From contig VLJF02000033.1 of NCBI GenBank assembly GCA_008360975.2, forward strand, positions 1,612,001-1,676,000: a DNA stretch of 64,000 bases, read 5' to 3'. Positions 1 through 64,000 of the stretch are shown one piece after another. The notes beneath the pieces were generated by a model that was not told the origin of the DNA, made no database searches, and worked only from the letters and a program-made list of their open reading frames with translations. This DNA is from Lichenostomus cassidix. Its lineage: Eukaryota > Chordata > Aves > Passeriformes > Meliphagidae. The translations under genes were made by a program, and so were the position numbers. The stretch's first letter is position 1; each line of letters opens with the position of its first letter.

Positions 1-540
1 AAAGGCCTTGCAAGGGAGAGAAAGGCCTTGCTCCTGGCATGGAAGCAGCCTGGCCTCGGCCCGGCAGAGTCTGCACCTTATGGACAAGAGGACTCACGTT
101 GCAGCAGAATTCGGGCGAGATGTTGCTCGTGAGATCAGAGGCATGCCAAAGAAGTTCCCAGAGGACTGTCTCTCGTGGGAGGGACCCCGTGGCTAAGCAG
201 AAGACCCTTCTCCCTGATGGACTGAGCAGAGAACAAACCCCTCACCCTGCCGCCTGCCCGTGCTGTGGGTTTGGAAAGAGGGAAGGGGGCTGAAAACATC
301 GTCTTAAGAGGGAGGGGTGAGAGCAGGAAAAATGTCTAGAGAGAAAGAGAGATAAGCAGAGATAAACAATATTTGTAGTTGAAGAATTGTGCTGATGAAT
401 AGATTTATGAACTTGCTCTATGGACTAAGAAAATACCCCACACCCTGCCCCCTACCCGAGCTGGTGGTTGCAAGGGGGGGGTGAATAGAAAATGAATTTT
501 TAAGAGGGAGGTGGTGAGTGAACAAATGGTGTACGAAAAG
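1..540. other. Unclassified left flank, possibly retroviral
   Basis: No supportable gene. Short open frames here have no recognisable domain. The stretch ends in purine-rich sequence and adjoins an LTR-like fragment, so it may be internal sequence of an endogenous retrovirus, but I see no protein motif that proves it. Confidence 0.3.
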
Positions 541-775
541 CTTATTTTTACCTCTCATATATCCTCCGACTCTGTTAAGTAATTAAATCATTTTCCAGCT
601 TTAAGTTTAAAGCCTGTCTGCCCTTTCTTCCGTGGGTCCTCCTACCAGTGCCCTATCTCCCTCAACTCATGAATTTGGTGTGTGTTTTTACAGTTTTGTT
701 CTTTCCCCTCCTCTGGCACGTGTGCAGCAGGAGAGAGCAGGGGTGCTGGCGTTTAGTCAGGGTCAAACCCCAACA
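541..775 (-). mobile_element. LTR-like fragment
   Basis: Read on the minus strand, the element begins TGTTGGGGTTTGACC at about 775 and matches about 185 bp of the plus-strand element that begins at 25026 (TGTCGGGGTTTGAC). A TGT start followed by this motif fits an avian LTR end. The distal boundary is not clear. Confidence 0.45.
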
Positions 776-1147
776 GCAGCACAAATTGGTTCATCTGCAA
801 AGAGCAACAGCAAGTGGGAAAATGTTGGGAAAACTTCGCTAAAAAAATTGGGGGGAGTCATCTCTCTCCTCACTCCAACATGTGCTAGCATTGTGGATGA
901 TCTATAGAGTGTAATAAACCACTGGGGATTTTTGATACTGCAAGTTCAGGGAAACCAGTTTGAGATCCAAAGATTGGGTGATTAAATTACACAAAAGTGC
1001 TGAGTGGGTTCATGAGGGAGCATACCAAAAATGTTTAAAAAAACATGAATGGCCACCAGAACAAATCTTACACAATGGAGCAGCGCCTGGGAATCCTAAG
1101 AATTCCTATCAGGTCCCAGAACCCACTGTGAATTTGAATTGTTACTA

Positions 1148-1325
1148 ATTGATACAGACTGCTGCTCAGCCAAGCTCCTGCTCCATTCCTGAACTTCCAC
1201 AAGCAGAACAAACACTTCCCAGAGCCACGAATACCGAATGTTACACAAACTAGGGGTGCATGTTAAGGGACACAGGCAGTGGGCGGATCGGGAAGTCTGT
1301 ACCTTCCAAGTACCTCAGCCAGACG
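1148..1325 (+). repeat. Segment shared with 61246-61418
   Basis: About 170 bp starting ATACAGACTGCTGCTC are nearly identical to 61246-61418, with a different neighbour on the left of each copy. It marks the left edge of one duplicated block and adjoins LTR-like sequence in both places. No coding content was recognised. Confidence 0.55.
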
Positions 1326-1470
1326 GCAAAGGGACAGGGAGATGCGGCCGGGAAACGAGCATGAAAAGGAGGCTGCGTTTTACAGCCCCATGGCAAATGC
1401 CCCACGGCCTCTCCCTCTGTCCATCCATAAAGTCACTTTTACACGACTCTCCTGTCTCCTGCGGGCATTC

Positions 1471-1939
1471 TCCAATCCGAGCTCGCGGCGCTGATGACTC
1501 TCCAGTTCCCAGGCAGACCCGCAGTGCCCAGCGCTCCCCACCCCAACCCCACCTGCGCCCCCCCCTCGCCCCCAGCGCTTCCCGCCAGCCCAATTTGGGG
1601 AGGGGGCGCGTGGGGGGCGCCCAGGCCTGGCCCGGAGCCCAGCGCTGCCCCAGCCCGACCTGCCCCGGCTCCTCCCGCGGCATGCGACGGCGTGGGGAAA
1701 AGGGGGGGAAAGGGTGGGCGCTGGGCTTGGGGGGAGGAGGAGGAGGAGGGATGAGGAAGGAGCGGGAGAAAGGCCGGAGATCCGAGCAGGAGGAGGCGGG
1801 AGGAGGAAGGAGGAGGAGCCGCGGGAGGAGGAGGAGAGAGGAAGAGGAGGAACAGGAAGAGGTTGGAGAGAGGAAGAGGAGGAGCAGCAGAAGAAGAGCG
1901 GAGCTCTTTGTCGCGGCCCCGGGAGCATCGGCGCCCCGC

Positions 1940-1948
<9 letters not shown>
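1471..1948 (+). promoter_or_regulatory. ZNF1 promoter and first exon
   Basis: GC-rich block beginning GAGCTCGCGGCGCTGATGAC, ending in a purine-rich GAGGA tract and a clean splice donor CAG|GTGAGG at 1948/1949. Seven further ZNF genes carry the same block. This copy lacks the upstream CCAAT stretch (GAGCCAATGGG) found before most others. The last nine bases read ATG GCG CAG, an in-frame start unique to this copy. Confidence 0.6.
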
Positions 1949-3601
<1,653 letters not shown>

Positions 3602-3810
3602 GGGAAGCCCTGCGAGTGTCCCGAGTGCAGGAAGAGCTTCATTGCTGCTCCATCTCCATCCCTAGTGGGAAGATCTGTAGTGGATGATCCCCAGTGATCC
3701 CCGTTGGGCAGAATCCTGGTGACCCCCATTCCAGGTGATCCCCGTCGGGTGAGGGGAATGTGTTTTAAATGGTCAAATTTTCCTTCTTCTCCTGCTCTGA
3801 GTTTGTTAGC

Positions 3811-3816
3811 AATAAA
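3811..3816 (+). terminator. ZNF1 poly(A) signal
   Basis: AATAAA about 210 bp after the stop codon. The same motif and context follow ZNF4, ZNF6 and the inverted ZNF9. Inferred end of the ZNF1 transcript. Confidence 0.6.
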
Positions 3817-4551
3817 TTCAATTCACATATCCAATTCCGAGCCTGTTTTGTGCACAAAGGTGTTGGATGAGGGATCTCTTAGCCAGGTCCTTCTATCAGC
3901 TCAGGAAGCCTTGGTTCAATTTTCTCTCCCCATGGCGGCTGTGCAGGGCAGTGAGAGAGCAGCTCTGCTGGGTGCCTGGCATGGGGCCAGCGTCACCCCA
4001 CTGCAATGTGCCATGGCCTCGTGTGGCCCTGTGCTCTGGAGCCAGCGCTGCTGTTGCTTTTTCCTTGCTGATGGTTTTCTCTTTTGCAGGAAAGGCTTGT
4101 GAAGTGCCCCCGCTGTCCCTGGCGTCCCCTGGGCGCCGGCAGCCGCGTCCCTTGGCTTGCTCCCCCTGGGCCGTTGCAGGGCGGCTGGCGGAGGCTGGGA
4201 GCTGCCGTTGGGGCCGTGGGGCTGCCCCGGGGGCTGCGTGCCGAGGCGGGGCCGGGAGGTGCGGAGAACTTGGTCGCTATTTGCAGAGCAATGGCGCCTT
4301 GGGCCCGGGCCCGTTGCAGGGCTGTTCCTCATGTGCTGCTTTGGCCTCGGCCAGTCCGGGGGGCACTGAGAGCGTGGGGCTTGGGCTGTGCGCTGTGCAG
4401 AGCCCGCGCCTCGCTGCCCTTGGCTGGCTGTGCTGTCACTCGGGATTGTCCCAGCGCAATTGCTGCTCGGTGCCAGCGAGCGGGGACAAGGCCGGCGCCG
4501 GTGTCGCCCCCAGGCAGGCAGGCAGGGCTTTAGTGGGGCAGCAGCGGCGCC

Positions 4552-4643
4552 ATGGTGGGAGCGTGTGTGCGGCCCGGGAGCGGCGGCAGCGGGCGGAGCC
4601 CGGGGAGGCGGCGGCGGAGCTCGGAGAGGCTGTCCCAGCGCAG
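4552..4643 (+). other. Candidate first exon in CpG-rich module, copy 1
   Basis: The GC-rich block about 4080-4800 looks like a CpG-island promoter. Within it a good Kozak context (GCGCCATGG) opens MVGACVRPGSGGS and runs 30 codons to a donor AG|GTGGGA at 4643/4644. The reading frame is the same in all four copies (also 28941, 46673 and minus 62564). No domain is recognisable in so short and Arg-rich a piece and no partner exon was found, so this is a candidate only. An acceptor-like TCTTTTGCAG at about 4080-4090 suggests splicing into the module from the left. Confidence 0.35.
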
Positions 4644-4880
4644 GTGGGAGCCGCGCTGCCTTGTGCCGGGGCTCGGGGCTCGCTGCGGGCGGATGGAGGG
4701 GATGCAGGGGGCGGCAGGGGGGCTGTGGCGGCTTCTTTCTCCCGTCTCCCTCCCTCCCTCCCTCCCTGGCTGTGGCGCCGTGTTGCCGCTGGCCTGAGGC
4801 TCCTGAGGGAGCGGCTGCCCGCGGTCTCCTTGCCGCTCCTTAACAACAGGAGGGGGAGAACTGTATTCTGTGGCAAATGA

Positions 4881-5636
4881 AAATTAATACATTTTAAACC
4901 ATTTACAGCCACATGCGCTGAAGGGTGAAAAGATAGCAGACCGTATAACCCATTTAGTGAGAAATGCTGCTGATAGTTGGCATGGCGACTCAGTGAGAAA
5001 GCCAGAGGGCTCACTTGTAAATCATGGTGAGCTTCGGAGATGGTGCTTTGGTTCCTGGATCTGTCAGTCAAGCTGAGAATCACAGCCATAGCAGTTAGTA
5101 GCATGTTTCCAAATCTCATCACAGAAGGCAGAGTCATTGCCTCTTAGAGTGTCTACCTTCCTCAGCCACATGGTAGTGGAAAGACAGAGTATTCAAAGTG
5201 ATCAACAAATTGATAATCAACAAGAGTCTGCTAAAGGGAATTGCAAACAAGGTTGCAATCTCACTATAAGGCCTTGGCAAGTCACTTGAGACAATTTCTT
5301 GTCCACAGAATGGAGAAGGACAAAGAACTGCATGAAAACTGCAGGTGGGGTTATTGTGATGTTCAGGTGCAGGAAACATGACAGCAGAAGTGCAAAATTG
5401 TGTTTTTCTGTCCGTCCTGCTCTAGTGCACAGCATTTCTTGGTACATCATTCAAATACACGCAGTACTTTTGTAGTGCTCCCAGAACAGAGCTCTGAACA
5501 AGAATTCAAGGCAGAATCTGCTTGTCTGCAAAAAACCCAAATGTTGGTTCAATAGCTAAGCTGGGAAGAAGAGAAGGGTGGCACCTTTCAGTACAGGATA
5601 AATTGTGCTTACGAAGAAAACTCTGCTAGGAAGAGG
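4881..5636. other. Gene-free unique stretch
   Basis: No coding signal, repeat family or RNA gene recognised. Base composition is close to balanced, unlike the GC-rich blocks around it. It is not repeated elsewhere in the window. Confidence 0.5.
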
Positions 5637-5706
5637 GGGAAGGGAAGGGAAGGGAAGGGAAGGGAAGGGAAGGGAAGGGAAGGGAAGGGAAGGGAAGGGA
5701 AGGGAA
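5637..5706 (+). repeat. (GGGAA)n microsatellite
   Basis: About 14 perfect or near-perfect pentamers of the GGGAA type. A simple sequence repeat. Confidence 0.9.
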
Positions 5707-5980
5707 GAAGGGACTTAAATGTTTTTAAGGTTTATTGGGCTAAATGTTCATGCTTTGGGGTTTCTTTGGGAGTCAATCTTTATATCTTGAAGGGGCTTTT
5801 GGCTGAATCTTGATATTGTGGGAGTTTGGGGTCTGTTTCTTTATGTTTGTGGGATATTTGGGAATCTCGGTGGTTAGTGGTTTTTACAGCCACCAAACTG
5901 CCAGAGAGTTGCAGAGCTGGAGCTGGGCAGGAGGAACCCCCAGGGCAAGGCGCTGAGCCCTTGTTTTTCCCCCAAAGCAG

Positions 5981-6154
5981 GATTTGTCATTGCCAAGGCG
6001 TGGCCGGATGGAGGAGGAGGAAAAGGCCTGGAGATGCAGCCGGAGCTCGGAGCTGGGGGAGAAGCCTGAGGGCAGAGAGAAAAAAGCTGCCAGGAGCTTC
6101 CTGAATGGAGGGAAAGGGGTGATGGGACCTTTAGAAGAGTTGAATTGGGTTTGA
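5981..6154 (+). pseudogene. Finger-less ZNF remnant (ZNF0)
   Basis: The 3' end of the ZNF intron and the start of ZNF exon 2 are preserved: acceptor CCAAAGCAG at 5980, ATG at 6008, then [20 protein letters not shown]. At about 6083 the sequence switches to the flank of the 21-bp repeat (AAAAAAGCTGCCAGGAGC), so every zinc finger is missing. The frame ends at TGA 6152-6154 after 48 codons. Clearly a deletion derivative, not a working gene. Confidence 0.8.
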
Positions 6155-6768
6155 TCCACCTGGAATTGGGTTTGATCCACCTGGAACTGGAATGGATTTA
6201 CCTGAAATGGGGTTTTGTCGACCTGGAATTAGGTTGATTCATCCTGGAATTCGGTTGCATCCCACTGGAATTTGGTTTAACCGACCTGGAATTGGGTTGG
6301 ATCCACCCGGAATTTGGTTGAGTCTCTCAGGTATTTGGTTGGTTCATCCTGCAGTTGGGTTGGGTCCAGCTGGAACTGGGTTTGATCCATCTGGAATTCA
6401 GTTGGATTTACCTCAAATTGGGTTTGATCCACCTGGAATTGGATTGGATAAAGCTGGACTTTGGTTTAATCTGCCTGGAATTTGGTTTGATCCTCCTGGA
6501 ATTGGGTTGGATCCACCTGGAACTGGATTGGATTCACCTGGAATTCCGTTGGATCAACCTGGAATTGGGTTAAATCCACCTGGAATTGGGTTGAATGCCC
6601 TTGGAATTCAGTTTGATTTACCTGGAATTGGGTTTGAGCCACCTGGAGATGGATTTGATCCACCTGAGAGTGGGTTGGATTTACCTGGAATTTGGTATAA
6701 TCTGCCTAGAACTGGATTTGATCCACCAGGAATTGGGTTGAGTCCACCTGGAATTGGGTTTGAATGGT
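6138..6768. repeat. 21-bp minisatellite, copy 1
   Basis: About 30 degenerate units of CCTGGAATTGGGTTGGATCCA (21 bp minus minor changes). Because the unit is a multiple of three, both strands stay open; the minus strand reads heptads of the form QFQVDPT. Other arrays lie at 14311, 22169, 39087 and 55600. Confidence 0.9.
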
Positions 6769-6959
6769 GTTGGTGCTGCAGTAGAGGCTGGAATTGCCCC
6801 AGGATCCTCCTGGAATCGAGTCAGACACACCTGGAATTGGGCTGAATTCCCCTGGAAATGGACTTTTGGTTATATTCTGTCTGGATGATGGTGTGGGGCA
6901 GTGGGAATGGGGAATTGTGGGGGGTGAGAGCATAAAAATCCTGGAAAATGGGGATTTCC

Positions 6960-7385
6960 ACCCAAAATCCTGGGAACAGAGGGGTTTGGGCACTGCCAGA
7001 GCCCCAAAATCCTGGGGAAAAGAGGAATTTGAGCATTCTGAGCCTTTCAAAATCCTGGGAAAAAGAGGATGTGGGAACTCCCAGTTCCCCAAATCCTCAG
7101 TACAGGGGGATTGGGAACTCTTAGAGCCCAAAAATTGCGAGAACAGGGTGGTTTGGGAAATCCAAGAGCCGCAGTATACTATAAAAAGAGGATATGGGAA
7201 CACGCAGTTCCCTAAATCCTGTGTACAGGAGGGTTGTGGAACGCCCAGCCCCAAGAAATCCTGGGAATGGGGGGCTTTGGGAACTCCTAGAACCCCAAAA
7301 TCTCGGGTACAGGGGGGTTTGGGAACTGTCAGAACCCCAAAACCGTGGGAAAAGAGGAGTTTGGCCACTGCTGACCCCGAAAATT
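6960..7385. repeat. About 43-bp minisatellite in leader-gene intron, copy 1
   Basis: Roughly ten degenerate units, each containing CCCCAAAATCCTGGGAACAG followed by a GGTTTGGGAACTC-like part. It lies in what would be the first intron of the minus-strand leader exon at 7557-7632. Shorter versions occur at 39790 and 56300. Confidence 0.7.
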
Positions 7386-7556
7386 GAAAAAAAAATGGGG
7401 AAAACCCTGAAAAAAGAGGAAGCTGGGCCAACGCCCTTCCCAGAAAAATCCCCAAAAAGGGGGATGGACCTTCTGAATCTCCCCGATCCCCTTTTGCCAT
7501 GGATCCAGGACACCCCAAATGCCAACGCCGCGGCTCCAGGACCCCCCAAAGCCCAC

Positions 7557-7632
7557 CTTGGAGCCCCCAAAGGCCAGGCAGGGTCAGCGCCAGCAGCAGC
7601 AGCAGGCAGGGGCAGCTCCGTGCTCCATCCAT
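7557..7632 (-). pseudogene. Orphan leader-peptide exon, copy 1
   Basis: Minus-strand ATG at 7632 encodes MDGARSCPCLLLLLALTLPG and five more residues: a short charged start, a Leu-rich core and a plausible signal-peptidase region. It ends in phase 1 at the donor CCAAG|GTGGGC. A phase-1 leader exon is usual for MHC and Ig-type genes. No following exon is seen, and the promoter upstream has been deleted in this copy, so it is treated as a remnant. Identity unknown. Confidence 0.5.
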
Positions 7633-7689
7633 GGCGCCTCGGGATGTGGCGACACTGGGAAGGGTCAGTGGTGGTCACCATAGTCCATC

Positions 7690-8280
7690 CTAGTGCCACC
7701 ATGGTCACTCCCAGTCCCTCTTATCCCATTCCCAATGTATTCCCAGACATCCATCCTCTCTCCCTGTCCCTCCCAGTGCTCCCCAATCCACTCCCCTCTC
7801 TCCCAGTGTGCCCCCAGTCCCTCCCACTCCATTCCCAGTCCCTCCCAGTGCTAGCACAGTCACTCCCAGTCCCTCTAAAGCCAATCCCAGTTCATTCCCA
7901 GTCCACTCCCAGACCTCCATCCTCTCTCCCAGCGCCGTCCCAGTACGCCCTAATCCAATCCCCTCTATCCAAGTCCTTCCCCAGTCCCACTAATCGCAAT
8001 TCCTGTACATTTCCAGTCCCTCCCACTGTATTGCAAGTGACTCCCAGTGCCTCCAACGTCCCTCCCAGTTTGTCTAATGCCAATCCCAGTCCATTCCCAG
8101 TGCACTCCCAGATTTCCATACTCCATTTCAGTGCCCTGCAATGCCCCCAATTCACACCCCTCTCTCCCAGTGCCCCCCCATTCCCTCCCCCTTCATTCCC
8201 AGTCCCTCCCAGTACCACACCACCCCTCCCAGCTCTCTCCCAGCGCCCCCCCAGCTGATCCCAGTGTCTCCCCTCTCTCT
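7690..8280 (+). repeat. Class II beta intron-2 minisatellite, copy 1
   Basis: Tandem about 20-25-bp units of the type CCCAGTCCCTCCCAGTGCC directly before exon 3. The same array lies in intron 2 of the complete gene at 41735-42280 and in the third copy. Confidence 0.8.
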
Positions 8281-8285
8281 CCCAG

Positions 8286-9231
8286 TGCCCCCCAGCGTGT
8301 CCATCTCGCTGGTGCCCTCGAGCTCCCAGCCCGAGCCCGGCCGCCTGCTGTGCTCCGTGATGGATTTCTACCCTGCGCAGGTGCAGGTGAGGTGGTTCCA
8401 GGGCCAGCAGGAGCTCTCGGAGCAAGTGATGACCACCGACCTGCTCCCCAACGGGGACTGGACCTACCAGCTGCTGGTGCTGCTGGAAACGCCCCCCCGG
8501 CGCGGGGTCACCTACACCTGCCAGGTGGAGCACGTCAGCCTGGAGCAGCCCCTGAGGCGGCACTGGGGTACGGCCAGAGCCCACAGCGCCGGGGGGAGCG
8601 GGGGAGGCACTGGGGGGGCTGGCAGGGGGATTGGGCTGTGCTGGGGGGAACTGGGAGGGAGGTGGAGTGAGGCTGGAGGGGCTGGAAGGAGATTGGGGAT
8701 GGAAAAGCAAAGGCTGGAATGAGGTTGGTTGTGCTGGGAAGAGACTGGGAGGGACATTGGTGAGTCCTGGTGGGGCTGGGAAGGGACTGGGAGAGGGTTT
8801 GGGGGTCCTGGGGCGGTGGGGGGCAACTGGGAGGGGTTGTGGGGTGCTGAGAGGGACGGGAGGGGCTTTGGTGTGTCCTGGGGAGGCTGGGAGTGGATTG
8901 GGAGGAGGTTTCAGGGGCTCCTGGGTGGGCTGGGGGCGACTGGGAGGGTGCTTGGAGGGGCTTGGGGTGTCAGTGAGAGGTTTCTGGGGGTCCTGAGCCC
9001 TGCTGACCCCCCAGAGATGCCGCCGGACGCTGCCCGCAGCAAGATGCTGACAGGGATCGGGGGCTTCGTGTTGGGCTTCGTCTTCCTGGCGCTGGGGCTC
9101 GGCTTCTACCTGCGCAAGAAGGTGAGGGGGGGTCCCGGGGGTCGTGTCCCCCCTGCCCCGGAGCGGCTGTGCTCCCCCCGGGGCCCCCCAGGCCGGTGTC
9201 ACCCCCTTTTCTCTGCCCACAGAGCTCCTGA
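8286..9231 (+). pseudogene. MHC class II beta, exons 3-5 only (copy 1)
   Basis: Exon 3 (8286-8567, 282 bp) encodes the membrane-proximal Ig-like beta-2 domain, starting VPPSVSISLVPSSS, with both disulfide cysteines (LLCSVMDFYP and YTCQVEH). Exon 4 (9015-9121) gives the connecting peptide and a transmembrane helix ending FYLRKK; exon 5 (9223-9231) adds SS and stop. All splice sites look good. Exons 1 and 2 (leader and peptide-binding beta-1 domain) are absent: the sequence jumps near 7670-7690 from the leader-exon flank to intron 2. The poly(A) hexamer is altered to AATACA (9374-9379). A truncated copy that cannot make a peptide-binding chain. Confidence 0.88.
8580..9000 (+). repeat. Class II beta intron-3 G-rich repeat, copy 1
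   Basis: Degenerate GGGGCTGGGAAGGGACTGGG-type units fill the intron between exons 3 and 4. Such G-rich repetition is found in all three class II copies (also 42580-43190 and 57760-58340). Confidence 0.6.
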
Positions 9232-9660
9232 GCCGCCGCCGGCCGCAGCCCCTCCCCGTGGCCTCGGGCCCGGCCGGGACCCCCCGCTCTGTCCCCGCGC
9301 TGATTTTGGGGGATCGTGTGTCCCCCCAGCCCTGCTGTCACTCTGACCCCGCCCGGCTGCTCCCAGTGCTCCCAATACAGCTTCCCAGTTGGCTCCGGTC
9401 GCGTTTCTTGGGGGGCACTGGGGAGGGACTTGGGGGGACCCCGCGGTGGGGCTGTGACTGGGGGGCAGACCTGACCCCGGGATGGATCGGGAATGGGGAC
9501 CCCGTGTGTCCCCAAGTGTCACCCCGCTCTGGGGGCCTTGGGAGGCAGCTGAACCCCGACACGGCACACAGCGAACCCCAAAAAGGCGCTGAGACCCCCT
9601 GAGACCCCCAGAACCTCCAAACCCCATAGAAAAACAGCCCCGAAAAATAGCCCCGCGAAA

Positions 9661-10209
9661 ATGAGCCAATGGGAGAAGGCGCTGAGCGATTCTGATCCAA
9701 TCCGAGCTCGCGGCGCTGATGACTCTCCAGTTCCCAGGCAGACCCGCAGCGCCCAGCGCTCCCCACCCCACCCCCACCTGCGCCCCCCCCTCGCCCCCAG
9801 CGCTTCCCGCCAGCCCAATTTGGGGAGGGGGCGCGTGGGGGGCGCCCAGGCCTGGCCCGGAGCCCAGCGCTGCCCCAGCCCGACCTGCCCCGGCTCCATC
9901 CCGGCTCCTCCCGCGGCATGCGACGGCGTGGGGAAAAGGGGGGGAAAGGGTGGGCGCTGGGCTTGGGGGAAGGGGGAGAAGGGATGGAGGAGGAGGAGGA
10001 GGGATGAGGAAGGAGCGAGAGAAAGGCCGGAGATCCGAGCGGGAGGAGGCGGGAGGAGGAAGGAGGAGGAGCCGCGGGAGGAGGAAGGAGGAGAGAGGAA
10101 GAGGAGGAACAGGAAGAGGTTGGAGAGAGGAAGAGGAGGAGCAGCAGAAGCCGCGCGCAGCTCTTTGTCTGCCGCGGCCCCGGGAGCATCGGCGCCCCGC
10201 ACGCCGCAG
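9661..10209 (+). promoter_or_regulatory. ZNF2 promoter and first exon
   Basis: Begins at GAGCCAATGGG (CCAAT box), includes a second CCAAT (GATCCAATCC), a GC-rich core and the GAGGA tract, and ends at donor CAG|GTGAGG (10209/10210). It starts only about 280 bp after the class II beta poly(A) region. The block is open in one frame from 9661 to the donor, but copies differ in frame, so I take it as 5'UTR/promoter. Confidence 0.6.
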
Positions 10210-10901
10210 GTGAGGGGGAGGAGGAAGTCGCCCCAAATGTCTCGTGGGTCCCCGAGCGGCGTTTTTTCTGGGCGGGTGTTTGGAGCTCGCAGCTTGCGGG
10301 ATTGAGCCCCAAATCTCGTTCAGGGTCGCTGGGAGGGTTTGATTGTGCGGGGGGAACGTTTGGATGTGGCGGAAGGGCAAAGCTGAGGCGGCAGTGGGGC
10401 TTTGGGGGATATTTTGGGGGCTGCAGGTGGGCACGGCCCGGTGTCGGGGTGGGAGGGGGACATGGGGCATGGGGTCCGGCCGGGAGAGCGGTGGAGGGGA
10501 AGGGCGGGAGCCCCGGAGTGGGGTGAGCGGAGAGGGGCGATGGCGGAGCTGGGGGAGCCCCGGCAGGCTGGAGAGGGGGGAGCGTGGCTAAGGGGGAAGC
10601 CTGGGATCCCTGGAAGCGCGGAGCAGAGAATGAGGGGAGAAGGGACCCCTGGGACCCCCAAAGCCCCCAGATCATCCCTAAGCGGGACCCTGGAAAATAG
10701 GGAAGCCCGGGAGCCACGGGAGCCCCATGAGTGCAGGGAAGGGAGAGCCTGAGGAGGCCAAAGTGCAAAGAGCAGAGAGGAGGAAATGCTGATAGGGTTT
10801 TGAGGTGAATGGTGGTGGTTTGGGGATTTTATGGACACAAAAGCCTGGGAGAGTTGCAGAGCAGGAGCTGGGCAGGAGGAACCCCCAGGGCAAGGCGCTG
10901 A

Positions 10902-11625
<724 letters not shown>

Positions 11626-11951
11626 GGGAAGCCCTGCGAGTGTCCCGAGTGCAGGAAGAGCTTCATTGCTGCTCCAACTCCATCCCCAGTGGGAAGATCT
11701 GCAGTGGATGATCCCCAGTGACCCCAGCTCTGCAGAGCCCTGGTGATCCGTGCTGCTGGTGATCCGTGTGGCAAAGACACCTGGCTGGTGGCTCCACACC
11801 CTCCTGGCTCCCCGTGGGCACCTGGATGAAGGCAGGGCCAGGAATGTCCATGGGAGTTCCTGGGGACATCAGAAATTGCCTGGGGAGAGCGGATTTGTTG
11901 ACTTTCCACCCCAGAAAATCTCACCTTTTGTGTTCAGTTATATCATCTCTT

Positions 11952-12020
11952 GGCATGAGGCAACACTGGATGGCCTTGGAGGTCTTTTCCTTAGTCTCAG
12001 TGATTCCATGATTCTGATTT
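11952..12020 (+). mobile_element. CR1 LINE 3' end
   Basis: GGATGGCCTTGGAGGTC and GATTCCATGATTCTG are the typical 3' end of avian CR1 elements. It lies in the 3' flank of ZNF2; the same fragment follows ZNF3, ZNF5 and ZNF7, so it was inserted before the cassette was duplicated. Confidence 0.75.
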
Positions 12021-12360
12021 TCTCTCACCCAAGAGCATCTTCCACAGCTAAATGGTTCTGGGTTGGGGCAAAGACCAAGATTTTGGGGTGGAAACCTCCA
12101 AAAATGTGCTTCCCTTCCACCCAACCACGTGGATCCTCAGCGGGCACAGACATGTAAATCCTTTTCTTTCGGGTTTGGTCTTGTTTTCATTTCAATCCTT
12201 CAAAACACCTGAATTTGGGGTAAAAATGAAGATATTGAGGTGTGACATGGGTGGGACATTGGGGTCACAGCTGTTATGATCCAAACATTAAGGTTCTTTG
12301 GAAATACCTCTGCCCAAATTAAGGTGCAAACGAGACCACATGCCAGTCAGTAGTGTAGGT

Positions 12361-12761
12361 TTTATTTGATAGTAAATATGAGAGAAAGTGGGAGGAAAAG
12401 AGAGGAAAAGAGAAGTAGGAAAAGAGGTGAGGGGGACAGAAAGAGGGAGAAAGAAAACATCACCATCCGTGGATCCCAACGATGTCACATTGATCTTCTC
12501 CAGCTGCTCTTCTCAGTGGTGGTTTTCCCCCCAAAAAGCACAGAGTGCCAAGGGTTAATATACACTCAGGCCAGGTGACAATGTCCAGCATGTCCCCCCG
12601 GGGCAGGGGACAGTCTCTAGCAGCAGACTCTGCTTGCATCACCTGCACTGCTGTGGTGCAAGGCCTGGCATTTGGGGGTCTGTGATGGATTGTGACTCCC
12701 CTCAGCTCCTCTCACGTCAAAGTCCCGATTTGATGTCGAACTGCTCCAGCAGCGTGCGGTG
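12361..12761 (-). other. Terminal exon of unidentified minus-strand gene, copy A
   Basis: On the minus strand a short frame ends LHRTLLEQFDIKSGL and TGA (12717-12719), followed by about 350 bp of unique sequence and an AATAAA signal (12361-12366). The three copies (37404, 53762) are almost identical in this coding end and 3'UTR, as expected for a real last exon. No acceptor directly precedes the conserved codons; the sequence upstream is a minisatellite. I do not recognise the protein. In copies B and C a leader exon lies upstream on the same strand. Confidence 0.4.
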
Positions 12762-12764
12762 GAG

Positions 12765-13238
12765 ATTTTTGGGGGTTCTGTGCCGTTTTGGGGGATTTTT
12801 GTGTCCTTCCTGGGGTTTCTGGGTCATTTTTGGGGGGGTTCTGGGTCACCTTTTGGGGTTTCTGTCTCACTTTTGGGCGTTTGTCATGTCATTTTTGGGT
12901 TTTTTTGTATCATTTGGGGGGTTTCTGTGTTATTTTTAGGGTCTCAAGTGTCACTTTTGAGGATTTCTGTGTCACATTTGGGGATTCCTGTGTCGTTTTT
13001 TGGGGTTTCTTTGTCGTTTTTTGGGGTTCTGTGTCACTTTTTGGAATTTCTCTTCCATTTTTGGGGTTTTCTCTGCCATTTTTGGGGTCTCACTGTCCCA
13101 TTGGAGGTTTCCCATCGTCACTTTTTGAGTCTCCATGTCACTTTTTGGGGTTTCTGTGTCACTTTTTCGGGGATTTTTCTGCAATTTTTGGGGTTTCAGT
13201 GTCGTTTTTTGGGGTTTCTGTGTCACTTTTTGGTGGGG
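12765..13238. repeat. 20-21-bp minisatellite GTTTCTGTGTCATTTTTGGGG, copy A
   Basis: About 22 degenerate units. On the minus strand long parts stay open and read heptads like TETPKSD. It directly abuts the terminal exon on its upstream side. Shorter versions occur at 37808 and 54162. Confidence 0.85.
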
Positions 13239-13479
13239 TTGGGGGTTCCACAGCTGGGCAGTTTGTGTAAACCTGGCTTCTGCTGATGCCTGATGGGTTT
13301 TTGTCCTTTTTCGTTGTACTTTTATACTCTTTTTATATCCTTTTTACCCTTTCCCATTCCTGTACCTTTTACTCTCTGTATCTCAGCCCCACATGTTTAT
13401 AACCCTTGTGCTCCAGCCTCGTTCAGAATTCTTTGGAGAAGACGAAACAATCTCCACAATTTCAAGAGCATGAGGCACC

Positions 13480-13780
13480 AGCCTTGAAAGAGCTTTATCA
13501 CTGGGACATGTTTCTGTAAACTAATTTGTAACTTTTTTTTGGGGGGAGGTAATTTGAATAAGGGGGCAATGACTTCATTTGTTAGGTTTCTCATTGGGGA
13601 ATTTTAGATAGGTATGTTAATCAATGAAGTCCATAAATTGCAAACCCGTGATATTGTCGCTCTCTTTCCGTTGTGGTGCACCTGGGATCCTATTAAACCA
13701 AGGGAATACCCTTTTCCTACACTGCGGGGTCTGTGCTCAATCTTTCCCAGCATTTTAGGCATCACAGTGAGCTGTGCTCT
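13480..13780 (+). mobile_element. LTR-like segment, copy A
   Basis: Contains ATTAAA poly(A)-like context (CCTATTAAACCAAGGG) followed by a possible R/U5 (GGGGTCTGTGCTCAATC) and an end near GGCATCACA. Repeated at 38310 and 54840. Ends and class are uncertain; no internal retroviral genes adjoin. Confidence 0.3.
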
Positions 13781-14046
13781 GCCCCCACCCCAAACTCAGC
13801 CAGGGATGATTCTCAGAGCAGCTGGTGGCTTTGGATTTGTGTGTGCATTCCTTTCCCTCAGCCTGAGATGAGTGAACAATAGGTTTCCCTTTATGGGATC
13901 TCAGCAGTTTGACTCTCAGTCCAAAGTCCCAGTCAGGTATCTTCAGGGAGGGTTTTTGATTGTAGCTTCTTTGTACACTTTTTGTTATAATGAGCAAAAC
14001 TTTGTATCGATGTTTGAGGCATGAAATATTTCAGTGTCTGATAACA

Positions 14047-14180
14047 GCCATGGTGGGACACTGGGGACACAGCCAGGGTGGGACATTGGGGACACAGCCA
14101 TGGTGGGACATTGGGGACACAGCCATGGTGGGACATTGGGGACACAGACAGGGTGGGACACTGGGGACACAGACAGGGAG
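14047..14180. repeat. 25-bp minisatellite, copy A
   Basis: Five to six units of GGTGGGACATTGGGGACACA type with 25-bp period. Related short arrays at 21985, 38873 and 55386. Confidence 0.85.
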
Positions 14181-14310
14181 GGCAAAGGCAGGCAGAGCTT
14201 TCCCCGTCCAAAACTGCACCCAAAAATCCCCAAATTCAGGAATTTCTCCCAGAAAAAAGCTGTCAGGAGCTTCCTGAATGGAGGGAAAGGGGCGATGGGA
14301 CATTTAAAAG

Positions 14311-14577
14311 AGTTGAATTGGGTTTGACACCCCTGGTATTGGGTTTGGTCCTCCTGGAACTGGATTGGATTGACTGGGAATTGGGTTGGATTTACCTGGA
14401 ATTTGGTTTGATCCACCTGGAACTGGATTTGGTTTACCTGGAATGGGGTTTTCTCGACCTGGAATTGGGTTTGACCCCCCTGGAATTTGTTTTGACTCAC
14501 CTGGAGCTGGGTTGGATCAATCTGGAATTCAGTTTGATTTACCTGGAATTGGGTTGGATTTACATTGGATTTACCCG
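14311..14577. repeat. 21-bp minisatellite, copy 2
   Basis: About 12 units of the CCTGGAATTGGGTTGGATT family, ending where the retroelement-like module begins. Confidence 0.85.
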
Positions 14578-16370
14578 TAAAGATTTTGTTGTTTGGGCTG
14601 ATTATACTCGGGCTGTGCTCCAAAAACAAAAGGAAACACTGGTAATTCTGGCTCTGGGCTTGGCAGGTCCCAGGGTTCTTTTGAATTATTCACTTCTGAG
14701 AGCCAAAATCTTTCCCAAGGTGTTCCACCACAATTCCCAGTGGCTCAGGGAGGAGTCACTGCCAATTTTCCTGAACAGATCAGTGATGTGAGCCAAGGAT
14801 GGCCCAGCTGCTAGTGAGGAGTCACAGCCATGGAGCTGCTAAATCAGGATCCCAAAATTCACTGTGGGACAGAGCCTGAGCTCTGTGGGACACAGGTGGG
14901 ACAGAAGGGTTTGGGACACCAGAGGAGCCACTGACTGAGCTCAGTCCTGTTGTACAGTGGGACAGGAAATCACCTTTGAAATTCAAAATCCTGCTGTGCT
15001 TCTGTTGGGCTCCAAAATCAGAAACACTCCAGACAATCACAAGAAGTTTATTCTAGCCCGGCTATGTTTAAAGGCAAGCCTGACTGAGAACCCAGACTGG
15101 AAACAACACAGAAAGAAATAACTTTTTTTTTTTTGTCAACAGAAGATGCATTGCAGGATTTGCACTGACCACCCTGAATGAGGTTATTTAATCTAATGCT
15201 CTGCTCTGCCATGAGTTGTTTCAGCACAGAAGGACTAAATGGTTGCTTTAACATGGACATGGCAACTGAGGGACAGAAAAGTAAAGATCTGCAGGGATTG
15301 TAAGTGTGGTTTGCCTTAGTGCACTCTGAGCAGGGAGAGCTTTGTTATCAGCAGAGTTCATGTTGATCTAACACTACAGGAAGAGCAAAACCAGCTGAAG
15401 TTTCCGTTCTGCACTGCAGAGCACAGCAGAGAGCCAAACAGGATGAAAATAATGAAATTACTTGGCTCCCAGGGCCAAAAACAGCCGCAGAGAGGAGGAG
15501 CACACATTTTTGTTTCACAGATCACTCTGCCAGTTATTAAACCACCATTCGACATGGTGCCAGAGATTGTCAGTGAACTGTGAAAAGTGTTAAATTCCAG
15601 ACGGGTTCTGAGACAGGGATTTGCTCCAAAATGAGGAAGGAATAACTTTGTATCTGCAATTGGATACATTTTAAAAATTGGTATTGGGTATCTTGTAATC
15701 GACATCGGGCAGGTTTGGAGTGATGTTAGATACATTGTAATTGAAGATGGTTATATTGTAATTGAACTCGGATACACTGTAATTGCAACATCTGTCTGCT
15801 CTGGGTGTGTCATCATCCCACGGCAGAGTCCCTGTGACACTTTGGGCTGGGACTGCTCCAAAAAGACACAGAATCACACAAAAAGCGGAGACTTGATCAA
15901 GAACAGACAATAGAAATTTTCAGTTCCCCTAAAGGTGCTGGATAGAGCTTAAAGATTAGCGAGCAGAGAGATAACAGGGGATAAAGGTGTGCAAACAGGA
16001 TGATAAACATAGATGAAATCAGGGCAGGAACAGAGAAAGAGAATTACAGTGAGGTTGGGCAAGTTATGCAACGAGAAGCAATTTCGAGGAAAGCTGAGCT
16101 TTCCTCAAAACATCAGTGAGTGCAATCACCAGAAACTCCTTTAGATGTCCCTCCAGGACCACAAAAGGACTCCAAACAGGAGGTGGATGGATGGAAAGGA
16201 GCACGAGGAAAGGTTTCTGAATTAGCCAGGAAGTGTTTAGTAATGAATATGCGTGATCCGGGTGGAACAAATACCCATTCGGAAGTTTTACCCCACACAC
16301 TAGATTAAAGAAGAGATCCTCGGGGTTTGTTCAGCACTGATAAAGAAAAAACGGCTGCTTTCAAATGCTT
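14578..16370 (-). mobile_element. Retroelement-like module, copy 1
   Basis: One of three near-identical modules (22440, 29931). On the minus strand it ends with an AATAAA signal (15047-15052). An open stretch at 15910-15671 has a hydrophobic leader-like start, an acidic patch, a Cys pair and several N-glycosylation-type Asn motifs within short NYN repeats, then breaks. It has no ATG (it begins at TTG with a stop just upstream). A second hydrophobic segment is readable at about 15480-15400. This could be a broken envelope-like remnant or an unknown secreted protein; I cannot decide. All three copies carry breaks. Confidence 0.35.
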
Positions 16371-16419
16371 CAAATTAGAAGCATTGCTAGAAAGCTCATT
16401 TTCTGGCTGATTTTGGTAT

Positions 16420-16930
16420 CATGGTCACAGAGAGGAATCCCTGTCCTGCTCCAGCCTGGGGTCTCTCCCAGGGGACACAACCCCTCAGAAAAGGCTGCTC
16501 AGGCGGGGATCCCCACAGGCCCAAAAATCCCGAGGTTTTGCGGGGGCTTCCCACGGCCTCTCTCAGGCATCTCCTGCTCCACTCTCTGGGCTCCTGCCGG
16601 GGCTGCAGGGAGCTCTCTGCTCCATCCCGGACTCACCCACAGCGGTTCCCTGGCCTCCTGCCCGGCCCGGGACTTTCCGGAGCCATTGCGAACAGACATT
16701 TGGAAGGAAGATCCGCGGAGCGCCGCTTCCCTCAGGGAAACTCCGCCTACCGCGCAAAGCCCGCCCCTCGCTCCCATTGGCTGATTTTCCCGCCCGAACC
16801 CTGCCCCTAGAGTTCATTGGATGATTCGCCGATTAGAAAGCCCGCCCTAGCTTCGATTAGCTGATTCTGCCGCCACTCCTCGTTCTCGAACTCTGATTGG
16901 TCAGAGAGGCTCTGAGGGACGATCTCCCTC
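16420..16930 (-). promoter_or_regulatory. Promoter-like block with 40-bp CCAAT array, copy 1
   Basis: Four CCAAT-type elements (ATTGG on the plus strand) at 16776, 16816, 16856 (decayed to ATTAG) and 16896, exactly 40 bp apart, inside a GC-rich, CpG-containing block. The last, CTGATTGGTCAG, is a good Y-box/NF-Y site. I infer an NF-Y-driven promoter. Direction is uncertain: the minus-strand retroelement-like module lies on one side and the lectin 3' end on the other. Confidence 0.5.
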
Positions 16931-17369
16931 AGCCCCACATCGCTTTGATTTCCCCCAAAAAGCCAAAATCTCCCCAAACCCCTTGGGCTGAGCGGAGGAA
17001 CGGACAGCGTTTGGGCAGAAAACTCCCAAATCGTTGTTCCCCAGGCTGGGAAGGACAAACGGAACCCAACTGATTTGGGAGCTCCAGCAGCTCCTCTCTG
17101 CCGGCCCAGCTGAAGGCCTCGCTGGCTGCTGGAGGCTGCACGGGCAGACTGGGAGCACTGGGAGACTGGGAAGAGGCTCTGGCTCGGCTGAAGCCCCCGG
17201 GGCAGGGGCAGCAGGGCAAGGGACAGGGCTGCAGGTGCTGAGGGGACACGAGGGACAGCACAGCCTTGATTAGCATTTCTTATAAAAGTAATAAAGTAAT
17301 GAAGGAAATAACAACAACAACATTTACACTATAAATACTGATGGAGGTCGCACAAGGACCTCTCAGCGA

Positions 17370-17432
17370 ATGCTCTGAGTTGGAAGGGACCCACAAGGAC
17401 GCAGTCCAACCCTTAAGGGAATGGCCCCTGTG
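17370..17432 (-). mobile_element. CR1 LINE fragment
   Basis: GAGTTGGAAGGGACCCACAA followed by GCAGTCCAACCC is the reverse complement of the avian CR1 3' region. Also at 32710 and 48335, always in the lectin 3' flank. Confidence 0.75.
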
Positions 17433-17814
17433 GGGTCAAATCATGACTTTGGTATTATCAGAACCTTACCCCAGCCAAGGTCATAAGGCAGCAAAGGTTT
17501 CACAGCTGAATCCACAGGGACATACAAATATATATGTACCTGGTTAGTAAACATACAGAGTGCAAGAGAAACATGACTTTTGTGAAGCTTTCAGAATTAC
17601 AAAAGAACTCCCAGGCTCAGCCCAGGCAGCCACACATCTGTTTTCTCATCATCTCCTCTTCCTGCAGGTTCATCTCCTGCAGAACAGGCAGTGATGTGAC
17701 CCTGAGGATCAGTGCAAGGCAGACACTGCAGCTGAGGAAGGAAATCCCCATGCTGGGGGGATGAGGTGAAGCTGAGACTGCCCAGCACAGAAAATATCCT
17801 TCCTCCATTCTCCA

Positions 17815-18791
17815 TTAGAGGTGGGTTTGGGCTCTGCTGCAGATACACTGCATCTCATTTGAACAGATTGCACTCCCGAGATAATTCTCAGCCAGGTGCA
17901 CACACCCTGCATTGCCCAGCACAGGAACCCTGCAGGGAGGAGCAGAGACATTGCTGGAACCTCAGGGGAACACATTGTGCCCCTGTGCCCCCAGGCTCTG
18001 CCTGTGCCCCCGGGCCCTGCCTGTGCCCCCCAGGCCATGCCTGTGCCCCCAAGGCTCCGCCTGTGCCCCCCAGGACTCAGGAGGAGCTGAAGCTGCTGCC
18101 ATCCACCCACTGCAGCCGCTGGCCCTGTCTGTGCAGCCCGAGCCAGTAATCAACATTCCTGCTGAGGCGGAACAGGAACTCCTGGCAAGGAGAGAGGAGC
18201 AAACTATGGACTCCTAGCCCAGGAGCACCCCAGGGTCCCCTTGGCCTTCCCAAACCCCCCAAACCCCTCACTCACCATTTCCTTGTCAGTGAGCACAGCC
18301 AGGGAAGCCTCGAGCTCGGAGCACCGAGCCTTAGCCTGATCCCAGGAGAGACGATGCCTCGAGAGGAAGTAGCAGATCCCGTTGTACCCAACCCAGCCAT
18401 GGGGACAGGCCAGCAGCACCCGAGCTGCAGGGTTAACTGGAGTAACTGGAGTCTCTCTGTGTATTCTCCCTGCAGAGGGAAATGGAGAAGAATGTCTGAG
18501 CATTCTCCCCTCAGGCAGCAGTGAGCCAGCAGTGCCCCGAGGGGTTGGGCTGAGGCTGCTGCTCCTCCCTTACCTGACACAGCAGCCAAGGACACCCCCA
18601 GAGCCACAACCAGGGCTAGGAGCACAACCAGCACCACGATAAACTTGAGGTGGGATCTGATCCTCTGGCCTGGAGCTGGAAAGAGCAGTTCGTCGTGAGG
18701 ATGGAGCTGTCCTGAGCAGGCTCAGCCCTCACATCTCCCACCCGACGCCCAGGGAACAGAGGAGGGACCCTCAGCCCGTGTGCCACTCACT
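17815..18791 (-). pseudogene. C-type lectin-like receptor, donor-site mutant (lectin 1)
   Basis: Type II membrane protein of CLEC2/CD69 type. Minus-strand exons: transmembrane exon 18675-18574 (IRSHLK then a long Val/Leu helix), CTLD exons 18469-18276 (CPHGW, ICYFLS, ARCSELE), 18181-18081 (DYWLGL, QWVDG) and 17929-17815 (GCVHLAENY, CICSRAQTHL, stop). Exon phases 1, 0 and 2 match throughout. A putative cytoplasmic exon ends at 18791 (CTCA|GTGAGT) but its ATG is uncertain. The donor after the third exon reads CTGAGT instead of GTGAGT (base 18080), which should stop normal splicing. NK-type CTLD without calcium-binding residues. An intact sister is at 33150. Confidence 0.72.
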
Positions 18792-18821
18792 GAGCTGGCA
18801 GCAGGAGAGACAAGGGATGGG

Positions 18822-18920
18822 GACACAGCCAGGGACAAGGGACACAGACAGGGACAGGGGACACAGACAGGGACAAGGGACACAGACAGGGACAGGGGAC
18901 ACAGACAGGGACAGGGGACA
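18822..18920. repeat. 19-bp minisatellite in lectin first-exon region
   Basis: About five units of GACACAGACAGGGACAGGG. It lies just upstream (minus strand) of the putative first-exon donor of lectin 1; sister arrays sit at 34148 and 50365. Confidence 0.8.
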
Positions 18921-19138
18921 GCTACGGCTGAACTGCCCAGGCCCAGGCATGTCAGTCCCAGCAGAGCACCACGTCCCTTCCAGAGCCCTGGACACAGCCA
19001 CACCCTGCCAGCCCTGTGCTCCTGGACTGACACTGTCCCCTTCCTGGAGGCCACCCGTGAGGGTTCTTTTGAGTTCATTCCTGGTTGCTGAAGTGCTGTG
19101 GACTTCCAGCAGATCCTTCACACTCCAGTCACACGGGG

Positions 19139-19187
19139 TCGTGTGTCCCCCCAGCCCTGCTGTCACTCTGACCCCGCCCGGCTGCTC
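19139..19187 (+). pseudogene. Relic of class II beta 3'UTR beside lectin 1
   Basis: GTGTGTCCCCCCAGCCCTGC and following bases match the class II beta 3'UTR (compare 43500-43550), but no class II exon precedes it. It is cut at about 19187 by a deletion that also removes the poly(A) signal and the start of the ZNF promoter. Confidence 0.7.
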
Positions 19188-19627
19188 CCCCCGCCAGCCC
19201 AATTTGGGGAGGGGGCGCGTGGGGGGCGCCCAGGCCTGGCCCGGAGCCCAGCGCTGCCCCAGCCCGACCTGCCCCGGCTCCATCCCGGCTCCTCCCGCGG
19301 CATGCGACGGCGTGGGGAAAAGGGGGAAAAGGGTGGGCGCTGGGCTTGGCGGGAGGAGGAGAAGGGATGGAGGAGGAGGAGGAGGGATGAGGAAGGAGCG
19401 GGAGAAAGGCCGGAGATCCGAGCAGGAGGAGGAGGCGGGAGGAGGAAGGAGGAGGAGCCGCGGGAGGAGGAAGGAGGAAAGAGGAAGAGGAGGAACAGGA
19501 AGAGGTTGGAGAGAGGAAGAGGAGGAACAGGAAGAGGTTGGAGAGAGGAAGAGGAGGAGCAGCAGAAGCCGCGCGCAGCTCTTTGTCTGTCGCGGCCCCG
19601 GGAGCATCGGCGCCCCGCACGCCGCAG
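19188..19627 (+). promoter_or_regulatory. ZNF3 promoter (5' part deleted) and first exon
   Basis: Starts abruptly at CCGCCAGCCCAATTTGGGG. Compared with ZNF7 about 444 bp are missing, including both CCAAT boxes and the GAGCTCGCGGCGCTG block. The GC core, GAGGA tract and donor CAG|GTGAGG (19627/19628) remain. Confidence 0.6.
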
Positions 19628-20318
19628 GTGAGGGGGAGGAGGAAGTCGCCCCAAATGTCTCGGGGGTCCCCGAGCGGCGTTTTTTCTGGGCGGGTGTTTG
19701 GAGCTCGCAGCTTGCGGGATTGAGCCCCAAATCTCGTTCAGGGTCGCTGGGAGGGTTTGATTGTGCGGGGGAACGTTTGGATGTGGCGGAAGGGCAAAGC
19801 TGAGGCGGCAGTGGGGCTTTGGGGGATATTTTGGGGGCTGCAGGTGGGCACGGCCCGGTGTCGGGGTGGGAGGGGGACATGGGGCATGGGGTCCGGCCGG
19901 GAGAGCGGTGGAGGGGAAGGGCGGGAGCCCCGGAGTGGGGTGAGCGGAGAGGGGCGATGGCGGAGCTGGGGGAGCCCCGGCAGGCTGGAGAGGGGGGAGC
20001 GTGGCTAAGGGGGAAGCCTGGGATCCCTGGAAGCACGGAGCAGAGAATGAGGGGAGAAGGGACCCCTGGGACCCCCAAAGCCCCCGGATCATCCCTAAGC
20101 GGGACCCTGGAAAATAGGGAAGCCCGGGAGGCACGGGAGCCCCATGAGTGCAGGGAAGGGAGAGCCTGAGGAGGCCAAAGTGCAAAGAGCAGAGAGGGGG
20201 AAATGCTGTGAGGGTTTTGAGGTGAATGGTGGTGGTTTGGGGTTTTTATGGACACAAAACCCTGGGAGAGTTGCAGAGCTGGAGCTGGGCAGGAGGAACC
20301 CCCAGGGCAAGGCGCTGA

Positions 20319-21362
<1,044 letters not shown>

Positions 21363-21688
21363 GGGAAGCCCTGCGAGTGTCCCGAGTGCAGGAAGAGCTT
21401 CATTGCTGCTCCAACTCCATACCCAGTGGGAAGATCTGCAGTGGATGATCTCCAGTGACCCCAGCTGTGCAGAGCCCTGGTGATCCGTGCTGCTGGTGAT
21501 CCGTGTGGCAAAGACACCTGGCTGGTGGCTCCACACCCTCCTGGCTCCCCGTGGGCACCTGGATGAAGGCAGGGCCAGGAATGTCCATGGGAATTCCTGG
21601 GGACATCAGAAATCCCCTGGGGAGAGCGGATTTGTTGACTTTCCACCCCAGAAAATCTCACCTTTTGTGTTCAGTTATATCATCTCTT

Positions 21689-21757
21689 GGCATGAGGCAA
21701 CACTGGATGGCCTTGGAGGTCTTTTGCAACCTCAGGGATTCCATGATTCTGATTTTC
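21689..21757 (+). mobile_element. CR1 LINE 3' end
   Basis: Same fragment as at 11952, in the 3' flank of ZNF3; GGATGGCCTTGGAGGTC and GATTCCATGATTCTG are present. Confidence 0.75.
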
Positions 21758-21984
21758 TCTCACCCAGTGGCATCTTTCACAGCCAAATGGTTCTGAATTG
21801 GGGCAAAGAGCAGGATTTTGGGGTGGAAACGTCCAAAAATGTTCTTCCCTTCCACCCAACCACATGGATCCTCAGTGGGCACAGACATGTAAATCCTTTT
21901 CTTTCGGGCTTGGTCTTGTTTTCATTTCGGCCTTTCTAAACACCTGAATTTGGGGTAAAAATGAAGATATTGAGGTGAGACATG

Positions 21985-22434
21985 CATCGGACACTGGGGA
22001 CACAGCCATGGTGGGACGTTGGGGACACAGACAGGGAGGGGAAAGGCAGGCAGAGCTTTCCCCGTCCAAAACTGCACCCAAAAATCTCCAAATTCAGGAA
22101 TTTCTCCCAGAAGAAAGCTGTCAGGAGCTTCCTGAATGGAGGGAAAGGGGCGATGGGACATTTAAAAGAGTTGAATTGGGTTTGACACCCCTGGAATTGG
22201 GTTTGGTCCTCCTGGAACTGGATTGGATTGCCTGGGAATTGGGCTGGATTGACCTGGAATTTGGTTTGATCCACCTGGAACTGGATTTGGTTTACCTGGA
22301 ATGGGGTTTTCTCGACCTGGAATTGGGTTTGACCCCCTGGAATTTGTTTTGACTCACCTGGAGCTGGGTTGGATCAATCTGGAATTCAGTTTGATTTACC
22401 TGGAATTGGGTTGGATTTACATTGGATTTACCCG
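21985..22434. repeat. Shortened 25-bp and 21-bp minisatellites
   Basis: Only two 25-bp units (about 21985-22038) remain before the 21-bp array (22169-22434, about 12 units). Compared with the ZNF2 unit, the terminal exon, 20-21-bp array and LTR-like segment (12.3-14.0 kb) are missing: a deletion joins the ZNF3 flank to the 25-bp array near 21980. Confidence 0.75.
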
Positions 22435-22439
22435 TAACG

Positions 22440-24200
22440 ATTTTGTTGTTTGGGCTGATTATACTCGGGCTGTGCTCCAAAAACAAAAGGAAACACTGGT
22501 AATTCTGGCTCTGGGCTTGGCAGGTCCCAGGGATCTTTTGAATTATTCACTTCTGAGAGCCAAAATCTTTCCCAAGGTGTTCCACCACAATTCCCAGTGG
22601 CTCAGGGAGGAGTCACTGCCAATTTTGCTGAACAGATCAGTGATGTGAGCCAAGGATGGCCCAGCTGCTAGTGAGGAGTCACAGCCATGGAGCTGCTAAA
22701 TCAGGATCCCAAAATTCACTGTGGGACAGAGCCTGAGCTCTGTGGGACACACGTGGGACAGAAGGGTTTGGGACACCAGAGGAGCCACTGACTGAGCTCA
22801 GTCCTGTTGTACAGTGGGACAGGAAATCACCTTTGAAATTCAAAATCCTGCTGTGCTTCTGTTGGGCTCCAAAATCAGAAACACTCCAGACAATCACAAG
22901 AAGTTTATTCTAGCCCAGCTATGTTTAAAGGCAAGCCTGACTGAGAACCCAGATTGGAAACAACACAGAAAGAAGTAACTTTTTTTTGTCAACAGAAGAT
23001 GCATTGCAGGATTTGCACTGACCACCCTGAATGAGGTTATTTAATCTAATGCTCTGCTCTGCCATGAGTTGTTTCAGCACAGAAGGACTAAATGGTTGCT
23101 TTAACATGGACATTGCAACTGAGGGAAAGAAAAGTAAAGATCTGGAGGGATTGTAAGTGTGGTTTGCCTTAGTGCACTCTGGGCAGAGAGAGCTTTGTTA
23201 TCAGCAGAGTTCATGTTGATCTAAGACTACAGGAAGAGCAAAACCAGCTGAAGTTTCCGTTCTGCACTGCAGAGCACAGCAGAGAGCCAAACAGGATGAA
23301 AATGATGAAATTACTTGGCTCCCAGGACCAAAAACAGCCGCAGAGAGGAGGAGCACACATTTTTGTTTCACAGATCACTCTGCCAGTTATTAAACCACCA
23401 TTCGACATGGTGCCAGAGATTGTCAGTGAACTGTGAAAAGTGTTAAATTCCAGACAGATTCTGAGACAGGGATTTGCTCCAAAATGAAGAAGGAATAACT
23501 TTGTATCTGCAATTGGATACATTTTAAAAAGTGGTATTGGGTATATTGTAATCGACACGATTCAAGTGATGTTAGATACATTTTAATTGAAGGTGGTTAT
23601 ATTGTAATTGAACTCGGATACACTGTAATTGCAACATCTGTCTGCTCTGGGTGTGTCATCATCCCACGCCAGAGTCCCTGTGACACTTTGGGCTGGGACT
23701 GCTCCAAAAAGACACAGAATCACACAAAAAGTGGAGACTTGATCAAGAACAGACAATAGAAATTTTCAGTTCCCCTAAAGGTGCTGGATAGAGCTTAAAG
23801 ATTAGCGAGCAGAGAGATAAAAGGGGATAAAGGTGTGCAAACAGGATGATAAACATAGATGAAATCAGGGCAGGAACAGAGAAAGAGAATTACAGTGAGG
23901 TTGGGCAAGTCATGCAACGAGAAGCAATTTCGAGGAAAGCTGAGCTTTCCTCCAAACATCAGTGAGTGCAATCACCAGAAACCCCTTTAGATGTCCCTCC
24001 AGGACCACAAAAGGACTCTGAGCAGGAGGTGGATGGATGGAAAGGAGCACGAGGAAAGGTTTATGAATTAGCCAGGAAGTGTTTAGTAATGAATATGTGT
24101 GATCCGGGTGGAACAAATACCCCATTCGGAAGTTTTACCCCACACACTAGATTAAAGAAGAGATCCTCGGGGTTTGTTCAGCACTGATAAAGAAAAAACG
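22440..24200 (-). mobile_element. Retroelement-like module, copy 2
   Basis: Near-identical to 14578-16370, with AATAAA on the minus strand at 22904-22909. The minus-strand open stretch of copy 1 is further damaged here by a small deletion around 23550. Confidence 0.35.
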
Positions 24201-24269
24201 GCTGCTTTCAAATGCTTCAAATTAGAAGCATTGCTAGAAAGCTCATTTTCTGGCTGATTTTGGTATCAT

Positions 24270-24790
24270 GGTCACAGAGAGGAATCCCTGTCCTGCTCCA
24301 GCCTGGGGTCTCTCCCAGGAGACACAACCCCTCAGAAAAGGCTGCTCAGGCGGGGATCCCCACAGGCCCAAAAATCCCGAGGTTCTGCGGGGACTTCCCA
24401 CGGCCTCTCTCACGCATCTCCTGCTCCACCCTCTGGGCTCCTGCCGGGGCTGCAGGGAGCTCTCTGCTCCATCCCGGACTCACCCACAGCGGTTCCCTGG
24501 CCTCCTGCCCGGCCCGGGACTTTCCGGAGCCATTGCGAACAGACATTTGGAAGGAAGATCCGCGGAGCGCCGCTTCCCTCAGGGAAACTCCGCCTACCGT
24601 GCAAAGCCCGCCCCTCGCTCCCATTGGCTGATTTTCCCGCCCGAAGCCAGCCTCTAAAGCTCATTGGCTCATTCGCCGATTAGAAAGCCCGCCCTAGCTT
24701 CGATTAGCTGATTCTGCCGCCACTCCTCGTTCTCGAACTCTGATTGGTCAGAGAGGCTCTGAGGGACGATCTCCCTCAGCCCCACATCGC
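24270..24790 (-). promoter_or_regulatory. Promoter-like block with 40-bp CCAAT array, copy 2
   Basis: ATTGG elements at 24623, 24663, (ATTAG) 24703 and 24743, exactly 40 bp apart as in copy 1. Here no lectin follows; an LTR-like element begins at 25026 instead. Confidence 0.5.
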
Positions 24791-25025
24791 TTTGATTTCC
24801 CCCAAAAAGCCAAAATCTCCCCAAACCCCTTGGGCTGAGCGGAGGAACGGACAGCGTTTGGGCAGAAAACTCCCAAATCGTTGTTCCCCAGGCTGGGAAG
24901 GACAAACGGAGCCCAACTGATTTGGGAGCTCCAGCAGCTCCTCTCTGCCGGCCCAGCTGAAGGCCTCGCTGGCTGCTGGAGGCTGCACGGGCAGACTGGG
25001 AGCACTGGGAGCACTGGGAGCACTG

Positions 25026-25607
25026 TGTCGGGGTTTGACTTTGACTAAACTCCAGCTCTCTTGGGCTACAGACATGCCGGAGAGGGGAAAGGAAAACCAA
25101 AAAAACTGTAAAAACACACACTAATGTCATGAGTTCAGTGAGATAGGTCGCTGGTAGGAGGACGCAGGGAAGGAAAGGCAGACAGGCTCTAAACTTAAAG
25201 CACCTCCTCCCCACCTTCTCCACTCACCGTGGTGTCTCCATGCTCTTCTCCCTTCACATATTTTTGCCTCTTCCACCTCCTCTAGCTACAAAGAAGTGCG
25301 TGCCTATTTTGTATTGATTTTGGCTTAAATATGTTTTCACAGAGGCGGAACTAGCACCTCTAATTGACCCAAACCTGGCAAGCAGCAAGTCCATCACCTT
25401 CAGAACCATCAGAGATTGGCTCTGCTGGACTTGAAAATAACGTCCAGAACTTTCACTCAGGACTCACACAGGAGCCATCTTTGTGCCACTCCCCACCCCT
25501 CAGACACTTCTTATGGCTTACTACATCAGCTACTGAGGGGTTTGAATTTCTCTTAGATGTTAAAGATACCTTGCTGATGTTCTGGGTGAATCAAAACCCC
25601 TGCAGTC
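25026..25607 (+). mobile_element. LTR-like element replacing a lectin
   Basis: Begins TGTCGGGGTTTGACTTTGAC and is inserted exactly where the sister units continue into the lectin 3' flank; it ends where ZNF 5'-flank sequence resumes (CCCCAAGTGTCACCCC). The first about 185 bp match the minus-strand element at 541-775. Extent of the LTR within this stretch is not certain. Confidence 0.5.
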
Positions 25608-25758
25608 CCCAAGTGTCACCCCGCTCTGGGGGCCTTGGGAGGCAGCTGAACCCCGACACGGCACCCAGCGAACCCCAAAAAAGGCGCCGAGACCCCCTGA
25701 GCCCCCCAGAACCTCCAAACCCCATAGAAAAACAGCCCCGAAAAATAGCCCCGCGAAA

Positions 25759-26282
25759 ATGAGCCAATGGGAGAAGGCGCTGAGCGATTCTGATCCAATC
25801 CGAGCTCGCGGCGCTGATGACTCTCCAGTTCCCAGGCAGACCCGCAGCGCCCAGCGCTCCCCCCCCCAACCCCACCTGCGCCCCCCCCTCGCCCCCAGCG
25901 CTTCCCGCCAGCCCAATTTGGGGAGGGGGCGCGTGGGGGGCGCCCAGGCCTGGCCCGGAGCCCAGCGCTGCCCCAGCCCGACCTGCCCCGGCTCCATCCC
26001 GGCTCCTCCCGCGGCATGCGACGGCGTGGGGAAAAGGGGGGGAAAGGGTGGGCGCTGGGCTTGGGGGGAGGAGGAGAAGGGATGGAGGAGGAGGAGGAGG
26101 GATGAGGAAGGAGCGGCAGAAAGGCCGGAGATCCGAGGAGGAGGAGGCGGAAGGAGGAAGGAGGAAAGAGGAAGAGGAGGAACAGGAAGAGGTTGGAGAG
26201 AGGAAGAGGAGGAGCAGCAGAAGCGGCGCGGAGCTCTTTGTCTGCCGCGGCCCCGGGAGCATCGGCGCCCCGCACGCCGCAG
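25759..26282 (+). promoter_or_regulatory. ZNF4 promoter and first exon
   Basis: Full version with GAGCCAATGGG at its start, GC core, a shorter GAGGA tract and donor CAG|GTGAGG (26282/26283). It follows the LTR-like element by about 150 bp. Confidence 0.6.
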
Positions 26283-26754
26283 GTGAGGGGGAGGAGGAAG
26301 TCGCCCCAAATGTCTCGTGGGTCCCCGAGCGGCGTTTTTTCTGGGCGGGTGTTTGGAGCTCGCAGCTTGCGGGATTGAGCCCGAAATCTCGTTCAGGGTC
26401 GCTGGGAGGGTTTGATTGTGCGGGGGGAATGTTTGGATGTGGCAGAAGGGCAAAGCTGAGGCGCCAGTGGGGCTTTGGGGGATATTTTGGGGGCTGCAGG
26501 TGGGCACGGCCCGGTGTCGGGGTGGGAGGGGGACATGGGGCATGGGGTCCGGCCGGGAGAGCGGTGGAGGGGAAGGGCGGGAGCCCCGGAGTGGGGTGAG
26601 CGGAGAGGGGCGATGGCGGAGTTGGGGGAGCCCCGGCAGGCTGGAGAGGGGGGAGCGTGGCTAAGGGGGAAGCCTGGGATCCCTGGAAGCGCGGAGCAGA
26701 GAATGAGGGGAGAAGGGACCCCTGGGAGCCCCAAAGCCCCCGGATCATCCCTAA

Positions 26755-28017
<1,263 letters not shown>

Positions 28018-28225
28018 GGGAAGCCTGCGAGTGTCCCGAGTGCAGGAAGAGCTTCATTGCTGCTCCAACTCCATCCCCAGTGGGAAGATCTGCAGTGAAT
28101 GATCCCCAGTGATCCCCGTGGGGCAGAATCCTGGTGAACCCCATTCCAGGTGATCCCCATCGGGTGAGGAGAATGTGTTTTAAATGTTCAAATTTTCTTT
28201 CTTCTCCTGCTCTGAGTTTGTTAGC

Positions 28226-28231
28226 AATAAA
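28226..28231 (+). terminator. ZNF4 poly(A) signal
   Basis: AATAAA about 210 bp after the ZNF4 stop, same context as for ZNF1. Confidence 0.6.
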
Positions 28232-28940
28232 TTCAATTCACATATCCAGTTCTGAGCCTGTTTTGTGCACAAAGGTGTTGGATGAGGGATCTCTTAGCCA
28301 GGTCCTTCTATCAACTCAGGAAGCCTTGGTTCAGTTTTCTCTCCCCATGGTGGCTGTGCAGGGCAGTGAGAGAGCAGCTCTGCTGGTTGCCTGGCATGGG
28401 GCCAGCGTCACCCCACTGCAATGTGCCATGGCCTCGTGTGGCCCTGTGCTCTGGAGCCAGTGCTGCTGTTGCTTTTTCCTTCCTGATGATTTTCTCTTTT
28501 GCATCAAAGGCTTGTGAAGTGCCCCTGCTGTCCCTGGCGTCCCCTGGGCCTGCTCCCCCTGGGCCGTTGCGGAGGCTGGGAGCTGCCGTGGGGGCCGTGG
28601 GGCTGCCCCGGGGGCTGCGTGCCGAGGCGGGGCCGGGAGGTGCGGAGAACTTGGTCGCTATTTGCAGAGCAATGGCGCCGTGGGCCCGGGCCCGTTGCAG
28701 GGCTGTTCCTCATGTGCGGCTTTGGCCTCGGCCAGCCCGGGGGGCACTGAGAGCGCGGGGCTTGGGCTGTGCGCTGTGCAGAGCCCGCGCCTCGCTGCCT
28801 TTGGCTGGCTGTGCTGTCACTCGGAATTGTCGCAGCGCAATTGCTGCTCGGTGCCAGCGAGCGGGGACAAGGCCGGCGCCGGTGTCGCCCCCAGGCAGGC
28901 AGGCAGGCAGGCAGGGCTTCAGTGGGGCAGCAGCGGCGCC

Positions 28941-29032
28941 ATGGTGGGAGCGTGTGTGCGGCCCGGGAGCGGCGGCAGCGGGCGGAGCCCGGGGAGGCGG
29001 CGGCGGAGCTCGGAGAGGCTGTCCCAGCGCAG
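28941..29032 (+). other. Candidate first exon in CpG-rich module, copy 2
   Basis: Same 30-codon frame and donor (AG|GTGGGA at 29032/29033) as at 4552. The CpG-rich block spans about 28500-29170. After 29186 it runs into a stretch that recurs, inverted, at the right edge of the window. Confidence 0.35.
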
Positions 29033-29185
29033 GTGGGAGCCGCGCTGCCTTGTGCCGGGGCTCGGGGCTCGCTGCGGGCGGATGGAGGGGATGGCGGGGG
29101 CGGCAGGGGGGCTGTGGCGGCTTCCTTCTCCCGTCTCCCTCCCTCCCTCCCTCCCTGGCTGTGCCGCCGTGTTGCCGCTGGCCTG

Positions 29186-29930
29186 TCATAATGTTAGAGT
29201 AAAACAGCAGCGATTCCAGAGCACTGCTGCTTTTGAGAGTGAAACTCCTGACATTTCATGAGTGGTAAATCTGACCCCAAATAAAACCTCAAATATTCAG
29301 GAGATGACAAAATTCACAGTGATAGCAATTAAAGATGAAATCAGCTACCAGGGAGGGGGAGGATTGCTTTGGGATTCAGTTCTTCAACCTTCATTAGGAA
29401 GATTGGGAACGAATCCAAGTGCATTTTGTGGAAGGATGGACTTTGGGATCCTCAGGTGAAACCCAGGACTCCTCCCAGCTCTTTCTCCTGGCAAGAGCAG
29501 AGAAATTGGGAAGAGAACCAGAAGTTTCTGCCCCTGGGAAATGGAAAATTGGGATTTTTGGTAGGCACAGGAGCTGTTCATTCCAAATTAAACACCCTGC
29601 AAGGGGAATGAAGTGGTGATTTTGTCACAACTGTCAGTGAAATGAGCGCCTTTTCCATCTAATTGAATTCAAACTGGGGAAATGATGGCAAATTAATGGA
29701 TTTTTGCACCTGCCCAGCTCTCCAGAACCATTATTAGGAGGAAATTTACTGGAAAAAGGGTTTGAAATTCTCTGATGTTAAAGCTCTGATTTTAAAATAC
29801 CCTAGGTTAAATTCAACTGAGCAGGAGACAAACTGTGAGGGAGTTGCAGACTTGCCTTGGCATGATCAGGGCATGGATCAGGAATTATTGATTATGATCT
29901 GGAGTTTTGAAATTACCCATAAAGATTTTA
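29186..29930. other. Gene-free stretch repeated in inverted form at 61.6-62.2 kb
   Basis: No gene recognised. It begins CATAATGTTAGAGTAAAACA and is present as reverse complement at 61560-62310. A plus-strand AATAAA-type motif lies near 29280. It connects the CpG module to the retroelement-like module. Confidence 0.5.
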
Positions 29931-31690
29931 TTGTTTTGGCTAATCATACTTGGGCTGTGCTCCAAAAACAAAAGGAAACACTGGTAATTCTGGCTCTGGG
30001 CTTGGCAGGTCCCAGGGATCTTTTGAATTATTCACTTCTGAGAGCCAAAATCTTTCCCAAGGTGTTCCACCACAATTCCCAGTGGCTCAGGGAGGAGTCA
30101 CTGCCAATTTTCCTGAACAGATCAGTTATCTGAGCCAAGGATGGCCCAGCTGCTAGTGAGGAGTCACAGCCATGGAGCTGCTAAATCAGGATCCCAAAAT
30201 TCTCTCTGGGACAGAGCCTGAGGTCTGTGGGACACACGTGGGACAGAAGGGTTTGGGACACCAGAGGAGCCACTGACTGAGCTCAGTCCTGTTGTACAGT
30301 GGGACAGGAAATTACCTTTGAAATTCAAAATCCTGCTGTGCTTCTGTTGGGCTCCAAAATCAGAAACACTCCAAACAATCACAAGAAGTTTATTCTAGCC
30401 CAGCTTCAAAGGCAAGCCTGACTGAGAACCCAGATTGGAAACAACACAGAAAAAAGTAACTTTTTGTTTTTTCAACAGAAAATGCATTGCAGGATTTGCA
30501 GTGACCACCCTGAATGAGGTTATTTAATCTAATGCTCTGCTCTGCCATGAGTTGTTTCAGCACAGAAGGACTAAATGGTTGCTTTAACATGGACATTGCA
30601 ACTGAGGGACAGAAAAGTAAAGATCTGCAGGGATTGTAAGTGTGGTTTGCCTTAGTGCACTCTGAGCAGAGAGAGCTTTGTTATCAGCAGAGTTCATGTT
30701 GATCTAAGACTACAGGAAGAGCAAAACCAGCTGAAGTTTCCGTTCTGCACTGCAGAGCACAGCAGAGAGCCAAACAGGATGAAAATAATGAAATTACTTG
30801 GCTCCCAGGGCCAAAAACAGCTGCAGAGAGGAGGAGCACACATTTTTGTTTCACAGATCACTCTGCCAGTTATTAAACCACCATTCGACATGGTGCCAGA
30901 GATTGTCAGTGAACTGTGAAAAGTGTTAAATTCCAGACAAGTTCTGAGACAGGGATTTGCTCCAAAATGAAGAAGGAATAACTTTGTATCTGCAATTGGA
31001 TACATTTTAAAAAGTGGTATTGGGTATATTGTAATCGACACGTTTCAAGTTATGTTAGATACATTGTAATTGAAGATGGTTATATTGTAATTGAACTCGG
31101 ATACACTGTAATTGCAACATCTGTCTGCTCTGGGTGTGTCATCATCCCACGGCAGAGTCCCTGTGACACTTTGGGCTGGGACTGCTCCAAAAAGACACAG
31201 AATCACACAAAAAGCGGAGACTTGATCAAGAACAGACAATAGAAATTTTCAGTTCCCCTAAAGGTGCTGGATAGAGCTTAAAGATTAGCGAGCAGAGAGA
31301 TAAAAGGGGATAAAGGTGTGCAAACAGGATGCTAAACATAGATGAAATCAGGGCAGGAACAGAGAAAGAGAATTACAGTGAGGTTGGGCAAGTCATGCAA
31401 CGAGAAGCAATTTCGAGGAAAGCTGAGCTTTCCTCCAAACATCAGTGAGTGCAATCACCAGAAACTCCTTTAGATGGCCCTCCAGGACCACAAAAGGACT
31501 CTGAGCAGGAGGTGGATGGATGGAAAGGAGCACGAGGAAAGGTTTATGAATTAGCCAGGAAGTGTTTAGTAATGAATATGTGTGATCCGGGTGGAACAAA
31601 TACCCCATTCGGAAGTTTTACCCCACACATCAGATTAAAGAAGAGATCCTTGGGGTTTGTTCAGCACTGATAAAGAAAAAACGGCTGCTT
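29931..31690 (-). mobile_element. Retroelement-like module, copy 3
   Basis: Third copy, with minus-strand AATAAA at 30389-30394. The leader-like open stretch (31239-31045) again begins at TTG and stops earlier than in copy 1. High identity to the other copies. Confidence 0.35.
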
Positions 31691-31779
31691 TCAAATGCTT
31701 CAAATTAGAAGCATTGCTAGAAAGCTCATTTTCTGGCTGATTTTGGTAACCCCCTCAGGCTTCAGGGGAATCCCTGTCC

Positions 31780-32300
31780 TGCTCCAGCCTGGGGTCTCTC
31801 CCAGGGGACACAACCCCTCAGAAAAGGCTGCTCAGGCGGGGATCCACCACAGGCCCAAAAATCCCGAGGTTCTGCGGGGACTTCCCACCGCCTCTCTGAG
31901 GCATCTCCTGCTCCACCCTCTGGGCTCCTGCCGGGGCTGCAGGGAGCTCTCTGCTCCATCCCGGACTCACCCACAGCGGTTCCTTGGCCTCCTGCCCGGC
32001 CCGGGACTTTCCGGAGCCATTGCGAACAGACATTTGGAAGGAAGATCCGCGGAGCGCCGCTTCCCTCAGGGAAACTCCGCCTACCGTGCAAAGCCCGCCC
32101 CTCGCTCCCAGTGGCTGATTTTCCCGCCCGAAGCCCGCCCCTAGAGCTCATTGGCTGATTCGCCGATTAGAAAGCCCGCCCTAGCTTCGATTGGCTGATT
32201 CTGCCGCCACTCCTCGTTCTCGAGCTCTGATTGGCCAGAGAGGCTCTGAGGGACGATCTCCCTCAGCCCCACATCGCTTTGATTTCCCCCAAAAAGCCAA
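31780..32300 (-). promoter_or_regulatory. Promoter-like block with 40-bp CCAAT array, copy 3
   Basis: Elements at 32110 (AGTGG, decayed), 32150, 32190 and 32230 (ATTGG), again exactly 40 bp apart. The decayed element differs from that in copies 1 and 2. The 40-bp units share the core AAAGCCCGCCC...ATTGGCTGATT. Confidence 0.5.
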
Positions 32301-32709
32301 AATCTCCCCAAACCCCCTGGGCTGAGCGGAGGAACGGACAGCGTTTGGGCAGAAAACTCCCAAATCGTTGTTCCCCAGGCTGGGAAGGACAAACGGAACC
32401 CAACTGATTTGGGAGCTCCAGCAGCTCCTCTCTGCCGGCCCAGCTGAAGGCCTCGCTGGCTGCTGGAGGCTGCACGGGCAGACTGGGAGCACTGGGAGCA
32501 CTGGGAAGAGGCTCTGGCTCGGCTGAAGCCCCCGGGGCAGGGGCAGCAGGGCAAGGGACAGGGCTGCAGGTGCTGAGGGGACACGAGGGACAGCACGGCC
32601 TTGATTAGCATTTCTTATAAAAGTAATAAAGTAATGAAGGAAATAACAACAACAACATTTACACTATAAATACTGATGGAGGTCGCACAAGGACCTCTCA
32701 GCGAATGCT

Positions 32710-32765
32710 CTGAGTTGGAAGGGACCCACAAGGATGCAGTCCAACCCTTAAGGGAATGGCCCCTG
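32710..32765 (-). mobile_element. CR1 LINE fragment
   Basis: GAGTTGGAAGGGACCCACAA and GCAGTCCAACCC, as at 17370, in the 3' flank of lectin 2. Confidence 0.75.
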
Positions 32766-33149
32766 TGGGGTCAAATCATGACTTTGGTATTATCAGAACC
32801 TTACCCCAGCCAAGGTCATAAGGCAGCAAAGGTTTCACAGCTGAATCCACAGGGACATACAAATATATATGTACCTGGTTAGTAAACATACAGAGTGCAA
32901 GAGAAACATGACTTTTGTGAAGCTTTCAGAATGACAAAAGAACCGACAGGCTCAGCCCAGGCAGCCACACATCTGTTTTCTCATCATCTCCTCTTCCTGC
33001 AGGTTCATCTCCTGCAGAACAGGCAGTGATGTGACCCTGAGGATCAGTGCAAGGCAGACACTGCAGCTGAGGAAGGAAATCCCCATGCTGGGGGGATGAG
33101 GTGAAGCTGAGACTGCCCAGCACAGAAAATATCCTTCCTCCATTCCCCA

Positions 33150-34105
33150 TTAGAGGTGAGTTTGGGGCCTGCTGCAGATATACTGCATGTCATTTGAACA
33201 GATCGCACTCCCGAGATAATTCTCAGCCAGGTGCACACACCCTGCATTGCCCAGGACAGGAACCCTGCAAGGAGGAGCAGAGACATGGCTGGAACCTCAG
33301 AAGAACACATTGTGCCCCTGTGCCCCCAGGCTCTGCCTGTGCCCCCGGGCCCTGCCTGTGCCCCCAGGCCCTGCCTGTGCCCCCCAGGACTCACGAGGAG
33401 CTGAAGCTGCTGCCATCCACCCACTGCAGCCGCTGGCCCTGTCTGTGCAGCCCGAGTCAGTAATCAACATTCCTGCTGAGGTGGAACAGGAACTCCTGGC
33501 AAGGAGAGAGGAGCAAACAATGGACTCCTAGCCCAGGAGCTCCCCAGGGTCCCCTTGGCCTTCCCAAACCCCCCAAACCCCTCACTCACCATTTCCTTGT
33601 CAGTGAGCACAGCCAGGGAAGCCTCGAGCTCGGAGCACCGAGCCTTAGCCTGATCCCAGGAGAGACGATGCCTCGAGAGGAAGTAGCAGATCCCGTTGTA
33701 CCCAACCCAGCCATGGGGACAGGCCAGCAGCACCCGAGCTGCAGGGTTAACTGGAGTAACTGGAGTCTCTCTGTGTATTCTCCCTGCAGAGGGAAATGGA
33801 GAAGAATGTTTGAGGATTCTCCCCTCAGGCAGCAGTGAGCCCGCAGTGCCCCGAGGGGTTGGGCTGAGGCTGCTGCTCCTCCCTTACCTGACACAGCAGC
33901 CAAGGACACTGCCAGAGCCACAGCCAGGGCTAGGAGCACAACCAGCACCACGATAAACTTGAGGTGGGATCTGATCCTCTGGCCTGGAGCTGGAAAGAGC
34001 AGTTCGTCGTGAGCATGGAGCTGTCCTGAGCAGGCTCAGCCCTCACATCTCCCACCCGACGCCCAGGGAACAGAGGAGGGACCCTCAGCCTGTGTGCCAC
34101 TCACT
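33150..34105 (-). CDS. C-type lectin-like receptor, CLEC2/CD69 type (lectin 2)
   Basis: Best preserved lectin. Minus-strand exons: 33989-33888 (membrane anchor, IRSHLKFIVVLVVLLA), 33783-33590 (CPHGW, ICYFLS, ARCSELE), 33495-33395 (DYWLGL, QWVDG; donor GTGAGT intact) and 33264-33150 (GCVHLAENY, AICSNDMQ, YICSR, stop). All acceptors are AG, all donors GT and the phases agree. Six conserved cysteines form the long-form CTLD; calcium-binding EPN/WND residues are missing, as in NK-cell-type lectins. Type II topology: N-terminal cytoplasm, one helix, short stalk, CTLD outside. A first exon probably ends at 34105, but its start codon is not certain because a 19-bp repeat lies inside it. Resembles avian B-lec/Y-lec genes; the ligand is unknown. 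Confidence 0.75.
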
Positions 34106-34147
34106 GAGCTGGCAGCAGGAGAGACACGGGATGGGGATAGATCCAGG

Positions 34148-34236
34148 GACAAGGGACACAGACAGGGACAGGGGACACAGACAGGGACAGGGGACACAGA
34201 CAGGGACAAGGGACACAGACAGGGACAAGGGACAGC
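34148..34236. repeat. 19-bp minisatellite in lectin 2 first-exon region
   Basis: About four to five units of GACACAGACAGGGACAAGG. If the adjoining donor is used, the array would be transcribed and perhaps partly translated. Confidence 0.8.
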
Positions 34237-34449
34237 TACGGCTGAACTGCCCAGGCCCAGGCATGTCAGTCCCAGCAGAGCACCACGTCTCTTCCAGAGC
34301 CCTGGACACAGCCACACCCTGCCAGCCCTGTGCTCCTGGACTGACACTGTCCCCTTCCTAGAGGCCACCCGTGTGGGTTCTTTTGAGTTCATTCCTGGGG
34401 GCTGAAGTGCTGTGGACTTCCAGCAGATCCTTCACACTCCAGTCACACG

Positions 34450-34530
34450 GGGTCGTGCGTCCCCCCAGCCCTGCTGTCACTCTGACCCCGCCCGGCTGCT
34501 CCCAGTGCTCCCAATAAAGTTTCCCAGTTG
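34450..34530 (+). pseudogene. Relic of class II beta 3'UTR beside lectin 2
   Basis: Sequence from GTCGTGCGTCCCCCCAGCC to the AATAAAG poly(A) hexamer and beyond (TTTCCCAGTTGGCTCCGG) is that of the class II beta 3' end, fused directly to the lectin 5' flank near 34449. No class II exon is present. Confidence 0.75.
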
Positions 34531-34802
34531 GCTCCGGTCGCGTTTCTTGGGGGGCACTGGGGAGGGACTTGGGGGGACCCCGCGGTGGTGCTGTGATTGG
34601 GGGGCAGACCTGACCCTGGGATGGATCGGGAATGGGGACCCCCGTGTGTCCCCAAGTGTCACCCCGCTCTGGGGGGCCTTGGGAGGCAGCTGAACCCCGA
34701 CACGGCACACAGCCAACCCCAAAAAAGGTGCTGAGACCTCCTGAGCCCCCCAGAACCTCCAAACCCCGTAGAAAAACAGCCCCGAAAAATAGCCCCGCGA
34801 AA

Positions 34803-35353
34803 ATGAGCCAATGGGAGAAGGCGCTGAGCGATTCTGATCCAATCCGAGCTCGCGGCGCTGATGACTCTCCAGTTCCCAGGCAGACCCGCAGCGCCCAGCG
34901 CTCCCCACCCCCACCCCACCTGCGCCCCCCCCTCGCCCCCAGCGCTTCCCGCCAGCCCAATTTGGGGAGGGGGCGCGTGGGGGGCGCCCAGGCCTGGCCC
35001 GGAGCCCAGCGCTGCCCCAGCCCGACCTGCCCCGGCTCCATCCCGGCTCCTCCCGCGGCATGCGACGGCGTGGGGAAAAGGGGGGGAAAGGGTGGGCGCT
35101 GGGCTTGGCGGGAGGAGGAGAAGGGATGGAGGAGGAGGAGGAGGGATGAGGAAGGAGCGGGAGAAAGGCCGGAGATCCGAGCAGGAGGAGGAGGCGGGAG
35201 GAGGAAGGAGGAGGAGCCGCGGGAGGAGGAAGGAGGAAAGAGGAACAGGAAGAGCAGGAAGAGGTTGGAGAGAGGAAGAGGAGGAGCAGCAGAAGCCGCG
35301 CGCAGCTCTTTGTCTGCCGCGGCCCCGGGAGCATCGGCGCCCCGCACGCCGCA
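34803..35353 (+). promoter_or_regulatory. ZNF5 promoter and first exon
   Basis: Complete version: GAGCCAATGGG, second CCAAT, GC core, GAGGA tract and donor CAG|GTGAGG (35353/35354). Lies head-to-head with lectin 2 with only the class II relic between. Confidence 0.6.
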
Positions 35354-36046
35354 GGTGAGGGGGAGGAGGAAGTCGCCCCAAATGTCTCGGGGGTCCCCGA
35401 GCGGCGTTTTTTCTGGGCGGGTGTTTGGAGCTCGCAGCTTGCGGGATTGAGCCCCAAATCTCGTTCAGGGTCGCTGGGAGGGTTTGATTGTGCGGGGGGA
35501 AGGTTTGGATGTGGCGGAAGGGCAAAGCTGAGGCGGCAGTGGGGCTTTGGGGGATATTTTGGGGGCTGCAGGTGGGCACGGCCCGGTGTCGGGGTGGGAG
35601 GGGGACATGGGGCATGGGGTCCGGCCGGGAGAGCGGTGGAGGGGAAGGGCGGGAGCCCCGGAGTGGGGTGAGAGGAGAGGGGCGATGGCGGAGCTGGGGG
35701 AGCCCCGGCAGGCTGGAGAGGGGGGAGCGTGGCTAAGGGGGAAGCCTGGGATCCCTGGAAGCACGGAGCAGAGAATGAGGGGAGAAGGGACCCCTGGGAC
35801 CCCCAAAGCCCCCGGATCATCCCTAAGCGGGACCCTGGAAAATAGGGAAGCCCGGGAGCCACGGGAGCCCCGTGAGTGCAGGGAAGGGAGAGCCTGAGGA
35901 GGCCAAAGTGCAAAGAGCAGAGAGGGGGAAATGCTGGGAGGGTTTTGAGGTGAATGGTGGAGGTTTGGGGTTTTTATGGCCACAAACCCCTGGGAGAGTT
36001 GCAGAGCTGGAGCTGGGCAGGAGGAACCCCCAGGGCAAGGCGCTGA

Positions 36047-36670
<624 letters not shown>

Positions 36671-36997
36671 GGGAAGCCCTGCGAGTGTCCCGAGTGCAGG
36701 AAGAGCTTCATTGCTGCTCCAATTCCATCCTCAGTGAGAAGATCTGCAGTGGATGATCCCCAGTGACCCCAGCTGTGCAGAGCCCTGGTGATCCGTGCTG
36801 CTGGTGATCCGTGTGGCAAAGACACCTGGCTGGTGGCTCCACACCCTCCTGGCTCCCCGTGGGCACCTGGATGAAGGCAGGGCCAGGAATGTCCATGGGA
36901 ATTCCTGGGGACATCAGAAATCCCCTGGGGAGAGCGGATTTGTTGACTTTCCACCCCAGAAAATCTCACCTTTTGTGTTCAGTTATATCATCTCTTG

Positions 36998-37062
36998 GCA
37001 TGAGGCAACACTGGATGGCCTTGGAGGTCTTTTGCAACCTCATTGATTCCATGATTGTGATT
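36998..37062 (+). mobile_element. CR1 LINE 3' end
   Basis: Same CR1 fragment as at 11952 in the ZNF5 3' flank. Confidence 0.75.
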
Positions 37063-37403
37063 TTCTCTCACCCAGTGGCATCTTTCACAGCCAAATGGTT
37101 CTGCATTGGGGCAAAGAGCAGGATTTTGGGGTGGAAACCTCCAAAAATGTTCTTCCCTTCTACCCAACCACGTGGATCCTCAGCGGGCACAGACATGTAA
37201 ATCCTTTTCTTTCAGGTTTGGTCTTGTTTTCATTTCAATCCTTCAAAACACCTGAATTTGGGGTAAAAATGAAGATATTGAGGTGAGACATGGGTGGGAC
37301 ATTGGGGTCACAGCTGTTATGATCCAAACATTAAGGTTCTTTGGAAATACATCTGCCCGAATTAAGGTGCAAACGAGACCACATGCCAGTCAGTAGTGTA
37401 GGT

Positions 37404-37804
37404 TTTATTTGATAGTAAATATGAGAGAAAGAGGGAGGAAAAGAGAGGAAAAGAGAAGTAGGAAAAGAGGTGAGGGGGACAGAAAGAGGGAGAAAGAAAA
37501 CATCACCATCCGTGGATCCCAACGATGTCACATTGATCTTCTCCAGCTGCTCTTCTCAGTGGTGGTTTTCCCCCCAAAAAGCACAGAGTGCCAAGGGTTA
37601 ATATACACTCAGGCCAGGTGACAATGTCCAGCATGTCCCCCCGGGGCAGGGGACAGTCTCTAGCAGCAGACTCTGCTTGCATCACCTGCACTGCTGTGGT
37701 GCAAGGCCTGGCATTTGGGGGTCTGTGATGGATTGTGACTCCCCTCAGCTCCTCTCACGTCAAAGTCCCGATTTGATGTCGAACTGCTCCAGCAGCGTGC
37801 GGTG
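37404..37804 (-). other. Terminal exon of unidentified minus-strand gene, copy B
   Basis: Coding end HRTLLEQFDIKSGL with TGA at 37760-37762 and AATAAA at 37404-37409, nearly identical to copy A. The leader exon with an intact class II-type promoter lies 2.3 kb upstream on the same strand (40108-40183), so this copy is the best candidate for the 3' end of that gene. The internal exons are not visible. Confidence 0.42.
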
Positions 37805-37807
37805 GAG

Positions 37808-38075
37808 ATTTTTGGGGGTTCTGTGCCGTTTTGGGGGATTTTTGTGTCCTTCTTGGGGTTTCTGGGTCATTTTTGGGGGGGTTCTGGGTCACCTTTTGGG
37901 GTTTCTGTCTCACTTTTGGGCGTTTGTCATGTCATTTTTGGGGTTTTTTATCATTTTGGGAGTTTCTGTGTCATTTTTAGGGTCTCAAGTGTCACTTTTG
38001 GGGATTTCTGTGTCATTTTTTGGGGTTTCTTTGTCGTTTTTTGGGATTCTGTGTCACTTTTTGGTGGGGTTGGGG
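37808..38075. repeat. 20-21-bp minisatellite, copy B
   Basis: About 13 units of GTTTCTGTGTCATTTTTGGGG type, shorter than copy A by about nine units. Confidence 0.85.
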
Positions 38076-38309
38076 GTTCCACAGCTGGGCAGTTTGTGTA
38101 AACCTGGCTTCTGCTGATGCCTGATGGGTTTTTGTCCTTTTTCATTGTACTTTTATACTCTTTTTATATCCTCTTTACCCTTTCCCATTCCTGTACCTTT
38201 TACTCTCTGTATCTCAGCCCCACATGTTTATAACCCTTGTGCTCCAGCCTCGTTCAGAATTCTGTGGAGAAGACGAAACAATCTCCACAATTTCAAGAGC
38301 ATGAGGCAC

Positions 38310-38600
38310 CAGCCTTGAAAGAGCTTTATCACTGGGACATGTTTCTGTAAACTAATTTGTAACTTTTTTGGGGAGAGGTAATTTGAATAAGGGGGCAATT
38401 ACTTCATAGGTTTCTCATTGGGGAATTTTAGATAGGGATGTTAATCAGTGAAGTCCATAAATTGCAAACCCGTGATATTGTCGCTCTCTTTCCGTCGTGG
38501 TGCACCTGGGATCCTATTAAACCAAGGGAATACCCTTTTCCTACACTGCGGGGTCTGTGCTCAATCTTTCCCAGCATTTTAGGCATCACAGTGAGCTGTG
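38310..38600 (+). mobile_element. LTR-like segment, copy B
   Basis: Same sequence as at 13480, with CCTATTAAACCAAGGG and GGGGTCTGTGCTCAATC. Confidence 0.3.
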
Positions 38601-38872
38601 CTCTGCCCCCACCCCAAACTCAGCCAGGGATGATTCTCAGAGCAGCTGGTGGCTTTGGATTTGTGTGTGCATTCCTTTCCCTCAGCCTGAGATGAGTGAA
38701 CAATAGGTTTCCCTTTATGGGATCTCAGCAGTTTGACTCTCAGTCCAAAGTCCCAGTCAGGTATCTTCAGGGAGGATTTTTGATTGTAGCTTCTTTGTAC
38801 ACTTTTTGTTATAATGAGCAAAACTTTGTATCGATGTTTGAGGTGTGAAATATTTCAGTGTCTGATAACAGC

Positions 38873-38960
38873 CATGGTGGGACATTGGGGACACAGCCAG
38901 GGTGGGACACTGGGGACACAGCCAGGGTGGGACATTGGGGACACAGACAGGGAGGGCAAA
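38873..38960. repeat. 25-bp minisatellite, copy B
   Basis: Three to four units of GGTGGGACATTGGGGACACA type. Confidence 0.8.
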
Positions 38961-39086
38961 GGCAGGCAGAGCTGTCCCTGTCCAAACCTGCACCCAAAAA
39001 TTTCCAAATTCAGGGATTTCTCACAGAAAAAAGCTGTCAGGAGCTTCCTGAATGGAGGGAAAGGGGCGATGGGACATTTAAAAGAG

Positions 39087-39605
39087 TTGAATTGGGTTTG
39101 ACACCCCTGGAATTGGGTTTGGTCCTCCTGGAACTGGATTGGATTGACTGGGAATTGGGTTGGATTGACCTGGAATTTGGTTTGATCCACCTGGAACTGG
39201 ATTTGGTTTACCTGGAATGGGGTTGAATCGACCTGGAATTTGGTTTGACCCCCCTGGAATTTGTTTTGACTCACCTGGAGTTGGGTTTGATCAATCTGGA
39301 ATTCAGTTGGATTTACCTGGAATTGGGTTAGATTTACCTGGAATTCGATTTGATCCACGTGAAAAAGAGTTGTATTTTTCTGGAATTTGGTTGACTCGAC
39401 CTAGAATTGGGTTAGATCCACCTGGAATTGGGTTTGACTCACCTGGAGTTGGATTTGATCCACCTGGAATTGGGTTTTATCTACCTGGAATTGGATTGAA
39501 TGCCCCTGGAATTTGCTTTAATCTGCCTGTAATTGGGTTGGACCAACCTTGAGCTGGATTTGACTCACCTGGAATTGGGTTGAATCCACCTGGAATTGGG
39601 TTTGA
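39087..39605. repeat. 21-bp minisatellite, copy 4
   Basis: About 25 units. On the minus strand each unit carries TTCCAGGTGGATC, which resembles a splice junction (CAG|GT). It would lie in the first intron of the minus-strand leader gene. Confidence 0.85.
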
Positions 39606-39789
39606 TTGTGTTGGTGCTGCAGTAGAGGCTGGAATTGCCCCAGGATCCTCCTGGAATCGAGTCAGACACAGCTGGAATTGGGCTGAATTCCCCTGGAAAT
39701 GGATTTTTGGTTATATTCTGTCTGGATGATGGTGTGGGGCAATGGGAATGGGGAATTGTGGGGGGTGAGAGCATAAAAATCCCGGAAAA

Positions 39790-39930
39790 ATGGGGATTTC
39801 CACCCAAAATCCAGGGAACGGGGGGTTGGGAACTCCTAGAGCTCCAAAATCTCGGGTACAGCGGGGTTTTGGAACTGTCAGAACCCCAAAACTGTCGGAA
39901 AAGAGGAGTTTGACCACTCCTGACCCCAAA
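39790..39930. repeat. About 43-bp minisatellite, copy 2 (short)
   Basis: Three or so units of the CCCCAAAATC...GGGTTTTGGAAC family, contracted from about ten in copy 1. Confidence 0.6.
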
Positions 39931-40107
39931 AAATGGGGAAAAAAACCCAGGGAAAACCCTGAAAAACAGGAAGTTGGGCCAACACCCTTCCCAGAAAAAT
40001 CCCCAAAAAGGGGGATGGACCTTCTGAATCTCCCCGATCCCCTTTTGCCATGGATCCAGGACACCCCAAATCCCAACGCCGCGGCTCCAGGACCCCCCAA
40101 AGCCCAC

Positions 40108-40183
40108 CTTGGAGCCCCCAAAGGCCAGGCAGGGTCAGCGCCAGCAGCAGCAGCAGGCAGGGGCAGCTCCGTGCTCCATCCAT
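40108..40183 (-). CDS. Leader-peptide exon with class II-type promoter (copy 2)
   Basis: ATG at 40183 encodes a 25-residue signal peptide (MDGARSCPCLLLLLALTLPG...) and the exon ends in phase 1 at CCAAG|GTGGGC (40108/40107). X1-, X2- and Y-box motifs lie 110-150 bp upstream in the orientation that serves this exon. Together this suggests an MHC-type or antigen-presentation gene, for example a class II alpha or DM-like chain, divergent from the class II beta gene 380 bp away. I find no following alpha-1 or Ig-type exon in the next 2 kb, so the gene may be broken. Identity is inference only. Confidence 0.5.
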
Positions 40184-40290
40184 GGCGCCTCGGGATGTGG
40201 CGACACTGGGAAGGGTCGCTGGTGGTCCCAGTGCAGCGGCGGCGAAGTGGGGGGAGTGGGAGTGGGGGCGCAGCGCCCCAAAAGCGGCGG

Positions 40291-40335
40291 AGCCAATGGG
40301 AGGGCGCGTGTGTTGTGTCGTCACCGGTTGCCGGG
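40291..40335 (-). promoter_or_regulatory. X-Y module of MHC class II type
   Basis: Read on the minus strand: X1 CCCGGCAACCGGTG (40335-40322; 10 of 14 positions agree with the well-known human DRA X box), X2-like TGACGACA (40323-40316), a 15-20-bp spacer, then Y box CCCATTGGCT (40300-40291). Order, orientation and spacing fit RFX, CREB/X2BP and NF-Y binding followed by CIITA recruitment. The start codon served, 40183, is about 110 bp further on. No clear S box was found. Confidence 0.62.
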
Positions 40336-40369
40336 TAGAGCCTGTGCAAAACGGGCCCCAAACCGGCCC

Positions 40370-40474
40370 GGCCAATCGGAGCGCGTCCAAAACAACTGCG
40401 GCCAATGGCAGCGCGCCCAAAACCACGCCCAGGCAATGGGAGCGCGTCCCAAAACGGCGCCCGGCCAATCAGAG
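40370..40474. promoter_or_regulatory. Tandem CCAAT array with about 31-bp period
   Basis: Four repeats starting at 40370, 40400, 40432 and 40463, each beginning GGCCAAT (third decayed to GGCAAT) followed by GAGCGCGTCCAAAAC-like sequence. They lie between the X box and the class II beta start and may be NF-Y sites for either gene. Confidence 0.6.
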
Positions 40475-40565
40475 CGCGCGGGTCGGATGATCCCGCCCTG
40501 CTCCGGACTGGAGCTCCCAGTGCAGCGGCTGCTGCGGGGCTGGCGGCAGCTGCCCGGCGCTGGCC

Positions 40566-43416
40566 ATGGGGCGAGTGGCGGCAGCTGGGGCCCTACTGGT
40601 GGCACTGGTGGTGCTGGGAGGCACCCCGGCTGCGGGCGCGGAGCTGTCGGGTGAGCGGGGGGAGCAGGGAATGCGATGGGAAAGGGGGAAAAGGGGAAAG
40701 AAAGGGGTTTGGGAGCCCAAAGTGGAGGGGGAGGAGGAGGGGAAGCCGAAAGGGAGAGCGGGAGGGGCTGAGGGTTGGGGGAAGGTGAGGAAGGGGTGGG
40801 AGAGGGTGGGGAAGTGGGGAAAAGGGGAGGGTGGGAGCCCAAAACTGAGCGGGAGGGGGATGGGGATGGAGAAATTGTGGGTGAAAGGGTGGGAAAACGG
40901 CAAAAAGAGAGGATGGACCCCAAAACTGCATTGGGGAGTAGCTGACAATGGCGGGGAGTGAGGATGTGAAAGGAAAAATAGGGAGAAGGGTGGGAAAGAG
41001 GAAGTGGGAGCGCGGGCAGGAGGGTCCCATGGCGGCCGTGGGGCACAGGGGGTGGGGAGTGGGGATCCGGGGTGACCCCCGGAGCTCTGGGATCGATGGG
41101 GGTGCTGGGGGAACGCCTGACCTGTGCCTTGCACACACAGGGGTCTTGCAGTTTATGGCATCCAGCGAGTGTCACTTCATTAACAGCACGGAGAAGGTGA
41201 GGTTCCTGCAGAGGTACATCTACAACCGGGTGGAGTACCTGAGGTTAGACAGCGATGAGGGGAAATACTTGGGGTTCACCCCCTTTGGGGAGAAATGGGT
41301 CAAGTACTGGAACACCAACCCAAATCTACTGGAGTATGTACAGACTGAGGTGGACAGGTACTGCCGGCACAACTACGAGGTGTTCACCCCGTTCAGCGTG
41401 GAGCGCAGAGGTGAGCGTGGGACAGAGGTGTCCCCTCAGGCTCTGCCCTGGCAATGACCCTGCAGCCCCTCAAACCCTCCCTGGGAATCACCCAGAGCCC
41501 TCAGCCCTCCTTGTGCCAAACCAGGGGCTTCTTGTCCTTCTCAGTGACTCCTATAGCTCTCCCAGTCCCCCCCAGTCCATCCCAGTCCCCCCTCAGCGCG
41601 TCCATTTCAGCCAAGCGTGAAGATGACGCTCCTCAGATAATCATTTCGCACGTCTCTGATGACTCATCAGGCAGACAAGCTGCACCGAGTTCCCCGCGCT
41701 GGGCTTAACCTCACAATGCCGTGGAATTCATTCCCAGTTCCTCCCAGTGCCACCACAGTCACTCCCAATGTCTCTAATGCAATCCCAGTCCATTCCCAGT
41801 GCACTCCCAGACCTCCACCCTCCATGAAGTGCCCTCCCAGTGCTCCCCAATCCACACACTTCTCTTCCAGTCATTTTCCAGTCCCAATGCCACCACAGTC
41901 ACTCCCAGTCCCTCTAAACCCAATCACAGTTCAATCCCAGTCTGTTCTCATTCCCCTACGAGACCTCCATTCTCTCTCCCATTGCCCTCACAGTGCTCCC
42001 CCATCCACTCCCCGCTTTTCCAGTGCCACCACGCTCCATCCCAGTCCCTCTAAACCCATCCCCAGTCCATGCCCAGTCCACTCCCAGACCTCCACCCTCT
42101 CTCCCAGTGCCTTCCCAGTGGTCCCCAATCCACTCCCCTCTCTCCCACTGCCAGCCCCAGTCCCTCCCACTTCATTCCCATTCCCTCCCAGTCCATTCCC
42201 AGTCCCTCCCAGTGCCACACCACCCCTCCCAGCTCTCTCCCAGCGCCCCCCCAGCTGATCCCAGTGTCTCGCCTCTCTCTCCCAGTGCCCCCCAGCGTGT
42301 CCATCTCGCTGGTGCCCTCGAGCTCCCAGCCCGAGCCCGGCCGCCTGCTGTGCTCCGTGATGGATTTCTACCCTGCGCAGGTGCAGGTGAGGTGGTTCCA
42401 GGGCCAGCAGGAGCTCTCGGAGCAAGTGATGACCACCGACCTGCTCCCCAACGGGGACTGGACCTACCAGCTGCTGGTGCTGCTGGAAACGCCCCCCCGG
42501 CACGGGGTCACCTACACCTGCCAGGTGGAGCACGTCAGCCTGGAGCAGCCCCTGAGGCGGCACTGGGGTACGGCCAGAGCCCACAGTGCCGGGGGGAGCG
42601 GGGGAGGCACTGGGGGGCTGGCAGGGGGATTGGGCTGTGCTGGGGGGAACTGGGAGGGAGGTGGAGAGAGGCTGGTTTATACTGGGAGAGGGGCTTGGGG
42701 GTGTGGGAGGGCTGGGAAGGGGTTGGAAGGATATTGGGGAGGGTGGGATGAGGTTCTGGGGGTGCTGGTGGGCACTGGGAGGGAGTTTGGGAGTGCTGGG
42801 GGGCACTGGGAGGGAGTTTGGGGGTGCTGGGGGAACTGGGAGGGAGTTGGAGTGAGGCTGGAGGGGCTGGAAGGAGATTGGGGATGCAAAAGCAAAGGTT
42901 GGAATGAGGTTGGTTGTGCAGGGAAGAGACTGGGAGGGACCTTGGTGAGTCCTGGTGGGGCTCGGAAGGGACTGGGAGAGGGTTTGGGGGTCCTGGGGCG
43001 GTGGGGGGCAACTGGGAGGGGTTGTGGGGTGCTGAGAGGGACGGGAGGGGCTTTGGTGTGTCCTGGGGAGGCTGGGAATGGATCGGGAGGAGGTTTCAGG
43101 GGCTCCTGGGTGGGCTGGGGGCGACTGGGAGGGTGCATGGAGGGGCTTGGGGTGTCGGTGAGAGGTTTTTGGGGGTCCTGATCCCTGCTGACCCCCCAGA
43201 GATGCCGCCGGACGCTGCCCGCAGCAAGATGCTGACGGGGATCGGGGGCTTCGTGTTGGGCTTCGTCTTCCTGGCGCTGGGGCTCGGCTTCTACCTGCGC
43301 AAGAAGGTGAGGGGGGGGCCCGGGGGTCGTGTCCCCCCTGCCCCGGAGCGGCTGTGCTCCCCCCGGGGCCCCCCAGCCCGGTGTCACCCCCTTTTCTCTG
43401 CCCACAGAGCTCCTGA
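40566..43416 (+). CDS. MHC class II beta chain, complete gene
   Basis: Beta subunit of the class II heterodimer, which presents peptides to CD4 T cells at the surface of antigen-presenting cells. Exons: 40566-40650 leader (MGRVAAAGALLVALVVLGG), 41141-41410 beta-1 (270 bp), 42286-42567 beta-2 (282 bp), 43200-43306 connecting peptide and membrane helix, 43408-43416 (SS, stop). Splice sites and phases are all good; 250 aa. Beta-1 keeps its two cysteines (SSEC, RYCRHNY), the conserved His-Asn of CRHNY, the WN of KYWNT and an N-glycosylation site (NST). Beta-2 has LLCSVMDFYP and YTCQVEH. The cytoplasmic tail is very short (LRKKSS), usual for songbirds. No canonical X-Y box faces this gene; only CCAAT boxes do. 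Both other copies in the window are truncated. Whether it is classical or MHC-Y-like cannot be decided here. Confidence 0.93.
41735..42280 (+). repeat. Class II beta intron-2 minisatellite, copy 2
   Basis: Units of CCCAGTCCCTCCCAGTGCC type, about 20-25 bp, ending right at the exon 3 acceptor. Confidence 0.8.
42580..43190 (+). repeat. Class II beta intron-3 G-rich repeat, copy 2
   Basis: Degenerate GGGGCACTGGGAGGGAGTTT units; longer than in copy 1 by about 180 bp. Confidence 0.6.
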
Positions 43417-43558
43417 GCCGCCGCCAGCCGCAGCCCCTCCCCGTGGCCTCGGGCCCGGCCGGGACCCCCCGCTCTGTCCCCGCGCTGATTTTGGGGGGTC
43501 GTGTGTCCCCCCAGCCCTGCTGTCACTCTGACCCCGCCCGGCTGCTCCCAGTGCTCCC

Positions 43559-43564
43559 AGTAAA
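43559..43564 (+). terminator. Class II beta poly(A) signal (variant)
   Basis: AGTAAA at the place where copy 3 has AATAAA. AGTAAA is a known weaker variant. The next ZNF promoter starts about 280 bp later. Confidence 0.5.
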
Positions 43565-43848
43565 GCTTCCCAGTTGGCTCCGGTCGCGTTTCTTGGGGAG
43601 CACTCGGGAGGGACTTGGGGGGACCCCGCGGTGGGGCTGCGATTGGGGGGCAGACCTGACCCCGGGATGGATCGGGAATGGGGACCCCCGTGTGTCCCCA
43701 ATTGTCACCCCGCTCTGGGGGCCTTGGGAGGCAGCTGAACCCCGACACGGCACACAGCGAACCCCAAAAAAGGCGCTGAGACCCCGCTGAGCCCCCCAGA
43801 ACCTCCAAACCCCATAGAAAAACAGCCCCGAAAAATAGCCCCGCGAAA

Positions 43849-44406
43849 ATGAGCCAATGGGAGAAGGCGCTGAGCGATTCTGATCCAATCCGAGCTCGCG
43901 GCGCTGATGACTCTCCAGTTCCCAGGCAGACCCGCAGCGCCCAGCGCTCCCCACCCCAACCCCACCTGCGCCCCCCCCTCGCCCCCCGCGCTTCCCGCCA
44001 GCCCAATTTGGGGAGGGGGCGCGTGGGGGGCGCCCAGGCCTGGCCCGGAGCCCAGCGCTGCCCCAGCCCGACCTGCCCCGGCTCCATCCCGGCTCCTCCC
44101 GCGGCATGCGACGGCGTGGGGAAAAGGGGGGAAAGGGTGGGCGCTGGGCTTGGGGGGAGGAGGAGAAGGGATGGAGGAGGAGGAGGAGGGATGAGGAAGG
44201 AGCGGCAGAAAGGCCGGAGATCCGAGGAGGAGCAGGTGGGAGGAGGAAGGAGGAGGAAGGAGGAGGAGCCGCGGGAGGAGGAAGGAGGAAAGAGGAACAG
44301 GAAGAGCAGGAAGAGGTTGGAGAGAGGAAGAGGAGGAGCAGCAGAAGCCGCGCGCAGCTCTTTGTCTGCCGCGGCCCCGGGAGCATCGGCGCCCCGCACG
44401 CCGCAG
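43849..44406 (+). promoter_or_regulatory. ZNF6 promoter and first exon
   Basis: Full version with GAGCCAATGGG, GC core, GAGGA tract and donor CAG|GTGAGG (44406/44407), directly behind the complete class II beta gene. Confidence 0.6.
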
Positions 44407-45098
44407 GTGAGGGGGAGGAGGAAGTCGCCCCAAATGTCTCGGGGGTCCCCGAGCGGCGTTTTTTCTGGGCGGGTGTTTGGAGCTCGCAGCTTCCGGGATT
44501 GAGCCCCAAATCTCGTGGAGGGTCGCTGGGAGGGTTTGATTGTGCGGGGGGAACGTTTGGATGTGGCGGAAGGGCAAAGCTGAGGCGGCAGTGGGGCTTT
44601 GGGGGATATTTTGGGGGCTGCAGGTGGGCACGGCCCGGTGTCGGGGTGGGAGGGGGACATGGGGCATGGGGTCCGGCCGGGAGAGCGGTGGAGGGGAAGG
44701 GCGGGAGCCCCGGAGTGGGGTGAGCGGAGAGGGGCGATGGCGGAGTTGGGGGAGCCCCGGCAGGCTGGAGAGGGGGGAGCGTGGCTAAGGGGGAAGCCTG
44801 GGATCCCTGGAAGCGCGGAGCAGAGAATGAGGGGAGAAGGGACCCCTGGGACCCCCAAAGCCCCCGGATCATCCCTAAGCGGGACCCTGGAAAATAGGGA
44901 AGCCCGGGAGGCACGGGAGCCCCATGAGTGCAGGGAAGGGAGACCCTGAGGAGGCCAAAGTGCAAAGAGCAGAGAGGGGGAAATGCTGGGAGGGTTTTGA
45001 GGTGAATGGTGGAGGTTTGGGGATTTTATGGACACAAACCCCTGGGAGAGTTGCAGAGCTGGAGCTGGGTAGGAGGAACCCCCAGGGCAAGGCGCTGA

Positions 45099-45722
<624 letters not shown>

Positions 45723-45931
45723 GGGAAGCTCTGCGAGTGTCCCGAGTGCAGGAAGAGCTTCATTGCTGCTCCAACTCCAACCCCAGTGGGAAGATCTGCA
45801 GTGGATGATCCCCAGTGATCCCCGTTGGGCAGAATCCTGGTGACCCCCATTCCAGGTGATCACTGTAATTTGAGAAGAAGGTGTTTTAAATGGTCAAATT
45901 TTACTTCTTCTCCTATTCTGAGTTTGTTAGC

Positions 45932-45937
45932 AATAAA
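45932..45937 (+). terminator. ZNF6 poly(A) signal
   Basis: AATAAA about 210 bp after the stop, as for ZNF1 and ZNF4. Confidence 0.6.
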
Positions 45938-46672
45938 TTCAATTCACATATGCAATTTCCAGCCTGTTTTGTGCACAAAGGTGTTGGATGAGGGATCTCT
46001 TAGCCAGGTCCTTCTATCAGCTCAGGAAGCCTTGGTTCAATTTTCTCTCCCCATGGCGGCTGTGCAGGGCAGTGAGAGAGCAGCTCTGCTGGGTGCCTGG
46101 CATGGGGCCAGCGTCACCCCACTGCAATGTGCCATGGCCTCGTGTGGCCCTGTGCTCTGGAGCCAGCGCTGCTGTTGCTTTTTCCTTGCTGATGGTTTTC
46201 TCTTTTGCAGGAAAGGCTTGTGAAGTGCCCCCGCTGTCCCTGGCATCCCCTGGGCGCCGGCAGCCGCGTCCCTTGGCCTGCTCCCCCTGGGCCGTTGCAG
46301 GGCGGCTGGCGGAGGCTGGGAGCTGCCGTGGGGGCCGTGGGGCTGCCCTGGGGGCTGCGTGCCGAGGCGGGGCCGGGAGGTGCGGAGAACTTGGTCGCTG
46401 TTTGCAGAGCAATGGCGCCTTGGGCCCGGGCCCGTTGCAGGGCTGTTCCTCATGTGCGGCTTTGGCCTCGGCCAGCCCGGGGGGCACTGAGAGCGCGGGG
46501 CTTGGGCTGTGCGCTGTGCAGAGCCCGCGCCTCGCTGCCCTTGGCTGGCTGTGCTGTCACTCGGGATTGTCCCAGCGCCATTGCTGCTCGCTGCCAGCGA
46601 GCGGGGACAAGGCCGGCGCCGGTGTCGCCCCCAGGCAGGCAGGCAGGGCTTTAGTGGGGCAGCAGCGGCGCC

Positions 46673-46764
46673 ATGGTGGGAGCGTGTGTGCGGCCCGGGA
46701 GCGGCGGCAGCGGGCGGAGCCCGGGGAGGCGGCGGCGGAGCTCGGAGAGGCTGTCCCAGCGCAG
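46673..46764 (+). other. Candidate first exon in CpG-rich module, copy 3
   Basis: Same frame (MVGACVRPGSG...) and donor (46764/46765) as the other copies. Here the CpG-rich sequence extends to about 47180 with additional GC-rich sequence not present in copy 2. Confidence 0.35.
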
Positions 46765-47439
46765 GTGGGAGCCGCGCTGCCTTGTGCCGGGGCTCGGGGC
46801 TCGCTGCGGGCGGATGGAGGGGATGCAGGGGGCGGCAGGGCGGCTGTGGCGGCTTCGTTCTCCCGTCTCCCTCCCTCCCTCCCTCCCTCCCTGGCTGTGG
46901 CGCCGTGTTGCCGCTGGCCTGAGGCCGCTGAGGGAGCGGCTGCCCGCGGTCTCCTTGCCGCTGCTGCCTCGGCAGGAGGCGGTGCCAGAGCAGCGCTGGC
47001 TCGTCCCGCTCGCTGTCGGTAGCACAGAGGTGTCTCTCCTGTCCCCGGGTCGCTGCGCTGCGATCACCGCCGAGCTCCGCCGCCTCCGAGCTCCGCCGCC
47101 TCACGGCGCTCCGGCCGCTGCCGCTCCCGAGCCCTCACTGACCCTCCGGCAATGGCGGTACAGCGGCGGCACCAAGGGCGGTGCTTCTCCCCAGTCTGAT
47201 TAATCACCGCTCCAGAATTACGAGTGACGGCACTATCACCCAATGGGAGTGAGGTGGGAGAGCTCTGCACACGCACAGAATCGCCCCGGTCGCTCCAGGC
47301 ACAATCCCGGGGTTGTGGCCGAAATTCACTTTTTGGCTCCTCAGCCCTGCAGTGTCCCAGCCCGGGCAGGAGGACAAAGAATCGCTGCTGCCCTCAACCG
47401 GCGGGAGCTCGGTGTGACCTGGAGCTGCAGGTCCAGCTC

Positions 47440-47890
47440 GGTGTGAGCTGTGGGTGAGGCCGGGATGGAGCAGGGACTCCCCTGCAGCCCCGGCAGGAGC
47501 CCAGGCCGGAGCAGGGGATGCCGAGAGAGACCCTGAGCCATGGGAAGCTCCTGCCGAGCCATGGAAGTGGCTGCTGGCGGGACTTGTGGGGGATCCCTGC
47601 TGGAGCAGCCTGTTCCTGAGGCATTGTGTGCTGTCGAGGGACACCAGGGTGAGGAGGACAGTGTCACAGCGGTTTTCACCTCCCGCCGGTTCAGAGCAGC
47701 AGCGGTTCCTTGGCCTCCAGCACGGCCCGGGACATTCCAGGCCTTTTTCTCCTCCGACATTTTAAAAACCTATGAAGAATTCTCTGCTGCTCAGTGACCC
47801 CTTTATATTCCCTGCGGACATCCCGCCCTCCACTCCCATTGGCTGATTCTGCCGCCACTCCTCATTCTCGAACTCTGATTGGTCAGAACG
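47440..47890 (-). promoter_or_regulatory. Promoter-like block, contracted CCAAT array (copy 4)
   Basis: Diverged version of the block at 16420. Only two ATTGG elements remain (47838 and 47878), still exactly 40 bp apart. The retroelement-like module is absent here: the CpG module lies directly to the left. Confidence 0.45.
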
Positions 47891-48334
47891 CGGCTGAGGG
47901 ACAATCCCGCCTTGTCCCCACATCGCTTTGATTTCCCCCAAAAAGCCAAAATCTCCCCAAAGCCCTTGGGCTGAGCGGAGGAACGGACAGCGTTTGGGCA
48001 GAAAACTCCCAAATCGTTGTTCCCCAGACTGGGAAGGACAAACGGAACCCAACTGATTTGGGAGCTCCAGCAGCTCCTCTCTGCCGGCCCAGCTGAAGGC
48101 CTCGCTGGCTGCTGGAGGCTGCACGGGCAGACTGGGAGCACTGGGAGCACTGGGAAGAGGCTCTGGCTCGGCTGAAGCCCCCGGGGCAGGGGCAGCAGGG
48201 CAAGGGACACGAGGGACACAGGGATGCTTCATAAGTATTTAATAAAAAAATAATAATTTTATAAAGAATACAAGAATAACAGCAACATGGGCGCTGTACA
48301 TACTGATGGGTGTCACACAACAACATCTCACACA

Positions 48335-48395
48335 CTCCTCTGAGTTGGAAGAGACCCACAAGGATCAAGTCCAACTCCTAAGGGAATGGCACCTG
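48335..48395 (-). mobile_element. CR1 LINE fragment
   Basis: GAGTTGGAAGAGACCCACAA and AAGTCCAACTCC; closer to the CR1 consensus than the two sister fragments. Confidence 0.75.
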
Positions 48396-48479
48396 TAGCT
48401 TCCAATCACAACCCTGGCATCATTTTGCACTCTGCTCCCACAAAGGTCACATTACCATGGCAGCAGATGTTTCAAATCT

Positions 48480-49010
48480 GTATCCACAGTGTTGTATCAA
48501 TATATACAACATTAGTGTATAAATACAATGTTAGAAGAACAGGTAGTTCGGTATCCAGAGTGTTATATTAATATATGCTAATATATATAAGGTTAGTGTG
48601 TAAATACAGTTTTAGAAGAACAGGTAGTTCTGTATCCACAGTATTATATCAAGATAGACAAGGTTAGTATATAAATACAATGTTAGAGGAACATGTAATT
48701 TTGTATCCAGAGTGTTACATTAATATATGCTAATATATATAAGGTCAGTGTACAAATACAGTTTTAGAAGAACATGTAGGTCTATACTCACAGTGTTATA
48801 TTTTCATATATATGTACAAAGCTAGTGTGTAAAAACAATGTCAGAAGAACATGTAATTCTGTATCCAGAGTGTTATATTAATATATGGTAATATATATAT
48901 AAGATCAGTGTACAAATACAGTTTTAGAAGAACGTGTAGGTCTACACTCACAGTGTTATATTTTCGTATATAGATACAAGCTTAGTGTATAAATACACTG
49001 CAAGTGCTGG
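48480..49010. repeat. AT-rich tandem repeat of about 70-80 bp
   Basis: About seven units, each with TATCCAGAGTGTTATATTAA or a variant, then AATACAGTTTTAGAAGAAC. Two unit types alternate, giving a higher-order period near 153 bp. Lectin 1 and lectin 2 have a single related unit at this place, so the array expanded only beside lectin 3. Confidence 0.85.
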
Positions 49011-49353
49011 AAAAACGTGTTTGAAATCCCTTTCCATATCAATATATATATAAAAGGTCACTGTAGAAACATGTAGTGCAAGAGAAACAGGAAGATTCCT
49101 GGAACGGCTCCAGAGGGAGACAGGAACACCCAGCCCAGGCAGCCACAGATCAGCTTCCACATCATCTCCTCTTCCTGCAGATTCATCTCCTTGAGATCAA
49201 ACACTGAGGTGACTCTGCAAAGTGCACCGAGGTGACCCTGAGAGTCAGTGCAAGGCAGATGCTGCAGCTGAGGAAGGAAATCCCCGTGCTGGGGGGAAGA
49301 AGAGGCTAAGCTGTGAGTGCTCAGCACAGAGAAGGTAATTCCTCCATCCCCAG

Positions 49354-50326
49354 TTACAGCTCAGTTTGGGCTCTGCTGCACAGACAGTGCAGGTGATCTG
49401 AGCAGGTTGTACTCCTAAACTTTCCCTCTCGCAGGAACACACACTCTCCATTGCCAAGGATCTTTAACCCGTAAGGAGGAGCAGAGAAAGAGGTTATGCT
49501 TTGTCCTCCCCAGCAGGAGAAACAGTGCTGCTCACAAGGGACAGTCCCGGCAGCCCTGTGCCCCCCAGGCCATGCCTGTGCCCCCAAGGCTCTGCCTGTG
49601 CCCCCCAGGACTCACGAGGAGCTGAAGCTGCTGCCATCCACCCACTGCAGCCGCTGGCCCTGTCTGTGCAGCCCGAGCCAGTAATCAACATTCCTGCTGA
49701 GGCGGAACAGGAACTCCTGGCAAGGAGAGAGGAGCAAACAATGGACTCCTAGCCCAGGAGCACCCCAGGGTCCCCTTGGCCTTCCCAAACCCCCCAAACC
49801 CCTCACTCACCATTTCCTTGTCAGTGAGCACAGCCAGGGAAGCCTCGAGCTTGGAGCACCGAGCCTTAGCCTGATCCCAGGAGAGACGATGCCTCGAGAG
49901 GAAGTAGCAGATCCCGTTGTACCCAACCCAGCCATGGGGACAGGCCAGCAGCACCCGAGCTGCAGGGTTAACTGGAGTAACTGGAGTCTCTCTGTGTATT
50001 CTCCCTGCAGAGGGAAATGGAGAAGAATGTCTGAGGATTCTCCCCTCAGGCAGCAGTGAGCCAGCAGTGCCCCGAGGGGTTGGGCTGAGGCTGCTGCTCC
50101 TCCCTTACCTGACACAGCAGCCAAGGACACCCCCAGAGCCACAACCAGGGCTAGGAGCACAACCAGCACCACCATAAACTTGAGGTGGGATCTGATCCTC
50201 TGGCCTGGAGCTGGAAAGAGCAGTTCGTCGTGAGGATGGAGCTGTCCTGAGCAGGCTCAGCCCTCACATCTCCCACCCGACGCCCAGGGAACAGAGGAGG
50301 GACCCTCAGCCTGTGTGCCACTCACT
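49354..50326 (-). pseudogene. C-type lectin-like receptor, acceptor-site mutant (lectin 3)
   Basis: Minus-strand exons 50210-50109 (membrane helix), 50004-49811 and 49716-49616 (CTLD) are intact and nearly identical to lectin 2. The last exon (about 49468-49354: GECVFLREGKF, TTCSDHLHCLCSR, stop) is much more diverged, and its acceptor CTGCAG has become TTACGG. A nearby AAAG could be used but would shift the frame. It may use a different last exon or be a pseudogene. The start of the diverged zone coincides with the different 3' flank of this copy, so it was probably joined from another lectin lineage. Confidence 0.68.
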
Positions 50327-50364
50327 GAGCTGGCAGCAGGAGAGACAAGGGAATGGGGACAGAC

Positions 50365-50439
50365 CCAGGGACAAGGGACACAGACAGGGACAGGGGACAC
50401 AGACAGGGACAGGTGACACAGACAGGGACAGGGGACAGA
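50365..50439. repeat. 19-bp minisatellite in lectin 3 first-exon region
   Basis: About four units of GACACAGACAGGGACAGGG. Confidence 0.8.
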
Positions 50440-50654
50440 TACGGCTGAACTGCCCAGGCACAGGCATGTCAGTCCCAGCAGAGCACCACGTCTCTTCCAG
50501 AGCCCTGGACACAGCCACACCCTGCCAGCCCTGTGCTCCTGGACTGACACTGTCCCCTTCTTAGAGGCCACCCGTGAGGGTTCTTTCGAGTTCATTCCTG
50601 GTTGCTGAAGTGCTGCGGACTTCCAGCAGATCCTTCACACTCCAGTCACACGGG

Positions 50655-50740
50655 GTCGTGTGTCCCCCCAGCCCTGCTGTCACTCTGACCCCGCCCGGCT
50701 GCTCCCAGTGCTCCCAGTAAAGCTTCCCAGTTGGCTCCGG
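50655..50740 (+). pseudogene. Relic of class II beta 3'UTR beside lectin 3
   Basis: Class II beta 3'UTR sequence through the AGTAAAG hexamer and TTCCCAGTTGGCTCCGG, without exons, fused to the lectin 5' flank. The AGTAAA form matches the complete gene rather than copy 3. Confidence 0.75.
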
Positions 50741-51004
50741 TCGCGTTTCTTGGGGGGCACTGGGGAGGGACTTGGGGGGACCCCGCGGTGGGGCTGTGAT
50801 TGGGGGGCAGACCTGACCCCGGGATGGATCGGGAATGGGGACCCCCGTGTGTCCCCAAGTGTCACCCCGCTCTGGGGGCCTTGGGAGGCAGCTGAACCCC
50901 GACACGGCACACAGCGAACCCCAAAAAAGGCGCTGAGACCCCCTGAGCCCCCCAGAACCTCCAAACCCCATAGAAAAACAGCCCCGAAAAATAGCCCCGC
51001 GAAA

Positions 51005-51546
51005 ATGAGCCAATGGGAGAAGGCGCTGAGCGATTCTGATCCAATCCGAGCTCGCGGCGCTGATGACTCTCCAGTTCCCAGGCAGACCCGCAGCGCCCAG
51101 CGCTCCCCACCCCAACCCCACCTGCGCCCCCCCCTCGCCCCCAGCGCTTCCCGCCAGCCCAATTTGGGGAGGGGGCGCCTGGGGGGCGCCCAGGCCTGGC
51201 CCGGAGCCCAGCGCTGCCCCAGCCCGACCTGCCCCGGCTCCATCCCGGCTCCTCCCGCGGCATGCGACGGCGTGGGGAAAAGGGGGGGAAAGGGTGGGCG
51301 CTGGGCTTGGGGGGAGGAGGAGAAGAGATGGAGGAGGAGGAGGAGGGATGAGGAAGGAGCGAGAGAAAGGCCGGAGATCCGAGCGGGAGGAGGAGGCGGG
51401 AGGAGGAAGGAGGAGAGAGGAAGAGGAGGGGCCGGAACAGGAACAGCAGAAAGAGGTTGGAGAGAGGAAGAGGAGGAGCAGCAGAAGCCGCGCGCAGCTC
51501 TTTGTCTGTCGCGGCCCCGGGAGCATCGGCGCCCCGCACGCCGCAG
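51005..51546 (+). promoter_or_regulatory. ZNF7 promoter and first exon
   Basis: Complete version; donor CAG|GTGAGG at 51546/51547. The GAGGA tract carries a private insertion-like change (GGGGCCGGAACAGGAACAGC). Confidence 0.6.
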
Positions 51547-52236
51547 GTGAGGGGGAGGAGGAAGTCGCCCCAAATGTCTCGGGGGTCCCCGAGCGGCGTT
51601 TTTTCTGGGCGGGTGTTTGGAGCTCGCAGCTTGCGGGATTGAGCCCCAAATCTCGTTCAGGGTCGCTGGGAGGGTTTGATTGTGCGGGGGAACGTTTGGA
51701 TGTGGCGGAAGGGCAAAGCTGAGGCGGCAGTGGGGCTTTGGGGGATATTTTGGGGGCTGCAGGTGGGCACGGCCCGGTGTCGGGGTGGGAGGGGGACATG
51801 GGGCATGGGGTCCGGCCGGGAGAGCGGTGGAGGGGAAGGGCGGGAGCCCCGGAGTGGGGTGAGCGGAGAGGGGCGATGGCGGAGCTGGGGGAGCCCCGGC
51901 AGGCTGGAGAGGGGGGAGCGTGGCTAAGGGGGAAGCCTGGGATCCCTGGAAGCGCGGAGCAGAGAATGAGGGGAGAAGGGACCCCTGGGACCCCCAAAGC
52001 CCCCGGATCATCCCTAAGCGGGACCCTGGAAAATAGGGAAGCCCGGGAGCCACGGGAGCCCCATGAGTGCAGGGAAGGGAGAGCCTGAGGAGGCCAAAGT
52101 GCAAAGAGCAGAGAGGGGGAAATCCTGTTAGGGTTTGAGGTGAATGGTGGTGGTTTGGGGTTTTTATGGACACAAACCCCTGGGAGAGTTGCAGAGCTGG
52201 AGCTGGGCAGGAGGAACCCCCAGGGCAAGGCGCTGA

Positions 52237-53031
<795 letters not shown>

Positions 53032-53353
53032 AAGCCCCACTAGTGTCCCGAGTGTGGGAAAAGCTTCATTGCTGCTCCAACTCCATCCCCAGTGGGAAGA
53101 TCTGCAGTGGATGATCCCCAGTGACCCCAGCTGTGCAGAGCCCTGGTGATCCGTGCTGCTGCTGATCCGTGTGGCAAAGACACCTGGCTGGTGGCTCCAC
53201 ACCCTCCTGGCTCCCCGTGGGCACCTGGATGAAGGCAGGGCCAGGAATGTCCATGGGAGTTCCTGGGGACATCAGAAATTCCCTGGGGAGAGTGGATTTG
53301 TTGACTTTCCACCCCAGAAAATCTCACCTTTTGTGTTCAGTTATATCATCTCT

Positions 53354-53420
53354 TGGCATGAGGCAACACTGGATGGCCTTGGAGGTCTTTTGCAATATCA
53401 GTGATTCCATGATTGTGATT
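53354..53420 (+). mobile_element. CR1 LINE 3' end
   Basis: Same CR1 fragment as at 11952, in the ZNF7 3' flank. Confidence 0.75.
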
Positions 53421-53761
53421 TTCTCTCACCCAAGGGCATCTTTCACAGCTAAATGGTTCTGAATTGGGGCAAAGAGCAGGATTTTGGGGTGGAAACGTCC
53501 AAAAATGTTCTTCCCTTCCACCCAACCACATGGATCCTCAGTGGGCACAGACATGTAAATCCTTTTCTTTCGGGTTTGGTCTTGTTTTCATTTCAATCCT
53601 TCAAAACACCTGAATTTGGGGTAAAAATGAAGATATTGAGGTGAGACATGGGTGGGACATTGGGGTCACAGCTGTTACGATCCAAACATTGAGGTTCTTT
53701 GGAAATACCTCTGCCCGAATTAAGGTGCAAACGAGACCACATGCCAGTCAGTAGTGTAGGT

Positions 53762-54157
53762 TTTATTTGATAGTAAATATGAGAGAAAGTGGGAAGAAAG
53801 GAGAAGAGAAGTAGGAAAAGAGGTGAGGGGGACAGAAAGGGGGAGAAAGAAAACATCACCATCCATGGATCCCAACGATGTCACATTGATCTTCTCCAGC
53901 TGCTCTTCTCAGTGGTGGTTTTCCCCCCAAAAAGCACAGAGTGCCAAGGGTTAATATACACTCAGGCCAGGTGACAATGTCCAGCATGTCCCCCCGGGGC
54001 AGGGGACAGTCTCTAGCAGCAGACTCTGCTTGCATCACCTGCACTGCTGTGGTGCAAGGCCTGGCATTTGGGGGTCTGTGATGGATTGTGACTCCCCTCA
54101 GCTCCTCTCACGTCAAAGTCCCGATTTGATGTCGAACTGCTCCAGCAGCGTGCGGTG
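53762..54157 (-). other. Terminal exon of unidentified minus-strand gene, copy C
   Basis: HRTLLEQFDIKSGL and TGA (54113-54115), AATAAA at 53762-53767; leader exon copy 3 lies upstream at 56786-56861. Confidence 0.4.
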
Positions 54158-54161
54158 GAGA

Positions 54162-54575
54162 TTTTTGGGGGTTCTGTGCCGTTTTGGGGGATTTTTGTGT
54201 CCTTCTTGGGGTTTCTGGGTCATTTTTGGGGGGGTTCTGGGTCACCTTTTGGGGTTTCTGTCTCACTTTTGGGCGTTTGTCATGTCACTTTTGGGGTTTT
54301 TTTTATCATTTTGGGGGTTTCTGTGTCATTTTTAGGGTCTCAAGTGTCACTTTTGGGGATTTCTGTGTCACTTTTGGGGATTTCTCTTCCATTTTTGGGG
54401 TTTTCTCTGCCATTTTGGGGTCTCACTGTCCCATTGGAGGTTTCCCATCGTCACTTTTTGAGTCTCCATGTCACTTTTTGGGGTTTCTGTGTCACTTTTT
54501 GGGGTTTTTTTTCCTGCAATTTTTGGGGTTTCAGTGTCGTTTTTTGGGGTTTCTGTGTCACTTTTTGGTGGGGTT
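54162..54575. repeat. 20-21-bp minisatellite, copy C
   Basis: About 20 units of GTTTCTGTGTCATTTTTGGGG type. On the minus strand the frame stays open over 90 codons and reads TETPKSD heptads. Confidence 0.85.
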
Positions 54576-54839
54576 GGGGGTTCCACAGCTGGGCAGTTTG
54601 TGTAAACCTGGCTTCTGCTGATGCCTGATGGGTTTTTGTCCTTTTTCATTGTAATTTTATACTCTTTTTATATCCTTTTTACCCTTTCCCATTCCTGTAC
54701 CTTTTACTCTCTGTATCTCAGCCCCACATGTTTATAACCCTGGTGCTCCAGCCTCGTTCAGAATTCTTTGGAGAAGACGAAACAATCTCCACAATTTCAA
54801 GAGCATGAGGCACCAGCCTTGAAAGAGCTTTATCACTGG

Positions 54840-55120
54840 GACATGTTTCTGTAAACTAATTTGTAACTTTTTTTTTGGGGGGGAGGTAATTTGAATAAGG
54901 GGGCAATTACTTCATTTGTTAGGTTTCTCATTGGGGAATTTTAGATAGGGATGTTAATCAATGAAGTCCATAAATTGCAAACCCGTGATATTGTCGCTCT
55001 CTTTCCGTCGTGGTGCGCCTGGGATCCTATTAAACCAAGGGAATACCCTTTTCCTACACTGCGGGGTCTGTGCTCAATCTTTCCCAGCATTTTAGGCATC
55101 ACAGTGAGCTGTGCTCTGCC
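54840..55120 (+). mobile_element. LTR-like segment, copy C
   Basis: Same sequence as at 13480 and 38310. Confidence 0.3.
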
Positions 55121-55385
55121 CCCACCCCAAACTCAGCCAGGGATGATTCTCAGAGCAGCTGGTGGCTTTGGATTTGTGTGTGCATTCCTTTCCCTCAGCC
55201 TGAGATGAGTGAACAATAGGTTTCCCTTTATGGGATCTCAGCAGTTTGACTCTCAGTCCAAAGTCCCAGTCAGGTATCTTCAGGGAGGATTTTTGATTGT
55301 AGCTTCTTTGTACACTTTTTGTTATAATGAGCAAAACTTTGTATCGATGTTTGAGGCGTGAAATATTTCAGTGTCTGATAACAGC

Positions 55386-55470
55386 CATGGTGGGACATTG
55401 GGGACACAGCCAGGGTGGGACATTGGGGACACAGCCATGGTGGGACATTGGGGACACAGCCAGGGAGGGG
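55386..55470. repeat. 25-bp minisatellite, copy C
   Basis: Three to four units. Confidence 0.8.
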
Positions 55471-55599
55471 AAAGGCAGGCAGAGCTTTCCCCGTCCAAAA
55501 CTGCACCCCAAAAATTCCCAAATTCAGGGATTTCTCCCAGAAAAAAGCTGCCAGGAGCTGCCTGAATGGAGGGAAAGGGGCGATGGGACATTTAAAAGA

Positions 55600-56120
55600 G
55601 TTGAATTGGGTTTGACACCCCTGGAATTGGGTTTGGTCCTCCTGGAACTGGATTGGATTGACAGGGAATCGGGTTGGATTTACCTGGAATTTGGTTTGAT
55701 CCACCTGGAACTGGATTTGGTTTACCTGGAATGAGGTTGAATCGATCTGGAATTGGGTTTGGTCCACCTGGAATTTGTTTTGACTCACCTGGAGCTGGGT
55801 TGGATCAATCTGGAATTCAGTTTGATTTACCTGGAATTGGGTGGGATTTATGTGGAATTCGGTTTTATCCACCTGAAAAAGAGTTGTATTTTCCTGGGAT
55901 TTGGTTGACTCGACCTAGAATTGGGTTAGATCCACCTGGAATTGGGTTTGACCCACCTGGAGTTGGATTTGATCCACCTGGAATTGGGTTTTATCTACCT
56001 GGAATTGGATTGAATGCCCCTGGAATTGGCTTTAATCTACCTGTAATTGGGTTGCACCAACCTTGAGCTGGATTTGACTCACCTGAAATTGGGTTGAATC
56101 CACCTGGAATTGGGTTTGAA
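55600..56120. repeat. 21-bp minisatellite, copy 5
   Basis: About 25 units of the CCTGGAATTGGGTTGGATT family. Confidence 0.85.
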
Positions 56121-56299
56121 TGGTGTTGGTGCTGCAGTAGAGGCTGGAATTGCCCCAGGATCCTCCTGGAATCGAGTCAGACACACCTGGAATTGGGCTG
56201 AATTCCCCTGGAAATGGAGTTTTGGTTATATTCTGTCTGGATGATGGTGTGGGGCAATGGGAATGGGGAATTGTGGGGGGCGAGAGCATAAAAATCCCA

Positions 56300-56610
56300 A
56301 AAAAATGGGGATTTCCACCCAAAATCCTGGGAACAGGAGGGTTGGGCAATGCCAGAGCCCCAAAATCCTGGGAAAAAGAGGAATTTGAGCACCTTGAGCC
56401 TCTCCAAATCCTGGGAAAAGAGGAAGTGGGAACTCCCAGTCTCTCAAATCTTCAGTACCAGGGGGGTTTGCAATTCCCAGAGTCCCAAAATTCCAGGAAT
56501 GGATGATTTGGGAAATTCTAGAGCCCCAAAACCCTGAGAACAGGGGGGTTTGGGAGATCCCAGAGCCCCAAAACCGTGGGAAAAGAGGAGTTTGTCCACT
56601 GCTGACCCTG
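56300..56610. repeat. About 43-bp minisatellite, copy 3
   Basis: Six or so units with CCCCAAAATCCTGGGA cores, intermediate in length between copies 1 and 2. Confidence 0.65.
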
Positions 56611-56785
56611 AAAATTGCAGAAAAGGGGGTAAAACCCTGAAAAAACAGGAAGATGGGCCAACGCCCTTCCCAAAAATATCCCCAAAAAGGGGGATGGACC
56701 TTCTGAATCTCCCGATCCCCTTTTGCCATGGATCCAGGACACCCCAAATCCCAACGCCGCGGCTCCAGGACCCCCCAGAGCCCAC

Positions 56786-56861
56786 CTTGGAGCCCCCAAA
56801 GGCCAGGCAGGGTCAGCGCCAGCAGCAGCAGCAGGCAGGGGCAGCTCCGTGCTCCATCCAT
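56786..56861 (-). pseudogene. Orphan leader-peptide exon, copy 3
   Basis: Same 25-residue leader as at 40183, with donor CCAAG|GTGGGC. As in copy 1, the X-Y promoter that should lie upstream is deleted, so expression is doubtful. Confidence 0.5.
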
Positions 56862-56919
56862 GGCGCCTCGGGATGTGGCGACACTGGGAAGGGTCAGTGG
56901 TGGTCACCATAGTCCATCC

Positions 56920-57460
56920 TAGTGCCACCATGGTCACTCCCAGTCCCTCTTATCCCATTCCCAATGTATTCCCAGACATCCACCCTCTCTCCCAGTCCCT
57001 CCCAGTGCTAGCACAGTCACTCCCAGTCCCTCTAAAGCCAATCCCAGTTCATTCCCAGTCCACTCCCAGACCTCCATCCTCTCTCCCAGCGCCGTCCCAG
57101 TACGCCCTAATCCAATCCCCTCTATCCAAGTCCTTCCCCAGTCCCACTAATCGCAATTTCTGTACATTTCCAGTCCCTCCCACTGCATTGCCAGTCACTC
57201 CCAGTGCCTCCAACGTCCCTCCCAGTTTGTCTAATGCCAATCCCAGTCCATTCCCAGTGCACTCCCAGATTTCCATACTCCATTTCAGTGCCCTCACAGT
57301 GCCCCCAATTCACACCCCTCTCTCCCAGTGCCCCCCCATTCCCTCCCCCTTCATTCCCAGTCCCATGAACTCCATTCCCAGTCCCTCCCAGTACCACCCC
57401 ACCCCTCCCAGCTCTCTCCCAGCGCCCCCCCAGCTGATCCCAGTGTCTCCCCTCTCTCTC
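56920..57460 (+). repeat. Class II beta intron-2 minisatellite, copy 3
   Basis: CCCAGTCCCTCCCAGTGCC-type units up to the exon 3 acceptor. Confidence 0.8.
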
Positions 57461-57464
57461 CCAG

Positions 57465-58564
57465 TGCCCCCCAGCGTGTCCATCTCGCTGGTGCCCTCGA
57501 GCTCCCAGCCCGAGCCCGGCCGCCTGCTGTGCTCCGTGATGGATTTCTACCCTGCGCAGGTGCAGGTGAGGTGGTTCCAGGGCCAGCAGGAGCTCTCGGA
57601 GCAAGTGATGACCACCGACCTGCTCCCCAACGGGGACTGGACCTACCAGCTGCTGGTGCTGCTGGAAACGCCCCCCCGGCACGGGGTCACCTACACCTGC
57701 CAGGTGGAGCACGTCAGCCTGGAGCAGCCCCTGAGGCGGCACTGGGGTACGGCCAGAGCCCACAGTGCCGGGGGGAGCGGGGGAGGCACTGGGGGGCTGG
57801 CAGGGGGATTGGGCTGTGCTGGGGGGAACTGGGAGGGAGGTGGAGAGAGGCTGGTTTATACTGGGAGAGGGGCTTGGGGGTGTGGGAGGGCTGGGAAGGG
57901 GTTGGAAGGATGTTGGGGAGGGTGGGATGAGGTTCTGGGGGTGCTGGTGGGCACTGGGAGGGGGTTTGGGGGTGCTGGGGGGAACTGGAGGGAGTTGGAG
58001 TGAGGCTGGAGGGGCTGGAAGGAGATTGGGGATGGAAAAGCAAAGGTTGGAATGAGGTTGGTTGTGCTGGGAAGAGACTGGGAGGGACCTTGGTGAGTTC
58101 TGGTGGGCCTGGGAAGGGACTGGGAGAGGGTTTGGGGGTCCTGGGGAGGTGGGGGGCAACTGGGAGGGGTTGTGGGGTGCTGAGAGGGACGGGAGGGGCT
58201 TTGGTGTGTCCTGGGGAGGCTGGGAATGGATCGGGAGGAGGTTTCAGGGGCTCCTGGGTGGGCTGGGGGCGACTGGGAGGGTGCTTGGAGGGGCTTGGGG
58301 TGTCGCTGAGAGGTTTTTGGGGGTCCTGAGCCCTGCTGACCCCCCAGAGATGCCGCCGGACGCTGCCCGCAGCAAGATGCTGACGGGGATCGGGGGCTTC
58401 GTGTTGGGCTTCGTCTTCCTGGCGCTGGGGCTCGGCTTCTACCTGCGCAAGAAGGTGAGGGGGGGTCCCGGGGGTCGTGTCCCCCCTGCCCCGGAGCGGC
58501 TGTGCTCCCCCCGGGGCCCCCCAGCCCGGTGTTACCCCCTTTTCTCTGCCCACAGAGCTCCTGA
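57465..58564 (+). pseudogene. MHC class II beta, exons 3-5 only (copy 3)
   Basis: Exon 3 57465-57746 (beta-2 domain, both cysteines), exon 4 58348-58454 (membrane helix, FYLRKK), exon 5 58556-58564 (SS, stop). Splice sites are intact and the coding sequence is practically identical to the complete gene. Exons 1 and 2 and the promoter are missing, with the same junction as in copy 1. The poly(A) signal is a perfect AATAAA (58707-58712), better than in the complete gene. Confidence 0.88.
57760..58340 (+). repeat. Class II beta intron-3 G-rich repeat, copy 3
   Basis: Same degenerate G-rich units as at 42580. Confidence 0.6.
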
Positions 58565-58706
58565 GCCGCCGCCGGCCGCAGCCCCTCCCCGTGGCCTCGG
58601 GCCCGGCCGGGACCCCCCGCTCTGTCCCCGCGCTGATTATGGGGGGTCGTGTGTCCCCCCAGCCCTGCTGTCACTCTGACCCCGCCCAACTCCTCCCAGT
58701 GCTCCC

Positions 58707-58712
58707 AATAAA
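58707..58712 (+). terminator. Class II beta poly(A) signal, copy 3
   Basis: Consensus AATAAA followed by GCTTCCCAGTTGGCTCC, about 140 bp after the stop. Confidence 0.6.
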
Positions 58713-58995
58713 GCTTCCCAGTTGGCTCCGGTCGCGTTTCTTGGGGAGCACTGGGGAGGGACTTGGGGGGACCCCGCGGTGGGGCTGTGATTGGGGGGCA
58801 GACCTGACCCCGGGATGGATCGGGAATGGGGACCCCCGTGTGTCCCCAAGTGTCACCCCGCTCTGGGGGCCTTGGGAGGCAGCTGAACCCCGACACGGCA
58901 CAAAGCCAACCCCAAAAAAGGCGTTGAGACCCCCTGAGCCCCCCAGAACCTCCAAACCCCATAGAAAAACAGCCCCGAAAAATAGCCCCGCGAAA

Positions 58996-59518
58996 ATGAG
59001 CCAATGGGAGAAGGCGCTGAGCGATTCTGATCCAATCCGAGCTCGCGGCGCTGATGACTCTCCAGTTCCCAGGCAGACCCGCAGCGCCCAGCGCTCCCAA
59101 CCCCAACCCCACCTGCGCCCCCCCCTCGCCCCCAGCGCTTCCCGCCAGCCCAATTTGGGGAGGGGGCGCGTGGGGGGCGCCCAGGCCTGGCCCGGAGCCC
59201 AGCGCTGCCCCAGCCCGACCTGCCCCGGCCCCATCCCGGCTCCTCCCGCGGCATGCGACGGCGTGGGGAAAAGGGGGGGAAAGGGTGGGCGCTGGGCTTG
59301 GGGGGAGGAGGAGAAGGGATGGAGGAGGAGGAGGAGGGATGAGGAAGGAGCGGCAGAAAGGCCGGAGATCCGAGCAGGAGGAGGCGGAAGGAGGAGGAGG
59401 CGGGAGGAAGAGGAGGAACAGGAAGAGGTTGGAGAGAGGAAGAGGAGGAGCAGCAGAAGTCGCGCGCAGCTCTTTGTCTGCCGCGGCCCCGGGAGCATCG
59501 GCGCCCCGTACGCCGCAG
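58996..59518 (+). promoter_or_regulatory. ZNF8 promoter and first exon
   Basis: GAGCCAATGGG at the start, GC core, GAGGA tract, donor CAG|GTGAGG (59518/59519). In the following intron a 13-bp GGGGGATATTTTG unit is duplicated (about 59715-59740), a private change. Confidence 0.6.
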
Positions 59519-60222
59519 GTGAGGGGGAGGAGGAAGTCGCCCCAAATGTCTCGGGGGTCCCCGAGCGGCGTTTTTTCTGGGCAGGTGTTTGCAGCTCGCA
59601 GCTTGCGGGATTGAGCCCCAAATCTCGTTCAGGGTCGCTGGGAGGGTTTGATTGTGCGGGGGGAACGTTTGGATGTGGCGGAAGGGCAAAGCTGAGGCGG
59701 CAATGGGGCTTTGGGGGATATTTTGGGGGATATTTTGGGGGCTGCAGGTGGGCACGGCCCGGTGTCGGGGTGGGAGGGGGACATGGGGCATGGGGTCCGG
59801 CCGGGAGAGCGGTGGAGGGGAAGGGCGGGAGCCCCGGAGTGGGGTGAGCGGAGAGGGGCGATGGCGGAGCTGGGGGAGCCCCGGCAGGCTGGAGAAGGGG
59901 GAGCGTGGCTAAGGGGGAAGCCTGGGATCCCTGGAAGCGCGGAGCAGAGAATGAGGGGAGAAGGGACCCCTGGGACCCCCAAAGCCCCCGGATCATCCCT
60001 AAGCGGGACCCTGGAAAATAGGGAAGCCCGGGAGGCACGGGAGCCCCATGAGTGCAGGGAAGGGAGAGCCTGAGGAGGCCAAAGTGCAAAGAGCAGAGAG
60101 GGGGAAATGGTGGGAAGGTTTTGAGGTGAATGGTGGTGGTTTGGGGTTTTTATGGACACAAACCCCTGGGAGAGTTGCAGAGCTGGAGCTGGGCAGGAGG
60201 AACCCCCAGGGCAAGGCGCTGA

Positions 60223-60594
<372 letters not shown>

Positions 60595-60602
60595 AGGAAG
60601 GC

Positions 60603-61247
60603 CTTCTGAGTTAGGGTAAAATAGAAATTATTAATTTAAAAGAGCTGGAAGTTCGATAATAATAACTTTTGAACTGATTTAGAAGGCCAGAGATTGGATA
60701 ATGATTTACTAAGATTTGCCTGCTGGAGGCAATTTGTGATTCGCTTAATGATTTTGTGCCTGCCTAGTATGGGGGAGGATAGAGAGAAGAGAGCCAAATA
60801 ATTGAGAAAAACCACTGAGTGTAACTGAGCATCCCACCCTTGGACCCTGACCCGGTACAGGTGGGTTCTCAGGCTTGGACTTGGACCAAGAACCAAGGGA
60901 GCATGTGCAAGGGAGCAAGGTGAAGAGTTCATTGTGAGGAAGACTATTGATTACCTCATCATTAACCATTTGGGACCCTTGCCCACAATTAATCTGAGAC
61001 ACTGCGCTTGCGCGAGCATATTTAGATGAACTTTGAACTCATTATAATATGAATCGGGGATAGGTAATTAATATGTATAGGGGCTTTGTCTAACTTTATG
61101 CATAAGTAACCTGTAACCTGATGTAAACCTCCTGAAGTGCTGCTGAGGGTGTGCATGCCTTTGGGGGGGCTACCCCCATGCACCCCAGCTGGAATAAACA
61201 CATACCTACTTCATAACTATCTGAGTTGTGGAGTCAATTCCATGATT
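60603..61247 (+). mobile_element. Solo-LTR-like element behind ZNF8
   Basis: AT-richer than its surroundings; contains a poly(A) signal AATAAA (61193-61198, CCAGCTGGAATAAACACATA) and a possible U5 (AACTATCTGAGTTGTGGAGT) ending near GATTCA. This arrangement fits an avian LTR. It replaces the normal ZNF 3' flank. Confidence 0.55.
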
Positions 61248-61418
61248 CAATACAGACTGCTGCTCGGCCAAGCTCCTGCTCCATTCCTGAACTTCCACAA
61301 GCAGAACAAACACTTCCCAGAGCCAGGAATACCGAATGTCACACAAACTAGGGGTGCATGTTAAGGGACACAGGCAGTGGGCGGATCGGGAAGTCTGTAC
61401 CTTCCAAGTACCTCAGAC
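61246..61418 (+). repeat. Segment shared with 1148-1325
   Basis: ATACAGACTGCTGCTC to GTACCTCAG, the same as at the left end of the window, here right behind the LTR. Confidence 0.55.
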
Positions 61419-61559
61419 AGTGTGTTGGAAAATATACCAGTTTAAATATTTCCTATAAATTTTGTCAAGGGCTTTGTTTGTTTGGTTTCTTACCCAGGGA
61501 AAAGGAATTTTAAGATTTTTTTCCAGGACATTTTTCTGCCAGGTGAGGTCAAGTATGAT

Positions 61560-62310
61560 TAGCCAAAACAATAAAATCTTTATGGGTAATTTCAAAACTC
61601 CAGATCATAATCAATAATTCCTGATCCATGCCCTGATCATGCCAAGGCAAGTCTGCAACTCCCTCACAGTTTGTCTCCTGCTCAGTTGAATTTAACCTAG
61701 GGAATTTCAAAATCCAGAACTTTAACATGAGAGAAATTCAAACCTTTTTCCAGTAAATTTCCTCCTAATAATGGTTCTGGAGAGCTGGGCAGGTGCAAAA
61801 ATCCATTAATTTGCCATCATTTCCCCAGTTTGAATTCAATTAGATGGAAAAGGCACTCATTTCACTGACAGTTGTGACAAAATCACCACTTCATTCCCCT
61901 TGCAGGGTGTTTAATTTGGAATAAACAGCTCCTGTGCCTACCAAAAATCCCAATTTTCCATTTCCCAGGGGCAAAAACTTCTGGTTCTCTTCCCAATTTC
62001 TCTGCTCTTGCCAGGAGAAAGAGCTGGGAGGAGTCCTGGGTTTCACCTGAGGATCCCAAAGTCCATCCTTCCACAAAATGCACTTGGATTCGTTCCCAAT
62101 CTTCCTAATGAAGGTTGAACAACTGAATCCCAAAGCAATCCTCCCCCTCCCTGGTAGCTGATTTCATCTTTAATTGCTATCACTGTGAATTTTGTCATCT
62201 CCTGAATATTTGAGGTTTCTTTGGGGTCAGATTTACCACTCATGAAATGTCAGGAGTTTCACTCTCAAAAGCAGCAGTGCTCTGGAATCGCTGCTGTTTC
62301 ACTCTAACAT
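61560..62310 (-). repeat. Inverted copy of 29186-29950
   Basis: Reads as the reverse complement of the stretch behind the CpG module copy 2, with small differences. Contains no gene. It forms part of the large inverted block that continues to the window end. Confidence 0.75.
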
Positions 62311-62472
62311 TATGACAGGCCAGCGGCAACACGGCACCACAGCCAGGGAGGGAGGGAGGGAGGGAGGGAGACGGGAGAAGGAAGCCGCCACAGCCCCCCT
62401 GCCGCCCCCTGCATCCCCTCCATCCGCCCGCAGCGAGCCCCGAGCCCCGGCACAAGGCAGCGCGGCTCCCAC

Positions 62473-62564
62473 CTGCGCTGGGACAGCCTCTCCGAGCTCC
62501 GCCGCCGCCTCCCCGGGCTCCGCCCGCTGCCGCCGCTCCCGGGCCGCACACACGCTCCCACCAT
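62473..62564 (-). other. Candidate first exon in CpG-rich module, copy 4 (inverted)
   Basis: Minus-strand ATG 62564, same 30 codons and donor as at 4552. The module spans about 62310-63020 and follows the inverted ZNF9, as it does behind ZNF1, 4 and 6. Confidence 0.35.
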
Positions 62565-63303
62565 GGCGCCGCTGCTGCCCCACTAAAGCCCTGCCTGCCT
62601 GCCTGCCTGGGGGCGACACCGGCGCCGGCCTTGTCCCCGCTCGCTGGCACCGAGCAGCAATGGCGCTGGGACAATCCCGAGTGACAGCACAGCCAGCCAA
62701 GGGCAGCGAGGCGCGGGCTCTGCACAGCGCACAGCCCAAGCCCCGCGCTCTCAGTGCCCCCCGGGCTGGCCGAGGCCAAAGCCGCACATGAGGAACAGCC
62801 CTGCAACGGGCCCGGGCCCAAGGCGCCATTGCTCTGCAAACAGCGACCAAGTTCTCCGCACCTCCCGGCCCCGCCTCGGCACGCAGCCCCCGGGGCAGCC
62901 CCACGGCCCCCACGGCAGCTCCCAGCCTCCGCCAGCCGCCCTGCAACGGCCCAGGGGGAGCAGGCCAAGGGACGCGGCTGCCGGCGCCCAGGGGACGCCA
63001 GGGACAGCGGGGGCACTTCACAAGCCTTTCCTGCAAAAGAGAAAACCATCAGCAAGGAAAAAGCAACAGCAGCGCTGGCTCCAGAGCACAGGGCCACACG
63101 AGGCCATGGCACATTGCAGTGGGGTGACGCTGGCCCCATGCCAGGCACCCAGCAGAGCTGCTCTCTCACTGCCCTGCACAGCCGCCATGGGGAGAGAAAA
63201 TTGAACCAAGGCTTCCTGAGCTGATAGAAGGACCTGGCTAAGAGATGCCTCATCAGACACCTTTGTGCACAAAACAGGCTCAGAATTGGATATGTGAGTT
63301 GAA

Positions 63304-63309
63304 TTTATT
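63304..63309 (-). terminator. ZNF9 poly(A) signal
   Basis: AATAAA on the minus strand, about 210 bp after the ZNF9 stop. Confidence 0.6.
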
Positions 63310-63518
63310 GCTAACAAACTCAGAATAGGAGAAGAAGTAAAATTTGACCATATAAAACACCTTCTTCTCAAATTACAGGGATCACCTGGAATGGGGGTCA
63401 CCAGGATTCTGCCCAACGGGGGTCACTGGGGATCATCCATTGCAGATCTTCCCACTGGGGATGGAGTTGGAGCAGCAATGAAGCTCTTCCTGCACTCGGG
63501 ACACTCACAGGGCTTCCC

Positions 63519-64000
<482 letters not shown>

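Follow-up and report, generated by a model that had tools for sequence, protein, structure and literature searches.

The window analyzed here, by which we mean the whole 64-kb stretch of DNA (C67:1612001-1676000, within a 1.1-Gb genome), contains a class II beta gene on the plus strand, which faces a short signal-peptide exon on the minus strand. The beta gene comprises the coding part of exon 1 (40566-40650, phase 1), exon 2 encoding the beta-1 domain (41141-41410, PF00969), exon 3 with a C1-set domain (42286-42567) and the transmembrane exon 4 (43200-43306). Exon 2 was identified by profile search and Pfam, exon 3 by Pfam and a check of the sequence, and exons 1 and 4 by sequence check; the reading frame is intact over exons 1 to 4 and a short fifth exon, with GT/AG borders. 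On the opposite strand, the coding part of the leader exon (40108-40183) measures 76 nt, encodes the 25 residues MDGARSCPCLLLLLALTLPGLWGLQ, and ends in phase 1 at the donor GTGGGC. Its start codon and the beta ATG at 40566 are 383 bp apart. An earlier, sequence-only reading of this DNA had described both the phase 1 signal-peptide exon and a beta start about 380 bp away on the other strand, and in these points it was accurate.

In class II genes, RFX, CREB-type factors and NF-Y assembled on the X1, X2 and Y boxes recruit CIITA. Such boxes lie on the minus strand between the two starts, as found by motif scoring and sequence check: X1 (CCCGGCAACCGGTG) at 40335-40322, X2 (TGACGACA) at 40323-40316 and Y (CCCATTGGCT), which contains an inverted CCAAT (ATTGG), at 40300-40291. 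A distance of 108 bp separates the end of the Y box from the leader ATG (40183). When X1, X2 and Y are scored together at class II-like spacing, this site reaches 29, the top score on both strands of the 64-kb window, followed by a second-best site with 24. The maxima of 60 dinucleotide shuffles of the window range from 22 to 24 per shuffle, a comparison which is strong but not blind, since consensus and spacing were picked after the site had been seen. Under the same scheme, a stretch of HLA-DRA scores 28; an exact X-box pattern has zero matches genome-wide. The canonical order and spacing of the three boxes, and their position about 110 bp before the leader, had been proposed from the letters alone and hold up. 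Between the Y box and the leader ATG, the alpha-side 5' leader and proximal promoter (40184-40290, minus strand) is conserved in 20 copies, with a pi of 0.0078 over 40187-40285. On the other side, the interval from X1 to the beta gene carries four CAAT motifs about 30 bp apart on the plus strand (40370-40480), three of them CCAAT and one GCAAT, at 40373, 40403, 40434 and 40466; this array lies inside a region (40286-40570) with a CpG o/e of 0.91 and a GC content of 0.70.

By homology, the minus-strand leader is exon 1 of an MHC class II alpha gene (IIA/DRA). The Pfam family MHC_II_alpha (PF00993) has two matches in the genome, C67:1324318-1324551 and C254:5645-5878, and at both a leader precedes alpha exon 2 on the same strand and is head-to-head with a beta exon 2. 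The copy on C67 keeps alpha exons 1 and 2, with its leader block at C67:1317105-1317410 and beta at 1316125. Contig C254 (14.9 kb) carries a leader block at 11443-11748 with a beta exon 2 head-to-head at 12569, and its minus strand contains the leader (11586-11511), alpha exon 2 (5886-5632, 255 bp, beginning PPHSIIQTEFYQKS) and exon 3 (320-39, 282 bp), the last of which was found at 62% identity by a chicken-like alpha-2 query. With GT/AG borders and phase 1 throughout, these three exons join into one open chain of 204 residues, which aligns at 72-77% with named passerine alpha chains covering the whole query. By this chain the bird is a passerine, since 21 of its 24 top-ranking protein matches come from passerine species, the other three carry no species name, and a crane, at rank 25, is the first match from outside the passerines. 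Leader and exon 2 together also find PDB entries of class II alpha chains, with a best E of 7.7e-24. A comparison of the leader with bird class II alpha chains, as the sequence-only reading had proposed, used 14 of 120 listed proteins and found a corresponding leader in nine of the ten named passerine chains (eight species), seven of which start MDGARS; the remaining one, from Passer (P0021), has no such leader. The zebra finch, house finch and cowbird chains start MDGARSLPRLLPLLAL, as against MDGARSCPCLLLLLAL here, and one zebra finch model is N-terminally extended. Lonchura starts MAGARS, Parus MDGSSS and three non-passerines MAGGRG. Class I, DM and tapasin, considered as sources of the leader, are ruled out by C254 and the passerine alpha chains, and the supposedly unknown gene thus has a name.

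Bases 1-2093 of C254 match C67:2631168-2633255 at 99.7%, starting exactly where a 500-N gap ends, and an alpha transmembrane-like frame at about C67:2636839, downstream of the matching stretch, is a candidate exon. From this overlap, the small contig would belong in or beside the C67 gap or represent the other haplotype. The two copies of alpha exon 2 may be either allelic or paralogous. The gap itself (C67:2630668-2631167) directly precedes the part with alpha exons 3-4, and C254 may fill it. Within C254, the start of alpha exon 2 recurs in three extra partial copies at about 6390-7568, inside the minisatellite of intron 1, while intron 2 (about 3000-5600) holds several repeats of the end of exon 2.

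In the window itself, the genome-wide profile search gave no match to PF00993 (alpha-1), which rules out a hidden class II alpha exon 2 there, and the alpha-2 query had no match there apart from the exon 3 of each of the three beta genes (38% identity). Since neither alpha-1 nor alpha-2 exons are present, the window holds an orphan exon and not an alpha gene; nothing of the minus-strand gene that had been postulated was found beyond exon 1. A complete alpha partner is absent from the window and partial elsewhere, with exons 1-3 on C254 and exons 1-2 in the copy at C67:1317105. Divergent alpha and beta starts less than 1 kb apart mark a dyad, and the window has them. The suggested likeness to a head-to-head alpha/beta dyad is largely right, since a divergent pair surrounds one X1-X2-Y module, the leader is alpha exon 1 and a dyad with this leader exists on C254; in the window, exon 1 is all that remains of alpha.

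Flank comparison locates the loss. Next to the leader, part of alpha intron 1 survives, including the beginning of the 42-bp minisatellite of that intron (39803-40107, minus strand); then comes the junction of the alpha-body loss, formed by a spacer and the end of a 21-bp satellite (39543-39802); a query of 39600-39815 has no match in either exon-2-bearing copy. Beyond the junction, 36700-39542 aligns collinearly (95-98%) with C67:1328869-1325728, a stretch located past alpha exon 2 in the copy on C67 that keeps exons 1-2. The order of an intron of about 180 bp, the 42-bp minisatellite (91 to 1461 bp), a spacer (about 90-105 bp) and the 21-bp satellite is the same in 27 of the 29 sequences measured, namely those with the exact leader string; the exceptions are L027, with a spacer of 197 bp, and L010 (the C254 copy), without the 21-bp satellite within 2.4 kb. 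Two more orphan alpha leaders with the identical peptide lie on the minus strand of the window (7557-7632 and 56786-56861), and both of them lack X-Y along with beta exons 1-2. In the simplest history, whose order we infer from these flanks, the dyad would have been copied with part of alpha, a single loss of exon 2 would have followed, and the exon-1 form would then have multiplied.

Several other features were noticed in the window. C2H2 zinc-finger frames with 84-bp repeats (36047-36667, plus strand, and related units) recur in the beta-gene repeating unit. A stretch of at least 300 bp is present in eight copies that are 98-100% identical to the reference copy and spaced 6.7-9.4 kb apart (2141-2440, 10401-10700, 19818-20117, 26474-26773, 35546-35845, 44598-44897, 51737-52036 and 59722-60021). 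An inverted repeat of 1407 bp (3120-4526 and 62594-64000) is 96% complementary across 58 kb, and beta genes occur in both orientations along C67. A C-type-lectin-like frame on the minus strand (33467-33883) matches the Pfam family UL45 below cut-off only (E 0.0075).

The block extending from the leader to X-Y is multiplied in this genome together with the beta gene. A 306-bp query yielded 40 scored copies out of 44 candidates, 31 of them full and 9 lacking the X-Y side; these counts are lower bounds drawn from the best-scored candidates, and the leader-bearing loci L026-L028 fall outside the 40. Every one of the 31 full copies faces a beta exon 2 head-to-head at a distance of 763-833 bp, as against none of the 9 copies without the X-Y side, and alpha exon 2 follows the leader in only 2 of the 31. 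Counted from the beta side, 31 of 39 exon-2 places have the full block (39 of 54 PF00969 rows were used, after dropping twelve on C75, C76 and C491 and three that were further pieces of exons already counted). Among 37 fetched beta loci, 30 have an X-Y score of at least 27, always inverted relative to beta, and with the two best sites considered per locus no beta-oriented module scores above 23. The statement that beta has no X box of its own is in keeping with this result.

Eight beta places fall outside this pattern. L036 has X-Y, and no leader was found there; at L030 (C67:103000-106800), a divergent beta faces an inverted X-Y-like site with a score of 26 and no alpha leader beyond it. L026, L027 and L028 (C67, at about 406k, 351k and 425k) keep the leader and miss the stretch from the leader to beta exon 1, including X-Y; as their two sides join inside a sequence (CCCAGTGCAGCGGC) that is present at both ends of that stretch in the window, a repeat-mediated deletion is likely. 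Beta exon 2 contains a stop in L027 and L028, and none in L026. The last three, L006, L029 and L042, have neither leader nor X-Y. Conversely, X-Y is kept at L008 despite a stop in beta exon 2 and at L039-L041, where the beta exon 2 match is split, the Y core of L039 and L040 being ATTAG; the presence of X-Y and the soundness of the beta gene are thus not strictly coupled. The X-Y-like site of L030 lies about 60 bp from a stretch homologous to window position 40488.

Conservation of the block has to be read with care. Over 20 sequences (the window and 19 of 20 fetched loci, L006 being unaligned over the block), the 25-residue leader is identical in 19, with one change in L008, and ATG, open leader and donor are present in all 20 as well as in both truncated window copies. 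In more diverged copies, missense and in-frame CTG-run changes of the leader are mixed (divergence values were obtained with 6 of 10 loci submitted). The near-identity among copies covers the whole block (40050-40800), including the start of beta intron 1, so that it could equally well result from constraint or from recent copying or gene conversion, and conservation alone is no proof that X-Y is used.

Taken together, these observations make it probable that the locus derives from an MHC class II dyad in which alpha and beta stood head-to-head and shared a bidirectional promoter, and that X-Y most likely drives beta. X-Y is the sole class II-type module found near these beta genes, all 31 full copies carry it together with a beta exon 2, and L036 and L030 carry it, or a divergent version of it, where no leader was found; on these grounds it most likely serves beta, and the contrary claim of the sequence-only reading, that the promoter does not drive the class II beta gene, is probably wrong. 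We envisage one X1-X2-Y module of the CIITA type, to which RFX, CREB-type factors and NF-Y would bind, oriented towards alpha and placed within the less than 400 CpG-rich bp between the start codons. In the C254 dyad, this module would act on both neighbors, alpha and beta. The window and most scored sister copies have lost the body of alpha, and the beta gene was multiplied with its promoter; alpha exon 1 would travel along because the promoter needed by beta lies on its far side, towards alpha. The output of the orphan copies would be beta, activated through an inverted module with the CAAT array nearer the beta start; the orphan alpha exon would be a passenger, hard to shed without cutting near the promoter, and any minus-strand transcript a by-product that is non-coding or encodes the leader only. 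An active promoter would be in keeping with the intact beta frame and the CpG o/e of 0.91.

By the canonical rule, however, the orientation of X-Y favors alpha, and this counterpoint is the starting position of the principal alternative, in which alpha alone depends on the module, beta relies instead on the CAAT array and CpG promoter or on a distant enhancer, and the X-Y boxes of orphan copies are a relic kept by recent copying. The four CAAT motifs between X1 and beta would suit it, as would the block-wide homogeneity, the three beta loci with a leader and without X-Y, one of which has no exon 2 stop, and the persistence of X-Y beside the damaged beta copies L008 and L039-L041. Against it stand the three observations just named, namely the lack of any second class II-type module among those found, the two loci without a detected leader, and the constant company of beta exon 2, and we regard it as unlikely. 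A further conjecture, which extends the shared two-way promoter and to which we give a still smaller chance, is that the orphan alpha exons are not inert and that the roughly 31 beta promoters fire divergently under CIITA in antigen-presenting cells, producing capped alpha-leader RNA. If so, divergent firing could help to hold the beta promoter in an open state or provide leader peptides or regulatory RNA, or the exons could serve as spares for the rebuilding of alpha by recombination, and what selection has multiplied in songbirds would be the two-way promoter and not just the beta gene.

The remaining alternatives fare worse. The leader might be exon 1 of a working gene of the window, spliced to new downstream exons and giving a chimeric secreted or membrane protein, and the ATG, open leader and donor retained in all 20 aligned and both truncated window copies would agree with this. 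A new downstream exon was nevertheless rejected, as the five minus-strand frames from 36077-40592 that were submitted to Pfam (among 10 of the 153 window frames) contain no domain; moreover, the 1 kb downstream consists mostly of 42-bp and 21-bp satellite and the next exon of the leader is known from C254, so that we hold such a gene to be very improbable. Signal-like frames arise easily in GC-rich 5' regions, but a chance X-Y match next to a fortuitous leader frame can be dismissed almost with certainty, given a score of 29 against the 22-24 of all 60 shuffles and the homology of the leader to those of annotated alpha chains from passerines.

Songbirds carry roughly a single class II alpha gene against dozens of beta genes. 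The stranded alpha first exons suggest a history other than duplication of beta without alpha, in which each copy of beta took promoter and alpha exon 1 along while the rest of alpha disappeared, and a promoter on the alpha side offers a physical reason for the co-copying of exon 1. In long-read passerine assemblies, the leader could serve as a marker for dating the expansion and for asking whether the event is shared, and it makes divergent transcription of a multicopy immune promoter testable by RNA-seq.

The shared two-way promoter proposed here can be set beside several known systems. The order, orientation and spacing of the S-Y boxes of class II genes are described as highly conserved in the relevant passage of PMC2278383, and the X1, X2 and Y boxes of the window follow the order and spacing of this S-X-Y (RFX/CIITA) enhancer; they differ from it in that two genes flank a single module, whose orientation is opposite to that of the gene most likely served. 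In the crested ibis and the Oriental stork, MHC-IIA and MHC-IIB are reported to be head-to-head (PMC4172706; PMC5314415). The stork exon lengths given in PMC5314415 (73/258/282 bp for IIA, 270/282/107 bp for IIB exons 2-4) nearly match those found here (76/255/282 for IIA on C254, 270/282/107 for IIB in the window). According to these accounts, each ibis or stork pair keeps its alpha gene, whereas the window and most scored sister copies keep alpha exon 1 only, and X-Y boxes, which are present here, do not figure in the ibis and stork passages.

For passerines, the corresponding passages describe one MHC-IIA and many MHC-IIB genes (PMC8893315; PMC10641522; PMC10349553). The survey of 45 bird genomes in PMC8893315 reports, in the part concerned, a single IIA in most passerines and no evidence of linkage to IIB, although its Table 2 marks IIA-IIB linkage in three species, and it reads the beta expansion as duplication without alpha; in the great reed warbler and the zebra finch, the single IIA is said to adjoin IIB paralogs (PMC10349553). 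Neither an orphan alpha exon 1 nor a shared promoter is mentioned in the passages of these three papers, and an orphan alpha exon 1 is likewise absent from the titles and abstracts listed by a literature search on class II promoters, passerine IIA/IIB linkage and co-duplication, and chicken W/X/Y boxes. The promoter-linked alpha fragment multiplied with beta appears to be a new variant of the dyad, part of which may already be described. With its few alpha genes, dozens of beta genes and duplicated beta copies, the architecture seen in this one genome of one passerine, read from its DNA sequence, resembles that of other passerines. The orphan alpha first exons behind most of its beta genes suggest that the shared promoter was duplicated in the course of the beta expansion, which left alpha exon 1 stranded.
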